Positions 1 to 64,000 of a stretch of 64,000 nucleotides of DNA are shown one piece after another (positions within the stretch are counted from its first letter, which is position 1; each line of letters begins with the position of its first letter). A program made the position numbers and the translations under genes. The notes beneath the pieces were generated by a model. It was not told the DNA's origin. It did no database searches and saw only the letters and a program-made list of their open reading frames with translations. This stretch comes from Hymenobacter sp. BT188 (GTDB taxonomy: Bacteria; Bacteroidota; Bacteroidia; Cytophagales; Hymenobacteraceae), in NCBI RefSeq assembly GCF_014333585.1, contig NZ_JACSCW010000001.1:310001-374000 (forward strand). The letters run 5' to 3'.

Positions 1-72
1 GAAAACAACAACGGGTTTCGCCTGAACGTGGTCTACAACTTGGATTTTAAGTCGTCTTCATCGTCTGACTAA
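1..72 (+). CDS. C-terminal end of an unidentified protein
   Basis: The window opens inside an open frame that runs to a TAA stop at 70-72 and gives 23 residues ending in a serine-rich tail. The stretch before the tail alternates polar and hydrophobic residues (RLNVVYNLDFK), as in the last strand of an outer-membrane beta-barrel, but the fragment is too short to name a family. The next gene lies on the opposite strand and converges on it. Confidence 0.5.
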   Translation, partial: ENNNGFRLNVVYNLDFKSSSSSD

Positions 73-109
73 TACCGCACTCTACGACATGACAAAGCTG
101 ATGCTGCGC

Positions 110-904
110 CTAAGAGTGTACGCCAGCGGAGCGCGCAAACTCAACCGGGTCGCGGTCGAGGGCTTGAATCTTTGCTTTATAAGCCGGCGGCAGCAGCGCA
201 GTTTTCACCCACTGACTCAGGGATAAATGCTGCGTGCGCCGATACACCGGCACCACCGGCCGCAGCCACGACCTGTTGCCCAAACGCAGCAAGTCTCGCA
301 CGGTAGCCGGCACCACGAGGCGCTGCGCGTGCAGCAACAGCCAGTACCGCACCGGCCCCAGGTGCTTACGATACTGCCGATACAGATCTTGGGTGAAGCG
401 GCTGTGCTCCAGATCGGAAGCCAGATGCTGCTGCCGCACCACCAGCCACTGCGCGTAGGTGGGGGGCAAATCGGGGATGCCCATGCGCTGACCTACACGA
501 GAAAATACGGTGAATACCTCTTCTTTTTCGGGGCCGCTCATGGGGCGCTCCAACAGCTCAAATGACCGGATAGAATAGTCGATAAGCAGGAACAGCACGT
601 CGCGGTAGGCCCAATCGGGAATGGCCGCGCCGCGCTTCGCTTCCACGGCCGCATGAATGGCGGCAATGGTATCGATAGCCCTTTCGGCGGCTGGCTGGGG
701 GGCAAATACGATTTGCCGGGCATACTCTACAGTGGAAAACAAGCGCGCCATCGGGTCGGCGGGCAGGCGCCCGGTGAAGTAGAGCCAGTCAACGGCTTTA
801 TTCAGGGCAAACTCTGCCGCAGCGCCAGCAAAAATGAAAAGCACCGTGTCGGCCTTTCCCCAGATGGTCCGCACCACGGAATGCTTCGGCACAAAATATT
901 CCAT
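110..904 (-). CDS. Oxygenase MpaB family protein (DUF2236)
   Basis: A 264-residue protein resembling the DUF2236/MpaB family, haem-dependent oxygenases related to latex-clearing protein. The N-terminal part reads as the conserved fold around IWGKADTVLFIFAGAAAEF. The middle carries the family-like WAYRDVLFLLIDYSIRSFEL stretch followed by VFSRVGQRMGIPDLPPTY, and the C-terminal third is basic. No signal peptide is visible, so it is probably cytoplasmic or peripheral to the membrane. It stands alone, converging on the partial gene at the window edge, and the aquaporin gene upstream reads in the same direction with a gap of about 130 bases. The family call rests on recalled sequence pattern only; the substrate is unknown. 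The gene contains two copies of the genome-wide GGGGGGC motif (461 and 697). Confidence 0.65.
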   Translation of the reverse strand: MEYFVPKHSVVRTIWGKADTVLFIFAGAAAEFALNKAVDWLYFTGRLPADPMARLFSTVEYARQIVFAPQPAAERAIDTIAAIHAAVEAKRGAAIPDWAYRDVLFLLIDYSIRSFELLERPMSGPEKEEVFTVFSRVGQRMGIPDLPPTYAQWLVVRQQHLASDLEHSRFTQDLYRQYRKHLGPVRYWLLLHAQRLVVPATVRDLLRLGNRSWLRPVVPVYRRTQHLSLSQWVKTALLPPAYKAKIQALDRDPVEFARSAGVHS

Positions 905-1035
905 AGAACAAGAACTGGAAAAGGCAGCAAAAGGCTCCCAAAGTCTTTGGTTACAGCCGCTGCTTAGCTACAAAAGAACCAAAGTAGCAGAACGTTGAGC
1001 AGCGGCCAACCCATATCACGTCAGAAATAAAAAAC

Positions 1036-1911
1036 TCACTCATCCGGGTACTGTGGGGGCTCTTCGTCGGAGGCGTAAGGGGAAATAGGACTGGGACCGC
1101 ATCCGGCCAGAATAGCGCATTCCAAGGGCTGACCGTGGTGGAAGCGTAAAAACCCAACTGTGGCGAGCCACATTGCCAAGCAAGGTGCTACCCAATATAT
1201 CCAGAGCCCCTGATAGCGTCCGGCCGCTACGGCGGTGCCCAGCGTCCGGGCCGGGTTCAGGCTCATCCCCGAGTAAGGCGTTTCAATGAGGACGTAAACC
1301 GCTAGCAGCGCGCCCAGCAGCCACCCAACCCACTCTTTCAACCGGCTTGAATGTAAGGCAAGCAGCGTCACCAGCATCATTACAAAACAGATAATGAACT
1401 CGGCTATGAAAGCAATCAGCTCACCCTGAAGAAAGACCGGATTGGGTTGTGTAACCGTATATTTTACGGCCGGATGGGCGTAGAATTCGGGCAGACAAAG
1501 CTTCAGCAATTGGGCCGCCCCAATGGCCCCGCACAGTTGCGCTAGCACGTACCACACCGCATCGGGAAGACGTATTTTGCCTAATTGGTAGAAGGCCAGC
1601 GTGACCGCGGGATTGATGTGCGCGCCCGACCGCTTGCCCCAGGGATTGTAAATAATAATGACCAACACGAGGCCCAGACCCAGGCCCAAAAGGCCCCGCC
1701 GTAGCAGGTGGCTTTCCGCCAAGCTCTGCCGCACGGGGGAAGCCGGATGCTCCATCAGGATAGTCAGCAAACCGGCGCTGCCCACAAAAAAGGCCAGGCC
1801 CAATGCTTCCGCAACGTAGTGAGGCCAGTGCCGACGTAGCGCGGAAAGCAAACGGTAGGCAAAAGGCATAAACAAAACAGGGTACGGGAACAGGTCAATA
1901 CAACGCATCAC
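1036..1911 (-). CDS. Aquaporin / MIP-family channel
   Basis: A 291-residue membrane protein of the major intrinsic protein family, which passes water or small uncharged solutes such as glycerol. Both half-helix signatures are present, INPAV in the first half and LNPAR in the second, each followed by a hydrophobic helix as expected for the inverted-repeat fold. The protein is longer than a typical aquaporin (about 230-270 residues) because of a basic N-terminal extension and a proline/acid-rich tail. The two NPA motifs are intact, so a working channel is likely; water versus glycerol selectivity cannot be decided from what I see. It is divergently arranged with the DUF1080 gene at 2066. Confidence 0.88.
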   Translation of the reverse strand: MMRCIDLFPYPVLFMPFAYRLLSALRRHWPHYVAEALGLAFFVGSAGLLTILMEHPASPVRQSLAESHLLRRGLLGLGLGLVLVIIIYNPWGKRSGAHINPAVTLAFYQLGKIRLPDAVWYVLAQLCGAIGAAQLLKLCLPEFYAHPAVKYTVTQPNPVFLQGELIAFIAEFIICFVMMLVTLLALHSSRLKEWVGWLLGALLAVYVLIETPYSGMSLNPARTLGTAVAAGRYQGLWIYWVAPCLAMWLATVGFLRFHHGQPLECAILAGCGPSPISPYASDEEPPQYPDE

Positions 1912-2013
1912 CCGCCGATGGGTTGTGCCTGCTACCGCACAGGATGACGCGGGGGGCTTTTTCCAACTGTATATCTTCGTTGGAATGACCTAGTATTACT
2001 TAACCATTATGCC

Positions 2014-2043
2014 TTGCCCACGCCCGGCAAAACTGTAGCTTTG
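2014..2043 (+). promoter_or_regulatory. Bacteroidota-type promoter before the DUF1080 gene
   Basis: TAGCTTTG at 2036-2043 matches the TAnnTTTG -7 element known from Bacteroidota, and TTG at 2014-2016 sits 19 bases upstream, near the usual spacing for the -33 TTTG element. Transcription would begin near 2050, leaving a short leader before the ATG at 2066. The match is by eye and has not been tested. Confidence 0.45.
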
Positions 2044-2065
2044 ATTCATTCCCTCACGTTATTCT

Positions 2066-2977
2066 ATGCTGACTGGTATGAGAAGATTTACCGCTTTAAC
2101 CCTGGGTGCCACCTTGTTGTTTTTCTCTACCTCCTCCACCGCCCCGCGCGACGGATGGGAGCCGCTGCTTGATAAGAAGCTGAGCAAGTGGGAAACCTTT
2201 CAAAGCTACCGCCACGAGCTGGGCTACAAAGGAAAAGTGCCCACCGACGCACAGGGAAAGGAAATTGCGCCCATCGGTTACGGCAAAAACGAGGCGAACG
2301 TATTCTCGGTTGTGATGGAGAAGGGCGAGCCGGTGCTGCGCATCAGTGGGGAGATATACGGCTGCGTGTTTACCAAGCAAGATTTTACCAATTATGCCCT
2401 CAAACTGAAGGTAAAGTGGGGCGAGAAAAAGTGGGTGCCGCGCCTCAACGAGCCCCGCGACAGTGGCATTCTCTACAACAGCCAGGGCGAGTGTGGGGTA
2501 GACTACTGGCATAGCTGGATGCTGAGCCAGGAATTTCAGGTATCCGAGTTCGAGAAGGGCAATGCCATGGGCGACTTCTGGTGCATCGCCAACTCCACAG
2601 CCGACATTACCGCCGTCAAAAACGACACGAGTGAGGCGCTGAGATACAATAAGGAAGCGGCTCCCGTCACCTTTGGGAGAGGCGGCCCCGGCTTTTGCCA
2701 GGCTTCGGCCAATTACGGCGTTTCAAATGGGCAATGGGATGAGCTGGAACTGATTCACGTAAATGGCAAAAGCATCCACATCGTGAACGGCAAGGTAGTG
2801 CTGGCCGTCAACAACTCAAGCTACATGGAGAATGGCCAGCGCCTGCCGCTTACGCACGGCAAGATCCAGCTACAGAGCGAAGCCGCCGAAGTGTACTACA
2901 AAGGCATTATGATAAAGCCCCTGGCGGCCATGCCAGCGGAGTACGCCAAGTATTTCAACGACAAGCCAACCAAGTAA
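2066..2977 (+). CDS. Secreted DUF1080 (3-keto-disaccharide hydrolase-like) protein
   Basis: A 303-residue exported protein with one DUF1080 domain, a concanavalin-like fold whose Pfam family is named for 3-keto-disaccharide hydrolase. An N-terminal hydrophobic signal (residues about 5-25) is followed by the domain, with typical elements such as DSGILYNSQGE and VSNGQWDELELIHVNG. A second ATG at 2078 directly before the signal peptide core is an alternative start. The gene is transcribed toward a cluster on the other strand that includes a second DUF1080 gene, isomerases and a sugar dehydrogenase, which suggests that it cleaves or binds an oxidised glycoside in the periplasm. It has its own promoter-like element, so it may be controlled separately. 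Confidence 0.75.
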   Translation: MLTGMRRFTALTLGATLLFFSTSSTAPRDGWEPLLDKKLSKWETFQSYRHELGYKGKVPTDAQGKEIAPIGYGKNEANVFSVVMEKGEPVLRISGEIYGCVFTKQDFTNYALKLKVKWGEKKWVPRLNEPRDSGILYNSQGECGVDYWHSWMLSQEFQVSEFEKGNAMGDFWCIANSTADITAVKNDTSEALRYNKEAAPVTFGRGGPGFCQASANYGVSNGQWDELELIHVNGKSIHIVNGKVVLAVNNSSYMENGQRLPLTHGKIQLQSEAAEVYYKGIMIKPLAAMPAEYAKYFNDKPTK

Positions 2978-3001
2978 CCCCAAATTTGCCCCCCAGCCGG
3001 C

Positions 3002-3772
3002 TTACAGCTCCCGAATCCAGATGTTGCGGAAGCTGAGCGGTTCACTAGGGTCGCCGTGCGATTGAAGCTTGATGGGCGAGGGGCCGTGCTTCTGGTAGCT
3101 GGGCTTGCCGATGTACACCGTTGGCCCGGCCAAAGTGACGTTGTTCTGCACTACCACGCCATTAAACAGCACCGTCACGCGGGCGGGCGACTGCACCGAG
3201 CCGTCGGCCTTGAAGGTGGGCGCCGTCCACAACACGTCGTACGACTGCCACTCGCCGGGCTTGCGGGTGGGGTTCGCCAACGGAATCAACTGCTTGTAGA
3301 TGCTGCCGGCCATGCCGTTTACGTAGGTTTTGTTCTCGTAAGAGTCCAGAATCTGCAATTCGTAGCCAAGGTCGCCTTTGCCCAGCGAAGCCAGGAACAG
3401 GCCGCTGTTGCCGCGCACCTGCCCGGTGCCCGCAATGGTAGCCGGCACACGCCATTCCAGGTGCAATTGATAGTTGGTGAAGGTGCGCTTGGTTTCGATG
3501 TTACCGGTCTTCTTGTCCACGGTAAAAATGCCCCCCGCCACCTTCCACTTCGCGGGCGCATTGCGGTCATCGGCCGACACCCATTGCGTCAGGTCCTTGC
3601 CATCGAACAGCACGAGCGCATCAGAGGGCGGGGGAGTAAATTGGGGTATGGCGGCCACCACTTTGGGTACTGGCTCCCACACCTCCGTGTCTTCTGGTTT
3701 TCCCTTCTGCTGTGCCTGAGCCATTAAAGAAGTGCTGAATAGTAGAACGGAAGCAAACAGGGAGGTGCGCAT
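3002..3772 (-). CDS. Secreted DUF1080 (3-keto-disaccharide hydrolase-like) protein
   Basis: A 256-residue secreted protein with a clear cleavable signal peptide (residues 1-20, ending AQAQ) and one DUF1080 domain beginning at LVLFDGKDLTQW, a hallmark opening of the family. Further typical elements are NSGLFLASLGKGDLGYELQILDS and KLQSHGDPSEPLSFRNIWIREL at the end. It is the last gene of the minus-strand cluster, 34 bases after the TIM-barrel gene. Established family knowledge links DUF1080 proteins to hydrolysis of 3-keto-glycosides; the role here is inferred from the dehydrogenase genes nearby. It is only distantly similar to the DUF1080 protein at 2066, so the two may have different substrates. 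Confidence 0.82.
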   Translation of the reverse strand: MRTSLFASVLLFSTSLMAQAQQKGKPEDTEVWEPVPKVVAAIPQFTPPPSDALVLFDGKDLTQWVSADDRNAPAKWKVAGGIFTVDKKTGNIETKRTFTNYQLHLEWRVPATIAGTGQVRGNSGLFLASLGKGDLGYELQILDSYENKTYVNGMAGSIYKQLIPLANPTRKPGEWQSYDVLWTAPTFKADGSVQSPARVTVLFNGVVVQNNVTLAGPTVYIGKPSYQKHGPSPIKLQSHGDPSEPLSFRNIWIREL

Positions 3773-3806
3773 AGAATGCTTGGTAAAGTGGTGGGAAACA
3801 AGGCAA

Positions 3807-4694
3807 TTAGACGTCGCAAAGCTGCACGGCCTGGCGCAAAGAAGCGAGCTTGTCGGGTTTTTGCGGGATAAATTCCTGGGCCACGTAGCCTTTGAAGCCG
3901 GTGGCCAGAATGGCGCGCATGATGGCCGGGTAGTTTAGCTCCTGGGAGTCGTCGAGCTCATGGCGGCCCGGTACGCCAGCCGTGTGGTAGTGAGCAATGT
4001 AGGGGTGATGCTCCGTGAGCGTGCGAATCACGTCGCCCTCATCGATCTGCATGTGGTAAATGTCGTAGAGCAGTTTGAAGTTCTCGGAGCCTAGCCGCTT
4101 AGCTAGCTCCACGCCCCAGGCGGTGCGGTCGCACTGGTAGTCTTTGTGGTCGATTTTGCTGTTGAGCAGCTCCATCACCAGCACTACTTTATGCTGCGCG
4201 GCCAGCTTGACCAGCGGCTGCAGCCCGCGCACGCAATTGGTCCAGCCCGCTTCATCGGTCATTCCCCGGCGGCTGCCACTAAAGCAGATCAGGTTGGTGT
4301 AGCCGGCCTTGGCTACCAGCGGAATCATGTCGGCATACTGCTTCTGCAAGCGCGCATGAAACTGCGGATCGTTGAAGCCGTCGGTGAGGTTGATCTCGGC
4401 CCCGTTGCACATGGGCGAGTCCAGTCCGTACTTTTTCAGCGTAGGCCAATCTTTGGGTCCTACCAGGTCGATGCCCTTGATGCCCATTTCATTGGCCGCT
4501 GCGCACAGCTGGTCGAGCGGCATGTCCTGGAAGCACCACCGGCATACCGACTGCTTAATGTTGTTTTTCAACGGCGTAGGCTGGCTGGGGGGCTTTTTAT
4601 CGGTGGTGCAGACGTTGGCGATACCCAGCGTACCGACTGCGGCCGTGCTTGTGAGGAGGCCTTTCAAAGCAGTTCTTCGGTTCCAGATTGCCAT
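3807..4694 (-). CDS. Hydroxypyruvate isomerase-like TIM-barrel protein with Tat signal
   Basis: A 295-residue sugar-phosphate isomerase/epimerase-type TIM barrel. The N-terminus has twin arginines (WNRRTALKGLL) before a hydrophobic stretch, a Tat-type signal, so export is likely. The C-terminal half, KLLYDIYHMQIDEGD, HYHTAGVPGRHELDDSQELNY and YVAQEFIP, matches the hydroxypyruvate isomerase subgroup, with Asp, His and Glu residues placed to bind a divalent metal. It lies 8 bases downstream of the MFS permease gene and 34 bases before the DUF1080 gene, so the three form one transcription unit. An isomerase or lyase acting on a keto-sugar is more likely than genuine hydroxypyruvate isomerase, because the protein is exported and sits with sugar oxidation genes. 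Confidence 0.78.
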   Translation of the reverse strand: MAIWNRRTALKGLLTSTAAVGTLGIANVCTTDKKPPSQPTPLKNNIKQSVCRWCFQDMPLDQLCAAANEMGIKGIDLVGPKDWPTLKKYGLDSPMCNGAEINLTDGFNDPQFHARLQKQYADMIPLVAKAGYTNLICFSGSRRGMTDEAGWTNCVRGLQPLVKLAAQHKVVLVMELLNSKIDHKDYQCDRTAWGVELAKRLGSENFKLLYDIYHMQIDEGDVIRTLTEHHPYIAHYHTAGVPGRHELDDSQELNYPAIMRAILATGFKGYVAQEFIPQKPDKLASLRQAVQLCDV

Positions 4695-4702
4695 ACAGTC
4701 AG

Positions 4703-5956
4703 TTATTTAGCCTGAGCCAGCTCGGGTGCTGCGTCGAAGGAAGCGGATTCGGAAGCTTGGTCCTGCGGACGATCCCTGAATAAGAGCAGGAATAGCAGTA
4801 CAACTGCCCCGGCAATGCCGGCCGGAATCAGCCAGATCATGCGCCAGTCGTGCACGCCTTCGGAGAGCTGGTAGTTGTCAAAAATACGGCCTGAGAGCAA
4901 GGTGCCAATCAGCATTCCCACGCCATACGTGGCCAGCGTAATAAAACCCTGAGCGGAGCTTTTGAATCGCTCGCCGGCAAGGTTATCGGTGTAAATCTGA
5001 CCTGTCACGAAGAAGAAGTCGTAGCAGATACCGTGCAGTACAATGCCCACAATGAGCATCCAGTAATTGCTTTGCCCGTCGCCATAGGCGAAGAATATGT
5101 AGCGCACCACCCAGGCCAGCATCCCGATAGCCAGCATCTTTTTTACGCCCAAACGGGTGAAGAAAAACGGAATCAAAAGCATAAATAGCAGTTCGGAAAC
5201 CTGCCCGAGACTCTGAACGCCAGCAGCGGCTTTCATGCCTACTTCATTCAAAAAGGGGTTGGTAAAGCCGTAATAAAACGCCAGCGGAATGCAGATGGCG
5301 ATAGAAGCCAGAAAGAAAATCAGGTAGGAGCGGTTCTTCAGCAGACCAATAGCATCGAGGCCCAGCATGTCGCCCAGGGAAGATGACTGCCCGCGCTTGA
5401 CGGGTGGCGTGGCTGGGAGCATGAAACTGAACACACCCAGCAAAGTCGAAGCGCCGGCAGCCATGAGGAAGGTGGCCCGCAGGCTGCCACTTTGCTCCCA
5501 GTTCAGCCAACCGATGGTCAGGCCGGCTACAATCCAGCCCAGCGTGCCCAGCACCCTAATGGTGGCAAACTCCTTCTGTGGATTCTGCATCTGCCGAAAC
5601 GCAATGGAGTTGACTAACGCTAGCGTAGGCATGTACAAGATCATGTAGGTCAGAATATTAGGGTAAAAAGAGCCAAAGTCCGGCGACGACGAGGCGCGCC
5701 AGAGCAGCAGCGCTCCGGCCAGGTGCAGCACGCCCAGAATCTTCTGGGCCGAGAAAAACCGGTCTGCAATCAGCCCGATAATAAATGGTGCCACAATAGC
5801 CCCAATCGACTGCGTCAAGAAGGCTACTCCCACCTGCGTACCCGTCGCGCTGAGGTTGCGCAGCAGATAAGTGCCCAACGTCACAAACCACGCGCCCCAG
5901 ATGAAAAACTCCAGGAACATCATGATAGACAGCTTAATCCGGATGGAGGAAGTCAT
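4703..5956 (-). CDS. MFS permease, nucleoside:H+ symporter (NupG-like) family
   Basis: A 417-residue transporter with about 12 hydrophobic helices. It opens with FLEFFIWGAWFVTLGTYL, the pattern seen at the start of NupG-like nucleoside/H+ symporters in Bacteroidota. The tail is charged and cytoplasmic. Genes of this subgroup commonly accompany sugar dehydrogenase and isomerase genes in Bacteroidota, and here the permease heads the run permease, isomerase, DUF1080. It probably brings the oxidised or hydrolysed sugar into the cytoplasm. Whether it moves nucleosides or sugars cannot be told from sequence alone. A palindromic repeat (6036-6123) separates it from the cytochrome gene upstream. Confidence 0.78.
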   Translation of the reverse strand: MTSSIRIKLSIMMFLEFFIWGAWFVTLGTYLLRNLSATGTQVGVAFLTQSIGAIVAPFIIGLIADRFFSAQKILGVLHLAGALLLWRASSSPDFGSFYPNILTYMILYMPTLALVNSIAFRQMQNPQKEFATIRVLGTLGWIVAGLTIGWLNWEQSGSLRATFLMAAGASTLLGVFSFMLPATPPVKRGQSSSLGDMLGLDAIGLLKNRSYLIFFLASIAICIPLAFYYGFTNPFLNEVGMKAAAGVQSLGQVSELLFMLLIPFFFTRLGVKKMLAIGMLAWVVRYIFFAYGDGQSNYWMLIVGIVLHGICYDFFFVTGQIYTDNLAGERFKSSAQGFITLATYGVGMLIGTLLSGRIFDNYQLSEGVHDWRMIWLIPAGIAGAVVLLFLLLFRDRPQDQASESASFDAAPELAQAK

Positions 5957-6035
5957 AGCTGGGAAAGGGTTGGTTGTGGGGTTAAGGAAGCGGTTTGCAC
6001 TTCAAATTCAAAAGATCAACTGCTTAATATAAGCG

Positions 6036-6123
6036 GTCATGCAGAGCGAAGCATCTCGCATGCAGTAGTCAGGGTTAGGATTGCAACGAAGCGAGTTAAA
6101 TGCTTCGCTGTGCTCTGCATGAC
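6036..6123. repeat. Palindromic GTCATGCAGAG element, copy 1
   Basis: The ends GTCATGCAGAG and CTCTGCATGAC are inverted, with a GAAGCATCTCGC / GCTTCGCTGTG inner pair. The element fills the gap between the permease and the cytochrome gene. It is imperfect, lacking several bases in the left arm relative to the other copies (19601, 38828, 43933, 59955). No coding capacity; a non-autonomous MITE or REP-like element is the best reading. As a long hairpin it could also attenuate read-through. Confidence 0.75.
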
Positions 6124-6180
6124 GTTCGGTTAATTGCACGTCCGCGTTACAACATTACTCCGCTGGATGCTAGCGGCAAC

Positions 6181-6651
6181 TTACTTCAGCGTAAGAATAT
6201 ACCGCGCCATCTCCTCCGCGTCGGCTACCGATATGGCGGGGTGGGGCGTCATGGCGATATCGCCCCAGTTGCCCTTGCCGCCAGTAATAATTTTGCCCCC
6301 CAGCATCTTGATGTTGGCTTCCGTGGCTGGATATTTCTGCGCAACGGCCTGATAAGCTGGGCCGAGGAGCTTCTCGTTTACGCGGTGGCAAGTGGCGCAG
6401 TCGCTACCTTCTATCAGCTTCGCGCCTTTAGCCAGCGCGCCCCCGGTCGGCGCCGTCCCGATTTTAGTGACGTTGGTATCCACCTGGGGCTGGCGGGCCA
6501 CGGCACTCATGTTGGCGCCCGTGGTGCTGTCGGTGTTCATGGTTTCCTCGGATTCTGCAAGCGTGTATTTCTCCTGGGGGGCTTTATTGGAATCGGAGCT
6601 ACAGGCGGCTAAAAAAGCAAAAGAACTGAGGAGTAGAAAGGCTTTTTTCAT
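6181..6651 (-). CDS. c-type cytochrome lipoprotein
   Basis: A 156-residue lipoprotein: signal peptide ending FLAACSS (lipobox, Cys17), a flexible Ser/Thr/Gln-rich linker to about residue 70, then a class I cytochrome c domain. The haem site is CATCH (within GSDCATCHRVNEKLLGPAY), and a Met ligand candidate lies in GDIAMTPHPAIS. It should sit in the periplasm anchored to a membrane and pass electrons. With the GMC oxidoreductase (9621) and its small subunit (8903) it fits the three-part glycoside or sugar dehydrogenases (catalytic, Tat chaperone-like, cytochrome). It is separated from the next upstream gene by 16 bases. Confidence 0.87.
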   Translation of the reverse strand: MKKAFLLLSSFAFLAACSSDSNKAPQEKYTLAESEETMNTDSTTGANMSAVARQPQVDTNVTKIGTAPTGGALAKGAKLIEGSDCATCHRVNEKLLGPAYQAVAQKYPATEANIKMLGGKIITGGKGNWGDIAMTPHPAISVADAEEMARYILTLK

Positions 6652-6667
6652 GGGGTCAGAGGGAGGA

Positions 6668-7720
6668 TTAAAGGCCTAACAGGCTTTTGTTGTGGGCTTC
6701 ATCGGTGCCGGCGGCGGCGAAATCATCGAAGGCTTTGTCGGTGACGTGAATAATGTGGTCGCGGATGAAGGTAGCACCTTCGCGGGCGCCGTCTTCGGGG
6801 TGCTTCAGAGCGCATTCCCACTCCAGCACGGCCCAACCCGGGAAGTCATATTGGGCCATTTTGCTGAAAATGGCCTTAAAATCTACCTGCCCGTCGCCCA
6901 AGGAGCGGAAGCGGCCGGCCCGATCTACCCAGCTTTGGTAGCCGCCATACACGCCCTGACGCCCATTGGGGTTAAACTCCGCATCCTTGACGTGAAAAGC
7001 CCGAATCCGCTCGTGGTAAATGTCAATGTAGTCCAGGTAGTCAAGGCACTGCAGCACAAAGTGGGAAGGGTCATAGAGCAGGCAGGCGCGCGGATGGTGC
7101 TGCACTTTGTCGAGGAAAAGCTCGTAGCTGACGCCATCGTGGAGGTCTTCGCCGGCGTGAATTTCGTAGCACACGTCTACCCCGCACTCGTCGAAGGTTT
7201 GCAGGATGGGCAGCCAGCGGCGGGCCAACTCGTCGAAGCCCGTATCGACTAGTCCGGCGGGGCGCTGGGGCCAGGGGTAAACCATCGGCCAGAGCAGTGC
7301 CCCGCTAAAGGTGGCGTGGGCTGTCAGCCCCAGATTTTGGGAAGCTTTGGCGGCGTACTTGAGCTGCTGCACGGCCCATGCTTGCCGGGCCTGGGGGTTG
7401 TTGCGTACGGCTTCGGGCGCAAAGCCATCAAACAGCGAGTCATACACCGGATTCACGGCCACTAGCTGACCCTGCAAGTGGGTAGAAAGCTCCGTGATTT
7501 CTAATCCCGCTGTCTGCACCGTGCCTTTTACCTCGTCGGCGTAGGTTTTGCTTTCGGCGGCCTTTTGCAAATTGATAAACCGATTGTCCAGCGTCGGTAG
7601 CTGTACGCCTTTATAGCCCAGACCACTAGCCCACTCGCAGATGGAAGCTAGGCTGTTGAAAGGAGCCTGATCGGATATGAATTGCGCCAGGAAAATTGCG
7701 GGTCCTTTGATGGTTTTCAT
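6668..7720 (-). CDS. Sugar phosphate isomerase/epimerase-type TIM barrel
   Basis: A 350-residue protein of the xylose isomerase-like TIM-barrel superfamily, without an obvious signal peptide, so cytoplasmic. Recognisable elements are CYEIHAGEDLHDG, LLYDPSHFVLQCLDYLDYID, RIRAFHVKDAEF and WAVLEWECALK near the C-terminus, which supply the Glu, Asp, His and Glu metal ligands of the family. It lies 6 bases after the Gfo/Idh/MocA gene and 16 before the cytochrome gene, so it is co-transcribed. Such pairs of oxidoreductase and isomerase are common in inositol and keto-sugar catabolism. The exact reaction is not known. Confidence 0.82.
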   Translation of the reverse strand: MKTIKGPAIFLAQFISDQAPFNSLASICEWASGLGYKGVQLPTLDNRFINLQKAAESKTYADEVKGTVQTAGLEITELSTHLQGQLVAVNPVYDSLFDGFAPEAVRNNPQARQAWAVQQLKYAAKASQNLGLTAHATFSGALLWPMVYPWPQRPAGLVDTGFDELARRWLPILQTFDECGVDVCYEIHAGEDLHDGVSYELFLDKVQHHPRACLLYDPSHFVLQCLDYLDYIDIYHERIRAFHVKDAEFNPNGRQGVYGGYQSWVDRAGRFRSLGDGQVDFKAIFSKMAQYDFPGWAVLEWECALKHPEDGAREGATFIRDHIIHVTDKAFDDFAAAGTDEAHNKSLLGL

Positions 7721-7726
7721 GCGCAG

Positions 7727-8887
7727 CTAGACGGTGAACTCGGTCCACTTCTGATCGGAGCGGCCCGAGGCAATGACGTTTTCAATAAAAGCCATCCCCC
7801 GCACACCTTCCTCGATACCGGGATAATCGAGTGCTTCGGGGGACGCAGATTTGCCCCCTAGCTCCGCTTGCAGGCTTAGGGCGAAGTTGCGGTAAAGGTT
7901 GGCAAAGGCTTCGAGGTAGCCCTCCGGATGGCCAGCCGGAACGCGGGTATTGTGGCGGGCGTAGGAGCTGACGTAGCCCGCGCCGGTCCGCCGGATTTCC
8001 GTGGGCTTATCCAGCCACTTCACCTGGAGCGTGTTGGCGTCGACTTGTTGCCATTCGAGGCCGCCTTTGTCGCCGTACACCCGCAGGCGCACGTTGTTTT
8101 CTTCGCCCGCAGCTACCTGCGTAGCTACCAGTACACCGCTGGCCCCACCCGCGAGGCGGAGCAGCACGGCGCCGTCATCATCGAGCTTGCGGCCGGGTAC
8201 TACGGTGTTAATGTCGGCGCAAAGCTGGGTTACAGATAATCCAGTGACGTATTCCAGCAGGTTGAATGCATGGGTGCCGATGTCGCCCATGGCGCCGGCC
8301 ACGCCGCTGCGGGCGGGGTCGGTGCGCCAGGCAGCCTGCTTGTTGTCGGAACCTTCCTCGAAGTTGCTCAGCCAGCCCTGCGGATACTCCACGTACGCTT
8401 TGCGGATAGCTCCCAATTCACCAGAGGCTACCAGCTGCCGCGCCTCCTTCACCATGGGGTAGCCCGTGTAGGTGTGCGTGAGGCAGAAGCGGCCGTTGCT
8501 GGCTGCAGCCACCGCTTGTAATTCTTTGGCTTCGGCCAACGAAAAGGTCATGGGCTTGTCCAGGATGACGTGAAAGCCGTTTTCCAGCGCCAGCTTAGCG
8601 GGGGCAAAATGCAGGTGGTTGGGCGTCACGATAGACAACACCTGCACGCGCTCCGCTTCGGGCCGCGCCTTTTCTCGCTCAATCAATTCCTGATACGAGC
8701 CGTACACCCGGTCGGCGGAAAGGCCCAGGAGCTGGCCGCTGGCTTTGGAGGTGTCGGGGTTGCTGCTGAAGGCGCCAGCTACCAACTCATAGAGGCCATC
8801 CAAAGCGGCGGCGTGTCGGTGCACGGCGCCAATAAAAGCCCCCTGGCCGCCGCCAATCATCCCTAGTCGTAGTTTCATGCCGTCCAA
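7727..8887 (-). CDS. Gfo/Idh/MocA family oxidoreductase
   Basis: A 386-residue NAD(P)-dependent dehydrogenase. The N-terminal Rossmann fold has the nucleotide-binding [16 protein letters not shown] stretch near residue 11. The catalytic-region EKP-like motif appears as [12 protein letters not shown] (Lys about residue 100), and the C-terminal substrate domain has [17 protein letters not shown]. Family members oxidise or reduce sugar hydroxyls, often at C3. The genes on either side lie within 16 bases, so it belongs to the same operon. In this context it may act on the keto-sugar after uptake. No Tat signal is seen, unlike several other genes of the cluster. Confidence 0.87.
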
Positions 8888-8902
8888 GGTCGCGCTTTTA
8901 GG

Positions 8903-9517
8903 TTAGGTAGTGGCCCAGGCCTTATCGCCTTTTTTGTAGGGCACGCAGCCGTCGTACTTGCCCGGTACGGGTAAATAGCGCAAGGCTTTGGTGCTGCCCA
9001 CTTCCGAGGTAAAGTAGCCCAGTAGAGTTAACTCCTTGAACATGCGGAAGTAATGGTTGGGGTCTTCCTTGGCCTTGGTCTTGGCGTAGTTTTTCTGTTC
9101 CGCATCGAGGGCCGTGAGCAGGGCCGTACGCTGGGCGGCGTCCGATTCCAGAAAGCCTTTGCCATTCTTCTTTTTGGAAGCTTCTTCCAGCTGATCCAGC
9201 CCTTTCAGAAAGATCTGCTGATCAGCCGGTTTGTAGCAGTCGCGCACCATTACGGCCATAAAACCGCCTACATCGGCGGCTTTGGCGCCAGGCGAAGAGG
9301 TAGTGGGCAGAATGGTGTCGCCCACTTCGTTCAGGTAAGCCACTTGCTCCTGATTGAGAACGGGCTTTAGTTCTTTAGCCGCTGAGGGGCTTTTTTTCGC
9401 TGTCTTGGCTTCCTTCTCCTGGCTCGGGGAGGAGCAGCCAGTCAGGAAATAATCGGCGCCGATAATAGTGCCGCCCATGATGAGGGCTACCCGGCCTAAT
9501 GCGTCTCTTCTATTCAT
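8903..9517 (-). CDS. Gluconate 2-dehydrogenase subunit 3 family protein (small subunit of the GMC dehydrogenase)
   Basis: A 204-residue protein that starts MNRRDALGRVALIMGG, a Tat signal, with a lipobox-like LTGC shortly after. The mature part matches the gluconate 2-dehydrogenase subunit 3 family, with YLNEVGDTILPTTSSPGAKAA and a C-terminal LLGYFTSEVGSTKALRY. In known complexes this subunit helps the FAD-containing GMC subunit fold and pass through the Tat pathway. Here it lies directly downstream of the GMC gene, separated by 103 bases that contain a CTGGGGGGC motif. The pairing makes the complex assignment strong. Confidence 0.85.
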   Translation of the reverse strand: MNRRDALGRVALIMGGTIIGADYFLTGCSSPSQEKEAKTAKKSPSAAKELKPVLNQEQVAYLNEVGDTILPTTSSPGAKAADVGGFMAVMVRDCYKPADQQIFLKGLDQLEEASKKKNGKGFLESDAAQRTALLTALDAEQKNYAKTKAKEDPNHYFRMFKELTLLGYFTSEVGSTKALRYLPVPGKYDGCVPYKKGDKAWATT

Positions 9518-9620
9518 AACGGTGAATTTGTGAAGTGGTGAAATGGTGAGTTGTGGACTATTGACGCTGCCTGGGGGGCAAAATGGTCGTTTCGCAACTT
9601 CACAATCTCACTGTTCGCCT

Positions 9621-11297
9621 TTAGATATTCTGCTTTTTCAACTCGCCCACCGCATGATCTACGGCCCGCGCGGTCAGGGCCATGTACGTCAGCGACGGGT
9701 TCTGGCAGGCCGCCGAGGTCATGGCGGCACCGTCGGTCACGTACACGTTGGGCGCATCCCACACCTGATTGTACTGGTTGAGCACGGAGGTCTTGGGGTC
9801 ACGGCCCATGCGGGCGGTGCCCATCTCGTGGATGCCGCCGCCCAGGTTATAGCCGTTGTTGTAGGTATTCACGTTTTTCAGGCCCGCTTTTTCCAGCATC
9901 TCCTTGGCATCCTGCATCATATCAATGCGCATTTTCTGCTCATTGTCGCGAATGGTAGCGTCGATTGCCAATACGGGTAGGCCCCACTTATCTTTTTTGG
10001 TTTTGTCGAGGTAGGTGCGGTTGTCGTGGTAGGGAAGGGTTTCGCCGAAGCCGGTCAGGCCCATAGTCCACTTACCAGGCTCGGTGAGAGCATCCTTAAA
10101 GTCGCCACCAATGTTCATTTCCGCAATTTCCCGGCTCCAACCTTCCCGGCCGGCGCCGCCCTGGTACCCAAAGCCGCGGATGTAGTCACGTTTGTCGCCA
10201 AACAGGTTGCGGTAGCGCGGGATGTAAATACCATTGGCCCGGCGCCCATACACGTACTTATCCTCGTAGCCCTCAGCTTCGCCGCTGGCGCCAGCCCGGA
10301 AGTGATGGTCCATCAGGTTGTGGCCCAACTCCCCGCTGCTGCTGCCCAAGCCCTCGGGCCACACGTCGGTGGCCGAGTTCATCAGCACCCAGGCCGAGTT
10401 CAGGGCCGAGGCGTTCAGGAAGATGATTTTGGCGAAGTACTCGTAGGTCTGGTTGGTTTCCGCGTCGAGCACTTCTACGCCCTTGGCCCGCTTGGTATCC
10501 TTGTCGTAGAGAATTTTGGTGACGATAGAAAACGGCCGCAAGGTGAGGTTGCCGGTAGCCACGGCTGCGGGCAAGCTCGCCGACTGCGTGCTGAAGTAAG
10601 CCCCGAACGGGCAGCCCAGCCAGCACTTATTGCGGTACTGGCAGGCCACGCGGTTGTTATGCCCCACCGTAATGTTGGCCGTGCGGCCAATGACCATGTG
10701 GCGGTCCTTGTAATTCTTCTTGATGCGGGCGGCCACGTCCTTCTCCACGCAGTTCATCTCCATGGGGGGCATAAATTCGCCGTCGGGGAGCTGGGGAAGG
10801 CCGTCGCGGTTGCCGCTGATGCCGGCAAATTTCTCTACCCGACTGTACCACGGCGCCAGATCCTTGTAGCGAATGGGCCAGTCCACGGCGATGCCATCCT
10901 TGGCATTGGCCTCGAAGTCATAGTCGCTCAGGCGGTAGGACTGCCGGCCCCACATCAACGAGCGTCCGCCCACCTGGTAGCCGCGAAACCAGTCGAAGGG
11001 CTTCACCTCCACGTAGGGGCTTTCCTTCTCCTTCACCCAGAAGTCCAGATTCTGCTCGTTCAGCGTGTAATCGCGGCTGAGCACTGGATAGTCCTCGATC
11101 ATTTGCTGGGTTTTGCCCCCCCGGTGCGGAAATTCCCAGGGATTTTTGTTGGCGTTCACGTAGTCTTTAACGTGCTCTACGTTGCGGCCGCGCTCCAGCA
11201 TGATGGTCTTCAGACCTTTCTCTGTCAGCTCTTTGGCGGCCATGCCGCCCGAAATACCTGACCCGATGACGATGGCATCGTAGGTGTTCTTTTCCAT
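9621..11297 (-). CDS. GMC-family FAD oxidoreductase, likely glycoside/sugar 3-dehydrogenase catalytic subunit
   Basis: A 558-residue flavoprotein. The start is placed at 11297 because MEKNTYDAIVIGSGISGG puts the FAD-binding GxGxxG near residue 12, as is normal; an upstream in-frame ATG adds only 12 residues. The C-terminal GGGIHEMGTARMG and NVYVTDGAAMTSAACQNPSLT carry the catalytic His and the second FAD-contact region. Cys219, Cys225 and Cys229 (CQYRNKCWLGC) form a cluster like the one that holds a 3Fe-4S centre in FAD glucose dehydrogenase alpha subunits. With the Tat small subunit and a cytochrome c lipoprotein it resembles the three-part glucoside 3-dehydrogenase. Substrate is inferred from the DUF1080 genes. 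Confidence 0.85.
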   Translation of the reverse strand: MEKNTYDAIVIGSGISGGMAAKELTEKGLKTIMLERGRNVEHVKDYVNANKNPWEFPHRGGKTQQMIEDYPVLSRDYTLNEQNLDFWVKEKESPYVEVKPFDWFRGYQVGGRSLMWGRQSYRLSDYDFEANAKDGIAVDWPIRYKDLAPWYSRVEKFAGISGNRDGLPQLPDGEFMPPMEMNCVEKDVAARIKKNYKDRHMVIGRTANITVGHNNRVACQYRNKCWLGCPFGAYFSTQSASLPAAVATGNLTLRPFSIVTKILYDKDTKRAKGVEVLDAETNQTYEYFAKIIFLNASALNSAWVLMNSATDVWPEGLGSSSGELGHNLMDHHFRAGASGEAEGYEDKYVYGRRANGIYIPRYRNLFGDKRDYIRGFGYQGGAGREGWSREIAEMNIGGDFKDALTEPGKWTMGLTGFGETLPYHDNRTYLDKTKKDKWGLPVLAIDATIRDNEQKMRIDMMQDAKEMLEKAGLKNVNTYNNGYNLGGGIHEMGTARMGRDPKTSVLNQYNQVWDAPNVYVTDGAAMTSAACQNPSLTYMALTARAVDHAVGELKKQNI

Positions 11298-11347
11298 AAG
11301 GGGGTGGGATAAGGGTAACGGAAGCGCAAGCAATAATCTGAACGGAG

Positions 11348-12232
11348 CTACACTAAAGTGCGCTTAATATGCGTAATGCTTTTCTGAATGCTGTCGAAGG
11401 GCGAGCCGGGCGTTTGGTCCTGCTCTACAAAGTAATATTTCATGCCCGACTTACCAGCCTGCGCAAAAATTTTCTTGAAGTCGATGACGCCGCTGCCCAC
11501 TTCCGTGAAGTTCTTTTTGGGCGTGTTGTCCATGTCCTTCACGTGCCACAGTGGGAAGCGGCCGGGGTGCTGCTGAAACAGCGCAACGGGGTCTTTGCCA
11601 GCTTTCACGGTCCAGAATAAGTCGAGCTCCATCTTCACCAGCTCCTTATCAGTGGCACTAAGAAGCAGATCGTAAGGCACTTTGCCGTTCTGGGGGGCAA
11701 ATTCGAAGTCGTGGTTGTGGTAGCACATTTGGATACCAGCTTTCTTGGCCCGCTCGCCCGCTTTATTTAGCTGATCGGCCACGTACTTATATTGATCGAG
11801 GCCACCGCGCTCGGCTTCCGAGAGGTAAGCGCACACCATGTACTTCACACCGGCCTGGGCGGCATCGTCCACGGCTTTGTCCCAGCCGTGCAGCATGGTG
11901 CCTTGTACTGGCTGCCCCTTTTCCTGCTCTTCGCCCAACCGGTAATGACTGCTGGGCATGATCAGCCCATTCTGCTTGAGCACGCCGGCAAAAGCCGTGG
12001 GCGTCATGCCGTAAAATTTCTGACTGCCCGTGTAAGTGGCACCCTCCACCGAGTTGTAGCCCATCTTCGCTACGCGGGCCAGCGTACCTGCCGGGTCCTT
12101 CTGCATGGCGTCGCGTACGGTGTACAGCTGTAGGCCAATATACGATTTGGGCGCGGCCAGCAAAGCCGGCGAAACGAGTGCGCCGGCAGACAGCAGCGCG
12201 GCAGACTTTACAAAGGAACGGCGAGAGGTCAT
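11348..12232 (-). CDS. Sugar phosphate isomerase/epimerase TIM barrel with Tat signal
   Basis: A 294-residue protein opening MTSRRSFVKSAALLSAGALV, a twin-arginine signal, followed by a TIM barrel that begins with YIGLQLYTVRDAM. Metal-ligand regions include CYHNHDFEF, LDLFWTVKAG, WHVKDMD and YYFVEQDQTPGSPFDS. It heads the minus-strand cluster, 50 bases before the GMC gene. Exported isomerase-like proteins of this kind accompany DUF1080 and GMC genes widely in Bacteroidota. A role on 3-keto-glycosides, possibly as a lyase or isomerase, is inferred. No strong promoter match was found in the upstream 100 bases. Confidence 0.82.
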   Translation of the reverse strand: MTSRRSFVKSAALLSAGALVSPALLAAPKSYIGLQLYTVRDAMQKDPAGTLARVAKMGYNSVEGATYTGSQKFYGMTPTAFAGVLKQNGLIMPSSHYRLGEEQEKGQPVQGTMLHGWDKAVDDAAQAGVKYMVCAYLSEAERGGLDQYKYVADQLNKAGERAKKAGIQMCYHNHDFEFAPQNGKVPYDLLLSATDKELVKMELDLFWTVKAGKDPVALFQQHPGRFPLWHVKDMDNTPKKNFTEVGSGVIDFKKIFAQAGKSGMKYYFVEQDQTPGSPFDSIQKSITHIKRTLV

Positions 12233-12766
12233 GAGGAGAGGTTGGTGGGAGGGATAGGAATTATATGGTCCTGGCTACGCACTAGGAAAGCAGCAACCAG
12301 AGCATAACGCGCTTATGTAAGGTACTCGATCTTCTGTTTATTTATGGTTGATCAGTCGTAAAAAAGGATTTACGACAAGCCTACGGTTCACCAATTTACC
12401 CCTCCTTTTTCCGGTAATGCAAGCTTTCTGCAGGGAAAGATCGAATGCTGCTGCGTATCGCTGCTAAGGCTAAACCGCTTAGTGCACAACCCGTAAAGTG
12501 CGTTTATTCTGCTTTGATGGGCTTTTTTCAGACTTATAGCGGCCAAAAGGACACGGATAAAAAACAAGTAAGGAGCTTACTTATACAGAAAGGTTTTTGT
12601 GCCTGCATTTGCTTTGCCTGGCCCGTAGAGCATTGTATTAGTGCTTGCAGCTACTCTTTTTTCTGATGGAAAATGCATCCCAAATGCATCCGCTTTCTAC
12701 CTAAGCAGAGCCAGACAGATTGCTGGCATGCATGCTTCCTGATGCTACACTTTTGCTAATGCCAAA
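12233..12766. other. Long intergenic stretch, no convincing gene
   Basis: About 530 bases between the start of the isomerase operon and the terminator of the exporter gene. It should hold the operon promoter, read leftward, but no clear TAnnTTTG element was found. An open frame of 73 codons starting at 12445 has an unnatural composition (Cys and aromatic rich at the end) and no family resemblance. AT content rises around 12330-12420. Confidence 0.4.
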
Positions 12767-12809
12767 GGCCCCACAACGGAGCAGCAAACTGCTGCGCCGT
12801 TGTGGGGCC
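12767..12809. terminator. Strong hairpin, terminator of the exporter gene
   Basis: GGCCCCACAACGG at 12767-12779 pairs with CCGTTGTGGGGCC at 12797-12809, and an inner GCAGC/GCTGC pair extends the stem. It lies just past the stop codon of the minus-strand exporter gene at 12846. The left side on the minus strand lacks a long U tract, so efficiency is uncertain. Confidence 0.65.
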
Positions 12810-12845
12810 GAAGCCAGAATTCGCACTTCGAATTCTTTCCAGATA

Positions 12846-14075
12846 CTAGTGCGCCGGCTCTGCCATCTGATCAGCGGATACTTCCACCTGCTCGGTAATC
12901 TGCTTGCGGCCGGTGAGCAAAAGGAACAAAGCCACCACCGATGTAACAGCCATAATGGCCACCATGGGCACGGCCGTGCCGTTGCTGAAAAGGCTGACCC
13001 CCATAGAGGCCAACGCGCCCATCGCCATCCGAATGGCGCCCATTAAAGCGGAAGCGCTGCCGGCTGTGCGGGAAAAAGGAGCCAGGGAAAGTGCGGCGGT
13101 ATTAGGGCTGCTAAAGCCGAGGCAGCACAGGAAGATAAACAACAGGGCAATAGTCCCATAAAGGCCAATCCAGCCACCGCTGATCAGCACCAGAAACACC
13201 ACGCCGGTCAGCACCTGACAGATGAGGGCGGCATAGACCAGCTGCTCGTTCTGATAATACCTCAGCATGTAGCTATTTACCTGACTGGCACCAATAAGGC
13301 CCACCGACAGGAAGGCGAAAATCCAGCCGTACATCTCGCCACTTACGCCAAAAATCTCCATGAATACCAGTGGCGAGCCAGCCACGTAAGCGAAGAGTCC
13401 GCAGAAGGACATGGCGCCGGTAAACGTGTAGGTATAAAACTGGGGCTCCCGCAGCACCGACCAGAAGTTGGTCAGGATAGGCTTGGGTTTTAGCGACATA
13501 GTCGTATCCGGCTCATAGCTTTCGGGGAGCCAGAGAAAGGTGGCAACCAGCAGCAGCAAGCCCATGGCGCCCAGCACAATGAACACGCCGTGCCACCCAA
13601 AAGCCGCCGTTACGTAGCTCCCGACGGTGGGCGCAATCATGGGTGAAAGGCCAATCACCAGCATAATCAAGGCAAAGACTTTCGCGCTGTCTTTCACCGG
13701 GAACAGGTCGCGTATCATCGCCACGGAGGCAACCCCTGCGGCACAACTGCCAATAGCCTGAATTAGGCGCAAGAAAATAAGCCCGTCGATGGTCTGAACG
13801 GCCGCGCAGCCGATAGAAGCCAGCACGTACACGGCCAGCCCCACATACAGCGGTTTTTTGCGGCCAAACCGGTCAAGCAGCGGCCCGTACAGCAGCTGGC
13901 CCGCCGAGATGCCCACGAAAAAGCTGGATAAGGACAGGGTTACGCGGGCTGCCGTCGTATTTAGGTCTTCGGCAATGGCCGGAAAGCCCGGCAGATACAT
14001 ATCGATGGAAAATGGTCCGAGAGCTGATAGGCTTCCCAGAATCAGAATCAGAAAAAAGTACTGTTGCTTAGACAT
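12846..14075 (-). CDS. Bcr/CflA-family multidrug MFS exporter
   Basis: A 409-residue transporter with 12 predicted helices. The opening GPFSIDMYLPGFPAIAEDL is the signature start of the Bcr/CflA drug-resistance branch, and the helix 2-3 loop DRFGRKKPL is the MFS motif A. Proteins of this group extrude bicyclomycin, chloramphenicol, florfenicol or other compounds, sometimes with no known drug. The gene stands alone, with a strong hairpin after it. The spacing to the NIPSNAP gene upstream is 245 bases. Confidence 0.88.
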   Translation of the reverse strand: MSKQQYFFLILILGSLSALGPFSIDMYLPGFPAIAEDLNTTAARVTLSLSSFFVGISAGQLLYGPLLDRFGRKKPLYVGLAVYVLASIGCAAVQTIDGLIFLRLIQAIGSCAAGVASVAMIRDLFPVKDSAKVFALIMLVIGLSPMIAPTVGSYVTAAFGWHGVFIVLGAMGLLLLVATFLWLPESYEPDTTMSLKPKPILTNFWSVLREPQFYTYTFTGAMSFCGLFAYVAGSPLVFMEIFGVSGEMYGWIFAFLSVGLIGASQVNSYMLRYYQNEQLVYAALICQVLTGVVFLVLISGGWIGLYGTIALLFIFLCCLGFSSPNTAALSLAPFSRTAGSASALMGAIRMAMGALASMGVSLFSNGTAVPMVAIMAVTSVVALFLLLTGRKQITEQVEVSADQMAEPAH

Positions 14076-14320
14076 TGATATTACTGGGGGGCTTTTTTGC
14101 CCCTGTTTTTACTGAGGAGGTGTGCGTGTATGAGGTAGCCCGAATAGCCTCGTCGGGGCCAAAAGCCTTGCTCGCTGGAACCAGGTGCCGGGGCGTTTAT
14201 CACCGACGGATTCGCAATGGATAAGACGTGTGAACGGTCGGAGCGGCCGTATAATTCACCAGAATTAATATTTAAATAAAACACCATTGATTGCTCTTCG
14301 TCCGGCTTCAGAGCTAGAAA

Positions 14321-15127
14321 CTAGATATCGGAGTAAGCGGTGGGGCGTAGGAACAGAATGTCAATCTTCGATACGTTGTTCTGATACTCAGGCGCCGCGG
14401 CCAGCTTTTTCCACTCCGGGTCTGCGCCGAAGGCTTTCCAGTGCTCGTCGCGGGCCGCTTGATTTTCGAAGGTGGTCAGGTACATGAGGTTGGGCATGCG
14501 GCTGCCGGCCACTACGCGGGCGTAGAACACGGCGTTGAAGCCCAGGCGCTCGAACAGCGGTATTTCGCCGCCCTGGGCAAACATGTGCACCTTATTGCGG
14601 TGTTGCTTCTCGGTGGCGCTTTCGTAGCTGCGCAGCTCATACACTCGTTCATCCCGCGGCCCTTGCAGTTGCGGTTCCCGCAGGCGCAGCTTATCAGTAA
14701 AAGCCTCCAGCTGAATGGTTTCTACGCGGACGTAGGGCGGAGCGGTGTGGACGGCATTCCAGTAGGCAGGGCCGGTTTTGCCAAAGTCCACGTCCTGTTC
14801 CAGGCGCTCCGTCACGCGCCCCAGCTGCGCCAGCGACGAGTAGGGGATGAGTACCACCACGCGCCGGTCGGTGGCCGTATCGTTGCCGATGGGCTTGAAA
14901 ACCCCCACCTTCCGGACGCCCAGCTTGTGCAGTGTCGGCAGAAAAGCCCCCCGCAGAAAAGTTTCCACCTGCTCTTCCTGCTGCACAGTCTTTACGTGAT
15001 AAATTCGGAGCTGGTACATTTCGCGGTCGGCGGCGGGCCGGTACGCCGACATAGTTAGTAGCGTCGCCAGCACTAATAGCACCGCTCCAATTCTGCTGAT
15101 CAGCCGCGCTAGGGATAATTTGTTCAT
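14321..15127 (-). CDS. NIPSNAP family exported protein
   Basis: A 268-residue protein with an N-terminal signal or anchor (residues about 8-28) and two NIPSNAP-type ferredoxin-like domains: the first starts at REMYQLRIYHVKT, the second at ERVYELRSYES. Conserved pieces include FLPTLHKLGVRKVGVFKP and FERLGFNAVFYARVVAGS. The family is a dimeric alpha-beta barrel and its function in bacteria is unknown. Exported NIPSNAP proteins are common in Bacteroidota, often near sugar-oxidation clusters. It lies divergently from msrB. Confidence 0.8.
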   Translation of the reverse strand: MNKLSLARLISRIGAVLLVLATLLTMSAYRPAADREMYQLRIYHVKTVQQEEQVETFLRGAFLPTLHKLGVRKVGVFKPIGNDTATDRRVVVLIPYSSLAQLGRVTERLEQDVDFGKTGPAYWNAVHTAPPYVRVETIQLEAFTDKLRLREPQLQGPRDERVYELRSYESATEKQHRNKVHMFAQGGEIPLFERLGFNAVFYARVVAGSRMPNLMYLTTFENQAARDEHWKAFGADPEWKKLAAAPEYQNNVSKIDILFLRPTAYSDI

Positions 15128-15308
15128 AAGACCAAAGGAATAGAAAGTATGAGGGAGATGAGCTAAATATGGAAAAACACGTTACCCCAAACTGGGTGCC
15201 CATTTACCCAGAAACCTACTACGTTAAAAACGAGTAACACGCCTGATGCTCCGCTGGATAGACGTGCTCAAATTTGCCAAATACAGCAACCCCGAACCTC
15301 CCAGACGG

Positions 15309-15743
15309 ATGGAACAATCGGAAGCGGCATGGGAGGCGCAGCTGACGCCTGCGCAGTTTGAGGTGATGCGGCTGAAAGGCACCGAGCCGCCGTATCGAAA
15401 CGCCTATTGTCGCTCTTACGAGCCGGGCGTGTATGCCTGTGTTGGCTGCGGCAGCCTTTTATTTAACTCCACTGAGAAGTACCACGCCATTTCCGGCTGG
15501 CCCAGCTTCACGCAGCCCATTGCCAAAAATGCCATCAAATACGCCTTCGACAACAGCCACAACATGCAGCGCCTCGAAGCACTCTGCAACGTCTGCAACG
15601 CTCATCTCGGCCACGTATTTCCAGACGGACCAGAGCCAAGCGGTTTGCGATACTGCATGAATTCAGTAAGCTTAATTCAGACCGAACAAGTAGCTCTGGG
15701 GGGCAAATTTCAGCCTAGCGACGGGAGCGGTAATCGGCTATAA
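15309..15743 (+). CDS. msrB: Peptide-methionine (R)-S-oxide reductase MsrB
   Basis: A 144-residue MsrB that reduces the R epimer of methionine sulfoxide in proteins. Both zinc Cys pairs are present (CVGC and CNVC), with the GWPSF substrate loop, CNAHLGHVFPDGP and the catalytic Cys in RYCMNS. The start is placed at 15309 (MEQSEAAWEAQLTPAQF) because the family begins near the LTPAQF-like segment; an upstream ATG at 15246 would add 21 residues without similarity. The C-terminal tail carries a copy of the GGGGGGC motif, which here encodes LGGKF, and its last codons overlap the converging amidase gene by about 29 bases. Confidence 0.9.
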   Translation: MEQSEAAWEAQLTPAQFEVMRLKGTEPPYRNAYCRSYEPGVYACVGCGSLLFNSTEKYHAISGWPSFTQPIAKNAIKYAFDNSHNMQRLEALCNVCNAHLGHVFPDGPEPSGLRYCMNSVSLIQTEQVALGGKFQPSDGSGNRL

Positions 15744-16851
15744 TGCCTTCGCAGATCCAATTGGCCAGTGCCTGCCGGTTGTCGGGAATGACAAAGCGGC
15801 GCTGGTCTTTGTCGTTGCGGATGTTGCCTAGCTCCATGAAAACGGTCGGGGCGAGGCTGTTGCGCACCACGTACAGCGAATTGCGCGTCGTTACATTGCC
15901 CGAGTAAGGCCGGTTGGGCTGGGAGCGTTTGTAGCGCGTGGTAAACGTTTGGTGGATGCGCTGCGCCAACTGCTGGCCTGCTTTACTGTTGGAGTTGTGA
16001 TAGAAAAACACATCGATATTCTGGCCCGCGCTCCTGCTGTCCACGTGCAACGTCAGCAGGCGCTGGTAAGCGCCTTTATGCCGGGCATGCAGCTTATTTA
16101 CAGCATTAATGCCCTGGCGCAAACGGGCCAACTGGTTTAGCGGAATAGTTTGGCGCGGATACGTTACCTCGTCGTAATCGGTCTTGAGTACAGCCTGGTC
16201 GCGGATGCCGTCGTTGGGGTCCTGTGTAATCATATACACCTGAGCACCGTGCTCCATCAGGGCTCTGGCCAGCCGCAACGTCACGTCATAAGCATACTCA
16301 TCTTCGGCCAATGCTGCATTGCTATATTGCCCAATGGCCCCCGGATCGGGCCCGCCGTGTCCGGCTGCCAGGTACAAAACAGCCCCCCGCAGCTGCTGGT
16401 CGCGGACAACTATGTTAGCGTATCCATTGCCAAACAGCTCCGCCCGCGAAATAGGCGCTGAAGTTCCTCGGGTGGAAGCTTTGGAGTTGGCCGCCTTAGT
16501 GTTTGAGCGGGCAGAAGCGGGAGGAAGGCGATATTTTCTGCCGGCAATCAGACCCTGGTTTTTGCTCAGGTTGGCCCGATTCAGCATTAGGAAAGCCTGT
16601 ACATGCGTAGCCGGATTTAAGCCATGCCGTCGTAACAAAGTATGGGTGCCATCGCCGGGGCGAGCTGTTACCTGGCGAATGACGCCCTGACTAAAAGCCA
16701 GAACTGAAGTCAGCAGCAGTACTAGGAAAAGGGAAATAGAACGCAAAAGGAGCAAGCCGTAGGTAGAGAAAATTCGTGTATACCAATATGAGCGTAAAAG
16801 TACCGACGGCAGGCTTATAAACATGCTCCACTTAAGTAGATAGCTCATCAC
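15715..16851 (-). CDS. N-acetylmuramoyl-L-alanine amidase (Amidase_3) with LysM-like N-terminus
   Basis: A 378-residue cell-wall hydrolase. After a hydrophobic N-terminal segment (about residues 30-55) comes a LysM-like stretch (GDGTHTLLRRHGLNP to AGRKYRLP), then the zinc-dependent amidase domain. Zinc-ligand regions are AAGHGGPDPGAIG, EDEYAYDVT and LLTLHVDSR, and the catalytic Glu is in VFMELGNIRN. It should cleave the bond between MurNAc and L-Ala in the periplasm. The annotated start may be too far upstream: the first 30 residues are unusual, and the true signal peptide may begin near LLLLRSISLFL. Confidence 0.85.
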   Translation of the reverse strand: MMSYLLKWSMFISLPSVLLRSYWYTRIFSTYGLLLLRSISLFLVLLLTSVLAFSQGVIRQVTARPGDGTHTLLRRHGLNPATHVQAFLMLNRANLSKNQGLIAGRKYRLPPASARSNTKAANSKASTRGTSAPISRAELFGNGYANIVVRDQQLRGAVLYLAAGHGGPDPGAIGQYSNAALAEDEYAYDVTLRLARALMEHGAQVYMITQDPNDGIRDQAVLKTDYDEVTYPRQTIPLNQLARLRQGINAVNKLHARHKGAYQRLLTLHVDSRSAGQNIDVFFYHNSNSKAGQQLAQRIHQTFTTRYKRSQPNRPYSGNVTTRNSLYVVRNSLAPTVFMELGNIRNDKDQRRFVIPDNRQALANWICEGIIADYRSRR

Positions 16852-17022
16852 CTTCAGTTTCGAACTTATCAGAAAAAGGTGTATTCGCGTTTTTGCAGAA
16901 ATCGCAAATCGTTCATAATGGGCACATTGCCAGTTATTGCGGCTAACGAGATGTATAATCCCAAGTCAGATACGTATCTGAACACTGCTTTATCTGCCGT
17001 CTTTATTCCGCGCTTCTGCCAC

Positions 17023-19572
17023 ATGGCCAAATCTGCATCTGAGTCTAGCACTAACTCTTTTACCGGCTTTGTAGAGGTGCGTGGCGCCCGCGAGCACAAC
17101 CTCAAAAACGTTGATCTGAAAATTCCGCGTGATGCGTTGGTTGTATTCACGGGCGTGTCGGGTTCGGGCAAGTCGAGCCTGGCGTTCGGGACGCTGTATG
17201 CCGAGGCGCAGCGCCGCTACCTGGAGTCGGTGTCGCCGTACGCGCGGCGGCTTTTTCACCAGATGGCCGTGCCCGAGGTCGATGCCATTGAAGGCCTACC
17301 GCCAGCAGTAGCTTTGCAACAGCAGCGCGGCACGCCCACCACGCGCTCCTCGGTGGGCAGCGTCACTACGCTTTCCAACCTCGTGCGCATGCTTTACTCG
17401 CGGGCCGGCGACTATCCGGCGGGGCAGGGGATTATTTATGCCGAAGCATTTTCGCCGAATACGCCCGAAGGCGCTTGCCCCACTTGTCATGGCCTGGGCC
17501 GCATTTACGAAGTAACCGAGCGCTCCATGGTGCCCGATGACTCACTCACGATTCGGGAGCGCGCCATTGCCGCCTGGCCCCAGGCCTGGGGTGGGCAAAA
17601 TCAGCGCGATATTCTGGTTACGCTCGGCTACGACGTGGATCGTCCTTGGCGCGAGCTACCGCAAAAAGACCGCGACTGGATTCTGTTCACGGATGATCAG
17701 CCAGTGGTGCCGGTGTACCCAGGGTACTCGCCGGCCGAAACCCAGCGCGCCCTGAAGCGGCGCGAGCCACCAAACTACATGGGCACTTTCAGCAGCGCCA
17801 AGCGCCACGTGCTGCACACGTTCGCCACCACGCACAGCCCGCTGATGAAAAAGCGGGCCCTGCAATACATGCTCAGCACCGAGTGCCCGCTCTGCCACGG
17901 CAAGCGCCTACGCCCCGAGTCTTTGTCGGTGAAGTTTGCGGGACTGGATATTGCCGAGCTTTCGCATCTGCCCCTGAAGCGCTTCGCCAGCCTGTTGCGC
18001 CCCTACGCCGACGGTACGCACACCGGCCGCAAAAAGCACGATGCCGCCCACCCCGAGCAGGTTATCGTAGCCCAGCGCATCGCTGCTGATTTGGTTGCAC
18101 GCCTTGCGGTGCTGCTCGATCTGGGGCTGGGCTACCTGTCTTTGGAACGTAGTACGCCTACTTTGTCACCGGGGGAGCTGCAGCGCCTTCGGCTAGCTAC
18201 TCAGTTGTATTCCAACCTGTTTGGCGTGGTGTACGTGCTCGATGAGCCTTCTGCCGGCCTGCACCCATCGGATACGGAGGCATTGCTCACCGCGCTGGCA
18301 AGCTTGAAGCAAAGCGGCAATTCCTTGTTTGTGGTCGAGCATAATCTGGACGTCATTCGGCAGGCCGATTGGCTCGTGGATGTGGGTCCGGCTGCCGGCG
18401 AGCAGGGCGGGGAAGTACTATATAGTGGGGCGCCCGCCGGATTAGCGGAGGTGACTTCTTCGCAAACTCGCCGTTATTTATTCGGCCAAGAAAAGCCCCC
18501 CACGCGTCAGTCGCGCACACCAAGCGGCTGGCTGCGGCTGGCTGGCGTCACGCGTAACAACCTAAATGAGCTGGATATAGAGTTTCCGTTGGGCGTGCTT
18601 ACCACCGTTACTGGTGTGTCAGGCTCAGGTAAATCGAGCTTGGTTAGCCAAGTGCTGGTGGAGCTGGTAGCTGAGCATCTGGGCCAACCCATTGAAGCGG
18701 AAGAAGAGCACGAAGGCGACGAGTTGGTGCGGGCTGCACCCATCGCCACTGGGGGGCAAATTGTGAGCGGCATGGAAAATATCAAGCGGCTGGTACGCGT
18801 CGATCAGAAGCCGATTGGCCGCACGCCGCGCTCCAACATGGCCACCTACACAGGCCTCTTTGACCACGTGCGTAAGCTGTTTGCCGCTACCAAAATGGCC
18901 AAAGCCCGCCGCTACGATGCTGGTCGCTTTTCCTTCAACGTAGCTAAAGGCCGCTGCGAAAATTGCCAGGGTGAAGGCTTCGTGATGGTGGAATTGCTGT
19001 TTCTGCCCAGTGTGTACGCACCTTGCCCCGTATGCCACGGTGCCCGCTACAACGCCAAAACGCTGGAAGTCACTTATCAGGAGAAGAACATTGCCGAGGT
19101 GCTGGGCATGACCGTGGACACGGCCTGGGAGTTCTTTGCTGCCGAGCCCACTGTGCAGCGTGCCCTCACGGTATTGCGGGAAGTAGGTCTGGGCTACCTG
19201 CGGCTGGGGCAACCCGCTACCGAGTTGTCTGGTGGTGAGGCTCAGCGTATTAAGCTCGCCACGGAGCTACAACGTACCCAGCGCGGTACTTCTCTTTACG
19301 TACTCGACGAGCCTACTACCGGCCTGCACCCCTCCGACGTAGAAAAGCTCATGGCCCAGCTCGACGGCTTGGTAGAAGCCGGCAACACGGTCATCGTGGT
19401 AGAGCACGACATGCGCGTAGTAGCCGGCAGCGACTGGGTTATCGACATGGGCCCCGGCGCCGGCGATGAGGGTGGCCAGGTAGTAGCCGCTGATTCACCC
19501 GACAAATTAGCCAGGAGTAAAACCAGCCGTACAGCTTCGTATTTAGCACGCTTTCTCGGTGAAGGGCAGTAA
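17023..19572 (+). CDS. UvrA2-type ABC ATPase lacking the UvrB-binding domain
   Basis: An 849-residue UvrA paralogue. The start is set at 17023 because VEVRGAREHNLKNVDL, the usual UvrA opening, follows within 20 residues. Two Walker A motifs occur (GVSGSGKSSL, Lys50 and a second copy), with ABC signatures LSPGE and LSGGE and zinc pairs CPTC (152-155), CPLC, CENC and CPVC. Between LYSRAG (about residue 128) and CPTC only some 25 residues remain, where canonical UvrA carries the UvrB-binding domain and the first half of a zinc site. This matches the UvrA2 class. Such proteins are tied to tolerance of DNA-binding drugs; involvement in UvrBC repair is unlikely. Confidence 0.88.
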   Translation: MAKSASESSTNSFTGFVEVRGAREHNLKNVDLKIPRDALVVFTGVSGSGKSSLAFGTLYAEAQRRYLESVSPYARRLFHQMAVPEVDAIEGLPPAVALQQQRGTPTTRSSVGSVTTLSNLVRMLYSRAGDYPAGQGIIYAEAFSPNTPEGACPTCHGLGRIYEVTERSMVPDDSLTIRERAIAAWPQAWGGQNQRDILVTLGYDVDRPWRELPQKDRDWILFTDDQPVVPVYPGYSPAETQRALKRREPPNYMGTFSSAKRHVLHTFATTHSPLMKKRALQYMLSTECPLCHGKRLRPESLSVKFAGLDIAELSHLPLKRFASLLRPYADGTHTGRKKHDAAHPEQVIVAQRIAADLVARLAVLLDLGLGYLSLERSTPTLSPGELQRLRLATQLYSNLFGVVYVLDEPSAGLHPSDTEALLTALASLKQSGNSLFVVEHNLDVIRQADWLVDVGPAAGEQGGEVLYSGAPAGLAEVTSSQTRRYLFGQEKPPTRQSRTPSGWLRLAGVTRNNLNELDIEFPLGVLTTVTGVSGSGKSSLVSQVLVELVAEHLGQPIEAEEEHEGDELVRAAPIATGGQIVSGMENIKRLVRVDQKPIGRTPRSNMATYTGLFDHVRKLFAATKMAKARRYDAGRFSFNVAKGRCENCQGEGFVMVELLFLPSVYAPCPVCHGARYNAKTLEVTYQEKNIAEVLGMTVDTAWEFFAAEPTVQRALTVLREVGLGYLRLGQPATELSGGEAQRIKLATELQRTQRGTSLYVLDEPTTGLHPSDVEKLMAQLDGLVEAGNTVIVVEHDMRVVAGSDWVIDMGPGAGDEGGQVVAADSPDKLARSKTSRTASYLARFLGEGQ

Positions 19573-19600
19573 CTAAAATAAACACTCTATCAACCAGAAC

Positions 19601-19693
19601 GTCATGCAGAGCAACGCGAAGCATCTCACGTGTTTACTAGGAGTACTAATTAGACATCAACACGCGAGGTGCTTCGCTGCCGCTCTGCATGAC
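19601..19693. repeat. Palindromic GTCATGCAGAG element, copy 2
   Basis: GTCATGCAGAGCAACGCGAAGC at the left is mirrored by GCTTCGCTGCCGCTCTGCATGAC at the right, with an inner ATCTCACGTGTT / AACACGCGAGGT pair. The arms have diverged at several sites, so it is an older copy than the one at 59955. It lies between the UvrA2 gene and the HipA-like gene. Confidence 0.75.
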
Positions 19694-19814
19694 CGCCGGA
19701 CTTATATTTCATTCCCAGTCTGGCCACGCATCAGGGCAGTTCTTAATTCTAGTTCAATAAAATCCTCGCATTGTGCGTCCTTTGCGGGCCTTCATTCTTC
19801 TGTTTTGTGTGCCT

Positions 19815-20615
19815 ATGCCGGCTAATCTTTCTTTAAGAACCGTTGATGTGACGCGTTATGTGATGCCGCTACGTGAAGGTGGCTCCCTGCCAGCTTTGGC
19901 AGAGGCCGATGATGGGTTTCTGTACGTTTTAAAGTTTAGAGGAGCAGGGCAGGGAATTAAGGCTCTTATTGCCGAACTCATTGTGGGCGAGTTGGCGCGG
20001 GTGCTGGGCCTGCGCGTGCCGGAGCTGGTGTTTTGTCAGCTCGACGAAGCTTTCGGACGCACCGAGCCCGATGAGGAGATTCAGGATTTGCTGCGTGCCA
20101 GCACCGGCGTCAATCTGGGGCTGCACTACCTTTCGGGCGCTATCACCTTCGACCCGCTGGTTACTACTATCGAGCCCTATCTGGCCTCCCAGATTGTGTG
20201 GCTGGACTCCCTGACGCTCAACGTGGACCGCACCGCCCGCAATACCAATATGCTAATGTGGCACAAGGAGTTGTGGCTGATTGACCACGGTGCGGCTCTC
20301 TATGTGCATCACGCCGGCTCGGGCTGGGCTCAGCCGGAACGTCAGCGCTCTTTTGCCCAGGTGAAAGACCATGTGTTGCTGTCGAAAGCCGCCGAGCTGG
20401 AAGCCGTGAACACTGAAAGCCGGGCTTTGCTTTCTGGTGATGTTATTCGGGAGATTGTGGCCCTGGTGCCCGATGAATGGCTCCTGGAAGCTTTTTCAGC
20501 GGAGACTACGGCCCAGGAGCAGCGGACGGCCTATGTGGATTTTTTGGAAGCCCGTCTCGCCGCATCAGATACTTTTGTTCAAGAAGCGCAGCATGCCCGA
20601 CAAGCACTTATTTGA
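19815..20615 (+). CDS. HipA-like kinase-fold protein
   Basis: A 266-residue protein of the HipA-like family that accompanies DUF3037. The kinase-fold region shows DGFLYVLKFRGAGQG (putative nucleotide-binding Lys), LIAELIVGELARVLGLRVPELVF, LTLNVDRTARNTNMLMW (catalytic-loop region with Asp and Asn) and LWLIDHGAALY (metal-binding Asp). The start is set at 19815; an upstream ATG at 19773 adds 14 residues. It overlaps the next gene by 23 bases, so translation is probably coupled. Unlike classic HipAB there is no HipB-like DNA-binding antitoxin gene next to it. Function is unknown. Confidence 0.78.
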   Translation: MPANLSLRTVDVTRYVMPLREGGSLPALAEADDGFLYVLKFRGAGQGIKALIAELIVGELARVLGLRVPELVFCQLDEAFGRTEPDEEIQDLLRASTGVNLGLHYLSGAITFDPLVTTIEPYLASQIVWLDSLTLNVDRTARNTNMLMWHKELWLIDHGAALYVHHAGSGWAQPERQRSFAQVKDHVLLSKAAELEAVNTESRALLSGDVIREIVALVPDEWLLEAFSAETTAQEQRTAYVDFLEARLAASDTFVQEAQHARQALI

Positions 20616-20979
20616 GTACGCCGTTCTGCGCGTAGTGCCGCGCGTGGAGCGAGAAGAATTCCTCAACGTCGGCGTCATTGTGTACTGTCGGGCGCAGGGC
20701 TTTTTGCAAACACAGTTTGAGCTGCCTGAAGCCCGCCTGCGCGCCTTTGCTGGCGACCAACTGGATATGCAGGAGCTAACCGACCGCTTACGGGCGTTCG
20801 AGCGAATCTGCCGGGGCCGCCCCGAAGGTGGTCCCATTGGTCAATTGTCCATTGCTGAGCGGTTTCGCTGGCTTACGGCCACGCGCAGCACCGTAGTGCA
20901 AACCTCACCTGTACATCCCGGCCTCTGCGAAGATGCCGCCGCTACGCTGGCGCGTTTACACGCACAGCTTGTGCAGTGA
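20593..20979 (+). CDS. DUF3037 domain protein
   Basis: A 128-residue protein that matches the DUF3037 family, with the opening FEYAVLRVVPRVEREEFLNVGVIVYC and the following FLQTQFELPEARLRAF. The start at 20593 lies inside the HipA-like gene, 23 bases before its stop; the fixed pairing with a HipA-like gene is a known gene neighbourhood. No catalytic motif is visible. The pair probably acts together as a two-part unit of unknown role. Confidence 0.82.
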   Translation: MPDKHLFEYAVLRVVPRVEREEFLNVGVIVYCRAQGFLQTQFELPEARLRAFAGDQLDMQELTDRLRAFERICRGRPEGGPIGQLSIAERFRWLTATRSTVVQTSPVHPGLCEDAAATLARLHAQLVQ

Positions 20980-21107
20980 AATCATGTCATGTAAGGCTAT
21001 GGCAACATGCTGACAGAATAGCCAGTCGGTATTGCAGCTGAAAAAAGCCCCCTAGAAAAATTATAGCCAATCTTCTACCAAGCTAAAATGCTATTCATCA
21101 ATCAAGT

Positions 21108-21206
21108 ATGTCTGTTTCTGAAGTAGAAAAGAACGAGAAAGTTAAATTTCCCAAAATCAGTCCTTGGTATGGTAGTTGGGGCTGTGGTTGCTACGCCGGC
21201 GTTTAG
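21108..21206 (+). CDS. Small peptide ORF with Gly/Cys/aromatic C-terminus
   Basis: A 32-codon open frame that starts with ATG at 21108. The first half is charged (MSVSEVEKNEKVKFPK) and the second half is small, aromatic and Cys-rich (PWYGSWGCGCYAGV). This split resembles a leader and core of a ribosomal peptide natural product, but no modification enzyme or transporter typical of such clusters was found next to it. It lies between the DUF3037 gene and a STAS-like gene in an otherwise gene-free stretch. It may equally be a small structural protein or a chance frame. Confidence 0.35.
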   Translation: MSVSEVEKNEKVKFPKISPWYGSWGCGCYAGV

Positions 21207-21249
21207 AGGCGGCAACTAGCAAATTTGGGGCAGGGAGGTCAGGTTGAGT

Positions 21250-21681
21250 ATGTCGAATAACTATAATATTTATTATGAGAATCCTGTAGGGCGGGCCGTG
21301 GATGACCCGATGGGTTTTGCCCGCCTTACGTATCAGGCTGGATTGCGGCCCGAGGATGGATTTAAGGCCCTGCTCGGCCAGGTAACGAAACTATTAGCTC
21401 AGCGTGAGGATGGCTGTCTGCTGATAGATCAGCGGTTGATGGCTCCCTTTACGCCCGAAGAGCAGCAACATGTGATTCAGCAGTGGCTACCACGTACTGT
21501 AAAGGAATGTGGTTACCGCTATGGCGCCGTGCTAGTAGCGCAAGATGTGTTTGCACGCCTCGCTACAGCCACTGTGATAGCTGCCGTGCGCGACTTATCT
21601 ATTACATACCAATACTTCGAGCAGGAAGCCGAGGCCATCACTTGGCTTATGAGTCAGCAGCGGCAAGCTGTAAGGGCATAG
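21250..21681 (+). CDS. STAS/SpoIIAA-like small protein
   Basis: A 143-residue protein without signal peptide, probably of the STAS/SpoIIAA-like fold common in Hymenobacter. The middle alternates strands and helices, GCLLIDQRLMAPFTPEEQQHV and YRYGAVLVAQDVF, ending with FEQEAEAITWLMSQ, as in these proteins. ATG at 21250 is preferred over the TTG at 21244. A strong hairpin follows the stop codon, so it is a single-gene unit. Its function is unknown; regulation by phosphorylation is possible for STAS folds but no evidence is seen. Confidence 0.55.
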   Translation: MSNNYNIYYENPVGRAVDDPMGFARLTYQAGLRPEDGFKALLGQVTKLLAQREDGCLLIDQRLMAPFTPEEQQHVIQQWLPRTVKECGYRYGAVLVAQDVFARLATATVIAAVRDLSITYQYFEQEAEAITWLMSQQRQAVRA

Positions 21682-21706
21682 TTTAGAGCTCAATAACAAT
21701 GTAAGG

Positions 21707-21764
21707 AAAGAAGGCCTGAACGGTCATCCCACTACGGAATGGGATGACCGTTCAGGCCTTCTTT
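21707..21764. terminator. 25-bp perfect hairpin terminator
   Basis: Bases 21707-21731 and 21740-21764 are exact inverted copies, starting AAAGAAGGCCTGAACGG and ending CCGTTCAGGCCTTCTTT, with an 8-base loop. The stem has A/T-rich outer ends that give the U tract on either strand. It follows the STAS-like gene. Confidence 0.85.
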
Positions 21765-21806
21765 GCGTATGAGGGGGCTTATTTACGTGCCGCTTATCCG
21801 TTTGCT

Positions 21807-22970
21807 ATGAGTCAGGTATTGACTGCCGCGCCCCTCGCGTCTGCTACGCGAGCGCGCATTGCCATTGCGCTATTTTTCTTTGTGTCTGGATTTGGGTTTG
21901 CTACCTGGGCATCACGCATTCCATTCATCCAACACCGGCTTGGGCTGAATGAAGCTCAACTGGGGGGCGTTTTGCTGGCCCTGCCGGTTGGCTTGATGCT
22001 CACACTGCCTGTCACGGGGCAGTTATTACAGCGCTTTAGTAGCCGTCATGTGATGATGGCGGGCGCGATACTCTACAATGTTGCATTGGCACTTTTAGGT
22101 TTTGTGACTCAAACCTGGCAGTTAGTGGCCCTGCTGTTTTGCTTCGGTTCCTCTCGCAATCTGCTCAACCTGAGTGTGAACGCGCAGTCGGTGGGCGTAC
22201 AAACTTTGTATGACCGCTCCATTATTGCTTCTTTTCATGGAGTATGGAGCGTGGCGGGGTTTGCGGCAGCAGGAATAGGTACCTTATTAATCAGGGGGTC
22301 GGTGCCTATTAGCTACCACTTCTTGGGTGTCGCGGTGCTGCTTACGGCGCTGTCGCTGGCGTTTTTCCCTAATGTGTTGGCCTTACCGCCGTCGCCGCCG
22401 GCCACAAAGTCGCGCTTTTCCTGGCCTGACAAGCGTCTGCTGAAATACGGCCTTATTACGTTCGCCTCCATGGCCTGCGAAGGGACACTTTATGACTGGA
22501 CGGGCGTGTACTTTGTACAGGCCGTGCACGCACCCAAGGAGTTAGCAACATTGGGCTTTACAGCGTACTTAATTGCCATGACCACAGGCCGCTTCCTCGG
22601 GGACTGGGGAATAAGCCGTTTTGGCACCAAACCCATGCTGCGAGCCAGCGGCATGTTAATGACAACCGGCTTACTGCTGGCCGCAGCTTTCCCAACGCCG
22701 TTGCTGGCTGGTTTCGGGTTTGTGCTGGGTGGCCTGGGCGTATCGTGCGTAGTGCCACTGGTGTTTGGGCTCGTTGGCAAAGCCAGTCCTGAGCGTGCTG
22801 GGGCCGCTATTGCTTCCGTCTCGACTGTGAGTTATTTCGGTTTCCTGATCGTGCCGCCGCTGGTGGGGTTCGTGGCTAAAGCCTCTAATTTGCGCTGGTC
22901 GTTTGCGTTGGTGGCGCTTTTGGGCGGTCTGGTGATCTGGCTGGTGCCCAAGCTACGGGAGGAGGTGTAG
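21807..22970 (+). CDS. MFS transporter
   Basis: A 387-residue transporter with 12 helices. The start is set at 21807 because an earlier in-frame ATG (21744) falls inside the terminator hairpin. Helix 1 (IALFFFVSGFGFATWASRIPFI) and the linker pattern fit a sugar- or drug-type MFS with similarity to the FucP/YbjJ-like branch (GFATWASRIPFIQ is typical of YbjJ-like proteins). A copy of the GGGGGGC motif encodes LGGVLL near residue 55. Substrate is unknown. No neighbouring enzyme points to a pathway. Confidence 0.8.
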   Translation: MSQVLTAAPLASATRARIAIALFFFVSGFGFATWASRIPFIQHRLGLNEAQLGGVLLALPVGLMLTLPVTGQLLQRFSSRHVMMAGAILYNVALALLGFVTQTWQLVALLFCFGSSRNLLNLSVNAQSVGVQTLYDRSIIASFHGVWSVAGFAAAGIGTLLIRGSVPISYHFLGVAVLLTALSLAFFPNVLALPPSPPATKSRFSWPDKRLLKYGLITFASMACEGTLYDWTGVYFVQAVHAPKELATLGFTAYLIAMTTGRFLGDWGISRFGTKPMLRASGMLMTTGLLLAAAFPTPLLAGFGFVLGGLGVSCVVPLVFGLVGKASPERAGAAIASVSTVSYFGFLIVPPLVGFVAKASNLRWSFALVALLGGLVIWLVPKLREEV

Positions 22971-23074
22971 AAAAGCCCCCCGACAATTGAGCGCGCACTA
23001 CTAGGCACCAAGCTGAACAACGGCCTTTGCCACTTCCTGAGCGTATATGGTAGCCATCACCTCAACATAACAGC

Positions 23075-24055
23075 ATGGACTACATTCGCTTAGGGGCCTC
23101 GGGCCTTCAGGTTTCCAGAATCTGCCTGGGTACAATGACCTATGGTGCGCCCACCGACCGCTGGCCGTGGGCTCTCAACGAGGAGCAGAGCCGGCCTTTC
23201 ATTCAAAAAGCATTGGAGCTGGGAATCAACTTCTTCGATACGGCCGACGTGTATTCCAACGGTGCCAGTGAGGAAGTAGTCGGTCGTGCCCTGCGCGACT
23301 TTGCCTCCCGCGACGATGTGGTTATTGCCACCAAAGTATTTAATGCAACGGGGGCAGGACCCAACGATAAAGGTCTGTCGCGCAAGCACATAATGAAGGC
23401 TATTGATGCCAGCCTCAAGCGCCTCGGCACCGATTACGTTGACCTATATCAGATTCACCGCTGGGATTATAATACGCCCATTGAGGAAACACTTGAAGCT
23501 TTGCACGACGTGGTGAAAGCAGGCAAAGCGCGCTACATCGGTGCCTCTTCCATGTTTTCGTGGCAGTTTGCACAGGCGCTGTATTTGGCCGATCTGCACG
23601 GCTGGACGCGGTTTGTGAGTATGCAGCCCCACTACAATCTAGTATATCGGGAAGAGGAGCGCGAAATGCTGCCACTGTGCCAGGATCAGAAGATTGGGGT
23701 CATTCCGTGGTCGCCGCTGGCGCGGGGGCTGCTCACGGGTAAGCGCACCAAGGCGCGCAACGAAACCGAGCGCGCCCGCACTGATATTTTCGGTCAGGCG
23801 CTGTACTCCCGCGACGATGACTTCGACGTGGCGGCCCGCGTGATGGAAGTGGCCGAAGCCCGCGGTCTGCCCAATGCGCAGGTAGCGCTGGCCTGGATGC
23901 TGTCGAAGCCCGTTATTACGGCGCCCATTATCGGGGCTAGCAAAACCGGCCACCTCGAGGATGCTGTAGCCGCTCTGGATGTACAGCTTTCCGAGGATGA
24001 GATTACCCGTCTGGAGGAGCTGTATTTACCGCATCCGGTGCTGGGTTTTGCCTAA
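23075..24055 (+). CDS. Aldo/keto reductase
   Basis: A 326-residue NADPH-dependent reductase with the (beta/alpha)8 fold. It begins MDYIRLGASGLQVSRICLGT, typical of the YajO/Tas-like branch. The catalytic tetrad is visible as Asp in FFDTADVYSNG, Tyr in the same motif, Lys in VIATKVFN and His in QIHRWDYNTP. The C-terminal cofactor-binding loop is seen in APIIGASKTGHLED. It stands alone; substrate unknown, with aldehydes and keto-compounds the usual range. Confidence 0.9.
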   Translation: MDYIRLGASGLQVSRICLGTMTYGAPTDRWPWALNEEQSRPFIQKALELGINFFDTADVYSNGASEEVVGRALRDFASRDDVVIATKVFNATGAGPNDKGLSRKHIMKAIDASLKRLGTDYVDLYQIHRWDYNTPIEETLEALHDVVKAGKARYIGASSMFSWQFAQALYLADLHGWTRFVSMQPHYNLVYREEEREMLPLCQDQKIGVIPWSPLARGLLTGKRTKARNETERARTDIFGQALYSRDDDFDVAARVMEVAEARGLPNAQVALAWMLSKPVITAPIIGASKTGHLEDAVAALDVQLSEDEITRLEELYLPHPVLGFA

Positions 24056-24085
24056 ATAGGCCGCTACATACCTGTATTTCTAGCT

Positions 24086-24625
24086 ATGAAAACCTTTCTC
24101 TTATTGCTCTTGCTGAGCCTGGCTGCCTGCGCGCCTGAGCAGGTAAAAAGCATCACTCAGCAACCGGGCGTCGATTTTACAGTTTACAAAACTTACAACT
24201 TTATGGATGTGAGCGCCCGTAATGAGGCTGCTTTTGAGGGTCCCGGTACGGGCATCGAAAACCTGAAGCAAGCCGTGAGTCGCGAGATGTCACGGCGCGG
24301 CTATCAGCAGTCCGATGCGCCGGACTTGTGGGTTAATATCGGCGTAGTGACTCAGGACAAAAAGCAAACCCGCCAAACCACTATTCGTGAGGCGCCTTAT
24401 TATATCGGGCAGCGCAACTACCGCTGGCAAAGTCAGGATGTGGTAGTGGGCACCTACGAGGAAGGCACCGCCACCGTGGAAGTGGTGGATGCCGCCCGCA
24501 ACGAGCTTATCTGGGAAGGCTCGGTAGCCAGCATTCTGACGCCCGACCCCGGCAAACTTACCAGACGCATCAACGACGCCATCACGTCGTTGTTTGATAA
24601 ATACCCAGTTCCGCCCCAAGGCTAA
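24086..24625 (+). CDS. DUF4136 lipoprotein
   Basis: A 179-residue lipoprotein with signal LLLLLLSLAACAPEQ (lipid attachment at Cys15). The DUF4136 domain is seen in DFTVYKTYNFMDV, AVSREMSRRGYQQSDAPDLWVNIGV and the C-terminal ELIWEGSVASILTP. The family is common in the cell envelope of Bacteroidota and its role is unknown. A terminator follows, sharing the GGGGGGC motif. Confidence 0.85.
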   Translation: MKTFLLLLLLSLAACAPEQVKSITQQPGVDFTVYKTYNFMDVSARNEAAFEGPGTGIENLKQAVSREMSRRGYQQSDAPDLWVNIGVVTQDKKQTRQTTIREAPYYIGQRNYRWQSQDVVVGTYEEGTATVEVVDAARNELIWEGSVASILTPDPGKLTRRINDAITSLFDKYPVPPQG

Positions 24626-24640
24626 TTCAGTTAGCTACTT

Positions 24641-24682
24641 CCAAAAAAGCCCTCCAATGCAATGATTGGGGGGCTTTTTTGG
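24641..24682. terminator. Bidirectional terminator with GGGGGGC arm
   Basis: CCAAAAAAGCCCTCCAAT (24641-24658) pairs with ATTGGGGGGCTTTTTTGG (24665-24682) with one G-T wobble. U tracts occur on both strands. It closes the DUF4136 gene. Confidence 0.9.
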
Positions 24683-24748
24683 AAGTAATGCAGCAGCTAG
24701 CGAAGAATTGAACCATCGGTACGTTTCTTCTCGTCCTACCTTTGCCGG

Positions 24749-26077
24749 ATGTACACGCTTGATCAACTGCGCGCCGGAAAGCTGACCGGCACCAAACGCC
24801 TCGATTTGTCTGAAGGCCTGACTGAGTTTCCCACTGAGATTTTTGACCTAGCCGACACGCTCGAAATCCTCAATCTTTCGGGCAATAAGTTGTCGAGCTT
24901 GCCTGACGACTTAGGGCGACTAAACAAGCTTCGTATTCTGTTTTGCTCAGATAATCAGTTTACCAGCGTGCCCGAGGTGTTGGGGCAATGCCCACAGCTG
25001 AGCATGGTTGGGTTTAAGGCAAACCAGATTCAGACCTTACCGGCGGCGGCGCTTACACCTGCCTTACGCTGGCTTATCCTCACCGATAACCAGCTGACCA
25101 ATTTGCCCACCGAACTGGGCAACTGCCAGTACCTGCAGAAGCTCATGCTGGCCGGCAACCAGCTTACGGAGCTGCCTGAGAGCATGGCCACGTGCACTCG
25201 GCTGGAACTAGTGCGCATTGCGGCCAATCGGTTTGCGGCATTGCCCCAGTGGCTTTTGTCCTTGCCGCGGCTGTCGTGGCTGGCATACGCGGGCAATCCT
25301 TTCAGCGAGGAAGCTGAAGTGGCGGCCGTGGCTCAGCACCCTATTGCCACCATCGATTGGAATGCGCTGACGCTAGAGCACCAGCTGGGCGAAGGTGCAT
25401 CGGGGGTTATTTATCAGGGGCAATGGCAACGCAAAAATGCTTCTCCGCAGGCCGTGGCCGTGAAGCTGTTTAAAGGCGCCGTGACCAGCGACGGGCTGCC
25501 GCGTAGCGAAATGGCCGCTTGCATCAGTGCGGGCGCTCACCCCAATATGGTAGCGGTGGGGGGCAAAATTGGCGGTCATCCTAAGGGTACTGAAGGCTTG
25601 GTGTTGGAATTGATTGACCCCGACTTCCGAAACCTTGCCGGCCCGCCCAGCTTCGTATCGTGCACCCGCGACGTTTACACAGATGGCACAACATTTAGTA
25701 TAGAAGCCGTCGTGCAGATTGCGCACGGCATTGCGGCTGCCGCTGAGCATCTGCACGAGCGCGGCATCATGCACGGCGACTTATACGCCCACAATATTCT
25801 GACTACGGAAGCCGGCGCCAGCCTGCTCAGCGACTTCGGCGCCGCATGCTTTTTCGATCCCGAGAACGTAGCAACTGCCTACGCCTTGCAGCGCCTGGAA
25901 GTGCGTGCTTTCGGATGCTTGCTGGAGGAGCTAGTAGAACGCTGCCAGGGCTCTTTGACCTTAACTAATACTATTCTGGATACGCTAGAGGACCTCCAGC
26001 AGCGGTGCGCGCTACCCGATGCGCCGACGCGGCCCTTATTCGCGGAAATCCGGCAGACGCTGGCGGATTTACAGTAG
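24749..26077 (+). CDS. Leucine-rich repeat protein kinase
   Basis: A 442-residue fusion: seven or so leucine-rich repeats in residues about 15-190 (LEILNLSGNKLSSLPDDLG and similar 23-residue units), then a protein kinase domain from about residue 208. Kinase motifs are the Gly-rich LGEGASGVIYQGQW, Lys239 in AVKLF, the catalytic HGDLYAHN (His342, Asp344, Asn349) and DFG (Asp362). The catalytic loop lacks the Arg before Asp, so it is a non-RD kinase. It has no signal peptide or transmembrane segment. A TAnnTTTG element at 24737-24744, just before the ATG, suggests an almost leaderless mRNA. Likely a cytoplasmic signalling protein; partners unknown. Confidence 0.88.
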   Translation: MYTLDQLRAGKLTGTKRLDLSEGLTEFPTEIFDLADTLEILNLSGNKLSSLPDDLGRLNKLRILFCSDNQFTSVPEVLGQCPQLSMVGFKANQIQTLPAAALTPALRWLILTDNQLTNLPTELGNCQYLQKLMLAGNQLTELPESMATCTRLELVRIAANRFAALPQWLLSLPRLSWLAYAGNPFSEEAEVAAVAQHPIATIDWNALTLEHQLGEGASGVIYQGQWQRKNASPQAVAVKLFKGAVTSDGLPRSEMAACISAGAHPNMVAVGGKIGGHPKGTEGLVLELIDPDFRNLAGPPSFVSCTRDVYTDGTTFSIEAVVQIAHGIAAAAEHLHERGIMHGDLYAHNILTTEAGASLLSDFGAACFFDPENVATAYALQRLEVRAFGCLLEELVERCQGSLTLTNTILDTLEDLQQRCALPDAPTRPLFAEIRQTLADLQ

Positions 26078-26100
26078 GTCACGCAGCCGCGCCAAATACA

Positions 26101-26136
26101 AAAAAGCCCCCCAAACCGACATCTGGGGGGCTTTTT
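26101..26136. terminator. Bidirectional terminator from two inverted GGGGGGC motifs
   Basis: AAAAAGCCCCCCA (26101-26113) pairs with TGGGGGGCTTTTT (26124-26136). The hairpin lies between the convergent LRR-kinase and M3 peptidase genes and has U tracts on both strands. Confidence 0.92.
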
Positions 26137-26153
26137 ACAAGGAGAAAATTAAC

Positions 26154-28397
26154 CTAACTTTTCTTCTTGCTGGGGGCCTTTTTCTCAGGTGCTTTGCTGG
26201 CTTTGGCATCTTTCACCGGGAAGCCACGCTCGCGCATCAGGGCTTCCGTTTTTGGGTCGCGGCCACGGAAGGAACGGTAAGCTTCGGCAGGATCCACGGT
26301 GTTGCCCACAGAGAAAATCTGCTGAGTAAGACGCTTGCCCACGGCTTTGTCGTAAGGGCCGCCGGCCTCGGTGAAGGCGCCATACGCATCGGCCGCAATT
26401 ACCACCGACCAGAGGTAGCTGTAATAGCCAGCCGAATAGCCGTCAGACGAGAAAACGTGCGAGAACTGCGGTGTGCGATGGCGCATTACGATTTCGCTTG
26501 GCATGCCCAGCTGTGCCAGGGTTTCGCGCTCAAACTTATCGGGGTCAATCTTCTGATCACCAGCCAAATGTAGCTTCATATCAATGAGGGCACTTGCCAG
26601 AAATTCGGTAGTCTCGAAGCCCTGATTAAATGTCGCAGCCTTTTCAATGCGATCAACCAAGGCTTGCGGAATCGGCTTGCCAGTCTGATAATGCACAGCG
26701 AAGCGCTGGAGCACCTGCGGCGTAGAAAGCCAGTTTTCCAATACCTGCGACGGGAACTCTACATAGTCGCGCACTACACTCGTACCCGATAGAGTAGGGT
26801 AAGTCACGTTGGAAGAAAGACCATGCAACGCATGACCAAACTCGTGGAAAAGGGTCGTAGCATCGGTCCAGGAAATCAGAGTTGGCGCACCGTCTTTGCC
26901 CTTCACGAAGTTGGAGTTGTTCGAAACGATAGTAGTGACTGGCTTGCCATCCATGCGCTCCTGCTTACGATAGGCGTTCATCCAAGCGCCGGAACGCTTG
27001 CCGGGGCGTGCATACGGGTCAAAGTACCAAAGGCCTACCGGCTTGCCGGACGTCTTATCTTTCACTTCCCACACCTTCACATCGGGGTGGTACACGGGCA
27101 CGTTGGTGACGGGGCTAAAAGTGAAGTTGAACAGCTCGCCAGCCACCCAAAACATGCCTTCGCGCATCTTGTCGAGCTGCAAATACTGCTTTACCTCGTT
27201 TTGGTCGAGGTCGTAGCGGTCTTTGCGCACTTTCTCGGCATAGTAGCGGTAGTCCCAAGGCTCAATCTTGAAGGTAGCACCTTCCTTTTTGGCCAAAGCC
27301 TGCATGTCGGCCACTTCCTCTTTCACGCGCGCTACGGCCGGGGTCCACACTTCTTCCATCAATGCCATCGCCTTTTCGGGCGTTTTGGCCATGGTATTAT
27401 CGAGGCGTAGGTGGGCGTGGGTTTTGTAGCCTAATAGCTTAGCCCGCTCAGCGCGCAGCTGCAAAATCTGGGTAATCAGAGCGTTATTGTCGTGAGCACC
27501 GCCATTGTCGCCGCGGCTGTAGAACATGCGCCAGGCCTTTTCGCGCAGCTTGCGCTGATCGGAATAGGTAAGGAAAGGGTCGATGGAAGAGCGTGTGTTG
27601 GTAATCACGCCAGCGGCCGACAGCTTGCGGTCAGCGGCAGCTTTGGCCGCATCTTCGCGCAGAGAAGCTGACAAACCACCAAGGTCGGCGGGCGTTTTCA
27701 GCACCAATACAGAGTCGGTTTCATCAGCCAATACATTCTGGCTGAAGCGGGTGAAATGACCGGCCAACTCCTGGTTAATAGCCGACAAGCGCGTCTTCGC
27801 TTTCGCATCGAGCTTAGCACCGGCGCGCACGAAGTTGTTATAATAAACAAACGCTAGGCGCTGCTGCTCGGGCGTCAGCTTCTTTTTGTCGGGCGAGTTA
27901 TATACCGCCTCAATGCGGCGGAAAAGCGGTTCGTTCTGGGTGATCTGGTCGGAGAAGGCGGCCATCTTGGGGGCCATTTCTCGCTGCACCAACTGCACTT
28001 CCGGGTTGCTCATGGTCCCGGTCCAAACGCCGTACACGGTCTGCACTTGGTCTAGGGCTTGGCCGGCGCGTTCTAAAGCGGCAATCGTATTCTCGAAGTT
28101 AGGAGCCTGTGAGTTGCCGGCAATTGCCTGAATTTCTTTCAGGTTTTCGGCCATAGCAGCCTCCAGAGCCGGTTTGAACTGAGATACCTCCACCTTGTCG
28201 AAGGCTGGTACGCCACCGTAAGGACCAGCCCAAGGGGCTAATAAGGCGTTATTGTCGGGGCGAGTGGCCGTGGCTGTAAAAGTGGGGGGCGTTGTTTGAG
28301 CGTGGCTGGGATTTGGGTTCACAGAGGCAGCAAAACTGAAGGTGAAAAGGGTGTTTGCCAGTAAAAGCCTACCAGGAGAAAAAAGCGGTTTGGGCAT
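26154..28397 (-). CDS. dcp: M3-family metallopeptidase, peptidyl-dipeptidase Dcp-like
   Basis: A 747-residue zinc peptidase. The zinc site HEFGH is at residues 518-522 with ALHG behind it, and the third ligand Glu follows in YVEFPSQVLENW. The N-terminal signal region ends around residue 32 (SHAQ), so it is exported, unlike the cytoplasmic E. coli enzyme. The C-terminal part (YYSYLWSVVIAADAYGAF) is typical of Dcp. It should clip dipeptides from the C-terminus of peptides in the periplasm. The lysine-rich end (KAPEKKAPSKKKS) is an unusual extension. Confidence 0.9.
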   Translation of the reverse strand: MPKPLFSPGRLLLANTLFTFSFAASVNPNPSHAQTTPPTFTATATRPDNNALLAPWAGPYGGVPAFDKVEVSQFKPALEAAMAENLKEIQAIAGNSQAPNFENTIAALERAGQALDQVQTVYGVWTGTMSNPEVQLVQREMAPKMAAFSDQITQNEPLFRRIEAVYNSPDKKKLTPEQQRLAFVYYNNFVRAGAKLDAKAKTRLSAINQELAGHFTRFSQNVLADETDSVLVLKTPADLGGLSASLREDAAKAAADRKLSAAGVITNTRSSIDPFLTYSDQRKLREKAWRMFYSRGDNGGAHDNNALITQILQLRAERAKLLGYKTHAHLRLDNTMAKTPEKAMALMEEVWTPAVARVKEEVADMQALAKKEGATFKIEPWDYRYYAEKVRKDRYDLDQNEVKQYLQLDKMREGMFWVAGELFNFTFSPVTNVPVYHPDVKVWEVKDKTSGKPVGLWYFDPYARPGKRSGAWMNAYRKQERMDGKPVTTIVSNNSNFVKGKDGAPTLISWTDATTLFHEFGHALHGLSSNVTYPTLSGTSVVRDYVEFPSQVLENWLSTPQVLQRFAVHYQTGKPIPQALVDRIEKAATFNQGFETTEFLASALIDMKLHLAGDQKIDPDKFERETLAQLGMPSEIVMRHRTPQFSHVFSSDGYSAGYYSYLWSVVIAADAYGAFTEAGGPYDKAVGKRLTQQIFSVGNTVDPAEAYRSFRGRDPKTEALMRERGFPVKDAKASKAPEKKAPSKKKS

Positions 28398-28521
28398 AAG
28401 TTGGGAGGTAGTTGATAAGTCAGTTTGAGCCTGAAAGGTAAGAAGGAACGCTTCGGTTCCTTTTAGCTCGCCGCAGTTTGCTTACGCTTGCAAGCGGCCT
28501 TCCTATGTATGTTAGCCCGGC

Positions 28522-28616
28522 GTAGAGACGCGTATTCGCGTCTCAGTCGTTGCTGAGGTTGTTTAGTTAGTGCATCACCAGTCGTTCAACGATTAGACGC
28601 GAATACGCGTCTCTAC
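28522..28616. repeat. Inverted repeat with GTAGAGACGCG ends
   Basis: GTAGAGACGCGTATTCGCGTCT (28522-28543, 22 bases) is an exact inverted copy of AGACGCGAATACGCGTCTCTAC at 28595-28616, with about 50 bases between. Each arm also contains its own small palindrome (GACGCGTATTCGCGTC-like). It differs from the GTCATGCAGAG family. A small non-autonomous element or REP-like repeat is likely. It lies upstream of the M3 peptidase gene start. Confidence 0.75.
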
Positions 28617-29029
28617 CGCAGGATATGCCTTTCGAGAAATATTTTTCTCACTGCCTGTAACCTTGGCCAAATCGCGCAGTTACCAACGCCGCATACGGTC
28701 GCTGCTCTTACCGCCCATATCATTTGAAAAAAAAATTTCATCCGGCTGTAACGTTTCGACTTCGTTCTGGTAATCGCCTCATTCAATACCCTGACTCTCG
28801 TTTTTAGTACCCTGCTAGCTTATCATCTATACAGCAAATTTCTGCTAGAAGCAGACTCTTTTAGTAGCTGATTCCGGCCGCGACAACCGGCCCTCAACCT
28901 TTCTGTTTCAACCGCTCTTCGCGCCGCTTTTTGCGGCAGCCAGTCATTGTTGTGCCCAAATTTTTGGCTCTAGGAAACCTGCACTTCGCCTTTCGTCGCT
29001 CCGCTTTATACTTCAAAATTAACCGCGCT
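28617..29029. other. Intergenic region upstream of the DUF5916 gene
   Basis: About 410 bases between the repeat at 28522 and the DUF5916 start. It contains a short A run (28725-28733) and AT-rich patches near 28740-28860 that may hold promoter elements for the + strand gene. No gene or clear motif was recognised. Confidence 0.35.
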
Positions 29030-31585
29030 ATGTCTTTCAATTTTACGCTGCGTTTTTGCCTTCTGCTGGCTGGTTTAGTGGCTGGGGGGCATTTTGCGGT
29101 AGCCCAGTCGCCCGCAGCTGCGCCCACGGCCTCCGCCACGGCGGCTCCCAAGCGCCAGCTTCAGGCCCTGCGCATCACGGAGCCCATCAAGCTTGATGGC
29201 GAGCTTAACGAGACCATGTGGCAGCAGGCGACTGTAGCCACCGATTTTATTCAGCAGCGGCCCAACCCCGGCGTACCGGAAAAGCAGAAAACCGAAGTGC
29301 GCATACTTTATGATGACGCCAACCTCTACATCGGCGCCATCATGCACGACATTAGCCCCGACTCCATTCTGCGCGAAATGACCCAGCGCGACCAGTTTGG
29401 CAATACCGATCTGTTTTCGATTTTTCTGGATACCTATAATGATAAACTCAACGGCTACAACTTCACCGTAACAACCTCCGGCGTACAGCTGGATGCGCGC
29501 TACTCTCCGGCCAGCGGCGAAGACTGGAACTGGAACGCCGTGTGGGACGCCCAAACCAGCCAGCGCGGCACCGACTGGATAGCTGAGATGCGCATTCCGT
29601 ATTCGGCCATTCGCTTCAGCAAGGCGGCCGAGCAGCTCTGGGGGCTGAATTTTGCCCGCCAGCGCAAGCGCGACAACGCGCAGTTCTTCTGGAATGAAGT
29701 GAAGCCTGAAGTAGACGGGTTTGTGAACCAGTGGGGCGAGCTGCGCGGCATCCAAAACGTGGAACCGCCGCTGCGCCTGTCGCTCACGCCCTACGTATCG
29801 GCCTACGTGAACCACAACCTGCTGAACGCCGATGGCACGCGCCGCACAACTACCAGCTTTAACGGCGGGGCCGACCTAAAATGGGGCATCAACGAAAGCT
29901 TCACGCTGGACGCCACGCTGGTTCCCGACTTTGGGCAGGTCCAGAGCGACAACCAAGTGCTCAACCTTTCACCTTTCGAGGTTCAGTTCAACGAAAACCG
30001 GCCGTTTTTTACCGAAGGCACCGAGCTGTTTAACAAAGGCAACTTATTCTATTCCAGACGGGTAGGCGCTACGCCCATCGGCTTTTATAATGTAGCCGCG
30101 GGCGACAATGAGAAGATCGTGCGCAACCCCTCCGAAACGCGTCTGCTGAACGCTACCAAAGTGTCGGGCCGGACCAGCAAAGGCTTGGGAATTGGGTTGT
30201 TCAACGCCTTATCCAACGACGTGTACGCCACCATCCGCAACACCGAAACGGGGGAGGAGCGCGAGGTACAAACCCAGCCGTTCAGCAACTACAATATTGC
30301 CGTGCTCGACCAAAGCCTGAAGAACAATTCCTACGTGAGCCTGATTAACACCAACGTCACGCGCTGGGGAAAAACCTACGATGCCAACGTGACTGGAGGG
30401 CTTTTTCGCTTCGCTGATAAGAAGAATGCTTATGCATTCGATGGTAGCGTAGTGTACTCGCGGCGGCGCGGCACCACCTTCGGTTCCGACGACCAAGTTA
30501 GTGACCAGGATGGCTACAAGTACCGGGTGGGCGTGGGCAAAATCAGCGGCAAATTCACTTGGGGCCTGAACCATGGTATCGAGTCGGATACCTACAATCC
30601 GAACGATCTGGGCATCCTGTTTGGCAACAACAAAATCACGCAATCTCTGGACCTGGGCTACTGGAAGTACAAGCCTTTTTGGAAGGTGAATAACTTCTAC
30701 CTGTTTGGGCAGGCCCGCCACACGCTGTTGTATAAGCCTACGCGCTATCAAAGCACGAGCTTTTACCTGGGCGCGAACACCACGTTCACCAAGAACTTTC
30801 TGCAAGTGGGCTTCGACTTCAACGTGGACCCCCGCAACCACGACTATTTTGAGCCCCGCGTGTTTCCCTTGGGCGAGTATTATGTGCGCGTGCCCGGCAG
30901 CACCAGTCTGATAGTGTTCTTCAATTCGGATACGCGTAAGAAGTTTGCCCTGGGCATGAACGCCGGCAACAGCACCTACGCCCTCGACAACCGCCTCGCC
31001 CGCGACCGGCGGGTAAGCTACCGGTTCGGCGCTTACCCCCGCTACCGCGTGAACGACCACCTCACCTTTCGCTACAGCCTCGATTGGAGCTTTGATGGCA
31101 ACCAGATTGGCTACGTAAATGGCGGTATGTCGCGCGATGAGCCTATGGATGAGGCGTTTATAGGACAGGTTATCCTAGGCCGCCGCGATGTGGCCACGGT
31201 TTCCAACGTGGTGTCGGTGGCCTACACGTTCACCAACCGCATGTCGTTTACGCTGCGCACGCGCCACTACACCAGCAACGTGCGCTACGCCGACTTCTCG
31301 GTGCTGCGGCCCGGCGGCGGTGAGCAACTCGTGGACTACCGCCGCAACCGCGACAATACTTACAACGCCTTCAATGTGGATGCCGTGTACTCGTGGTGGT
31401 TTGCGCCCGGCTCCCAGATCAGCGTAGTGTGGAAAAACGCGGGCACGTCGTTTCTGCAGGCCAACGAAGCCACGCCGCTCTACTTCGATAACCTGAGCAA
31501 TACCATCAACACGCCGCACAATAACTCCGTCTCCGTCAAGATTTTATATTACCTCGATTACCTGGCATTCAGGAAAAATAAGTAG
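29030..31585 (+). CDS. DUF5916 outer-surface protein with CBM9-like N-terminal domain
   Basis: An 851-residue exported protein. The start is set at 29030 (MSFNFTLRFCLLLAGL, signal peptide to about residue 26). Residues about 45-240 form a family 9 carbohydrate-binding-like sandwich (ITEPIKLDGELNETMWQQA), and the rest is the DUF5916 domain, rich in alternating strands and ending in YYLDYLAFRKNK, a pattern that suggests an outer-membrane beta-barrel. Typical conserved element: VQFNENRPFFTEGTELF. The family is abundant in Bacteroidota and its function is not known; a role in binding or passage of material at the outer membrane is inferred. Confidence 0.85.
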   Translation: MSFNFTLRFCLLLAGLVAGGHFAVAQSPAAAPTASATAAPKRQLQALRITEPIKLDGELNETMWQQATVATDFIQQRPNPGVPEKQKTEVRILYDDANLYIGAIMHDISPDSILREMTQRDQFGNTDLFSIFLDTYNDKLNGYNFTVTTSGVQLDARYSPASGEDWNWNAVWDAQTSQRGTDWIAEMRIPYSAIRFSKAAEQLWGLNFARQRKRDNAQFFWNEVKPEVDGFVNQWGELRGIQNVEPPLRLSLTPYVSAYVNHNLLNADGTRRTTTSFNGGADLKWGINESFTLDATLVPDFGQVQSDNQVLNLSPFEVQFNENRPFFTEGTELFNKGNLFYSRRVGATPIGFYNVAAGDNEKIVRNPSETRLLNATKVSGRTSKGLGIGLFNALSNDVYATIRNTETGEEREVQTQPFSNYNIAVLDQSLKNNSYVSLINTNVTRWGKTYDANVTGGLFRFADKKNAYAFDGSVVYSRRRGTTFGSDDQVSDQDGYKYRVGVGKISGKFTWGLNHGIESDTYNPNDLGILFGNNKITQSLDLGYWKYKPFWKVNNFYLFGQARHTLLYKPTRYQSTSFYLGANTTFTKNFLQVGFDFNVDPRNHDYFEPRVFPLGEYYVRVPGSTSLIVFFNSDTRKKFALGMNAGNSTYALDNRLARDRRVSYRFGAYPRYRVNDHLTFRYSLDWSFDGNQIGYVNGGMSRDEPMDEAFIGQVILGRRDVATVSNVVSVAYTFTNRMSFTLRTRHYTSNVRYADFSVLRPGGGEQLVDYRRNRDNTYNAFNVDAVYSWWFAPGSQISVVWKNAGTSFLQANEATPLYFDNLSNTINTPHNNSVSVKILYYLDYLAFRKNK

Positions 31586-31600
31586 CTGCTTCACGAAGCC

Positions 31601-31657
31601 AAAAAAGCCCCCCAGCGCCGCTATCTACAGTTGATAGCGGCATTGGGGGGCTTTTTT
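31601..31657. terminator. Two-tier bidirectional terminator with GGGGGGC arms
   Basis: AAAAAAGCCCCCCA (31601-31614) pairs with TGGGGGGCTTTTTT (31644-31657), and an inner pair GCCGCTATC / GATAGCGGC lengthens the stem. It closes the DUF5916 gene. Confidence 0.92.
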
Positions 31658-31744
31658 GTACTGACATTCAGGTAGAACTAATGCACTCGCAGCCGGCAAC
31701 TGCCGTACAAGCTACTGCCAGCTCCCAAATTAGATTCTTGCTTT

Positions 31745-32367
31745 ATGACACCATCTTTTTTAGAAGAATTTCTGCGCAATCCTGCCGTGGTGGGCTCCAT
31801 GGTGCCTAGCTCCCGCGAGCTGACCGAGAAAGTAATGGCGCCTATCGATTTTGCTAGCGCCCGCTGTATAGTGGAGTATGGCCCCGGTACGGGCGTTTTT
31901 ACTGATATTCTTATTCAGCGCCGCCAAGCCGAAACGGCCATCGTATTGGTTGAAGTAAACCGGCGCTTCAGCAAGATGCTCAAGGAGCGTTATTCGGGCC
32001 AGCCCAATGTGCACGTTATACACGGCTCAGCCGACAAAACCGGCGAGTATTTAAAAAACTGGGTTTGGATAACGTAGAGTATGTGGTTTGCGGCTTACCA
32101 TTTTCCTCGCTGCCACGCCGCATGGGCTGGCGCATAATGCAACAGACGCAGCAGGTGTTATTGCCTGATGGCAAGCTTGTTCTGTTTCAATATTCTCTGC
32201 AAAACAAACGGCTATTCGAGCGCTTCTTCCGCCTGCTCGACGACACGTATGTGCTCCTAAATATTCCGCCTGCCCACGTCTTGGTATATACTCCCGAAGA
32301 CAACGTTACTGCTGACGCAAAAGCAACGGGAGCGGCGCAGAATAATTCAGCTAAAGTGCCTGCCTAG
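31745..32367 (+). pseudogene. SAM-dependent methyltransferase split by a -1 frame change at A_AAA_AAC
   Basis: The first frame (31745-32077) gives 110 residues with the SAM-binding VEYGPGTGVFTDILIQ and an acidic VEVNRRF; the next frame (read from 32059, ending 32367) gives LGLDNVEYVVCGLPFSSLPR and the rest of a phospholipid or rRNA adenine type methyltransferase. A single -1 slip at 32053-32059 (A AAA AAC in the right phase) joins them into an uninterrupted protein of about 207 residues. The heptamer is a classic slippery site, so programmed frameshifting is possible; a missing A from sequencing or a real mutation is equally possible. I see no strong stem loop within 10 bases downstream. Without the slip the product lacks the second half. 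Confidence 0.7.
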
Positions 32368-32477
32368 ACGAAAATGGGGTGTAGCTACTTACTATGAGAG
32401 CGGCAAAATACACCGACTTATATATGCTTACTTTTGATACTGCTTAACGCTTGCCTTTAACGCTCTTTTCCGCTTGT

Positions 32478-33470
32478 ATGAGTTTGTTAACCGTTTCAGG
32501 AATTACACTGCGAGAAAAAGAGAAGCATATTCTAAAAGATGTCAGCTTTACGCAGCAAAAATTACAGAAAATTGCCCTAGCTGGCGAAACCGGCGCCGGC
32601 AAAAGCACCCTTCTTCAAACCATCGCCGGCCTGGTGCAGCCTGATGCTGGTGAAGTATGGTTTGATGGTCGAAAAGCCAAGGGTCCGGCCGAACAATTGA
32701 TGCCCGGAAATCCGGGAATTTCCTACCTGTCGCAGCAGTTTGAGCTGCCCAAATTTTTGCGGGTAGAGCAGGTGCTAAAATACGCCAATAAGCTATCGGA
32801 AACGGAAGCCCAGACGCTATTTGAGGTGTGTCGAATTGACCATTTGGGCGAGCGTCGCACCGACCAGTTATCGGGTGGCGAAAGGCAGCGAATTGCATTG
32901 GCAAAACTGCTGCTTTCTTCACCCAAATTACTCCTGCTGGATGAGCCATTTTCCAACCTGGATATGGTGCATAAAAACATCCTGAAATCAGTGATTCAGG
33001 ATATCGGCGAAAATCTGCAAATTACCTGCATACTCATCTCCCACGATCCTCTGGATACGCTTTCGTGGGCCGACGAGATAGTGGTGATGCATGGGGGAAA
33101 AATAGTGCAAAAAGGCACCCCAGCGCAGATTTATAACCAGCCAGTCAATGAATATGTGGCGGGTCTTTTTGGAACCTATAACTTAATAACAAGCGCCGCT
33201 CAGGCGAAAGCTATTTCAGCGGTAGCCGGGGTGAAATGGAAGTGTAAAACGATGCTGATTCGGCCTGAAAATTTCAGCTTAAAATCAGTCAATACAGGTG
33301 GCCTTTCGGGTGAGGTGCAAAAAGTGCGTTTCTTCGGTTCGTATTCCGAAATTGACGTTCAATTCGCTGGTAGTATCATTAAGGTTCGCACCAATGTTGG
33401 CAGTGCTGCCCCCGGCGATACAGTTGGCCTTTCACTGACCGATGACGCCGTCTGGTATCCGGAGCATTGA
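32478..33470 (+). CDS. ABC transporter ATP-binding protein with C-terminal TOBE domain
   Basis: A 330-residue ABC ATPase: Walker A GETGAGKST (residues about 35-43), signature LSGGERQRIALAKLLL, Walker B LLLLDEPFSNLD, and switch His in ILISHDP. Residues from about 250 resemble a TOBE-type regulatory domain of FbpC/PotA/CysA proteins. No permease or binding-protein gene lies beside it on either side (a methyltransferase remnant before, a small secreted protein after), so it is a lone ATPase whose partners must be elsewhere. The start is set at 32478 (MSLLTVSGITLREKEKHIL). Confidence 0.82.
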   Translation: MSLLTVSGITLREKEKHILKDVSFTQQKLQKIALAGETGAGKSTLLQTIAGLVQPDAGEVWFDGRKAKGPAEQLMPGNPGISYLSQQFELPKFLRVEQVLKYANKLSETEAQTLFEVCRIDHLGERRTDQLSGGERQRIALAKLLLSSPKLLLLDEPFSNLDMVHKNILKSVIQDIGENLQITCILISHDPLDTLSWADEIVVMHGGKIVQKGTPAQIYNQPVNEYVAGLFGTYNLITSAAQAKAISAVAGVKWKCKTMLIRPENFSLKSVNTGGLSGEVQKVRFFGSYSEIDVQFAGSIIKVRTNVGSAAPGDTVGLSLTDDAVWYPEH

Positions 33471-33597
33471 AGGTTAAAATTCAAGCCCAAAGCAGCCGCA
33501 TAATCGGTATAAACGAGATGGCTTATTTGTAGTGCTGTGCGTCAATATTTACCTGTTGATTATGGTTTGAAATAATGTCTCTTTTCCAGCCCATCAA

Positions 33598-33975
33598 GTG
33601 AGAACGATACACTTCGTATGGTGCATACCGGCACTTCTGACAATTGCTGCTTCCGCCACGGCCCAAACAACGCCTAAGGTGTTGGATACTTACCGTAATA
33701 AAGCAGTAGTAGTGAGCAAACCAACGCTTGTCAGCACACCGCTTGGCGCTAAAGCACCGAATGGGTTTCTGGGGCGCACCTCCGCCTTTCGCAACCGGGA
33801 AATGTCGGTGATGGTAACGCTAACCCGCCCGCTTTCCGCGGCAGAAACGCTACGCTATACCGAAACCAAATCGTCGGTGCAGGTAATCTGCGCGACTGTA
33901 ACCGTATATGATGCCAACGGTACGCTTATGGCAATGGGCGAAAAGTGTACTTTGGTGCCCGTCGAAAAGAAGTAG
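33598..33975 (+). CDS. Small secreted protein, unknown
   Basis: A 125-residue protein from a GTG start with a plausible signal peptide (residues 1-22, ending SATA). The mature part has no recognisable domain, two Cys (Cys102 and Cys119, perhaps a disulfide) and a lysine-rich tail. It is followed by a strong hairpin at 34047. The GTG start is the weakest point; no ATG lies in frame upstream of the mature part. Confidence 0.5.
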   Translation: MRTIHFVWCIPALLTIAASATAQTTPKVLDTYRNKAVVVSKPTLVSTPLGAKAPNGFLGRTSAFRNREMSVMVTLTRPLSAAETLRYTETKSSVQVICATVTVYDANGTLMAMGEKCTLVPVEKK

Positions 33976-34046
33976 ATTAATTTACAGTTCGCTAGCTACT
34001 AGAATAATAAAGCCCGTAATCAGCGCCGGATTCAGACCTGATGTAT

Positions 34047-34086
34047 AACACCAAAGGCCCCAGCTATTGCTGGGGCCTTTGGTGTT
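34047..34086. terminator. 18-bp perfect hairpin terminator
   Basis: AACACCAAAGGCCCCAGC and GCTGGGGCCTTTGGTGTT are exact inverted copies with a 4-base loop. It lies between the convergent genes at 33598 and 34140 and can serve both. Confidence 0.85.
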
Positions 34087-34139
34087 GAATGCCAAAAGTC
34101 GTGGCCGAACCAGTTGCTTTCTTAAGCAAACTACATCCT

Positions 34140-35102
34140 TTATGCGCTCTTGCGGGGAAGCTTCTTTAGGTAGCTGAGAATGGCTTTGCGGAAGGCTTCA
34201 GGCTGCTCTACAAAGGGTACGTGGCCGGTTTGAAGCTGCGCTATTTGCTGATTGGGAAAGCGGAACATCTTGTAATGATCCGGCCCAACGCAATAATCCT
34301 TGGCGCCGGTGATAATCAGCACGGGCGCTTTAATTTGGGGAGTAAGGGCGGTGAAATCCTTGCGGTAATCGGGGAGGCTGAAGCCGTAGCCGCCAAACTC
34401 GCCCGTGCCGGGGTTGCCCTTATCGGCCTCGGTAACTTTTTGGTGGCCGGCCTCGGTCTGATACTGAAGCTTGAACCAAATGTTTTGCTCACTCAGATGG
34501 GGCATGAGCATACCGAAACGCTCATCCAGGGGCTTGCTCTCGTCGAGGTAAGGCGCTTTATCGGGCAAGCTCACGAAGTTCAAACCATTTGTGAGTGTGC
34601 TTTTCATGGCTTCATGAAGGCTGAGCGTGCTATTCACGAGCACTAGGCCGCGCACGTGCTGGGGGTAGCGCGCGGCGTATTCCGTGGCGATGGTGCCACC
34701 AAAGGAGTGCGCCATTACCACCCAGGTGTCGAGACCCAGCTGCTGGCGCAACTCCTCCATGTCCAGCACCATGCGGTCGAGGGAGTAGTTCTTGTTTGGG
34801 TCGTTGGCGGAGCGGCCACTGCCGCGCTGGTCGTACCAGATCATCTGCAGCTTATCCTCCAGACTAGGACCTGCCAGTGCTTCCGGCATGCCGCTCCAGG
34901 CGCCCGGTCCGCCGTGCACAAACACGCAGGGAATGCCTTGTCCCGAGATTTTGGTGTAGAGCTTTAAGCCGTCGCTGGTGGTAATAGTGGGGGTGCCATT
35001 GGTGAGCGGAGTAGAACGGCCGCCAGCGAGTAAGAACGTGGGCAGCAATAGCGTCCAAAGTAAAAGTGCATAGGTGTAGCCATGGCGGGAGGAGCGGGCC
35101 AT
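34140..35102 (-). CDS. Alpha/beta hydrolase, proline iminopeptidase-like
   Basis: A 320-residue hydrolase with a signal peptide (residues about 8-28). The oxyanion-hole motif HGGPGAWSG and WYDQRGSGRS are typical of the prolyl aminopeptidase branch. The nucleophile is Ser in AHSFGG, with Asp in TGAKDYC and His in TGHVPF completing the triad. It should be exported. It may cleave N-terminal prolines from peptides or hydrolyse small esters. The gene stands alone. Confidence 0.85.
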   Translation of the reverse strand: MARSSRHGYTYALLLWTLLLPTFLLAGGRSTPLTNGTPTITTSDGLKLYTKISGQGIPCVFVHGGPGAWSGMPEALAGPSLEDKLQMIWYDQRGSGRSANDPNKNYSLDRMVLDMEELRQQLGLDTWVVMAHSFGGTIATEYAARYPQHVRGLVLVNSTLSLHEAMKSTLTNGLNFVSLPDKAPYLDESKPLDERFGMLMPHLSEQNIWFKLQYQTEAGHQKVTEADKGNPGTGEFGGYGFSLPDYRKDFTALTPQIKAPVLIITGAKDYCVGPDHYKMFRFPNQQIAQLQTGHVPFVEQPEAFRKAILSYLKKLPRKSA

Positions 35103-35411
35103 ACAAGAAAGGTGGGTTAGGGAGAGAAAAGGAGTGGCAAAAACGAGTTGCGCGGCTACTGCCTGCTCACAGCGAAATCAGCTGGCAGAGCAGGGCCGCG
35201 AGATGCAGCTAACCAGTCATGAAAAGTAGCTGGGGGGCAAATCAGCCCACAAAAATAAAAAAAGCTACATAATTTAATACGCTTCCGAATACCTGGCCGC
35301 AAGGGGAAATTGTGCGCACTTACCAACAGGTTCACATCACCAAAAAAGCCCCCCAGCGCCTGTAATCCTTGATCTGGCGCCCGGCACGACGGAAAGGAAT
35401 TGCGCTAAACA
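35103..35411. other. Intergenic stretch with two single GGGGGGC motifs
   Basis: About 310 bases upstream of the proline iminopeptidase-like gene and beyond the end of the stress protein gene. It holds CTGGGGGGCAAAT at 35232 and AAAAAAGCCCCCCAG at 35341, which are not close enough or properly paired to make a hairpin. No gene seen. Confidence 0.4.
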
Positions 35412-35451
35412 GGCTACGACCCAACCAGTGGAGAATGGTTGGGTCGTAGCC
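35412..35451. terminator. Hairpin after the universal stress protein gene
   Basis: GGCTACGACCCAACCA pairs with TGGTTGGGTCGTAGCC (35412-35427 and 35436-35451). It lies just past the stop of the minus-strand stress protein gene. No U tract follows, so it may also stabilise the mRNA 3' end. Confidence 0.6.
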
Positions 35452-35478
35452 CGTCAATTGAACTTCCGAAATGTGCTT

Positions 35479-36342
35479 CTAATACGTCTCCGGGTGGAAG
35501 GTGAGTACCGGCGCTTTGGCTTGCACAGCTACGCTTTCGGCCGTGCTGCCGCCGTGCAGGAAGTGCCAGAGGCCCGTGCGGCCGTGGGAGAGCATCACCA
35601 CTAAGTCGGCGTGCGACTGCTCGGCGTAGCGCGGCACCCCAATGCTTACCTGGGGGGCATTTACTACGTCGGGCTCATAGTTGAGAATGTGGTGACGGTC
35701 GGCGAAGGCATGAATACGGTCGATGGCGTTGGAGTAATCCTCCGCGCGGGTCACTACGTCGAGCAGGTGCAGAGTGGCTTCGGGGAAGGCGGCGCACACC
35801 TGCCGCAAGCTCTTCACGGCGCGGTCGGCTTCCTGCGAGAAATCGGAAGCGAAAACGATGGAGCGCACCTCGAAATGCGGCGCCGGCAGCTTCACCGTAA
35901 GCACCGGGCAAGGCGCAAGCCGTACCAGCCGCTCAGCGTGCGAATCCATCTCAAATAGATGCAGAAACGCTGGCGCGTGAATCTGGGCCCCAATAACTAC
36001 CAAGTCGATGTGCTGCTCGCGGATAACTTCCAGAATGGCCTCGTCTACATTGCCCGTCGCTACTTGGTCGTGCACCGTTACGTCCGGAGCAATGCGGGCC
36101 ATTTCGGCAATCAGCTGGCGCATGCGGTGTTTGGTACGCTGCAGCAGTTCCACCATAAATACGCCGTGCAGCGATGCTCCGCTCGATACGCCGCCAGTGG
36201 TTACCATACCACTACCAGCCGAAGCATCTACTACGTGCAATAACGTGATCTGCCCATGCGTGCGGTGGGCCAACTGCATAGCCACCTCGAAGGCGTTGTG
36301 CGCTTCGGGGGAAAAGTCCGTAGGTACAAGGATATTTTGCAT
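35479..36342 (-). CDS. Universal stress protein with two UspA domains
   Basis: A 287-residue protein made of two tandem UspA folds. The start is set at 36342 because MQNILVPTDFSPEAHNAFEVA is the classic family opening. Domain one contains LVVIGAQIHAPAF (ATP-binding loop region), and domain two begins RSIVFASDFSQEADRAVKSL and ends with VVMLSHGRTGLWHFLHGGSTAESVAVQAKAPVLTF, a near-complete GxxG(S/T) ATP-binding motif. Tandem UspA proteins of this layout are common in Bacteroidota. It is a single-gene unit. A role in stress survival is expected from the family. Confidence 0.88.
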   Translation of the reverse strand: MQNILVPTDFSPEAHNAFEVAMQLAHRTHGQITLLHVVDASAGSGMVTTGGVSSGASLHGVFMVELLQRTKHRMRQLIAEMARIAPDVTVHDQVATGNVDEAILEVIREQHIDLVVIGAQIHAPAFLHLFEMDSHAERLVRLAPCPVLTVKLPAPHFEVRSIVFASDFSQEADRAVKSLRQVCAAFPEATLHLLDVVTRAEDYSNAIDRIHAFADRHHILNYEPDVVNAPQVSIGVPRYAEQSHADLVVMLSHGRTGLWHFLHGGSTAESVAVQAKAPVLTFHPETY

Positions 36343-36666
36343 GACAGTAAGGGGGAAAAGTGTGGTATACAAACGCTGCACGCGCCGGTGACGCTGGTGT
36401 AATAATTTACATATTATACTTCAATAAAACAATATTAGAGCTCAACTTTATACTCTGCCCATTTACTTCCTCTACTATCGCAACTGGTTGGTAGTGAAAT
36501 ACAAACGGTTGATTTCTTCTCAAAAGAAAAGGATCTTGCCAGTTGCCCCAGGCTAGCCATTCTAGCAGCGGCAAAAGCAGATGGGGGCGACGAATAATGG
36601 TAGTCAGGTATCGGCTTGCGGGTACGGCCACGATGGAGGGCTTTTTTATTGAGTTCACCTCCCACG
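36343..36666. other. AT-rich intergenic stretch
   Basis: About 320 bases upstream of the stress protein gene. AT-rich around 36400-36450, where its promoter is expected. Two minus-strand frames of 76-83 codons occur between 36407 and 36665 but show no family resemblance and no terminator of their own. Confidence 0.3.
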
Positions 36667-36720
36667 CAGTAGCAAAAGAAGCCCCAGCTGCGGTGGCAGC
36701 TGGGGCTTCTTTTGCTACTG
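36667..36720. terminator. 25-bp perfect hairpin terminator
   Basis: Bases 36667-36691 and 36696-36720 are exact inverted copies (CAGTAGCAAAAGAAGCCCC outward) with a GGTG loop. It follows the stop codon of the minus-strand serine hydrolase gene. The stem carries A and T tracts, so it can act in both directions. Confidence 0.82.
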
Positions 36721-36764
36721 ATAAAGCGTGGCTCTTTACTCGGTTGAAAGCTGCATTTTAATAA

Positions 36765-38630
36765 CTACACACTCCACAGTTGCAACCCCAGCCAGCCATA
36801 CGTTCCCAACACCGTAGCAACTAAGCCCAGCGCGCCGTAGGTGAGCAGCAGGTACCAGGCTACCACACGACTGCGAAACAGGCGGAAGCGGCGTACCGTC
36901 AAAATTAGGCCCCAGAGCGTGAGCACGGTGAAGGCCAGCGGTGCCACAAAGAGCAGCACACTTTGGATGCTTACGCGCCCGGCCGCCGCCACATTGCCCC
37001 CCAGGCTGCCCAGGGCAAACCCAAGTGTTATCAGTGCCACCGTGGCTAGCAGCGGCAGCAGGCGCGGCAGCAGCTGTATGCGCGGCAGCTGTTTGCGCAA
37101 AGCATAAATCAGCCAGATCAGCCCTGCCACGCTGGATGTGGTAGCCAGCAGGATACTAAGCCAGAACAACGTAGGTGGCAGCCACCACCAGATGCCTGCT
37201 TTGAGCGCGTAGCCTTGGGGTGATATCAGCACCAACTCCCCGTCGTGGTCTTTTGTTAGGGCCACGCTCGGCAGGGTTTGGCCACTGAGCCGGAAAGAAA
37301 GCGGGCCGGTAGCCATCAGTGTATCGGGGTCGCTGAAGAGGGGCTGGAGCGTGAGCAGCTGCCCGCGTCGCTCTAACGAAATGCCCCCCAGTAGGTGAGT
37401 GCTGAAGCCGGTTAGCGCGTTGCGGGGCGCAGCGCTCTGATAATGGCCCAGGTAGGGCGCAATGGCTGCTGTATCAAGAGCCAGCACGGGCGCGGTAGGC
37501 GGCGTGGGTTGGTCGCGCAGCAGAAAATCACGCACCAAGGTACTGATGGAAGTGAGTGGTTTCGAGCCATTGTTTGATAAAGCATAACCCAGGCCCAGCT
37601 CCCGGTTGTAGGCAAACATGGAGATGAAACCCTCGATGCCCCCATTATGCCCGCGAAACGGGGCTTTGCCTTTTTTGTTGATGATGGTGCTGGCAAGGCC
37701 GTAGCCGGTTTGCAGGCCGACGCGGGCTTCGAGGGTGCTATGCACGGTTTCCATTTCGCGCAGACTGGCAGGCTGGAGCAAGGCCGTGCCGCTAGGGGTG
37801 CGGAAGTCGCGAAGAAAGAACTGTACCCACTGAGCCATATCGGTGGCGGAAGCACTCATGGAGCCCGCCGGACCTGCATAAATGGGTAAGAGGGGCACGG
37901 GTTGGTAGCCGCCGTCGTCGTAAACATAGCCACGGGCCAGCTTCGGATCCGACTCTTGACGCAGGGCCGCAGTGGCATCAGGCATACCCAGGGGGCGCAG
38001 CACGTTTTTGGCGAGGTAGTGCTCATACGGTTCTCCGCTCAGCTTTTCGAGCAGATATCCGGCCACCAGATAGCCTGGATTGGAGTACGACATTCGCTCG
38101 CCGGGCCGCCACCGGCAACGCAGCTCCTTACGAAAAATCTGGACTGCCGCCGCGCCGCGTGGGTCGGTGGGGGTGGTGTTATAGACGTGGTTAATCTGCA
38201 TGTCGTCGAAGCCGGCGGTATGCTCCAGCACATGCACCACGCGCACCGGATCGGTCGCTTCCCAGGGGTTATCGATGGGTACCTCGGGGGCAATTTTGCG
38301 CACCTCGTCGTTGAGGCTCAGCTTGCCTTGCTCCACCAGCTGTAGCAGCCCTACTACAATAAAAGGTTTGGTAACAGAACCCACCCGAAATAGGGTGTGG
38401 GGCGTCACAGGGGTTTTATGCTCCACATTAGTCAAGCCTAGCCCGCCCGCAAACAGCACTGAGTCGCGGGTAACCATAGTGAGTAGCAACCCCGGAATAT
38501 GCTCCCGCCGCATGATGCGCTCGATGGAATCTGTAAGCTGGGGAATGGTCGTTATTGGCTGGGGTCGGCGCTGGGCCTGAGCGCTGAAACATGGCGTTAA
38601 CAGCGCCAGGAATAGAAGAAGTCTTTTCAC
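36765..38630 (-). CDS. Serine hydrolase (class C beta-lactamase fold) with C-terminal membrane domain
   Basis: A 621-residue protein. A signal peptide (to about residue 20) precedes a class C beta-lactamase-like domain with Ser85-x-x-Lys88 (SVTK) and Tyr182-Ser-Asn184 (YSN). From about residue 360 there is a beta-rich segment, and near residue 475 a run of four or so membrane helices begins to the end. Such proteins are penicillin-binding-protein-like peptidases or esterases rather than true beta-lactamases. The membrane tail suggests anchoring in the inner membrane. No neighbour defines the substrate. Confidence 0.86.
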   Translation of the reverse strand: MKRLLLFLALLTPCFSAQAQRRPQPITTIPQLTDSIERIMRREHIPGLLLTMVTRDSVLFAGGLGLTNVEHKTPVTPHTLFRVGSVTKPFIVVGLLQLVEQGKLSLNDEVRKIAPEVPIDNPWEATDPVRVVHVLEHTAGFDDMQINHVYNTTPTDPRGAAAVQIFRKELRCRWRPGERMSYSNPGYLVAGYLLEKLSGEPYEHYLAKNVLRPLGMPDATAALRQESDPKLARGYVYDDGGYQPVPLLPIYAGPAGSMSASATDMAQWVQFFLRDFRTPSGTALLQPASLREMETVHSTLEARVGLQTGYGLASTIINKKGKAPFRGHNGGIEGFISMFAYNRELGLGYALSNNGSKPLTSISTLVRDFLLRDQPTPPTAPVLALDTAAIAPYLGHYQSAAPRNALTGFSTHLLGGISLERRGQLLTLQPLFSDPDTLMATGPLSFRLSGQTLPSVALTKDHDGELVLISPQGYALKAGIWWWLPPTLFWLSILLATTSSVAGLIWLIYALRKQLPRIQLLPRLLPLLATVALITLGFALGSLGGNVAAAGRVSIQSVLLFVAPLAFTVLTLWGLILTVRRFRLFRSRVVAWYLLLTYGALGLVATVLGTYGWLGLQLWSV

Positions 38631-38827
38631 GATAAGCGCAGGAAGTAGATAGGTATATGCGCTGGAAGATAGAGCTTTTACTATTTAGATAAGCAGGACA
38701 AGTAGATAAGGCAATAGCAACTTGCGAATCAGTAACATCTCGCTGGGGGCTTTTTTTGGAAAGTATGCTTTTACAATGAGGTAGTATCCATAGTCAAACA
38801 GACAGATTGGATTCAAACTAGTAAGCT

Positions 38828-38918
38828 GTCATGCAGAGCGCAGCGAAGCATCTCGCGCGCTTCGTTGCAATGGTAGTTCAACCAAACACGCGAGATGCTT
38901 CGCTGCGCTCTGCATGAC
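38828..38918. repeat. Palindromic GTCATGCAGAG element, copy 3
   Basis: GTCATGCAGAGCGCAGCGAAGC at the left mirrors GCTTCGCTGCGCTCTGCATGAC at the right, with inner ATCTCGCGCG / CACGCGAGAT. The outer 20 bases are a perfect inverted match. A degenerate half copy with GCGAGATACTTCG and CTCTGCATGAC ends follows at 38957-39001. Confidence 0.8.
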
Positions 38919-38956
38919 GTTCTAGTGATTGAGTTAGTACTCTTGCATCAGCCCGC

Positions 38957-39001
38957 GAGATACTTCGTCACTGCTGGAGGCGTAAAATGCTCTGCATGAC
39001 T
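38957..39001. repeat. Degenerate half copy of the palindromic element
   Basis: GCGAGATACTTCG and TGCTCTGCATGAC recall the right arm of the GTCATGCAGAG family, with an insertion in between. It is adjacent to copy 3, as if a second element had decayed there. Confidence 0.5.
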
Positions 39002-39049
39002 GGCGATTTTGGAAGACGGGCGACGGACCTTAGGCTCGGAAAATGCCCT

Positions 39050-42000
39050 CTACGGCCGCAGAAGCCGTAGCGTAGTATCCAGAGGCTGGGTGAGGAGTAG
39101 CTGCCGGGACTGCTGGCGCAGGGTTTCCTGCTGCTCGCGCTGTTCGACTTTTTTGAATAAGCGCACCTTATAGGGGCTTTTAGCAGCAGCGCGACGCAGG
39201 TTAATGTATGTAGGGCGGCCCCGGGCACTACGAATCAGGCGACCTTGCTCAATGCGCTCTACGCGCTTCTGGTTGTTGCCAAAAAGCACCTGCAACGGAT
39301 TGAGGCTCACGTATAAGTTGGCCCGCCCATCTAGGTGGTAGTAGCCGCTGACTTCCAGGTTGCTCAGGTTGCTATTCAGGCGCAGGCTGGGAATCAGGAT
39401 GCGGCCATCATGCAGCAAAAGCTGGGTGCTGACGGGCTCAAAAAATAGGTGGCTGGTGCGCTCCGTTTTCATGAATTTCAGTGCCTCCGTGAAAAAATCA
39501 ACGTTCAGCAGCTCCAGATTGCGAATATCCGTTTTGAGGTAACCCAAGGTGGTAGCGAATACGGGCAGGAAAGTAGAGTCGAGGTCGGTGTGAATGTCGG
39601 CGGAGCAGCGCAGGGTACCGCGCACATTATGGCCGTCGAGCAGATTGATGTTCATGTCTGTGAGCGTAGTAAAAAGCTCAGGGAGAGCGATATCTTCCAA
39701 TTGCGTTTGGACGTGCAGGGGATGATGGTTCTGCCCGGCATTGGTGAGCATACGTCCACGCAGCTTAATGCGGCCCTGCAAGGCATTCAGGGAGCATTCC
39801 TCCAGCACTGCTTCGCCCTCTCGCAGCCGCGAGACCAGTTGGAAGTCCGTGCCACGCACCGCTGTGTACTGCACTTTGTCGGCCTGTACCCGCACCACGG
39901 CACTCAAAATACCACTGGAAAGCAGCGACTTGTCGCGGGCAGTGCCGTTGCCATTCACGGCCGGTTTCTTCCTGCGATTTCCATTTTGGGCGGACTGGGG
40001 GGCATTTTCTTCCTTCACGTCCAGGCCGGCCAGCATTTGCAGAAGCTGCTGCACATCGAGGGTGGCGTAGCGCAGATCAAGGGTAGCATTGGCGGCCTGT
40101 ACGCGGGTGCCTTCTACCTGCACGGTAGCCGTGGCCTTGCCAATACCGCCCCGCGTAGTGGCGAAGTTGAGGTAGGGCATCCGCAGCGAATTGCCCGTCT
40201 TTTCTAAGCGTAGCCGCAGATCCTTAATGTTTTCACCCGCCGAGAGCTGCATAGCATCGATCGAGCAGGTAACATGCCCGTTGGCGGCCAGTAGCAGCTC
40301 CCGCAGGGCCGGACTCGCGGGCTCCTTGGCTGAGCGCTGGGGTGGACGGGCCGTATGCCGAAGCAGGTTTTGGTAGTTGAGCTGATCGTAGTTTACTGCC
40401 AGCTCGAAGCGGATGGGAGCCACTTGCTGACTTGTATCGGAAGGCCAGGACGCGCGCCCGCTCACATTTGCCCCCCACACCTGGCCACGAATATTATTGA
40501 GGAGTACGCGGTGGCCATCGTGGCGCACGGTCACGGCCAGGTGGTTGACGGTATCGGCGGGCAGGAAAAGCCGGTCGCAGCGCAACCCCACATTCAGGCG
40601 CAACCCCGGCGGAAACATGCTCATATCCAGCTTCCCCGACTTAGCGGCTGGGGGCGGTACGGTGCGCGCGGAACCGGCCGCAACCGGCCGCAAGAGCTCA
40701 CGCACGCGGTCCAGGCGCACTTCATCGACGGCAAAATTGCCGGTAATCTCGGTGGTCGGGTGTCGCTTGGTCAGGTAATCCAGCAGGTGCGTAGTAGTAG
40801 CGGTGGCCCGAAAACGCATGCCGTCCAGCACCCCCGTAGCATTGGTAAGGTGCCAGCGACTATCCTGTAACCCCACCTGCACGTTTACGCCCGAGAAATT
40901 TGCCCCCCGGTCGAGCAGCACGAAGGATGCGTCGCGCAAGGTCACCGCGCCCCGCACCGACAGGCTATCCAGATAAACCGGGGTATCACGATCCGACTGC
41001 GGCGGCAGTGGCCCTTGCAGCTTTAGATCGAGCTCGGCCGTGCCGCGCCGCGCCTGCAACAGCTCCGGGACTACCACCGCTGCTAGCTCAGGTAGCTCGG
41101 TGCGCCCAATTACCTGCCCGTTCAGATACGGGCGGGTAAAGTCGCGAATGGAAAGGGCCACATCGAGCCAGCCCGGCGCGGTATGGATGCGGCAGTGGTG
41201 GAGGGTGAGAGTAGTGGATTTGAGATTATGACCCGGGCCATTGTCGTAGGTCCCGGTGAGGTCCCAGTTTTTGATGTGGCGGGTGGTGTCGGGCCAGGTA
41301 AGCTGAGCGTTGCGCAGGGCAAAGCGAAGGATATTGCGCGGACGGATGGTGGGCCCGCTCAGCCCCCGAATAGTATAGCGAATATAGGCCTTGCTGGGAC
41401 TGGTGGCTCCTTTTACAATCGGCCGCAAGCTCAGCGGCAGCGCTAGTCGCAGCACATCGGGCAGCGGCTGGGTGCCTACGAACCGGAAGTTGAGCTGGGT
41501 GCCCGGCTGACCGGGGTTGACGGCATGCGTGCCGCTAATCTGCACGGTATCACCATTGAGCGTAGCGCGGGTCCGATAGATATAGCCCTGGCGCTCCCGG
41601 AATTTGTAGCGGTAATTTACCCAGGCCTGCATGGGTTCGCGCTGAAATAAAGGCTCCGTGGTGGAGCCTAGGCGCTCAAGCTCGCCGTCGAGGCTGCCAT
41701 TTACCCGCAGTATGCCCTGTTGCATGTAGGCTTTCAGTCGAGCCTGACGCACTTGTGCCGCAAACAGGCCGCCGGTAAAGTCGTTGCGGGTTATGATGCG
41801 GAAGTTATTGATGACTAAAGCATCCAGCTTCAGATTCATCCTGGGTGCCTTGCCCGGCCCGGCGCGGCGCTTGCCCTTGCGCCCCACGCTCCAGCTGCGT
41901 CCCAGCGAATCGACCCGCTCCTGCAGCAGGGCATCATTAATCACCAAACGCGTGACATGCACCTGACCCCGCAGCAGCTCGCGCAACGACAGGCGCATGT

Positions 42001-42286
42001 CGGTCCGGGCGATGCTCAACACCGTCATCGGCTGTTGGTAAGCGGTATCGGTGAGGCGCAAACGAAGCAGGGAAGCCGTAAGGTGCGGAAAGTCGCGCCA
42101 GGGCGAAATCTGGACTTCAAACGGCGCCAACACTAGGGCTGAGTTCTGCCGGTGCTGCTCGCGTACCCATTGCGCCACGCGTCGCTGCCCGATTCCGGTG
42201 CCCACCAATGCGGCCACCAGCCCCAGCGCAAGTATTACCAGCAAGAATAAGACAACCAGTAAGCGCCGAAGCCAGCTCCATTTCAT
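39050..42286 (-). CDS. AsmA-family membrane protein
   Basis: A 1078-residue protein with a single N-terminal membrane segment (residues about 8-32) and a long periplasmic region, ending in an AsmA-like C-terminal domain around LNLLDGHNVRGTLRC and LLLHDGRILIPSLRLNSNLSNLEVSGYYHLDG. AsmA-like proteins form long hydrophobic-groove bridges that carry lipids between membranes. The size fits the large AsmA/TamB-like members of Bacteroidota. Several copies of the GGGGGGC motif lie inside it (39998, 40470, 40902), encoding different residues each time. It is a single-gene unit. Confidence 0.82.
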   Translation of the reverse strand: MKWSWLRRLLVVLFLLVILALGLVAALVGTGIGQRRVAQWVREQHRQNSALVLAPFEVQISPWRDFPHLTASLLRLRLTDTAYQQPMTVLSIARTDMRLSLRELLRGQVHVTRLVINDALLQERVDSLGRSWSVGRKGKRRAGPGKAPRMNLKLDALVINNFRIITRNDFTGGLFAAQVRQARLKAYMQQGILRVNGSLDGELERLGSTTEPLFQREPMQAWVNYRYKFRERQGYIYRTRATLNGDTVQISGTHAVNPGQPGTQLNFRFVGTQPLPDVLRLALPLSLRPIVKGATSPSKAYIRYTIRGLSGPTIRPRNILRFALRNAQLTWPDTTRHIKNWDLTGTYDNGPGHNLKSTTLTLHHCRIHTAPGWLDVALSIRDFTRPYLNGQVIGRTELPELAAVVVPELLQARRGTAELDLKLQGPLPPQSDRDTPVYLDSLSVRGAVTLRDASFVLLDRGANFSGVNVQVGLQDSRWHLTNATGVLDGMRFRATATTTHLLDYLTKRHPTTEITGNFAVDEVRLDRVRELLRPVAAGSARTVPPPAAKSGKLDMSMFPPGLRLNVGLRCDRLFLPADTVNHLAVTVRHDGHRVLLNNIRGQVWGANVSGRASWPSDTSQQVAPIRFELAVNYDQLNYQNLLRHTARPPQRSAKEPASPALRELLLAANGHVTCSIDAMQLSAGENIKDLRLRLEKTGNSLRMPYLNFATTRGGIGKATATVQVEGTRVQAANATLDLRYATLDVQQLLQMLAGLDVKEENAPQSAQNGNRRKKPAVNGNGTARDKSLLSSGILSAVVRVQADKVQYTAVRGTDFQLVSRLREGEAVLEECSLNALQGRIKLRGRMLTNAGQNHHPLHVQTQLEDIALPELFTTLTDMNINLLDGHNVRGTLRCSADIHTDLDSTFLPVFATTLGYLKTDIRNLELLNVDFFTEALKFMKTERTSHLFFEPVSTQLLLHDGRILIPSLRLNSNLSNLEVSGYYHLDGRANLYVSLNPLQVLFGNNQKRVERIEQGRLIRSARGRPTYINLRRAAAKSPYKVRLFKKVEQREQQETLRQQSRQLLLTQPLDTTLRLLRP

Positions 42287-42506
42287 AAATATGACCGCTC
42301 CAGTTGCAGCTACACGCCTAATTACGAGTAATTATGGCGTGTCGTCGAGTTAAGGTTGTTTGGGGTAGGGGTGAAGCGCAGGTAAGATAGATAGTCCTTT
42401 CCTAAGAACCTCAACCTTTACCAGGCAGATGAGGGTTTGAATCAGCAAGTTATTTTATCTAAACTCTCGTATTCGGCCTTACTTATTGCTTGCTGATCCG
42501 CTTTTT

Positions 42507-43403
42507 ATGTCTCCAACCAAAACGACTACTCATCCCGCTAAGGTGCAGTATCCCTCAGTGCCGCCTGGCCTGAAGCTGCTGCGGCTGAAGTTTCGGGTAC
42601 TGTCGGCAGTATCCTCCGAATGGGCTTTTAAGGCTGCTTGGGAGGTGTTTACCACCCCGCGTCGGCTACCACTAAAGGCATGGGAGGCGAAGGCTCTGGC
42701 CCATGCTACCCAGTATTGGGCTCAGGCGGAAAGCAGCCGGGTAGCCTACTATGAGTGGAACCCGGGCGGCAGCCGCACGGTGCTGCTGGTGCACGGCTGG
42801 GAGCACCGGGCCAGCTTCTGGGGTCATATGGCGGAGGGCTTAATCGAGGCTGGTTTTCGAGTAGTGGCCGTGGACGGACCAGCGCATGGCCAGTCGGAAG
42901 GGAAGCGGGCTACACTGGTGAGCTTTGCGGGAGCCGTGCAAGCCGTAGCTGATATTATAGGGCAGGTGCACGCGGTAGTTGCGCACTCTTTTGGAGCCGC
43001 ATGCACGGCGGGCGTGCCGGTGCGGTTCAATCAAGCCGCTGGGGGGCAATTGCCTCGGCTTGTCCTGATGAGCGTGCCCAGCAGCACCCGCAATGTAGCC
43101 GCCCGCTTCGCCGAGTTGCTGCATTTGCCCCCCAGCGTAGTCCAGCGCATGGGGCGCTTCATTGAGGAGCAATACGGCCGCAGCGCCGAGAGTTTCAGCC
43201 TGCTTGAAGGCGGTCGTCACTTGCCCGTGCATCTCGCCCTGCTCCTCCACGACCACCTCGACCCCAATGTTCCCTTCGCCGAAGCCAAAGAAATAGTCCG
43301 TCACTGGCCCGCCTTGGAGTTTCGGCCTACTACTGGCTTGGGCCACAACCGCATCATGCGCGATCCCAACGTGATAAAGCAAGTAGTGGATTTTATTGCT
43401 TGA
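42507..43403 (+). CDS. Alpha/beta hydrolase
   Basis: A 298-residue hydrolase without signal peptide. The oxyanion and HG motif LVHGWEHRASFW, the nucleophile in VVAHSFGAA, and the late His in TGLGHNRIMRD are visible. The start is set at the ATG 42507; the upstream TTG at 42486 is less likely. The tail ends KQVVDFIA. Two GGGGGGC-type motifs lie inside. Substrate unknown; an esterase or lipase-like role is likely. Confidence 0.82.
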   Translation: MSPTKTTTHPAKVQYPSVPPGLKLLRLKFRVLSAVSSEWAFKAAWEVFTTPRRLPLKAWEAKALAHATQYWAQAESSRVAYYEWNPGGSRTVLLVHGWEHRASFWGHMAEGLIEAGFRVVAVDGPAHGQSEGKRATLVSFAGAVQAVADIIGQVHAVVAHSFGAACTAGVPVRFNQAAGGQLPRLVLMSVPSSTRNVAARFAELLHLPPSVVQRMGRFIEEQYGRSAESFSLLEGGRHLPVHLALLLHDHLDPNVPFAEAKEIVRHWPALEFRPTTGLGHNRIMRDPNVIKQVVDFIA

Positions 43404-43556
43404 TAGGTGCTAGGAAATAACACGTGCTCGAATTGGCAACTTAAACTGATTGCTCACAAAGGAACTACAGTTTTAAGCTGAACAATACATAGCGTGTTGG
43501 ACTTGACTAACTATATTAGGTTACTCACTTCCATTTACCTCTAACACCCCAAACGC

Positions 43557-43850
43557 ATGGTCAACGTAGGACTGTTGGTGCGGCTCGAAGCCAAGCCCGG
43601 AAAAGAACAAGCAGTAGCCGATTTTTTGCGCAGTGGGCTGCCGCTCGTGCAAGACGAGCCCGAAACCATCAACTGGTATGGCATCCAGCTAGGGCCATCT
43701 ACTTTCGGTATTTTCGACACTTTCCCCGACGATGCTGGTCGCAAAGCCCACCTTGGCGGCAAAGTAGCCGAAGCTCTCATGGCTAATGCTGGGGAATTGT
43801 TGACCACTGACCCGGTCATCGAAATGGTTGATATTCTCGCCTCTAAGTAA
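43557..43850 (+). CDS. Antibiotic biosynthesis monooxygenase (ABM) family protein
   Basis: A 97-residue single-domain protein: VGLLVRLEAKPGKEQAVADFL, INWYGIQLGPSTFGIFDTF and HLGGKVAEALMAN fit the ABM/YgiN-like ferredoxin-like fold. It usually acts as a dimer on quinone-type compounds, or protects against reactive products. A terminator follows. It is a single-gene unit. Confidence 0.82.
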   Translation: MVNVGLLVRLEAKPGKEQAVADFLRSGLPLVQDEPETINWYGIQLGPSTFGIFDTFPDDAGRKAHLGGKVAEALMANAGELLTTDPVIEMVDILASK

Positions 43851-43884
43851 CTCCTGATAGTAATTCAGGTTGATCAGTAAGTAG

Positions 43885-43926
43885 AAAAAGCCCCCAGACG
43901 TCATTTTTAATGTCTGGGGGGCTTTT
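43885..43926. terminator. Bidirectional terminator with GGGGGGC arm
   Basis: AAAAGCCCCCAGAC pairs with GTCTGGGGGGCTTTT (right arm 43912-43926), with U tracts on both sides. It ends the ABM gene and is followed directly by palindromic element copy 4. Confidence 0.9.
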
Positions 43927-43932
43927 CTGGCC

Positions 43933-44024
43933 GTCATGCAGAGCACAGCGAAGCATCTCGCTCGCGCCATTAAATTAGTAATCCAGCGTCAGCACACGAG
44001 ATGCTTCGCTGTGCTCTGCATGAC
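43933..44024. repeat. Palindromic GTCATGCAGAG element, copy 4
   Basis: GTCATGCAGAGCACAGCGAAGC mirrors GCTTCGCTGTGCTCTGCATGAC exactly; the inner part (ATCTCGCTCGCGCC and CAGCACACGAGAT) is less symmetrical. The element begins 6 bases after the terminator. Confidence 0.8.
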
Positions 44025-44064
44025 GGCTGTTTAGTTACGAAGTTCCTTCAGTAGTTTAAGCTTC

Positions 44065-45072
44065 TTAAACCGTTTCCTGGCCTTCAGCTGCTAGTCCACG
44101 CAGCACTTCGCGCAAGCCGTCGGGCTCTTGAATCAAGCGAGCTACGTGCTGCACGTACTCAGCTTCGGCGCGTAAGTAGCGCTTGAGTTGGCGCAATTCG
44201 GCTTCTTGTTTTTTACCTGTGCCGCTAAGCACTTTAGACGGCCCGTATTTCAACTCGTTCAATTGCTGCTTTAGCTCGATTTGCTGCTGACGCAGAGCCT
44301 GAGTGTAGCGCGTAAGAACGTCGTCATCGGCGTGGTCGGTGGGGGCAGATTCGGACAGAAGCTGAAGCAGCGTGTAGAGGTCGTTGGCCTCGTAGGCTTC
44401 CGTAATGCGCTGCATGAGGGCGGTTTTGTGTTGCTGCGCGTCGGGATTGCGCTCTAAGTCGGGGTGATGAGTGCGGGCGAGCTGGCGGTAGAGCGTTTTT
44501 GTATTGGATAACAGTCGTTGCTCCTCTTCACGTGCAGCTTTTTCGGCGGCCTCCTGTGCTTTCTGCGCTTTGGATTTGCGTCGGGCGCGGGCTTGCTCCG
44601 CCGCTTGCTCATGTGGGGGCAGCGAAGAATCGAAGCTGGCGTTGGCTTCTGCGGAATCTGAGGCAGTACTTTGCGCCCTGCCTGACTGGCTCTGGGGGGC
44701 ATATTTTAGTAATATATCCGCCGCATCTTCTCCAAACCGTTCCTGCAAAGCGCGTGCATTCCCAACGATTACCCCCGTAATCTGCTGTTCCTCGGCCCGA
44801 CTGAAAAAGTGAATCAATAAAGCGTTTTCCAACGGTGCAAACAACGTCTGCCGCGCCTCTACCACCGCCCGCGCCGCTGGCCCTACCTGTTGCCAATAGC
44901 GACGCCGGGCTTCGGCTCGCTCGGCCTGCAAGTCACGTAGGCGCTGGCGCAAGCCCTCTACCTGCTGCACTGCCTCCCGAAACGCCTGTTGGGCTGGGTT
45001 GATAGCCGTATCCGTTGCCGGGATGGGTAAGGAGGTAGCGGCCGGAACGTCGAAAGAAGTGGTGTTTGCCAT
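44065..45072 (-). CDS. J-domain (DnaJ-like) protein
   Basis: A 335-residue, highly charged, Gln/Ala-rich and largely helical protein. A J-domain core appears around residues 195-235, with HHPDLERNP holding the HPD triad that stimulates Hsp70 ATPase, followed by ITEAYEANDLYTLLQL. The N-terminal 60 residues and a segment near 260-290 are probable coiled coils. No zinc-finger or substrate-binding domain of classic DnaJ is present, so it is a type III co-chaperone. It is probably monocistronic; the HDAC gene follows on the same strand at about 60 bases. Confidence 0.72.
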   Translation of the reverse strand: MANTTSFDVPAATSLPIPATDTAINPAQQAFREAVQQVEGLRQRLRDLQAERAEARRRYWQQVGPAARAVVEARQTLFAPLENALLIHFFSRAEEQQITGVIVGNARALQERFGEDAADILLKYAPQSQSGRAQSTASDSAEANASFDSSLPPHEQAAEQARARRKSKAQKAQEAAEKAAREEEQRLLSNTKTLYRQLARTHHPDLERNPDAQQHKTALMQRITEAYEANDLYTLLQLLSESAPTDHADDDVLTRYTQALRQQQIELKQQLNELKYGPSKVLSGTGKKQEAELRQLKRYLRAEAEYVQHVARLIQEPDGLREVLRGLAAEGQETV

Positions 45073-45131
45073 GGGCCAGCAAAGATAAGACGTAACCCTA
45101 AGAGAGTATTTGACGCAGTTCGTTGTCTCAG

Positions 45132-46085
45132 CTACTGCGCTATCTTATCACTCCACACTTCATACGCCACCCGAAACGTATTACAATGGGCATCCACGAT
45201 GTCGCCGATACGTTCGGAATATCCGCCGCCCATGCTCACGGCCACCGGCAGATTGTTGTCCCGACAAAGCCCCAACACGAACTCATCCCGCTGGCGGCAG
45301 CCCTCCTTGGTGAGCGTCAGTTTACCCAGCTTATCAGTAGCCAATACATCCACGCCAGCCTGAAAAAACACGAAATCAGGCTTCACTTCGGCTAGCAGGC
45401 GAGGCAACGTGGCGGTAAGCTGGTCCAAATATTCCGCATCAGAAGTGCCCAGCGCCAACTCCAAATCCAGATCCGACTTCTCCTTACGAAGCGGATAATT
45501 AGCCCCCGCGTGCATAGAAAAGGTGAACACCCGCGGCTCCTGCTGAAAAATGCTGGCCGTACCGTCGCCCTGATGCACATCCAGATCGACGACTAACACT
45601 TGCTTAGCTAACTTATAATGCAGCAAATGCGCCGCAGCAATGGCAATATCATTGAGCACGCAAAAACCCTCACCCCGGTCGGCGAAGGCATGGTGGGTGC
45701 CGCCAGCCAAGTTCAGCGCCACGCCGTCAGTCAGGGCCCGCCGCGCCGATTGCAAGGTGCCGGCGCTGCTGCTCAAAGAACGGCGTACTAGCTGCTCACT
45801 CTGGGGTAAACCTAGCCGCCGTATTTCGGCAGGGGAGAGGCGCTGGTCGCGTACTTTGTGCCAATACTCTTGGGTGTGCACGCGCAGTATATCCTCCTCA
45901 GCGCAGAGGCCAGGGTCGTAAAAGTCAGTTTGGGGAGCAATTCCCTGCCACAGTAGCTGCGCCCGAATCAGCTCGTACTTGGCAATCGGAAACCGATGAC
46001 TGGGGGGCAAATCCAGGGTATAGCGTTCGGAAGTAGCGAGGCAGGGCATGAGGTAAAGACGCAAATAGAATGAACCCGAGAACAT
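45132..46085 (-). CDS. Histone deacetylase-family (acetoin utilisation) hydrolase
   Basis: A 317-residue member of the class II HDAC/acetylpolyamine amidohydrolase superfamily. The start is set at 46085; the first 14 residues of a longer frame are unusual. Catalytic-site motifs are GGTHHAFADRGEGFCVLNDIA (His-His and Asp), VVDLDVHQGDGT (zinc ligands Asp and His), and PDFVFFQAGVDVLATD. It should remove acetyl groups from lysine side chains or polyamines. The upstream region is AT-rich and contains the start of the Ro60-locus control region on the other strand. Confidence 0.87.
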   Translation of the reverse strand: MFSGSFYLRLYLMPCLATSERYTLDLPPSHRFPIAKYELIRAQLLWQGIAPQTDFYDPGLCAEEDILRVHTQEYWHKVRDQRLSPAEIRRLGLPQSEQLVRRSLSSSAGTLQSARRALTDGVALNLAGGTHHAFADRGEGFCVLNDIAIAAAHLLHYKLAKQVLVVDLDVHQGDGTASIFQQEPRVFTFSMHAGANYPLRKEKSDLDLELALGTSDAEYLDQLTATLPRLLAEVKPDFVFFQAGVDVLATDKLGKLTLTKEGCRQRDEFVLGLCRDNNLPVAVSMGGGYSERIGDIVDAHCNTFRVAYEVWSDKIAQ

Positions 46086-46436
46086 ACGTACACAGCGCAA
46101 CAAGAGTGCTCGGCTCTTTAATAACAACCTTAATCCAGTGATTTAAGCTATGATTGTAAAAAAAATATTTAGTTAAATAGAATTAAAAATATGCTCAATA
46201 ATGATTTAAATAAGGTTTTATAAAAGAAATGATTGATGTCAATAAAATTTATTTTAAAAATATATGCATTGCCTATTGCATGAATAAAATCAACCCTGCA
46301 TATTTGTTCCATCAACTACACAACGCCATGCTACGCTGCACCAATTTTATTTCCAAGCAAGACGCCCAGGAGCCACGGATCTCCAGCGCGGTTCGGTACA
46401 GCTAAGTAGCAGCAGATTCCCCTCTTATACTTCCGC
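46086..46436. other. AT-rich control region upstream of the Ro60 locus
   Basis: The stretch 46140-46310 is strikingly AT-rich compared with the rest of the window. A 25-codon open frame (46328-46405) starts MLRCTNFISKQDAQEPR and stops before a hairpin at 46437. It is unproven. The strong base bias between two GC-rich genes suggests a regulatory island or a recent insertion boundary. Confidence 0.4.
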
Positions 46437-46470
46437 AACCCGAACCTAAACAGTTCGGGTTGTTTGTTTT
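46437..46470 (+). terminator. Rho-independent terminator upstream of the Ro60 gene, first
   Basis: AACCCGAAC (46437-46445) pairs with GTTCGGGTT (46453-46461), followed by a T-rich run to 46470. It would end a short transcript (about 150 nt) that starts in the AT-rich region, well before the Ro60 gene. Confidence 0.75.
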
Positions 46471-46494
46471 ACAACAGTTTACATCCGTACGGTC

Positions 46495-46605
46495 ATGCGT
46501 TATCAACGCCCCACCTTCCTGCATACCTCCCTGACTAAACGGTCAAAGAACCGTTTCCAAGATTGGTGCGACCGGGCTTTTTCCCTGGATACGTTACGTA
46601 GATAA
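46495..46605 (+). CDS. Possible 36-codon small ORF
   Basis: A small open frame MRYQRPTFLHTSLTKRSKNR followed by a tail with one Cys and several basic residues, lying between two terminators upstream of the Ro60 gene. An AAACGGT / ACCGTTT hairpin lies inside it (46537-46556). No homologue is recognised; it may be a chance frame or part of a small RNA. Confidence 0.2.
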   Translation: MRYQRPTFLHTSLTKRSKNRFQDWCDRAFSLDTLRR

Positions 46606-46626
46606 ACCTTGCGTAACCCTTCTATG

Positions 46627-46659
46627 AAAAAAGCTCGGCTCCGAAAGCCGAGCTTTTTT
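46627..46659. terminator. Bidirectional terminator upstream of the Ro60 gene, second
   Basis: AAAAAAGCTCGGCT pairs with AGCCGAGCTTTTTT around a short CCGA-type loop. Together with the hairpin at 46437 it isolates the Ro60 gene from upstream transcription, so Ro60 must have its own promoter in 46660-46832. Confidence 0.88.
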
Positions 46660-46832
46660 CATGCTTAGTAAACTGAAAAATAAATCAATTTTCAGCGTGG
46701 AATAGGTGCGTCTATTTGTGAAATAAAATAAATAATAAACTGATTTTGGTTTTAGTCTTATTATAAAAAATTGGATAGTTATTTTATAACACACCGCGGT
46801 AATAAACACCTCACTCCTACACCTCCACGATT
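46660..46832 (+). promoter_or_regulatory. AT-rich promoter region of the Ro60 gene
   Basis: 170 bases, strongly AT-rich, between the second terminator and the Ro60 ATG. TTTTGG near 46743 with a TA-rich TAnnnnTTG-like stretch about 19 bases later is the best fit to the Bacteroidota promoter, but it is not exact. No sigma-54 type GG-N10-GC element was found, although the known rtc operon in enterics uses one. No regulator gene such as rtcR lies beside it. Confidence 0.35.
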
Positions 46833-48356
46833 ATGCGCTTCAACCTTACTCTCCCCCGCAACAAAAGCGTACGTAACCACGAGGGTGCCGCGGCCTTCGC
46901 TCTTACTCCACAATTGGAGCTGTACGCCGCCGTAGCCACGGCCGCCCTTAGCGACCAGTTCTACGAAACCGCCGATACGCGCTTGCTTCGCTTGCGCGAG
47001 TTGGTGGCCCGTAACGACCCCGCGTTTGTGGCCCGTTTGGCAGTGTATGCCCGCGAGCAGCTGTATTTGCGCACCGTGCCGTTGGTGCTCACCGTGGAGC
47101 TGGCCCGCCTGCACCGCGGCGACAATCTGGTAAGCCGTTTGGTGGCCCGGGTGGTGCAACGTGCCGATGAAATCACGGAGCTGCTGGCCTTCTATGCCCA
47201 AGCCAATGAGCGCGACGGGGTGAAAACCCTCAACCGCCTCTCCAAGCAGCTGCAGAAAGGATTAGCCTTAGCCTTCAACCGTTTCGACGGCTACCAGCTA
47301 GCCAAGTACAACCGCGCCGGTCGGGTGCGCCTCCGCGACGCCTTGTTTCTAGTGCACCCCACGCCCCGAAACGCAGCGCAGCAAGTCTTGTTCGATCAGC
47401 TCGTGCAGGGTACGCTGCCTACGCCTTACACCTGGGAAACCGAGTTGTCGGCCCTCGGGCAGCAGCACTTTGCTTCGGCCGCGGAGCGTAAGGCGGCATT
47501 CCGATTGGCTTGGGAAACGTTGATTGGGAGCGGCAAGCTGGGCTACATGGCCTTGCTCCGCAACCTGCGCAACATCCTCGAAGCCGACGTGTCGGCGGAG
47601 GCGGTGGAGCAGGTGTGTGCCCGCCTCACCGACCGGTTTGCGGTGGCGCGCTCCAAGCAGTTGCCTTTCCGCTTCCTAGCCGCCTACCGCGAGGTGCTGA
47701 CCGTACAGTCGGGCTACGTGGCGATGGTGCTTGAAGCCCTAGAAACGGCCATTGCCGAAAGCGCGGTCAACTTGCGCGGCTTCGACGCCGGCACCCGCGT
47801 ACTCGTGGCCTGCGACGTGTCGGGTTCGATGCAGCAACCCGTGTCGGCGCGCAGCAAAGTGCTGCTCTACGATGTGGGCCTGGTGCTCGGCATGTTGTTG
47901 CAGAGCCGTTGCAGCCACGTAACCACCGGCATGTTCGGTGATACGTGGAAGCGCATCAGCTTGCCCCGCGGCCGAGTGTTGCAAAACGTGCAGGAGTTCT
48001 ACCGCCGCGAAGGCGAGGTAGGCTACAGCACCAACGGTCACTTGGTCGTCCGCGACTTGGTGCAGCGCCGCGAAGTGGTAGATAAGGTGATGCTTTTCAC
48101 CGACGCCCAACTCTGGAACAGCACCGGCGACGGTAACACGCTGGCCCGAGCTTGGAGCGACTACCGCCGTACCATAGCGCCCAACGCCCGTCTGTACTTG
48201 TTCGACTTGGCCGGCCACGGCACCACGCCGCTGGAAGTGCGAGAGGGTCACGACGTTGCCCTGATTGCGGGTTGGTCGGATAAACTGTTCGACGTGCTGC
48301 AAGCCCTGGAAAACGACGAGTCGGCCTTGGCTGAAATAGAGAAAATTGATTTGTAA
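46833..48356 (+). CDS. rsr: Ro60/TROVE domain RNA-binding protein
   Basis: A 507-residue Ro60 orthologue (Rsr in bacteria). Residues about 1-320 form the TROVE HEAT-repeat ring; the start MRFNLTLPRNKSVRNHEGA and RLRELVARNDPAFVARLAVYA are typical. The C-terminal von Willebrand A-like domain has an intact MIDAS motif DVSGSM (Asp328, Ser330, Ser332). Ro60 binds Y RNAs on its outer surface and misfolded or 3'-ended RNA through its central hole; in Deinococcus and Salmonella it works with exoribonucleases. Length and motifs are normal. The gene is followed by the Y-RNA-like array and by two RtcB genes on the same strand, which fits an RNA repair or quality-control operon. Confidence 0.95.
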   Translation: MRFNLTLPRNKSVRNHEGAAAFALTPQLELYAAVATAALSDQFYETADTRLLRLRELVARNDPAFVARLAVYAREQLYLRTVPLVLTVELARLHRGDNLVSRLVARVVQRADEITELLAFYAQANERDGVKTLNRLSKQLQKGLALAFNRFDGYQLAKYNRAGRVRLRDALFLVHPTPRNAAQQVLFDQLVQGTLPTPYTWETELSALGQQHFASAAERKAAFRLAWETLIGSGKLGYMALLRNLRNILEADVSAEAVEQVCARLTDRFAVARSKQLPFRFLAAYREVLTVQSGYVAMVLEALETAIAESAVNLRGFDAGTRVLVACDVSGSMQQPVSARSKVLLYDVGLVLGMLLQSRCSHVTTGMFGDTWKRISLPRGRVLQNVQEFYRREGEVGYSTNGHLVVRDLVQRREVVDKVMLFTDAQLWNSTGDGNTLARAWSDYRRTIAPNARLYLFDLAGHGTTPLEVREGHDVALIAGWSDKLFDVLQALENDESALAEIEKIDL

Positions 48357-48362
48357 ACCTGG

Positions 48363-48420
48363 CCGTCATACAGAGCATTCCGCACATCAAGCGGAGCCGA
48401 AGCATCTCGCGTGCTGATGT
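48363..48420. repeat. Half palindromic element next to the Ro60 gene
   Basis: GTCATACAGAGCATTCCGCA followed by GCCGAAGCATCTCGCGTGCTGATG resembles the left half of the GTCATGCAGAG family (compare copy at 59955, which has GCCGAAGCATCTCGCGTGCTGATG). It has no matching right arm. Confidence 0.55.
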
Positions 48421-48433
48421 TTGAGTAGTAACT

Positions 48434-48517
48434 GTCATGCTGAGCCTGTCGAAGCATCTCTACCGCTTCGTTGAGTTTACCATTGTGGTAGAGATGCTTC
48501 GACAGGCTCAGCATGAC
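48434..48517. repeat. Palindromic element, GTCATGCTGAGCC subtype
   Basis: GTCATGCTGAGCCTGTCGAAGCATCTCTACC at the left is mirrored by GGTAGAGATGCTTCGACAGGCTCAGCATGAC at the right (perfect over the outer 30 bases). It is a subtype that ends GTCATGCTGAG instead of GTCATGCAGAG and sits between the Ro60 gene and the RNA array. Confidence 0.8.
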
Positions 48518-48543
48518 ACACAAAACATAAATTAAAACCCAAC

Positions 48544-48592
48544 AGTCGGGGGCCTAAATGCACAGCCAAACGGGCTGGGCCTGCTCCCGACT
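48544..48592 (+). ncRNA. Leading hairpin of the tRNA-like array
   Basis: AGTCGGG at 48544-48550 pairs with CCCGACT at 48586-48592; inside, GGCC pairs with GGCC, and AGCC pairs with GGGCT, giving a long imperfect stem. It ends about 20 bases before the first GGTGCCGTAG motif, so it may be the tRNA-like part of a first, more degenerate unit. No T-arm consensus is seen. Confidence 0.4.
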
Positions 48593-48629
48593 ACTTGGCA
48601 ACCTACAGGCAAGGTGCCGTAGATAGGCG

Positions 48630-48771
48630 TTACTTCGCTGGTTAGTCAGGCGGCCTTTGGGCTACCTGTTAGGGTTCGAATCCCGCTGGGGGGCTTTTTG
48701 CCGCCCAGACACGCCTACCGCTGTTGCCCTTGCTGCTGGGTTTGGTTGATATATCCCGCCGGGTGTCGTCG
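48630..48771 (+). ncRNA. Y-RNA-like unit 1 (tRNA-mimic, degenerate)
   Basis: Starts at TTACTTCG and ends at GGTGTCGTCG. A T-loop-like GGGTTCGAATCCC (48672-48684) is followed by a stem CTGGGGGGC / GCCGCCCAG (48686-48694 and 48700-48708, one G-G mismatch) closed by five T residues. No convincing D-arm follows, so this unit is less tRNA-like than the others. The stem contains the genome-wide CTGGGGGGCTTTTT motif and could act as a terminator, although T bases form the loop here. Confidence 0.5.
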
Positions 48772-48778
48772 GGTAGCG

Positions 48779-48930
48779 TTCCTTCGGGCCGCGGGTTCGA
48801 CTCCTGCCTTTCGCTTACCGATCCAGGCGGCGAAAGTAGCTCAGTTGGTAGAGCAGAATGGCTTCGGCCGCGCTTCTCATTTTTTACCCCGGTTGGGTTG
48901 TAATGGAAAGTACTTCATCGGGTGCCGTAG
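48779..48930 (+). ncRNA. Y-RNA-like unit 2 (tRNA-mimic)
   Basis: Starts TTCCTTCG. T-arm: GCGGG / CCTGC stem (48791-48795, 48803-48807) around TTCGACT. Acceptor-like stem: CTTTCGC (48808-48814) and GCGAAAG (48830-48836), a perfect 7-bp pair closed by a 15-base loop. D-arm: GCTC (48839-48842), loop AGTTGGTA with the invariant GG, GAGC (48851-48854). Ends at GGTGCCGTAG (48921-48930). The order T, acceptor, D is that of a tRNA cut at the anticodon and joined at the acceptor end. No CCA follows the acceptor strand, so it is a mimic, not a tRNA gene. Confidence 0.78.
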
Positions 48931-48937
48931 CCTAGCC

Positions 48938-49086
48938 TTACTTCGATTTCGATTCGCCGGGTCGGGGGTTCGATTCCCTCTCGTCAGCCTCCGGGCTGGC
49001 GGTAGCTCAGTTGGTTAGAGCAGGACAGTTGGCTGGGCGCCTTGTTGCCCCAATGAGTTATTATTTCTGCTACCCAAGTGCCGTAG
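48938..49086 (+). ncRNA. Y-RNA-like unit 3 (tRNA-mimic)
   Basis: Starts TTACTTCG. T-arm: GGGGG / CCCTC (48964-48968, 48976-48980) around TTCGATT. Acceptor-like stem: GTCAGCC (48983-48989) and GGCTGGC (48994-49000), 7 bp closed by the stable tetraloop TCCG. D-arm: GCTC (49005-49008), loop with GG, GAGC (49018-49021). A GGGC / GCCC hairpin follows around the repeated GCCTTGTT sequence. Ends AGTGCCGTAG (49077-49086). This is the clearest unit. Confidence 0.8.
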
Positions 49087-49093
49087 GAAGGCG

Positions 49094-49243
49094 CTACTTC
49101 GGTGAGATTCACTTGTGAATCAGCGGGTTCAAACCCCGCAACTTGTGGCTTCGGTCGCAAGAGACACGTTGGCAAAAGCGTGTCGGCAACGCCTGCCGTT
49201 CGTTGCCTTGGGTAGCAGCTTGTTTTCCTGATAGGTGCCGTAG
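49094..49243 (+). ncRNA. Y-RNA-like unit 4 (tRNA-mimic, different D-arm)
   Basis: Starts CTACTTCG. An extra hairpin GATTCA / TGAATC precedes the T-arm like a long variable arm. T-arm: GCGGG / CCCGC (49123-49127, 49135-49139) around TTCAAAC. Acceptor-like stem: CTTGTGGC (49142-49149) and GTCGCAAG (49154-49161), 8 bp closed by TTCG. D-arm: GACACG (49163-49168), loop TTGGCAAAAG with GG, CGTGTC (49179-49184), a longer stem than in other units. A GGCAACG / CGTTGCC hairpin follows. Ends GGTGCCGTAG (49234-49243). Confidence 0.75.
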
Positions 49244-49250
49244 TGCAGCC

Positions 49251-49383
49251 TTACTTCGCTATAACGCTAAGGTCGGAGGTTCGAGTCCTTCCTGCCTTCG
49301 GGCAGTAGCTCAGTTGAGAGCATAGCATAGTGGCTGCACGCCTTGTTGCCCCAGCAGGAGCCGAGCCGGAGAAGGTGTCGTCG
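49251..49383 (+). ncRNA. Y-RNA-like unit 5 (tRNA-mimic)
   Basis: Starts TTACTTCG, and the following GCTAT can pair with ATAGC after the D-arm, closing the base of the tRNA-like body. T-arm: GGAGG / CCTTC (49275-49279, 49287-49291) around TTCGAGT. Acceptor-like stem: CTGCC / GGCAG (49292-49296, 49301-49305), 5 bp closed by TTCG. D-arm: GCTC, loop AGTTGA lacking the GG pair, GAGC (49308-49321). Ends GGTGTCGTCG (49374-49383). The sixth copy of the TTCCTTCG half at 49391 has no tRNA-like part behind it. Confidence 0.78.
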
Positions 49384-49474
49384 GGTAGTATTCCTTCGTT
49401 CTGAAAATACGCAAGCGGACTACCCAGCTTTTTCACCCGTTTCCGTGCCTCGGCAAATTTATCAGAACGTCAAG

Positions 49475-49658
49475 CTCCCCTCATCAGATGAGGAGGGGAC
49501 GCCGTGCCGCAGGCGCGGCTGGGGTGGTTGAAGTCATTGTTTAGTTGAACGATACCGGCGTCTGCATAACCGCCTTTCAAACAACATCAGCAACGAGGTC
49601 AACCACCCCGGCTTTGGCTTCGCCAAACCATCTCCTCCTCATCTGAGGCGAAGAGGTA
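49475..49658. repeat. REP-like doublet with internal hairpins
   Basis: Two halves face each other: 49475-49532 and 49599-49658. Both carry TCAGATGAGGAGG and GGGGTGGTTGA-type ends in opposite orientation. Between these ends each half forms its own hairpin, GCCGTGCCGCAGGCGCGGC in the first and GGTTTGGCGAAGCCAAAGCC in the second: the stems pair although their sequences differ. It lies just upstream of the first rtcB gene. Confidence 0.65.
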
Positions 49659-49700
49659 GTCGTTCACATTGCTTCATTTCTTCTCGACAAAAACCTACTC

Positions 49701-51101
49701 ATGGCCCAACAATTACGTGGCAACGACCTCTGGCAGCTTGGCTTCCCCGAGGGTCGAGCCATCGGCCTTGCGCTGGCTCAATTGCAGCGCAAGCATCTCA
49801 AGAGACTTTCTCTACCCAATCAGCTCACGCTCTTACAGCAAATTCTGACTACTCCCATGGACTTTGTTACGCACCTCGATTGGAGCCACGTGGCAGCTGC
49901 GTTGCTCCCGCCACCTTCGCGTCATATCGAATTGGTGGCGCGCAAACCCTATGCCCTCTACGGGGCCGAACACATTGAAGCCGGCGCCCTGCACCAGATG
50001 GACACGGCCATGAAATTGCCCGTCACGGTAGCGGGTGCCCTCATGCCCGACGCCCACCACGGCTACGGCTTGCCCATTGGCGGCGTACTGGCCACCGACA
50101 ACGACGTAATTCCCTACGCCGTGGGCGTGGACATCGGCTGCCGCATGGCCTTGTCGGTGTATAATTTGCCCCCCAAGCACCTCACCCAGCGGGTACAGGA
50201 ACTGCAAAAGCTGCTTCTGGACAACACGCGTTTCGGCAACCGAACTGGCTTTCAGCACGGCCGCAAAATGGGCCACGAGGTGCTGGATCGGGACGAATTT
50301 CGCGACATTCCCTTCCTGCGCAACAAGCAGGCAACGGCCGCCGAGCAAATCGGTACGTCGGGTTCCGGCAACCACTTCGTCGAATTCGGCATCGTGGACA
50401 TCACGGAGCCGACGAACGGGATGGGCGTTCCGGTAGGCCAGTATGTGGGCTTGTTGTCGCACTCTGGCTCGCGGGGCCTGGGCGCGGGGGTGGCCAACCA
50501 CTACACCAAGCTAGCCATGGAAAACTGCCAGCTGCCCTCTGAAGCCAAGCACCTCGCCTGGCTTTCCCTCGACGGGGAATTGGGCCAGGAGTACTGGGCG
50601 GCCATGAACCTGGCGGGCGCGTATGCGTCGGCCTGCCACGAGCACATTCACCAGCGGATGGCGAAAGCCTTGGGCGAGCGGCCTTTGGCGAAAGTGGAAA
50701 ACCACCACAACTTTGCCTGGCGCGAGACGCTAGCCGACGGCCGGGAGGTAATTGTGCACCGCAAGGGCGCCACGCCGGCCGGCAAAGGCGTGCTCGGCGT
50801 GATTCCCGGCTCGATGACGGCTCCGGGCTTTATCGTGCGCGGTCGGGGCGTGGCCGATTCCTTGGGGTCGGCTTCGCACGGGGCGGGCCGCCTCATGTCG
50901 CGCACGCGGGCCAAGCAGGAGCTAAGCGAGTCGGCGGTGCGCCAGTACCTCACCGACCACGGGGTAGTGCTGCAAGGCGGCGGCCTCGACGAAGCGCCCA
51001 TGGCCTACAAGGACATCCACGCCGTGATGCAAAGCCAGCAAGAGCTAGTGGACGTGCTCGGCTCCTTCACCCCGAAAATCGTGCGCATGGACGGTGCGTA
51101 G
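49701..51101 (+). CDS. rtcB: RtcB RNA ligase, first copy
   Basis: A 466-residue GTP- and Mn2+-dependent RNA ligase that joins 2',3'-cyclic phosphate or 3'-phosphate ends to 5'-OH ends. All active-site parts are visible: Asp and Cys in GVDIGCRM, His in GSGNHFVEF, His in LLSHSGSRG, His in VENHHNFAW, and the guanylated His in SASHGAGRLMSR. An N-terminal extension of about 75 residues (ELWQLGFPEG-like) is shared with the second copy. The gene follows the RNA array by about 320 bases and is closed by its own terminator. It can repair cleaved tRNAs or process array RNAs. Confidence 0.95.
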   Translation: MAQQLRGNDLWQLGFPEGRAIGLALAQLQRKHLKRLSLPNQLTLLQQILTTPMDFVTHLDWSHVAAALLPPPSRHIELVARKPYALYGAEHIEAGALHQMDTAMKLPVTVAGALMPDAHHGYGLPIGGVLATDNDVIPYAVGVDIGCRMALSVYNLPPKHLTQRVQELQKLLLDNTRFGNRTGFQHGRKMGHEVLDRDEFRDIPFLRNKQATAAEQIGTSGSGNHFVEFGIVDITEPTNGMGVPVGQYVGLLSHSGSRGLGAGVANHYTKLAMENCQLPSEAKHLAWLSLDGELGQEYWAAMNLAGAYASACHEHIHQRMAKALGERPLAKVENHHNFAWRETLADGREVIVHRKGATPAGKGVLGVIPGSMTAPGFIVRGRGVADSLGSASHGAGRLMSRTRAKQELSESAVRQYLTDHGVVLQGGGLDEAPMAYKDIHAVMQSQQELVDVLGSFTPKIVRMDGA

Positions 51102-51108
51102 AGGATGG

Positions 51109-51145
51109 AAAAAGCCCCCCAGAAGTTTTCTGGGGGGCTTTTTTT
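51109..51145. terminator. Bidirectional terminator from two inverted GGGGGGC motifs
   Basis: AAAAAGCCCCCCAGAA pairs with TTCTGGGGGGCTTTTT around a short loop, right after the first rtcB stop codon. Transcription of the second rtcB therefore probably starts anew. Confidence 0.92.
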
Positions 51146-51155
51146 GTGATAGAAG

Positions 51156-51373
51156 GTCATGCAGGATACGTAGCTTATTAATCCGGGCACGAAGCATCTC
51201 ATTCGCTTCATCTGTCATCCTGAGGCACGAAGGGCCTTTTCACGTGTGAACAAATCATTCATCTGGCATAAGGTCCTTCGTGCCTCAGGATGACAACGAC
51301 TATTGGGGCCATTGCTCTGGGAATGTACTCGCTACACTCAGCACGCGAGATGCTTCACTGCGTTCTGCATGAC
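51156..51373. repeat. Palindromic GTCATGCAG element interrupted by a second palindrome
   Basis: Outer arms: GTCATGCAGGATACG...CGAAGCATCTC on the left and GAGATGCTTCACTGCGTTCTGCATGAC on the right. Inside, at 51214-51294, a second element with ends GTCATCCTGAGGCACGAAGG and CCTTCGTGCCTCAGGATGAC interrupts it. The nested layout shows a later insertion of one element into another, between the two rtcB genes. Confidence 0.75.
51214..51294. repeat. Inner palindromic element, GTCATCCTGAG subtype
   Basis: GTCATCCTGAGGCACGAAGG is exactly mirrored by CCTTCGTGCCTCAGGATGAC, with about 40 bases between. It belongs to the same class of short palindromes as the GTCATGCAGAG family but has its own arms, and it lies inside the element at 51156-51373. 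Confidence 0.78.
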
Positions 51374-51482
51374 GTTCTTACGAACACAAAACCTATTATA
51401 TCAACCTCGCCAAACGAAGCTCAACCATAACCTATAACCACCGATCAGCGCTACAACCGGGAACAACCCAACTTCCGCCATC

Positions 51483-52919
51483 ATGGCTAAAGCAACGAAC
51501 AAACTCCACAGCAAAGACCTGCGCCAAATCGGCTTTACCAACGACCAGCACATAAGCCTCGCCCTCGATATCCTCGACCAACGTGAGCTACGCCGACTTG
51601 ATAAAGGCAGCGCGCAAGCCTTGCTACAGGAAATAAAAAATGACCCGTTCAAGTACTTACGCGACGAAAACTGGCGGCCCCTCGCTGAGGAGCTCGTGCC
51701 CCAGCCGTCGCGCGATGTGGCCCTCAATCCCGAAATCAAAGACTATCGCCGCTATGGCGAGGCTTTTATTGAAGATGGCGCCCGCAAGCAGATGGACACC
51801 GCTATGCAGTTGCCCGTCACCATTGACGGAGCGCTAATGCCCGATGCTCACCAGGGCTACGGCCTGCCTATCGGTGGCGTGTTGGCGGTCGACAATGCGG
51901 TGATTCCCTACGGAGTGGGCATGGACATTGGCTGCCGGATGGCGCTGTCTATCTTCGACATGCCGGCCAGCTACCTGAACAAGCACAGCCAGGATTTGCG
52001 CAAGTTGCTGCTGGAGCACACCAAGTTTGGTAACAAAGAAGTATTCAAAAAGCCTTTCACCGACGACCCCATTTTCGAGCGGCCGGAGTTTCGCGAAATC
52101 GGCGTGGTGCGACAGAAGCGCGATTCAGCAATTTCTCAGATTGGCAGCTCCGGCTCGGGCAACCACTTTGTGGAGTTTGGGCTCGTAGATATTACCGATC
52201 CGAATAATGAAATGGGCGTGCCCATTGGGCAGTATGTCGGCTTACTATCGCACTCTGGCTCGCGGGGATTAGGTGCAGCGGTAGCGCAGCACTTTACGAA
52301 GGTAGCCATGGAAAAATGCCCCCTACCGTCCCAGGCGCGGCATTTGGCCTGGCTGTCGCTAGATTCGCAAGAAGGGCAGGAGTACTGGCGGGCCATGAAC
52401 TTGGCCGGTGACTATGCCTCGGCCTGCCACCACGATATTCACCGTCGCCTCAGCAAGGCCTTGGGTAATAAACCGCTGGCCCAAGTAGAGAATCACCACA
52501 ACTTTGCTTGGAAGGAAAAGCTGCCTGATGGCCGTGAAGCCATTGTGCACCGTAAGGGTGCCACGCCGGCTGGCAAAGGCGTGCTCGGCGTGATTCCTGG
52601 TTCTATGACGGCTCCTGGCTTCATCGTGCGGGGTCGGGGTGAAAGGGACTCGCTCCAGTCGGCATCACACGGGGCCGGACGTCGCCTCAGCCGCACTCAA
52701 GCAAAAGCACAAGTAGGAGAGGGCGATATGCGCCGCCAACTGCGCGACCACGGCGTAGAACTCATCGGCGGTGGCCTCGACGAAGCGCCTGCCGCCTACA
52801 AAGACATTCACCAAGTAATGGCTCACCAGCGCGATTTGGTAGATGTGTTGGGCACGTTCACACCTAAAGTTGTACGTATGGATGCGGGTGGAGGTAGAGG
52901 AAAAGGACGAGGGGAGTAG
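51483..52919 (+). CDS. rtcB: RtcB RNA ligase, second copy
   Basis: A 478-residue RtcB paralogue, similar over its whole length to the first copy. Active-site motifs are intact: GMDIGCRM, GSGNHFVEF, LLSHSGSRG, VENHHNFAW and SASHGAGRRLSR. The N-terminus (KDLRQIGFTNDQHISLAL) has the same extension, and the C-terminal tail is Gly/Arg/Lys-rich (GGGRGKGRGE), absent from copy one and likely RNA-binding. Two complete ligases beside a Ro60 gene suggest divided tasks, for instance repair versus processing. A single CTGGGGGGCTTTTT motif follows its stop codon directly at 52920. Confidence 0.95.
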   Translation: MAKATNKLHSKDLRQIGFTNDQHISLALDILDQRELRRLDKGSAQALLQEIKNDPFKYLRDENWRPLAEELVPQPSRDVALNPEIKDYRRYGEAFIEDGARKQMDTAMQLPVTIDGALMPDAHQGYGLPIGGVLAVDNAVIPYGVGMDIGCRMALSIFDMPASYLNKHSQDLRKLLLEHTKFGNKEVFKKPFTDDPIFERPEFREIGVVRQKRDSAISQIGSSGSGNHFVEFGLVDITDPNNEMGVPIGQYVGLLSHSGSRGLGAAVAQHFTKVAMEKCPLPSQARHLAWLSLDSQEGQEYWRAMNLAGDYASACHHDIHRRLSKALGNKPLAQVENHHNFAWKEKLPDGREAIVHRKGATPAGKGVLGVIPGSMTAPGFIVRGRGERDSLQSASHGAGRRLSRTQAKAQVGEGDMRRQLRDHGVELIGGGLDEAPAAYKDIHQVMAHQRDLVDVLGTFTPKVVRMDAGGGRGKGRGE

Positions 52920-53055
52920 CTGGGGGGCTTTTTGTAAAGTGTTTTTGGTCATGCTTGATCTGGCGTCCGCTGGTCGAACCATCTCTACTGAGTGCTGATC
53001 AATAATATTGCAACGAAGCAACTACGCCCACAAGGACCTGTTCAAGGAAGCCACC
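52920..53055. other. End of the rtcB locus with a half palindrome
   Basis: After the stop codon come CTGGGGGGCTTTTTG (52920) and, near 52948, GGTCATGCTTGATCTGG...ACCATCTCTAC, which resembles half of a GTCATGCTGAG-subtype element that has lost its mate. No gene seen. Confidence 0.45.
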
Positions 53056-53157
53056 GGCACACCGCCAGCAAGTGGCCGCTGAAGCAGGCTTTTCTCATTC
53101 GCCACTTCCGCCACGGTACTGAAGCCTGCTTCAGCGGCCACTTGCTGGCGGTGTGCC
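53056..53157. repeat. 36-bp perfect inverted repeat
   Basis: Bases 53056-53091 are exactly the inverted copy of 53122-53157 (outer end GGCACACCGCCAGCAAGTGG), with a 30-base spacer. The arms are GC-rich and could encode protein on either strand. It has no relation to the GTCATGCAGAG family. A decayed mobile element or a duplicated fragment of an old gene is possible; no transposase is seen. Confidence 0.75.
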
Positions 53158-53241
53158 AGGAAGATTTATGTCACCTCGACGTTTGGTTCCGCCCTGAAAA
53201 TCAGGCTCGTTTTATTTGTGCACCCGCTTAACTGGTTTGAA

Positions 53242-55923
53242 CTATACTGCGCTACTTGAGTTAACTAGCTTCCTCTCAATCTTTATAACAAAGAAAATTA
53301 AACTGCCTGCCGCAACCGAGACCAACAGATTCTCCATTGGTAAAGGCACCAACTTGAAAAAGCGCTCCATAAAAGGTACATAAATGACCATAAGCTGGAG
53401 TACAACAGTGGAAATGATGACCAAGACCATCAATGGGTTGGTTTTGATAGAGAAAGCCGAGTGGGCCGAGGAACGCAGGGCGAGCGCCTGGAAAACCTGG
53501 GCAAACCCTACCGTGGCAAAAATCATCGTTTGCCAAGTTAGGTCCTCTGGGTTCGCGGGGTTGTAGTAATATAAAGCCAGCCCCAGCGAAACGGCGGCTA
53601 TCGTTACTCCAACTATCCCTAAAGGGAGTATATCTCTCTTTCCCAGTGCCCCTTTGTGCGGGCTCCTGGGGGGCCTTCTCATCGTGTCCGCCTCCGCAGG
53701 TTCCGTTCCCAAGCCAAGCCCCAGCAAGCCGTCGGTCAACAGATTCAGCCATAACAGTTGCAGCGGCTGCAGGGCGATGATCATCCCAAAAAACGGCGCT
53801 CCCAGCATGATCAGGACTTTTCCGATGTTGCCTGCAAGGGAAAACCGGATGAACCGGAGTAAGTTGTCAAAAATTACCCGTCCTTCCTCCACGGCGGCCA
53901 CGATGGTGGCGAAGTTGTCGTCCAGCAGCACCATGTCGGCTGCTTCCTTAGCTACGTCAGTTCCGGTGATGCCCATGGCCACCCCAATGTCTGCTTTCTG
54001 CAGGGCCGGGGAGTCGTTCACCCCATCTCCCGTCATGGCTACCACTTCTCCTCTTTTCTGGAGGGCACTCACAATTCTTAGCTTGTCCTCCGGAGATACC
54101 CGTGCGTAGACCGCGGTTTTTTCTGCCAGCGCCACGAGCTCGTCCTCATCCGATTTTTGCAGCTTCTCCCCTGTAACGGCATCCGGATGATCCGTAAAAC
54201 GCAGGGCCCTACCGATAGCGACCGCTGTCAGGGGATGGTCGCCGGTGATCATAATCGGCCGGATACCAGCCAATTTACAGTTTTCAACCGCTGCCTTTAC
54301 TTCCTCACGAGGAGGATCAATCATGCCGACCAGGCCGATAAAGGTAAGCCCCTGCTCCATGGCCGCACCATCATTGACCGAATTCAGCAGGCGTAAGGCC
54401 AGACCCAGCACCCGGATGCCGTTTTGAGCCAGTTTTGTATTCGCCTCCAGGATCCTTTTCCTCCAGGCTGCATCAAGCGGCACCTGCTCCCCGTTCACCC
54501 ATACCGCCTCAGCAACCATCAACAGGGAATCGGGAGCACCTTTGGCGCAGAGCAGGAATGACGTTTCGCTTAGGTCAGGAAAATAACCCGGCAGCGGCCT
54601 CATTACTTGATGAATGGTGGACATTCTCTTTCTGTCACTGTCAAAGGGTAGCTCGTCAACCCTTGGCAGGGTCTCACGCAGGTCTTCTTGATAGATGCCT
54701 CTTTTGGCTCCCGCCACCAACAAAGCTGTTTCTGTGGGATCCCCGATCACCTGCTCAGAACCAGCATCCCCTACTTTATGCAGGGAAGCATCGTTGCAAA
54801 GCACGGATATAGCGAGCGCCAAGTCGAGGGCTGATGCTGCCTGGCCACCTGTTTCCCTGTCAGTTCCTGGTTCAAACGAAACCGTCTGCCCCGGCAGGTC
54901 TACCACCATAACCGTCATCTTATTTTGGGTGAGGGTACCCGTCTTGTCAGAGCAAATCACGGTGACGGAGCCAAGAGTCTCCACAGCGGGAAGCTTCCGA
55001 ATGAGGGCGTTTCGCCGCAGCATCCGTTGCCCGCCCAACGCCAAAGTGATAGTGACCACCGCGGGCAATCCCTCGGGAACCACGGCCACGGCCACACTGA
55101 CAGCCGTCAGGAACATATCAGCGGCGGACTCCCCTAAAAGGACGCCCATCACCAAAATCAGGGCGGCAGCGCCCACCCCGAACAGGGCCAGCGTCTTGCC
55201 CAGCTTGTCCAGCTTTTCCTGTAGAGGTGTTTGACCTGCCTCAACGGTTCCCAGCAGGTTGGCTATCTTCCCTAATTCTGTTTCCATACCGGTGGCGACA
55301 GCGATTCCCACGCCTCTCCCGTAGGTGACCACCGTCCCTAGGTAAGCCATGTTGCGGCGGTCACCAATCGGCATATCCTTCTGCACCAGAGGGGCGGCGT
55401 CTTTCTCCACGGGCTCTGACTCTCCTGTCAGGGCTGCCTCTTGGACTTTCAGGCTGAAGGCATCCAGAACCCGGAGGTCGGCAGGCACCACATTGCCCGC
55501 CTCAAGCTCCACGACATCCCCCGGCACAATCTCCTTGGCTGGGATCTCCCGCACGGTTCCTTCTCTTCTCACCCTCACTGTGGGGATGATCATGCGGTTT
55601 AGGGCCGCCATGGCGCGCTCCGCCCGATACTCCTGGAAAAAGCCGAGCAAGCCAAAAAGAAGCACAATGGCCAATATAGCAACCGCCTCAGTGGTCTTGC
55701 CCAGAAAGAAGGAAAGCAGCGCCGCGACAAGCAGGATAAGCACCATAGTTTCTGCGAACTGCCGCAAAAGCATTTTAAAAGGGCTTTTCTGCCTCTTTTT
55801 AGCCAGCGCATTGGGGCCGTGCTGCGTCAGACGTATAGCAGCCTCCGCATCCGTGAGGCCTTTAGCCAATGAGCCGAGGTCGGATAAAACGTCTTCTCTG
55901 GGTTTTATGTGCCACTCGCTCAT
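53242..55923 (-). CDS. Cation-transporting P-type ATPase, Ca2+-ATPase-like
   Basis: An 893-residue P2-type ATPase. The start is set at 55923 (MSEWHIKPREDVLSDLGS). The phosphorylation site is Asp326 in DKTGTLT, the actuator has LTGES, the ATP-binding domain has CAKGAPD, and the hinge is MTGDGVNDSPALQKADIGVAMG. Helix 4 has PEGLP, the pattern of Ca2+-type pumps, with further ion-binding residues in NLLTDGLLGL. Ten membrane helices are expected. It probably removes Ca2+ or another cation from the cytoplasm. It lies convergent to the second rtcB and has no partner genes. Confidence 0.92.
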   Translation of the reverse strand: MSEWHIKPREDVLSDLGSLAKGLTDAEAAIRLTQHGPNALAKKRQKSPFKMLLRQFAETMVLILLVAALLSFFLGKTTEAVAILAIVLLFGLLGFFQEYRAERAMAALNRMIIPTVRVRREGTVREIPAKEIVPGDVVELEAGNVVPADLRVLDAFSLKVQEAALTGESEPVEKDAAPLVQKDMPIGDRRNMAYLGTVVTYGRGVGIAVATGMETELGKIANLLGTVEAGQTPLQEKLDKLGKTLALFGVGAAALILVMGVLLGESAADMFLTAVSVAVAVVPEGLPAVVTITLALGGQRMLRRNALIRKLPAVETLGSVTVICSDKTGTLTQNKMTVMVVDLPGQTVSFEPGTDRETGGQAASALDLALAISVLCNDASLHKVGDAGSEQVIGDPTETALLVAGAKRGIYQEDLRETLPRVDELPFDSDRKRMSTIHQVMRPLPGYFPDLSETSFLLCAKGAPDSLLMVAEAVWVNGEQVPLDAAWRKRILEANTKLAQNGIRVLGLALRLLNSVNDGAAMEQGLTFIGLVGMIDPPREEVKAAVENCKLAGIRPIMITGDHPLTAVAIGRALRFTDHPDAVTGEKLQKSDEDELVALAEKTAVYARVSPEDKLRIVSALQKRGEVVAMTGDGVNDSPALQKADIGVAMGITGTDVAKEAADMVLLDDNFATIVAAVEEGRVIFDNLLRFIRFSLAGNIGKVLIMLGAPFFGMIIALQPLQLLWLNLLTDGLLGLGLGTEPAEADTMRRPPRSPHKGALGKRDILPLGIVGVTIAAVSLGLALYYYNPANPEDLTWQTMIFATVGFAQVFQALALRSSAHSAFSIKTNPLMVLVIISTVVLQLMVIYVPFMERFFKLVPLPMENLLVSVAAGSLIFFVIKIERKLVNSSSAV

Positions 55924-56317
55924 CCTGCTATACAAATGGGTCTTACTAAATATATTCACTTTTGAGGTGATCTAGTCAGGCCGGACAGAGTGGAGTAGTT
56001 AGAAATTAACTCTCGGGTATTGGTTTAAACGAGGATGATTTGACGATTATGCTCGTCTATACAGACAGAAGTTACGTATTTCAAACGCTATGTATGCTGA
56101 TAGTTAATGGTTTGCATTGAACCTAATATTTTTATAGATCGACTGATAATCAGTTGGTTAGCCCTTCGCCTGAGTGGCTTGTAACAAGGGAGAACTATCT
56201 GGTATTTTAGCTCCTCCGTAGCAACCCCAACTGCCAAAAACGAGTACGGCTGAACTTGTCTTAGTGCGGTCAGCTTTGGCTACGAACACTAATAGACTCT
56301 ACTAAACACCTACTACT
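55924..56317. other. Intergenic stretch between the P-ATPase and the SDR gene
   Basis: About 390 bases that must hold the promoters of the two divergent genes. A sequence CTGATAATCAGTTGGTTAG near 56150 recalls a tRNA D-arm, but no cloverleaf can be formed. No element matching TAnnTTTG was found with proper spacing. Confidence 0.4.
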
Positions 56318-57133
56318 ATGGCTTCATCTTCTACCAAACGCTTAGCTAATCAAGTAGCGATAGTAACAGGCGCCAGTTCAGGTATTGGCACGGGGGTAGC
56401 CGTAGCCCTGGCCGAAGCGGGCGCAACCGTCGTGGTCAACTATCATAGTGATGCTGAAGAGGCTGAAAAGGTAGTGGCGCACATCAAAGAAAAGGGCGGA
56501 AAGGCTGTTGCCTTCAAAGCCGATGTGAGCAAGGAAAACCAAGTGCAGGAGATGTTTCGGCAGACCATTGAGCAGTTTGGGACGCTACATATTTTGGTAG
56601 CCAACTCCGGTATCCAGCAGGATGCAACGCTGGTAGATATGACCCTTGATCAATGGCAAAAGGTAATTGACGTGAACCTGACGGGCCAGTTTCTTTGCGC
56701 TCGGGAAGCGGCGCGTGAGTTTATCAAGCGCGGTGTGCAGCAGGACGTATCCAGGGCTGCCGGCAAGATTATCTGCATGAGCTCGGTGCATGAAACCATT
56801 CCGTGGGCGGGCCACGTAAACTACGCCGCATCGAAAGGCGGCCTGATGCTGCTTATGAAAAGCATGGCCCAGGAACTGGCACCGCACAAAATACGGGTGA
56901 ACAGTATTGCACCGGGCGCCATCAAAACGCCCATCAACAACGAAGCCTGGGAAACGCCCGATGCGGCGCGCAAGCTGCTGGAGCTCATTCCGTATGGTCG
57001 TATCGGAGAGGTGGAGGATATTGGGCGCGTGGCCGCTTGGCTGGCCTCCGATGAAGCTGATTATGTCCATGGCACCACCCTATACGTAGATGGTGGCATG
57101 ACCCTGTATCCGGGCTTTGCCGACAACGGGTAA
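56318..57133 (+). CDS. Short-chain dehydrogenase, glucose 1-dehydrogenase-like
   Basis: A 271-residue SDR. The cofactor site is TGASSGIGTGVAVALAEAGA, followed by NYHSDAEEAEKV, the Asn of the NNAG-equivalent (VANSGI), the catalytic Ser in MSSVHE, and YAASKGG (Tyr and Lys). The C-terminal VHGTTLYVDGGMTLYPGF is typical of glucose 1-dehydrogenase. NADPH is the likely cofactor. The GH63-like glycosidase follows on the same strand at 147 bases, so the pair may work on glucose-containing compounds. Confidence 0.9.
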   Translation: MASSSTKRLANQVAIVTGASSGIGTGVAVALAEAGATVVVNYHSDAEEAEKVVAHIKEKGGKAVAFKADVSKENQVQEMFRQTIEQFGTLHILVANSGIQQDATLVDMTLDQWQKVIDVNLTGQFLCAREAAREFIKRGVQQDVSRAAGKIICMSSVHETIPWAGHVNYAASKGGLMLLMKSMAQELAPHKIRVNSIAPGAIKTPINNEAWETPDAARKLLELIPYGRIGEVEDIGRVAAWLASDEADYVHGTTLYVDGGMTLYPGFADNG

Positions 57134-57280
57134 CAAGGCGAAATGCGGTAGCTGGTCGGGGCTGGAGCCAGACAATTGTAATAGCCCATCCCGACGAGAA
57201 TAAGCCACCAAAGCTTGCGTTTTAGCCATGCCCAACACTACTTTTTAGCCGGGCAAACAGGTCCGTGCTACAACACACTT

Positions 57281-59905
57281 ATGACGCAAGAACAAGTACG
57301 CTTAGCTGAGTCAAACGCTCAAAATACCGTCTGGAAGAAGTTTGGACCTTACCTCACCGAGCGGCAATGGGGCACCGTCCGTGAAGACTATAGCGCCAAC
57401 GGTAATGCTTGGGAGTATATCACCCACGACCTGGCGCGTAGTTACGCTTACCGCTGGGGCGAAGAAGGCCTAGGGGGCATTTCTGACCACCGCCAGCGTC
57501 TGTGCTTCTCGGTGGCCCTTTGGAATGGGGCCGACGGCATCCTAAAAGAGCGCCTATTTGGGCTGACCAACGGCCAGGGCAACCACGGCGAGGACGTGAA
57601 GGAGTATTATTACTACCTCGATAGCACGCCCACGCACTCCTATATGAAGATGCTGTATAAGTATCCGCAGCAGGAGTTTCCGTACGTGAACCTAGTGGAG
57701 GAAAGTGCCAAGCGCACCCGCGATGAGCCCGAATACGAGCTGCACGATACCGGCATCTTCGAGGACAACCGCTATTTTGATGTGTACATCGAATATGCCA
57801 AGGCCGGAATCGATGATATTCTGATTCAGATAACGGTGCACAACCGGGGGGCAAAATTGGCCCCCATTATGGTGTTGCCGCAGGTGTGGTTTCGCAATAC
57901 CTGGTCGTGGGGCCACGACTCCTACCGGCCACATCTGCGCACTCCTGAGCCCGGCATGGTGCAGATTGACCATAAGGAGATGGGCACCTATCAGCTTTAT
58001 TGCGACCAGAATCCGCCCTTGCTTTTCTGTGATAATGACACAAACGGCGAACGACTTTACAACTTGCCGGCCGATGGCTTATTCTTTAAAGATGGCATCA
58101 ACAATTATGTCATCAATGGCAAGCTAGACGCCATCAATCCCTCTCAAACCGGCACCAAAGCCGCCGCCCAATACACGCTGCACATCCCGCCGGGCGAATC
58201 GCGGTCGGTGCGACTGCGCCTGAGTCAGGCCACGCTGCATGCTCCATTCGCTGATTTTACCGAAATATTTGCCGCCCGTCAGCAGGAGGCCGATGAGTTT
58301 TATAACCGTGTTCAGGAGAAAGTAAAAGACCCTGATGCGCGCAATATTCAGCGGCAGGCCTTTGCTGGCATGCTCTGGAGCAAGCAGTTTTACTACTATG
58401 ATATGGCCCAGTGGATCGATGGCGACCCGCTGATGCAAGCGCCACCGAATGAGCGGCGCACGGGCCGCAACAGCAACTGGCGCCACCTCTACAACGACGA
58501 CATCATCTCGATGCCGGACAAGTGGGAGTACCCCTGGTATGCGGCCTGGGACCTCGCTTTTCACTGCATCCCGCTGGCCATGGTCGATGCGCAGTTTGCC
58601 AAGCACCAGCTACGCCTGCTCACCCGCGACTGGTACATGCACCCCAACGGCCAGCTGCCGGCCTACGAGTGGAACCTGAGCGACGTGAACCCGCCTGTTC
58701 ACGCCTGGGCCACCTGGCGCGTGTATCAGATGGATAAAGAGCAAAATGGCGGTAAGGGCGATACCCACTTTCTTGAGTCGGTCTATCATAAGCTGACGCT
58801 CAACTTTACCTGGTGGGTAAACCACAAAGACAAAAGCAACCGCAACATCTTCGAGGGGGGCTTTTTGGGGCTGGATAATATTGGGGTCTTCGACCGCTCA
58901 GCCCCGCTGCCCACCGGCGGCACCATTGAGCAATCGGATGGTACAAGCTGGATGGCTATGTACGCGCTCAATCTCATGCGCATCGCACTGGAGCTGGCCC
59001 AGACAAACCCCGTGTATCAGGATATTGCGAGCAAATTCTTCGAGCACTTCCTCTACATCGTGGAGGCCATGACCCGGAGCGGCGACGGCGCATTCAACCT
59101 CTGGGACGAAGAGGACGAGTTTTACTACGACGTGCTCCATACGCCCGATAATACGCGCACCAAGCTCAAAGTGCGTTCTATTGTGGGTTTGATTCCCTTG
59201 TTTGCGGTAGAAGTGCTGGACGACGAGCTGCTAAAGGCTATGCCCGATTTTACGCGCCGTCTGCGCTGGATGCTCGACAATCGGCCCCAACTGGCGGAGC
59301 TCGTATCGCGGTGGTTGGAGCCAGGAAAAGGCGACCGGCATCTGCTGTCTTTGCTACGTAGTCATCGCCTTAAGTGCTTGCTCCGCCGCATGCTGGACGA
59401 AGCTGAATTCTTATCAGAATTTGGAGTGAGGGCTATGTCGCGCTATCATCTGAAGAATCCCTATGTGTTCCCCACACCCGAAGCCAACTTCATTGTTAGC
59501 TATGTGCCGGGGGAGGCAGAGTCCAGCATGTTTGGGGGTAACTCTAACTGGCGCGGACCTATCTGGTTTCCGATTAACTACCTGATTATTGAGTCGCTGG
59601 AGAAGTTTTATACCTACTACGGCGACTCGCTGAAAGTAGAATACCCAACGGGCTCCGGCGAGCTGCGCAACCTCCGCGATATTGCCGCCGCCTTGTCAGA
59701 GCGCCTGACCAAGCTCTTTCTGAAAGATAAAAACGGCCACCGACCTGCTTTCGGCCCCTCCGAGCTGCTGCAAACAGATCCTCATTTCAAAGACAATCTT
59801 CTCTTTCACGAGTATTTCCACGGCGACGACGGCCACGGCATGGGCGCCAACCACCAAACCGGCTGGACTGGACTGATTGTGCGCCTGTTGCAGCCACAGT
59901 CTTAA
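57281..59905 (+). CDS. MGH1-like / GH63-type glycoside hydrolase
   Basis: An 874-residue cytoplasmic protein. The start is set at 57281 ([15 protein letters not shown]). The N-terminal part is a beta-sandwich domain ([18 protein letters not shown]), and residues about 380-874 form an (alpha/alpha)6 barrel with conserved elements [20 protein letters not shown] (catalytic Asp region), [18 protein letters not shown] and [10 protein letters not shown]. The family includes mannosylglycerate and glucosylglycerate hydrolases and processing glucosidases, so release of glucose or mannose from a small compatible solute is plausible. Confidence 0.85.
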
Positions 59906-59954
59906 GACGTTCAGTGGTACTTACTGAATTGTAATTACTGGATTAACTCACCAA

Positions 59955-60055
59955 CCGTCATGCAGAGGCGGAGCCGAAGCATCTCGCGTGCTGATGTTGG
60001 ATTACTAATCCAACATCAGCACGCGAGATGCTTCGGCTCCGCCTCTGCATGACGG
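59955..60055. repeat. Perfect 50-bp palindromic element (GTCATGCAGAG family)
   Basis: Bases 59955-60004 are the exact inverted copy of 60006-60055, with a single base between them. The arms read CCGTCATGCAGAGGCGGAGC outward and CTGATGTTGGATTA inward. All other copies in the window have diverged arms, so this copy is recent or has been repaired by gene conversion. It lies between the glycosidase and the CocE-type gene and is long enough to form a cruciform. Confidence 0.92.
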
Positions 60056-60179
60056 TTTATAGAGGTTTGTTATCAGATCAAGACATCAAGAAAGTGATTA
60101 ACGACGATGTCAGACACCTGTTGAGCATTTTATTGCCTACTATTGAAACAGCATTCCTCCGTTTCACCTGCTTTATAAG

Positions 60180-62069
60180 ATGCTCCGTTTTCGCGCCGCT
60201 GCCGCTTGCCTGGCTAGCCTTTTCCTGCTTGCTGCACCTTCGGCCCAGGCCCAGCAAAATGACCCCCAGGATTCCGTTTTTGTCCGCCAGAATTACCGCA
60301 AGCTCGACCGCCTCATTCCGATGCGCGATGGGGTGAAGCTGTACACAGTCATCTACGTGCCGATTGATGCGACGAAGAAAAATCGGTACCCGTTTCTGCT
60401 GGAGCGCACGCCTTATTCGGCCGCGCCATACGGCGAAACGAATTACCCCAAAACTGGCCCTGGCACAAGCCGGGCATTGTCGGAGGAAAAATACATTTTC
60501 GTGTATCAGGATGTGCGCGGGCGCTACAAAAGCGAGGGCCAGTTTGAGGAGGTGACGCCCAACGTACCTGGCAACAAAACCAAGCAAACTGACGAAAGCT
60601 CAGATACTTACGACACCATTGAGTGGCTGCTCAAGAACGTGCCCGGCAACAACGGCCGCGCCGGCATCACGGGCATTTCCTATCCCGGTTTCTACGCCAC
60701 AGCCGCCCTGCCCGACGCGCATCCGGCCCTGAAAGCCGTGTCGCCGCAGGCCCCGGTGACGGATGAATTTATTGGCGACGACGCCCGCCACAACGGAGCT
60801 TTTTTTCTGCTTGATAACTTCTCATTCACCAATTATTTCGATGCGCCGCGCACCGAGCCGGTAGAGGAGTATAAGTCGTTTTTCCCTTTTAGGGCGAAGG
60901 ATGTATACCAGTTTTTCCTCGACTTAGGCCCCCTCAAAAACGCCAATGCGCCGCAATATTTTAACAACAAAGCCAAGATCTGGAATGAGTATCAGGAACA
61001 CGATACGTACGATGCCTACTGGCAGGCGCGCAACATCCGAACGGCGCTCAAAAATGTAAAGCCCGCGGTGCTGGTTGTGGGGGGCTTTTTTGACGCGGAA
61101 GATCTATTCGGCGCGCTCAATACCTACAAAGCTATTGAGCAGCAAAACCCCAAGAATAACAGCCGCTTGGTGATGGGCCCTTGGACGCACGGCGCATGGT
61201 CGCGGGCGGAATGGAGCCAGTTTGGTCCGCTGAGTTTTGGCAGCAATACAGCCAAGTATTTTCAGGAAGATATCGAGCTGAAGTTTTTCAACGCTTATCT
61301 CAAGGAAAAAGGCAAATTCACGCAGGCCGAAGCCACGATATTTAACACCGGTACGAATGAGTGGAAGACGTTTGAGCAGTGGCCACCGGCCTCTACCCAA
61401 GCCCAAACGCTGTTTTTTCAGCCCAATGGTGGGCTTGCTTTCTCGGCCGCTACCGCTTCGGAAAGCTTCGCGGAGTACGTGAGTGACCCCAGCAAGCCGG
61501 TGCCTTACACCGACGGTATTTTCGCTCGTCGCAACAACGAATACATGATCGAGGATCAGCGCTTTGCCGCCCGCCGACCTGATGTGCTGGTCTTCCAAAC
61601 GACGCCGCTGACCGAAGACCTAACGCTGGCCGGACCGCTCACCGCTGACCTCTTCGTGACTACCACCGGCACCGACGCCGACTTTGTAGTCAAGCTCATC
61701 GACGTGCTCCCCGATACGGCCCGCAACCCCGAGCCCAATCCCAAAAACCTCCAGATGGCTGGCTATCAGCGCCTGGTGCGTGCTGAGGTAATCAGGGGGC
61801 GTTTTCGCAACAGCTTCGAGAAGCCAGAGCCGTTTCAGCCAGGTCAAGTGGCAGAAGTAAAGTACGAACTGCCCGGCGTGCTGCACACCTTCAAAAAAGG
61901 CCACCGCCTGATGGTGCAAGTGCAGAGCTCTTGGTTTCCGCTCGTCGACCGCAACCCGCAGACCTACGTGGATATTGACAAGGCTGAAGAGAAAGATTTT
62001 GTGAAGGCCACGCTACGCCTGTACCATGATGCCCAACACCCATCGGGCCTGAAGGTGATGAAGCAGTAG
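60180..62069 (+). CDS. CocE/NonD-type S15 hydrolase, exported
   Basis: A 629-residue hydrolase with a signal peptide (residues 1-25, ending AQAQ). The alpha/beta hydrolase core contains RTPYSAAPYG, QDVRGRYKSEG, the nucleophile in GISYPGF and a triad candidate Asp in GGFFDAEDLF with His in GPWTHGAWSRAEW. The C-terminal third is the jelly-roll domain of the X-Pro dipeptidyl peptidase family (LAGPLTADLFVTTTGTDADF). It may release N-terminal X-Pro dipeptides or act as an ester or amide hydrolase. The gene stands alone. Confidence 0.88.
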   Translation: MLRFRAAAACLASLFLLAAPSAQAQQNDPQDSVFVRQNYRKLDRLIPMRDGVKLYTVIYVPIDATKKNRYPFLLERTPYSAAPYGETNYPKTGPGTSRALSEEKYIFVYQDVRGRYKSEGQFEEVTPNVPGNKTKQTDESSDTYDTIEWLLKNVPGNNGRAGITGISYPGFYATAALPDAHPALKAVSPQAPVTDEFIGDDARHNGAFFLLDNFSFTNYFDAPRTEPVEEYKSFFPFRAKDVYQFFLDLGPLKNANAPQYFNNKAKIWNEYQEHDTYDAYWQARNIRTALKNVKPAVLVVGGFFDAEDLFGALNTYKAIEQQNPKNNSRLVMGPWTHGAWSRAEWSQFGPLSFGSNTAKYFQEDIELKFFNAYLKEKGKFTQAEATIFNTGTNEWKTFEQWPPASTQAQTLFFQPNGGLAFSAATASESFAEYVSDPSKPVPYTDGIFARRNNEYMIEDQRFAARRPDVLVFQTTPLTEDLTLAGPLTADLFVTTTGTDADFVVKLIDVLPDTARNPEPNPKNLQMAGYQRLVRAEVIRGRFRNSFEKPEPFQPGQVAEVKYELPGVLHTFKKGHRLMVQVQSSWFPLVDRNPQTYVDIDKAEEKDFVKATLRLYHDAQHPSGLKVMKQ

Positions 62070-62072
62070 CCG

Positions 62073-62609
62073 CTAGGCCGGAGCTGAAATTGTCGGTTCC
62101 AACACGCGCACCACGTCGCCCACCCGAATTTGCCCCCCACGGATGATGCGAGCCGTGAGGCCGCCGTGGCCGCGCATGGCGTTGTAGCCGCCGGGCCCAA
62201 GCTCTTCTTCCATGCGTGAGCAAGGATGGCACTCGCCGGTTATTTCCAGAATCACCTCTTCGCCTAGCTGTATCTGCCGGTTTTTGAGCGCCAACAGATT
62301 CAGGCCGCTGATGGCCAAGTTACGCCGTAACCGGCCAGGCTCTACGGGGCCATCGAGCCCTAAAAAGCCCCCCACGGCCGCTAAGTGCTCATGCTGAATA
62401 AGCGTAACCTGACGTTTGCCGCCGGGCTTGGGCCGGGCGTGGTCGCCGCGCAGGTGCTTATCCGTCAGTACTTCTACTTCGGGCAGCGACACAAGTGGTT
62501 CGCGCCGCACCGGTCGGATGCCAATCCACTCGATGCGGCCGGTTTGAGGCAACGTGGACAGCAGTCGGGCAATGGTCGATTTATCGTCGCCGAAGAAAGG
62601 AAAAGGCAT
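62073..62609 (-). CDS. MOSC domain protein
   Basis: A 178-residue MOSC domain protein. The conserved Cys lies in GECHPCSRMEEEL, with RRNLAISGLNLLAL and MRGHGGLTARII typical of YiiM-like members. MOSC proteins handle the molybdenum cofactor or sulfur on it and can transfer it to reductases. No molybdenum enzyme is nearby. It ends 3 bases from the stop of the convergent CocE-type gene. Two GCCCCCC motifs lie in it (62131 and 62366). Confidence 0.85.
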   Translation of the reverse strand: MPFPFFGDDKSTIARLLSTLPQTGRIEWIGIRPVRREPLVSLPEVEVLTDKHLRGDHARPKPGGKRQVTLIQHEHLAAVGGFLGLDGPVEPGRLRRNLAISGLNLLALKNRQIQLGEEVILEITGECHPCSRMEEELGPGGYNAMRGHGGLTARIIRGGQIRVGDVVRVLEPTISAPA

Positions 62610-62853
62610 GTTATCAGAGGTAATGTGCTTGTGGGTAGGTGCAAAAGTAAGGTACAGTTATCATGCTAGGGAGGCGAGTCTTTCGCTCGCTGAAATGGGA
62701 GTAACGTTCAATCAATCATCCCGCAAAGTGCCCTCCAACGCTTGGCATGAATGCCGTTCTGACTAAACAGTTTAAGGTGATATATTTTATTATTGTAATA
62801 ATTAATTTAATTATAGCCTTATTGTAAGAGCAGCTGACATATACGATCCGCGA

Positions 62854-63975
62854 ATGAAGGCACAGCAATTACAACAAAACGTAGCCCAGATTCTTGCTCC
62901 GGCGGGCATACAGGTGAATGGTTCGCAGCCCTGGGATTTGCAAGTTCACAACGACCGGTTTTACCAGCGGGTGCTCAGCCAGGGTACGCTGGGGCTGGGC
63001 GAATCGTACATGGACGGTTGGTGGGACTGTGAGCAGATAGACGAGTTTATATTCCGGGCGCTGCGGGCTGATTTGTACAAAACAGCTCGGCTGGGTTGGA
63101 AAAGCATAGTAGAAGTGCTGCTTACGCAGATATTCAATCGCCAAGCAAAAGGCAAAGCCGCCCGCAACGCCCAGCATCACTACGATATCGGTAATAACCT
63201 GTACGAACTCATGCTGGACAAGCGTATGACCTACAGCTGCGGTTATTGGAAGAATGCTGGCAACCTCGATCAGGCCCAGGAAAACAAGCTGGATCTGATT
63301 TGCCGCAAATTATACCTAAAGCCCGGCCAACGGGTGCTCGATATTGGATGTGGCTGGGGCAGCTTCGCTAAGTTTGCCGCCGAACGCTACGGCGTAGAAG
63401 TAGTAGGCGTGACGGTAGCCCGCGAGCAGGTGAAGCTGGCGCAGGAACTGTGCAAAGGCCTACCCATCGAAATACGCTTGCAGGACTACCGCGACGTGCG
63501 TGAGAAATTTGACCACATAGTGTCAGTAGGGATGGCCGAGCACGTAGGTCACCGCAACTACCGCACGTACATGCGCACGGCCGCGAATTGCCTCAAGGAC
63601 GATGGCCTGTTTCTGCTGCACACCATTGGCATGGCTTACTCCCGGACCTCCGCCGACCCGTTCACGAATAAGTATATTTTCCCCAATTGCCTTCTGCCTT
63701 CTATCAAGCAGCTTGGCGGAGCAATGGAGCACCTCTTCGTACTCGAAGATTGCCACAACTTCAGCGTGCACTACGACTATACGCTGCTGGCTTGGTTTAA
63801 GAATTTTGACCAGAGCTGGAGCCAATTGCAGCCTACCTACGGCGACCGGTTTTATCGGATGTGGAAGTATTATTTACTGTCCAGCGCCGCGTCTTTCCGG
63901 GCGCGTCACAACCAGCTCTGGCAAATGGTGCTTTCCAAGCGGGGCTTGCTGGGAGGCTATGAGTCGGTGCGGTAA
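62854..63975 (+). CDS. cfa: Cyclopropane-fatty-acyl-phospholipid synthase
   Basis: A 373-residue SAM-dependent enzyme that adds a methylene bridge to unsaturated fatty acyl chains in phospholipids. The N-terminal region has GESYMDGWWDCEQIDEFI. The SAM motif is VLDIGCGWGSFAKFAAERYG, and later elements are VGMAEHVGHRNYRTYM, HTIGM and YIFPNCLLPS, all classic for Cfa. The catalytic bicarbonate-binding residues fall in the same stretches. The upstream 100 bases are AT-rich and probably hold a stress-regulated promoter. Confidence 0.95.
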   Translation: MKAQQLQQNVAQILAPAGIQVNGSQPWDLQVHNDRFYQRVLSQGTLGLGESYMDGWWDCEQIDEFIFRALRADLYKTARLGWKSIVEVLLTQIFNRQAKGKAARNAQHHYDIGNNLYELMLDKRMTYSCGYWKNAGNLDQAQENKLDLICRKLYLKPGQRVLDIGCGWGSFAKFAAERYGVEVVGVTVAREQVKLAQELCKGLPIEIRLQDYRDVREKFDHIVSVGMAEHVGHRNYRTYMRTAANCLKDDGLFLLHTIGMAYSRTSADPFTNKYIFPNCLLPSIKQLGGAMEHLFVLEDCHNFSVHYDYTLLAWFKNFDQSWSQLQPTYGDRFYRMWKYYLLSSAASFRARHNQLWQMVLSKRGLLGGYESVR

Positions 63976-64000
63976 GGCTAAAAACGATAGAAAAAGCCCC

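What the first reader, a model, noticed from the sequence alone, without database searches (positions are those of the whole stretch)
46833..52919. Ro60 gene, five-unit tRNA-like RNA array and two RtcB ligases in one locus
A TROVE/Ro60 gene, at least five tandem RNA units with T- and D-arm signatures (48630-49383), and two complete rtcB genes lie in a row on one strand with no other gene between them. The known enteric operon joins rsr, YrlA/YrlB Y RNAs and rtcBA. Here RtcA and RtcR are missing, the Y RNA part is multiplied and rtcB is doubled. This suggests a lineage-specific RNA repair or quality-control system in which several different Y RNAs serve one Ro60 ring and two ligases.
Basis: partly seen in the sequence, partly recalled or inferred. 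Interest (0 to 1): 0.93.

Follow-up and report, generated by a model that had tools for sequence, protein, structure and literature searches.

The report
Ro60-linked array of tRNA-mimic RNAs
Between a Ro60 gene and two RNA-ligase genes this bacterium carries a row of predicted small RNAs whose likely fold copies a whole tRNA in rearranged order, in some of them with an anticodon loop, and they would serve as Ro60-held tRNA stand-ins that the ligases could reseal, which would give a puzzling RNA family a testable role.

Summary
One Ro60 gene, six tandem Y-RNA-type units (five found by a covariance model, one a weak stem-only copy) and two intact rtcB genes lie in a row; RtcA and RtcR are absent genome-wide. 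The units do not look like decayed tRNA genes: a Ro60-type basal stem carries a circularly permuted tRNA-like head, the known YrlA plan. What is new here is that many heads also carry an anticodon arm. Nucleotides 27-28, after the D-arm, covary with 42-43 (99% paired), and a 3-bp, 7-nt hairpin follows the basal stem. In 73 of 112 heads that hairpin is complete; 70 of the 73 keep U33 and 68 a purine at 37, while 24 different triplets occupy 34-36. Across 43 species the triplet changes often (15, 10, 10 steps), its flanks hardly (2, 1). The arm also occurs in 8 of 16 Ro60 stretches from plasmids and phages. In Hymenobacter, rtcB lies downstream of Ro60 in 81 of 82 Ro60-bearing genomes; the rtcB doubling is one old duplication, seen in tandem in 21 of 82. 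I infer a Ro60-held panel of tRNA decoys or adaptors, with RtcB resealing cuts. Transcription, binding and cleavage are untested; the founding Y-RNA papers could not be read.

The parts
46833..48356 (+). Ro60/Rsr protein gene (507 aa; TROVE ring plus vWA domain)
   Evidence: aligns over residues 13-499 with solved TROVE proteins 9l5y/9kop
48605..48736 (+). Y unit 1: basal stem, short T-arm (3 bp), closed acceptor-like hairpin; no D-arm
   Evidence: R2 E 1.1e-6; fold
48754..48896 (+). Y unit 2: YrlA-like, T-arm, acceptor hairpin, D-arm; no anticodon arm
   Evidence: R2 E 1.4e-13; Rfam YrlA 32.7 bits, below its cut-off of 69
48913..49057 (+). Y unit 3: complete permuted tRNA mimic with anticodon arm
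   Evidence: R2 E 6.7e-29 (unit 3 is in the model); structure counts
48944..48956 (+). Unit 3 anticodon-like hairpin: 3-bp stem, 7-nt loop UUUCGAU at 48947-48953 (U33, triplet UCG, A37)
48957..48958 (+). Unit 3 nt 42-43 (CC), predicted to pair with 49023-49024
   Evidence: helix 99.1% paired over 112 units
49023..49024 (+). Unit 3 nt 27-28 (GG) after the D-arm
49067..49218 (+). Y unit 4: 12-bp outer stem (49067-49078 with 49207-49218), long variable-arm hairpin, T-arm, acceptor hairpin, replaced D-arm
   Evidence: searches (inverted repeat I3, found without a model; R2 49069-49215, E 8.6e-10), fold
49226..49358 (+). Y unit 5: permuted tRNA mimic; nt 27-28/42-43 pair, anticodon hairpin weak in this species
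   Evidence: R2 E 2.1e-24 (unit 5 is in the model)
49365..49440 (+). Y unit 6: stem-only copy without tRNA-like head, weak (approximate limits)
   Evidence: motif; not found by R2 here; counterpart L003:10510-10590 found
49701..51101 (+). RtcB1 RNA ligase; its counterpart lies downstream of Ro60 in all 48 Hymenobacter-group loci fetched
51483..52919 (+). RtcB2 RNA ligase, paralog from one duplication at the base of the Hymenobacter group

Best explanation
The locus encodes a Ro60 protein, a head-to-tail array of predicted Y RNAs whose covarying structure copies whole tRNAs in permuted order, and two RtcB ligases, and the RNAs likely work as Ro60-held tRNA decoys that RtcB would reseal when an anticodon nuclease cuts them. 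Shown by sequence and covariation: the permuted order (anticodon arm or direct junction, variable loop, T-arm, acceptor stem closed by a hairpin loop, D-arm) on a basal stem; nt 27-28 pairing with 42-43, so that the basal stem is inserted between nt 28 and 29 of the anticodon stem; a 7-nt loop with U33 and purine 37 around a fast-changing triplet; several distinct, old paralogs per array; and rtcB as the steady neighbour in Hymenobacter. Inferred: co-transcription, processing into single RNAs, Ro60 binding, recognition of the loops by anticodon-directed proteins, and resealing by RtcB. My split: anatomy about 0.95, anticodon arm about 0.93, decoy role about 0.4, RtcB resealing of these RNAs about 0.35.
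For: Over 112 distinct heads the anticodon hairpin pairs in 83.0% of cells against 56.2% shuffled and 25-41% slid, score 0.681 against at most 0.240; 27-28 with 42-43 in 99.1%, six and five pair types, score 1.153 against at most 0.217; acceptor hairpin 92.1%, all seven pairs with changes on both sides; whole head 94.8% against 70.8% shuffled and 39-52% slid (T- and D-stem figures are helped by how heads were chosen). Neither the hairpin, U33 nor 27-28/42-43 entered that choice. Basal stem 94.6% and upper helix 97.4% paired over 58 units, but unit ends had been picked for pairing, so this is partly built in; the 12-bp stem of unit 4 was found without a model. Loop: 73 of 112 with three pairs; U33 70 of 73, purine 37 in 68 of 73, 24 triplets; outside the Hymenobacter group 13 of 34 with three pairs, U33 in all 13. 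Parsimony steps in 43 species: 33, 2; 34-36, 15/10/10; 37, 1. The window genome's tRNA-Asn(GUU) anticodon arm recurs exactly (17 of 17 nt) in two arrays and with one difference in a third. 202 of 202 headed units are closest to a unit of another species. rtcB within 8 kb downstream of Ro60 on the same strand in 81 of 82 genomes. Same arm in 8 of 16 plasmid and phage stretches. All 79 full-length RtcB proteins (63 RtcB1-type, 16 RtcB2-type) keep the five Cys/His motif patterns. In print, Salmonella YrlA has been suggested as a competitive inhibitor of the anticodon nuclease active in that response (PMC7790460, passages).
Against: No expression, binding or cleavage data. In the same paper YrlA fragments were not seen, so it is not a substrate of that nuclease, though the Rfam YrlA consensus has no anticodon arm. 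39 of 112 heads lack a full 3-bp hairpin, and in this window only unit 3 of six has one. Among other unit types, 9 of 105 with a perfect 5-bp arm is within shuffles (mean 4.5, maximum 10 of 200). Agreement of isotype between D-arm and variable region is not established: Leu-like D-arms go with a Leu-like variable region in 13 of 18, but so do 18 of 22 YrlA-like units with another D-arm, and overall p is 0.065. Where Ro60 is lost, rtcB stays intact with few Y units or none found, so rtcB does not need the array. Outside the Hymenobacter group only 14 of 32 fetched loci have rtcB downstream. No Bacteroidota-type promoter stood out (one match in 64 kb, one expected, far away).
Confidence: 0.5

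Rival explanations
1. Tether model: the tRNA-like heads recruit PNPase or tRNA-handling proteins to the Ro60 ring for decay or quality control of structured RNA, as reported for Deinococcus; the anticodon arm only helps the tRNA-like fold, and rtcB is a stress-response neighbour acting on real tRNAs.
For: Ro60-Y RNA-PNPase machine and DusA/TruB recognition of YrlA are described in a review (PMC8394870, passages). Many units have no anticodon arm (22 of 305 are YrlA-like without it, 101 show no qualifying T-arm by my scan). rtcB persists where Ro60 is lost.
Against: It does not explain why U33 and purine 37 are kept around a freely changing triplet, nor rtcB within 8 kb downstream in 81 of 82 Hymenobacter genomes.
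Confidence: 0.36
2. Sensor or carrier model: cut Y RNAs, or tRNA halves paired to the heads, are held by Ro60 and presented to RtcB, so the RNAs act in repair as guides and not as bait.
For: rtcB adjacency; rtcR and rtcA absent, so another damage read-out may be needed; several different heads per array.
Against: No direct support; in Ro60-less genomes rtcB persists with few Y units or none found.
Confidence: 0.1
3. Decayed tandem tRNA cluster without function of its own.
For: T- and D-arms are tRNA-like; model R1 also matches in all 33 Ro60-less genomes, apparently at real tRNA genes (the places were not checked).
Against: ARAGORN finds no tRNA; acceptor hairpin, 27-28/42-43 and anticodon hairpin covary; units are kept in dozens of species; 37 distinct host tRNA sequences were found elsewhere.
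Confidence: 0.02

Closest known systems
YrlA / bacterial Y RNA (Rfam RF02553; Salmonella YrlA, PDB 6CU1)
   Same: Beside Ro60; basal stem from the two RNA ends; permuted T-arm, acceptor hairpin, D-arm; YrlA superposes on tRNA with a circular permutation (PMC11472068, passages).
   Different: Several units in tandem; many carry an anticodon arm between basal stem and variable loop, which the Rfam consensus lacks and treats as an insertion in the Methylosinus relative; scores 30-33 bits against a cut-off of 69.
Enteric RNA repair operon rsr-yrlBA-rtcBA with rtcR (PMC7790460, passages)
   Same: Ro60, Y RNAs and RtcB together on one strand.
   Different: No RtcA or RtcR in the genome; two RtcB; more Y RNAs.
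Deinococcus Ro60-Y RNA-PNPase machine (PMC8394870, passages)
   Same: Ro60 plus Y RNA with a tRNA-like head.
   Different: PNPase recruitment untested here. The two Deinococcus plasmid stretches examined show one R2 unit each, with a 3-bp (D. taeanensis) and a 2-bp (D. gobiensis) anticodon hairpin.

Membership tests
Bacterial Y RNA (kind, by anatomy) | Encoded next to a Ro60 gene | tested here: met
   units between Ro60 and rtcB1 in 48 of 48 related loci
Bacterial Y RNA (kind, by anatomy) | Basal stem of the two ends with a bulged conserved motif | tested here: met
   lower helix 94.6%, upper helix 97.4% paired (unit ends had been picked for pairing); likeness to the vertebrate motif is recalled
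Bacterial Y RNA (kind, by anatomy) | tRNA-like head in permuted order (T-arm before D-arm) | tested here: met
   in the window units 2, 3 and 5 have both arms
Bacterial Y RNA (kind, by anatomy) | Binds Ro60 | not testable with these tools
   needs pull-down
Rfam YrlA (RF02553) | Score at or above the gathering cut-off of 69 bits | tested here: not met
   33.3, 32.7 and 30.5 bits; the YrlA match in a classic rtcR-rsr-rtcB locus of Methylosinus also misses it (49.9 bits)
rsr-yrl-rtcBA repair operon | rtcA and rtcR present | tested here: not met
   none in own genome; both searches ring in E. coli
rsr-yrl-rtcBA repair operon | rsr, Y RNA and rtcB adjacent on one strand | tested here: met
Ro60 (Pfam TROVE) | TROVE and Ro60 vWA domains over cut-off | tested here: met
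Rsr (NCBIfam NF041674 equivalog) | Score over 900 | tested here: not met
   33.1 bits: Ro60 family, not this narrow equivalog
RtcB ligase | PF01139 and active-site Cys/His motifs | tested here: met
   (residue roles recalled)

The most novel reading that the evidence does not exclude
Ro60-bound Y RNAs of bacteria and phages are bait tRNAs: a panel of whole-tRNA mimics with U-turn anticodon loops and fast-changing anticodon triplets that draw anticodon nucleases away from real tRNAs, with RtcB (here two copies) resealing bait and tRNAs, that is, an RNA-level decoy and repair shield.
Probability: 0.3. Interest if true: 0.95.

Novelty: new variant of a known kind. Interest (0 to 1): 0.78.

Why it matters
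What bacterial Y RNAs do in RNA repair operons is open. If many of them present an anticodon loop, the link between Ro60, tRNA mimicry and RtcB becomes concrete and testable: a cut in the anticodon loop is the kind of damage RtcB is thought to mend. It would also mean that the Rfam YrlA consensus lacks a helix that many relatives have, and that some annotated phage tRNA genes are probably pieces of Y RNAs.

Tried and rejected
Decayed tRNA cluster: rejected. Recent tandem amplification: rejected; 202 of 202 headed units are nearest to another species' unit, and in comparisons with one other species at a time the foreign unit wins in 7000 of 9605 (species with Ro60 identity under 0.95). Independent function of the array without Ro60: looked promising in four of 33 Ro60-less genomes with units next to rtcB (G044, G028, G083, G084; a fifth, G049, has a weak match there, E 0.0026). 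But G044 and G028 keep both ends of Ro60 with the middle missing and G084 an N-terminal piece, so I read it as recent Ro60 loss. G044 still has six units (two over 100 bits); G028 has four (22-47 bits), G083 two (41 and 15), G084 one (35). Low scores also occur in intact arrays, so decay is likely but not proven. D-arm/variable-region isotype agreement: not established (the score also of 22 YrlA-like units Leu). A perfect 5-bp anticodon arm in units of other types: not above shuffles as a whole. A crude variable-arm hairpin test did not separate classes and is not used. Promoter pattern: nothing. R1 is not specific in whole genomes (115 of 115 match, with or without Ro60), so presence rests on R2 and on position.
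Full report
What is there. The window lies in a Hymenobacter-type genome (nearest named Ro60: H. qilianensis, 94% identity). Ro60 (46833-48356), RtcB1 (49701-51101) and RtcB2 (51483-52919) are intact and on one strand. Between Ro60 and RtcB1 lie six repeats of a 28-nt motif, 140-159 nt apart. The genome holds one Ro60, two RtcB (both here), no RtcA and no RtcR.

What the units are. Rfam's YrlA model sees three of them at 30-33 bits, below its cut-off of 69 and only for model positions 23-88. I fetched 80 related loci (356 confirmed, best 80 kept): 48 of the Hymenobacter group (47 Hymenobacter, one Solirubrum) and 32 others, titled as Bacteroidota except one titled Williamsia (L076). All 48 have rtcB1 downstream of Ro60. 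Of the 32 others, 14 have an rtcB downstream, 3 only upstream and 15 none within the stretch. A full-unit covariance model, R2, built from 58 units, gives 328 matches at E<=0.01 in the 48 loci plus the window and 103 in the 32 others (some of these are probably real tRNAs). By a motif scan the 49 arrays hold 305 units, 4-8 in 44 of 49 arrays (range 1-10): 71 with D-arm and anticodon arm (at least 2 of 3 pairs), 6 with D-arm but a poor hairpin, 22 with D-arm and none, 18 with a Leu-like and 15 with a Ser-like D-arm, 72 with another head and 101 in which the scan saw no qualifying T-arm, among them truly stem-only units. It reads this window as: unit 1 no T-arm by its rule, unit 2 YrlA-like, unit 3 anticodon-armed, unit 4 other, unit 5 poor hairpin, unit 6 stem-only.

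The fold. Unit ends pair in a long basal stem interrupted by a bulged motif (5' GGUGCCGUAG, 3' UGUUGCC), then an upper helix of about 8 bp; over 58 units 94.6% and 97.4% of cells pair, and the whole structure gives 96.0% against 77.5% shuffled and at most 52% slid. I had picked the 3' ends of units for pairing, so the stem figures are partly built in; the 12-bp outer stem of unit 4 was found by the repeat finder alone. The head runs anticodon arm, variable loop, T-arm, acceptor stem closed by a loop, D-arm. I aligned 112 distinct heads from nt 29 round to nt 28. They were selected by the 5' motif, a T-arm with at least 4 of 5 pairs and a TAGCTCA-type D-arm, with at least 23 nt between motif and T-arm; so T- and D-stem percentages are helped by the selection, but the hairpin, U33, the acceptor and 27-28/42-43 did not enter it. 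Nt 27-28 pair with 42-43 in 99.1% of cells, with six and five pair types. The 3-bp anticodon hairpin pairs in 83.0% against 56.2% shuffled and 25-41% slid. Thus the basal stem is inserted between nt 28 and 29 of a tRNA anticodon stem. Related rows inflate such counts; the slid controls keep relatedness and fall far short.

The loop behaves like an anticodon loop. 73 of 112 heads have all three pairs. Of these 70 have U33 and 68 a purine at 37; there are 41 distinct loops and 24 distinct triplets, most often UUU (21) and CUU (10), which are lysine anticodons. Outside the Hymenobacter group 13 of 34 heads have three pairs and all 13 have U33. On a neighbour-joining tree of Ro60 from 43 species, one anticodon-armed unit per species (stem GCA, GCG or CGA, treated as positional orthologs) needs 2 changes at 33 and 1 at 37, but 15, 10 and 10 at 34-36, 10 at 38 and 7 at 32. 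Two other arrays hold the anticodon arm of the window genome's tRNA-Asn(GUU) letter for letter and a third differs by one base (tRNAs). In this window unit 3 has the loop UUUCGAU; unit 5 has the 27-28/42-43 pairs but a weak hairpin.

Not only these bacteria. Among 16 Ro60 stretches from plasmids and phages (fetched by Ro60 likeness), R1 listed 41 matches at E<=0.1; three stretches (L146, L148, L156) had none. I checked 24 of the 41 by position and left out 17, weak ones and ones at annotated tRNA genes. Nine of the 24 meet all four criteria (at least 2 pairs, U33, purine 37, 27-28/42-43): Rhizobium and Methylosinus plasmids, two Deinococcus plasmids, and phages of Xanthomonas, Rhizobium, Gordonia and Caulobacter (two units), that is 8 of 16 stretches. 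R1 was trained on such heads, so it is a finding aid; the stretches were not chosen by it. Two annotated phage tRNAs, tRNA-Arg(tct) in Gordonia phage VanLee and tRNA-Gln in Caulobacter phage CcrColossus, overlap such units.

Evolution of the locus. In 115 Hymenobacter genomes of at least 90% completeness, this one included, 82 have Ro60 and 110 RtcB; all five RtcB-less genomes lack Ro60 (Fisher p 0.0015, relatedness ignored). rtcB lies within 8 kb downstream of Ro60 on the same strand in 81 of 82; the exception has them on different contigs of a 600-contig assembly. At least two RtcB lie within 12 kb in 21 of 82 (the place list was cut, so a lower bound). A tree of 37 of the 79 full-length RtcB proteins puts Hymenobacter RtcB1 and RtcB2 in one clade each, sister to each other (96/95) and apart from Rufibacter, Pontibacter and Cesiribacter: one duplication at the base of the group. 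In four of 33 Ro60-less genomes Y units still precede rtcB; three of these keep pieces of Ro60, and only G044 keeps units over 100 bits. So the array probably shrinks once Ro60 is gone, while rtcB stays.

How it most likely works. Shown: the anatomy above. Known for the families (recalled or from papers seen in passages): Ro60 rings bind Y RNA stems; YrlA heads are handled by tRNA enzymes (PMC8394870); RtcB joins ends left by metal-independent RNases (PMC7824862); the Salmonella operon answers to tRNA fragments (PMC7790460). Inferred: the array yields a set of Ro60-bound tRNA stand-ins. Keeping the loop fold while the triplet changes fits a target of loop-directed proteins better than any decoding role, and suits bait for anticodon nucleases whose cuts RtcB could reseal. 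The tether model stays a serious rival, and both may be true.

Known or new. The kind, Ro60-linked tRNA-mimicking Y RNA, is known, as are several Y RNAs per species (recalled; Salmonella has YrlA and YrlB). A held review says that YrlA resembles the D, T and acceptor arms (passages), and the Rfam consensus printed has only four unpaired nucleotides between stem and T-arm. Full-text searches for Y RNA with Hymenobacter (0 papers) and with anticodon, Ro60 and tRNA-like or mimic terms (listings only, 15 of 27 and 9 of 9 shown) gave no title or abstract start that mentions an anticodon arm in a Y RNA. The founding papers are not held, so priority is open. I therefore call it a new variant of a known kind.

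Noticed in passing
20 of the 80 fetched loci, e.g. L036:9650-10480; L128:4229-5080: A gene like microbial PARG (PF10021, Pfam-checked in L128 only; others by tblastn) lies between Ro60 and all or most of the array; absent in this window.
   Followed up: partly
29 of the 80 fetched loci, e.g. L005:6620-7912; L028:11580-12866; L128:5574-6860: A PcfJ-like gene (PF14284, Pfam-checked in L128 only; one match partial) just upstream of Ro60 or within/after the array.
   Followed up: partly
L128, L129, L131: Ro60 remnants in Ro60-less Hymenobacter genomes that keep rtcB1: both ends with the middle missing (L128, L129), an N-terminal piece (L131).
   Followed up: partly
L153:2129-2200; L155:1661-1728: Two annotated phage tRNAs (Arg, Gln) overlap anticodon-armed Y RNA units and are probably misannotated.
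   Followed up: partly
window 48433-48518, 51110-51301, 53054-53160: Strong hairpins, the first a perfect 32-bp inverted repeat; matches to unrelated sRNA and miRNA families look spurious (perhaps REP-like elements).
   Followed up: no
G028:C28:377847-377978 and similar: R1 and R2 also match places in Ro60-less genomes that look like junctions of neighbouring real tRNA genes (not checked); such junctions might be how permuted heads arose.
   Followed up: no
L031:9950-10082; L040:11701; L043:11438: Units that carry a tRNA-Asn(GUU) anticodon arm exactly, in natural order before the T-arm (L031 seen by eye).
   Followed up: partly
L143:2052-2192: Phage unit whose D-arm looks like tRNA-Glu and whose loop, read one nucleotide off my fixed offset, would show a Glu triplet; it fails the fixed-offset test.
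   Followed up: no
window 45132-46127: Histone-deacetylase-family gene upstream of Ro60 on the other strand.
   Followed up: no
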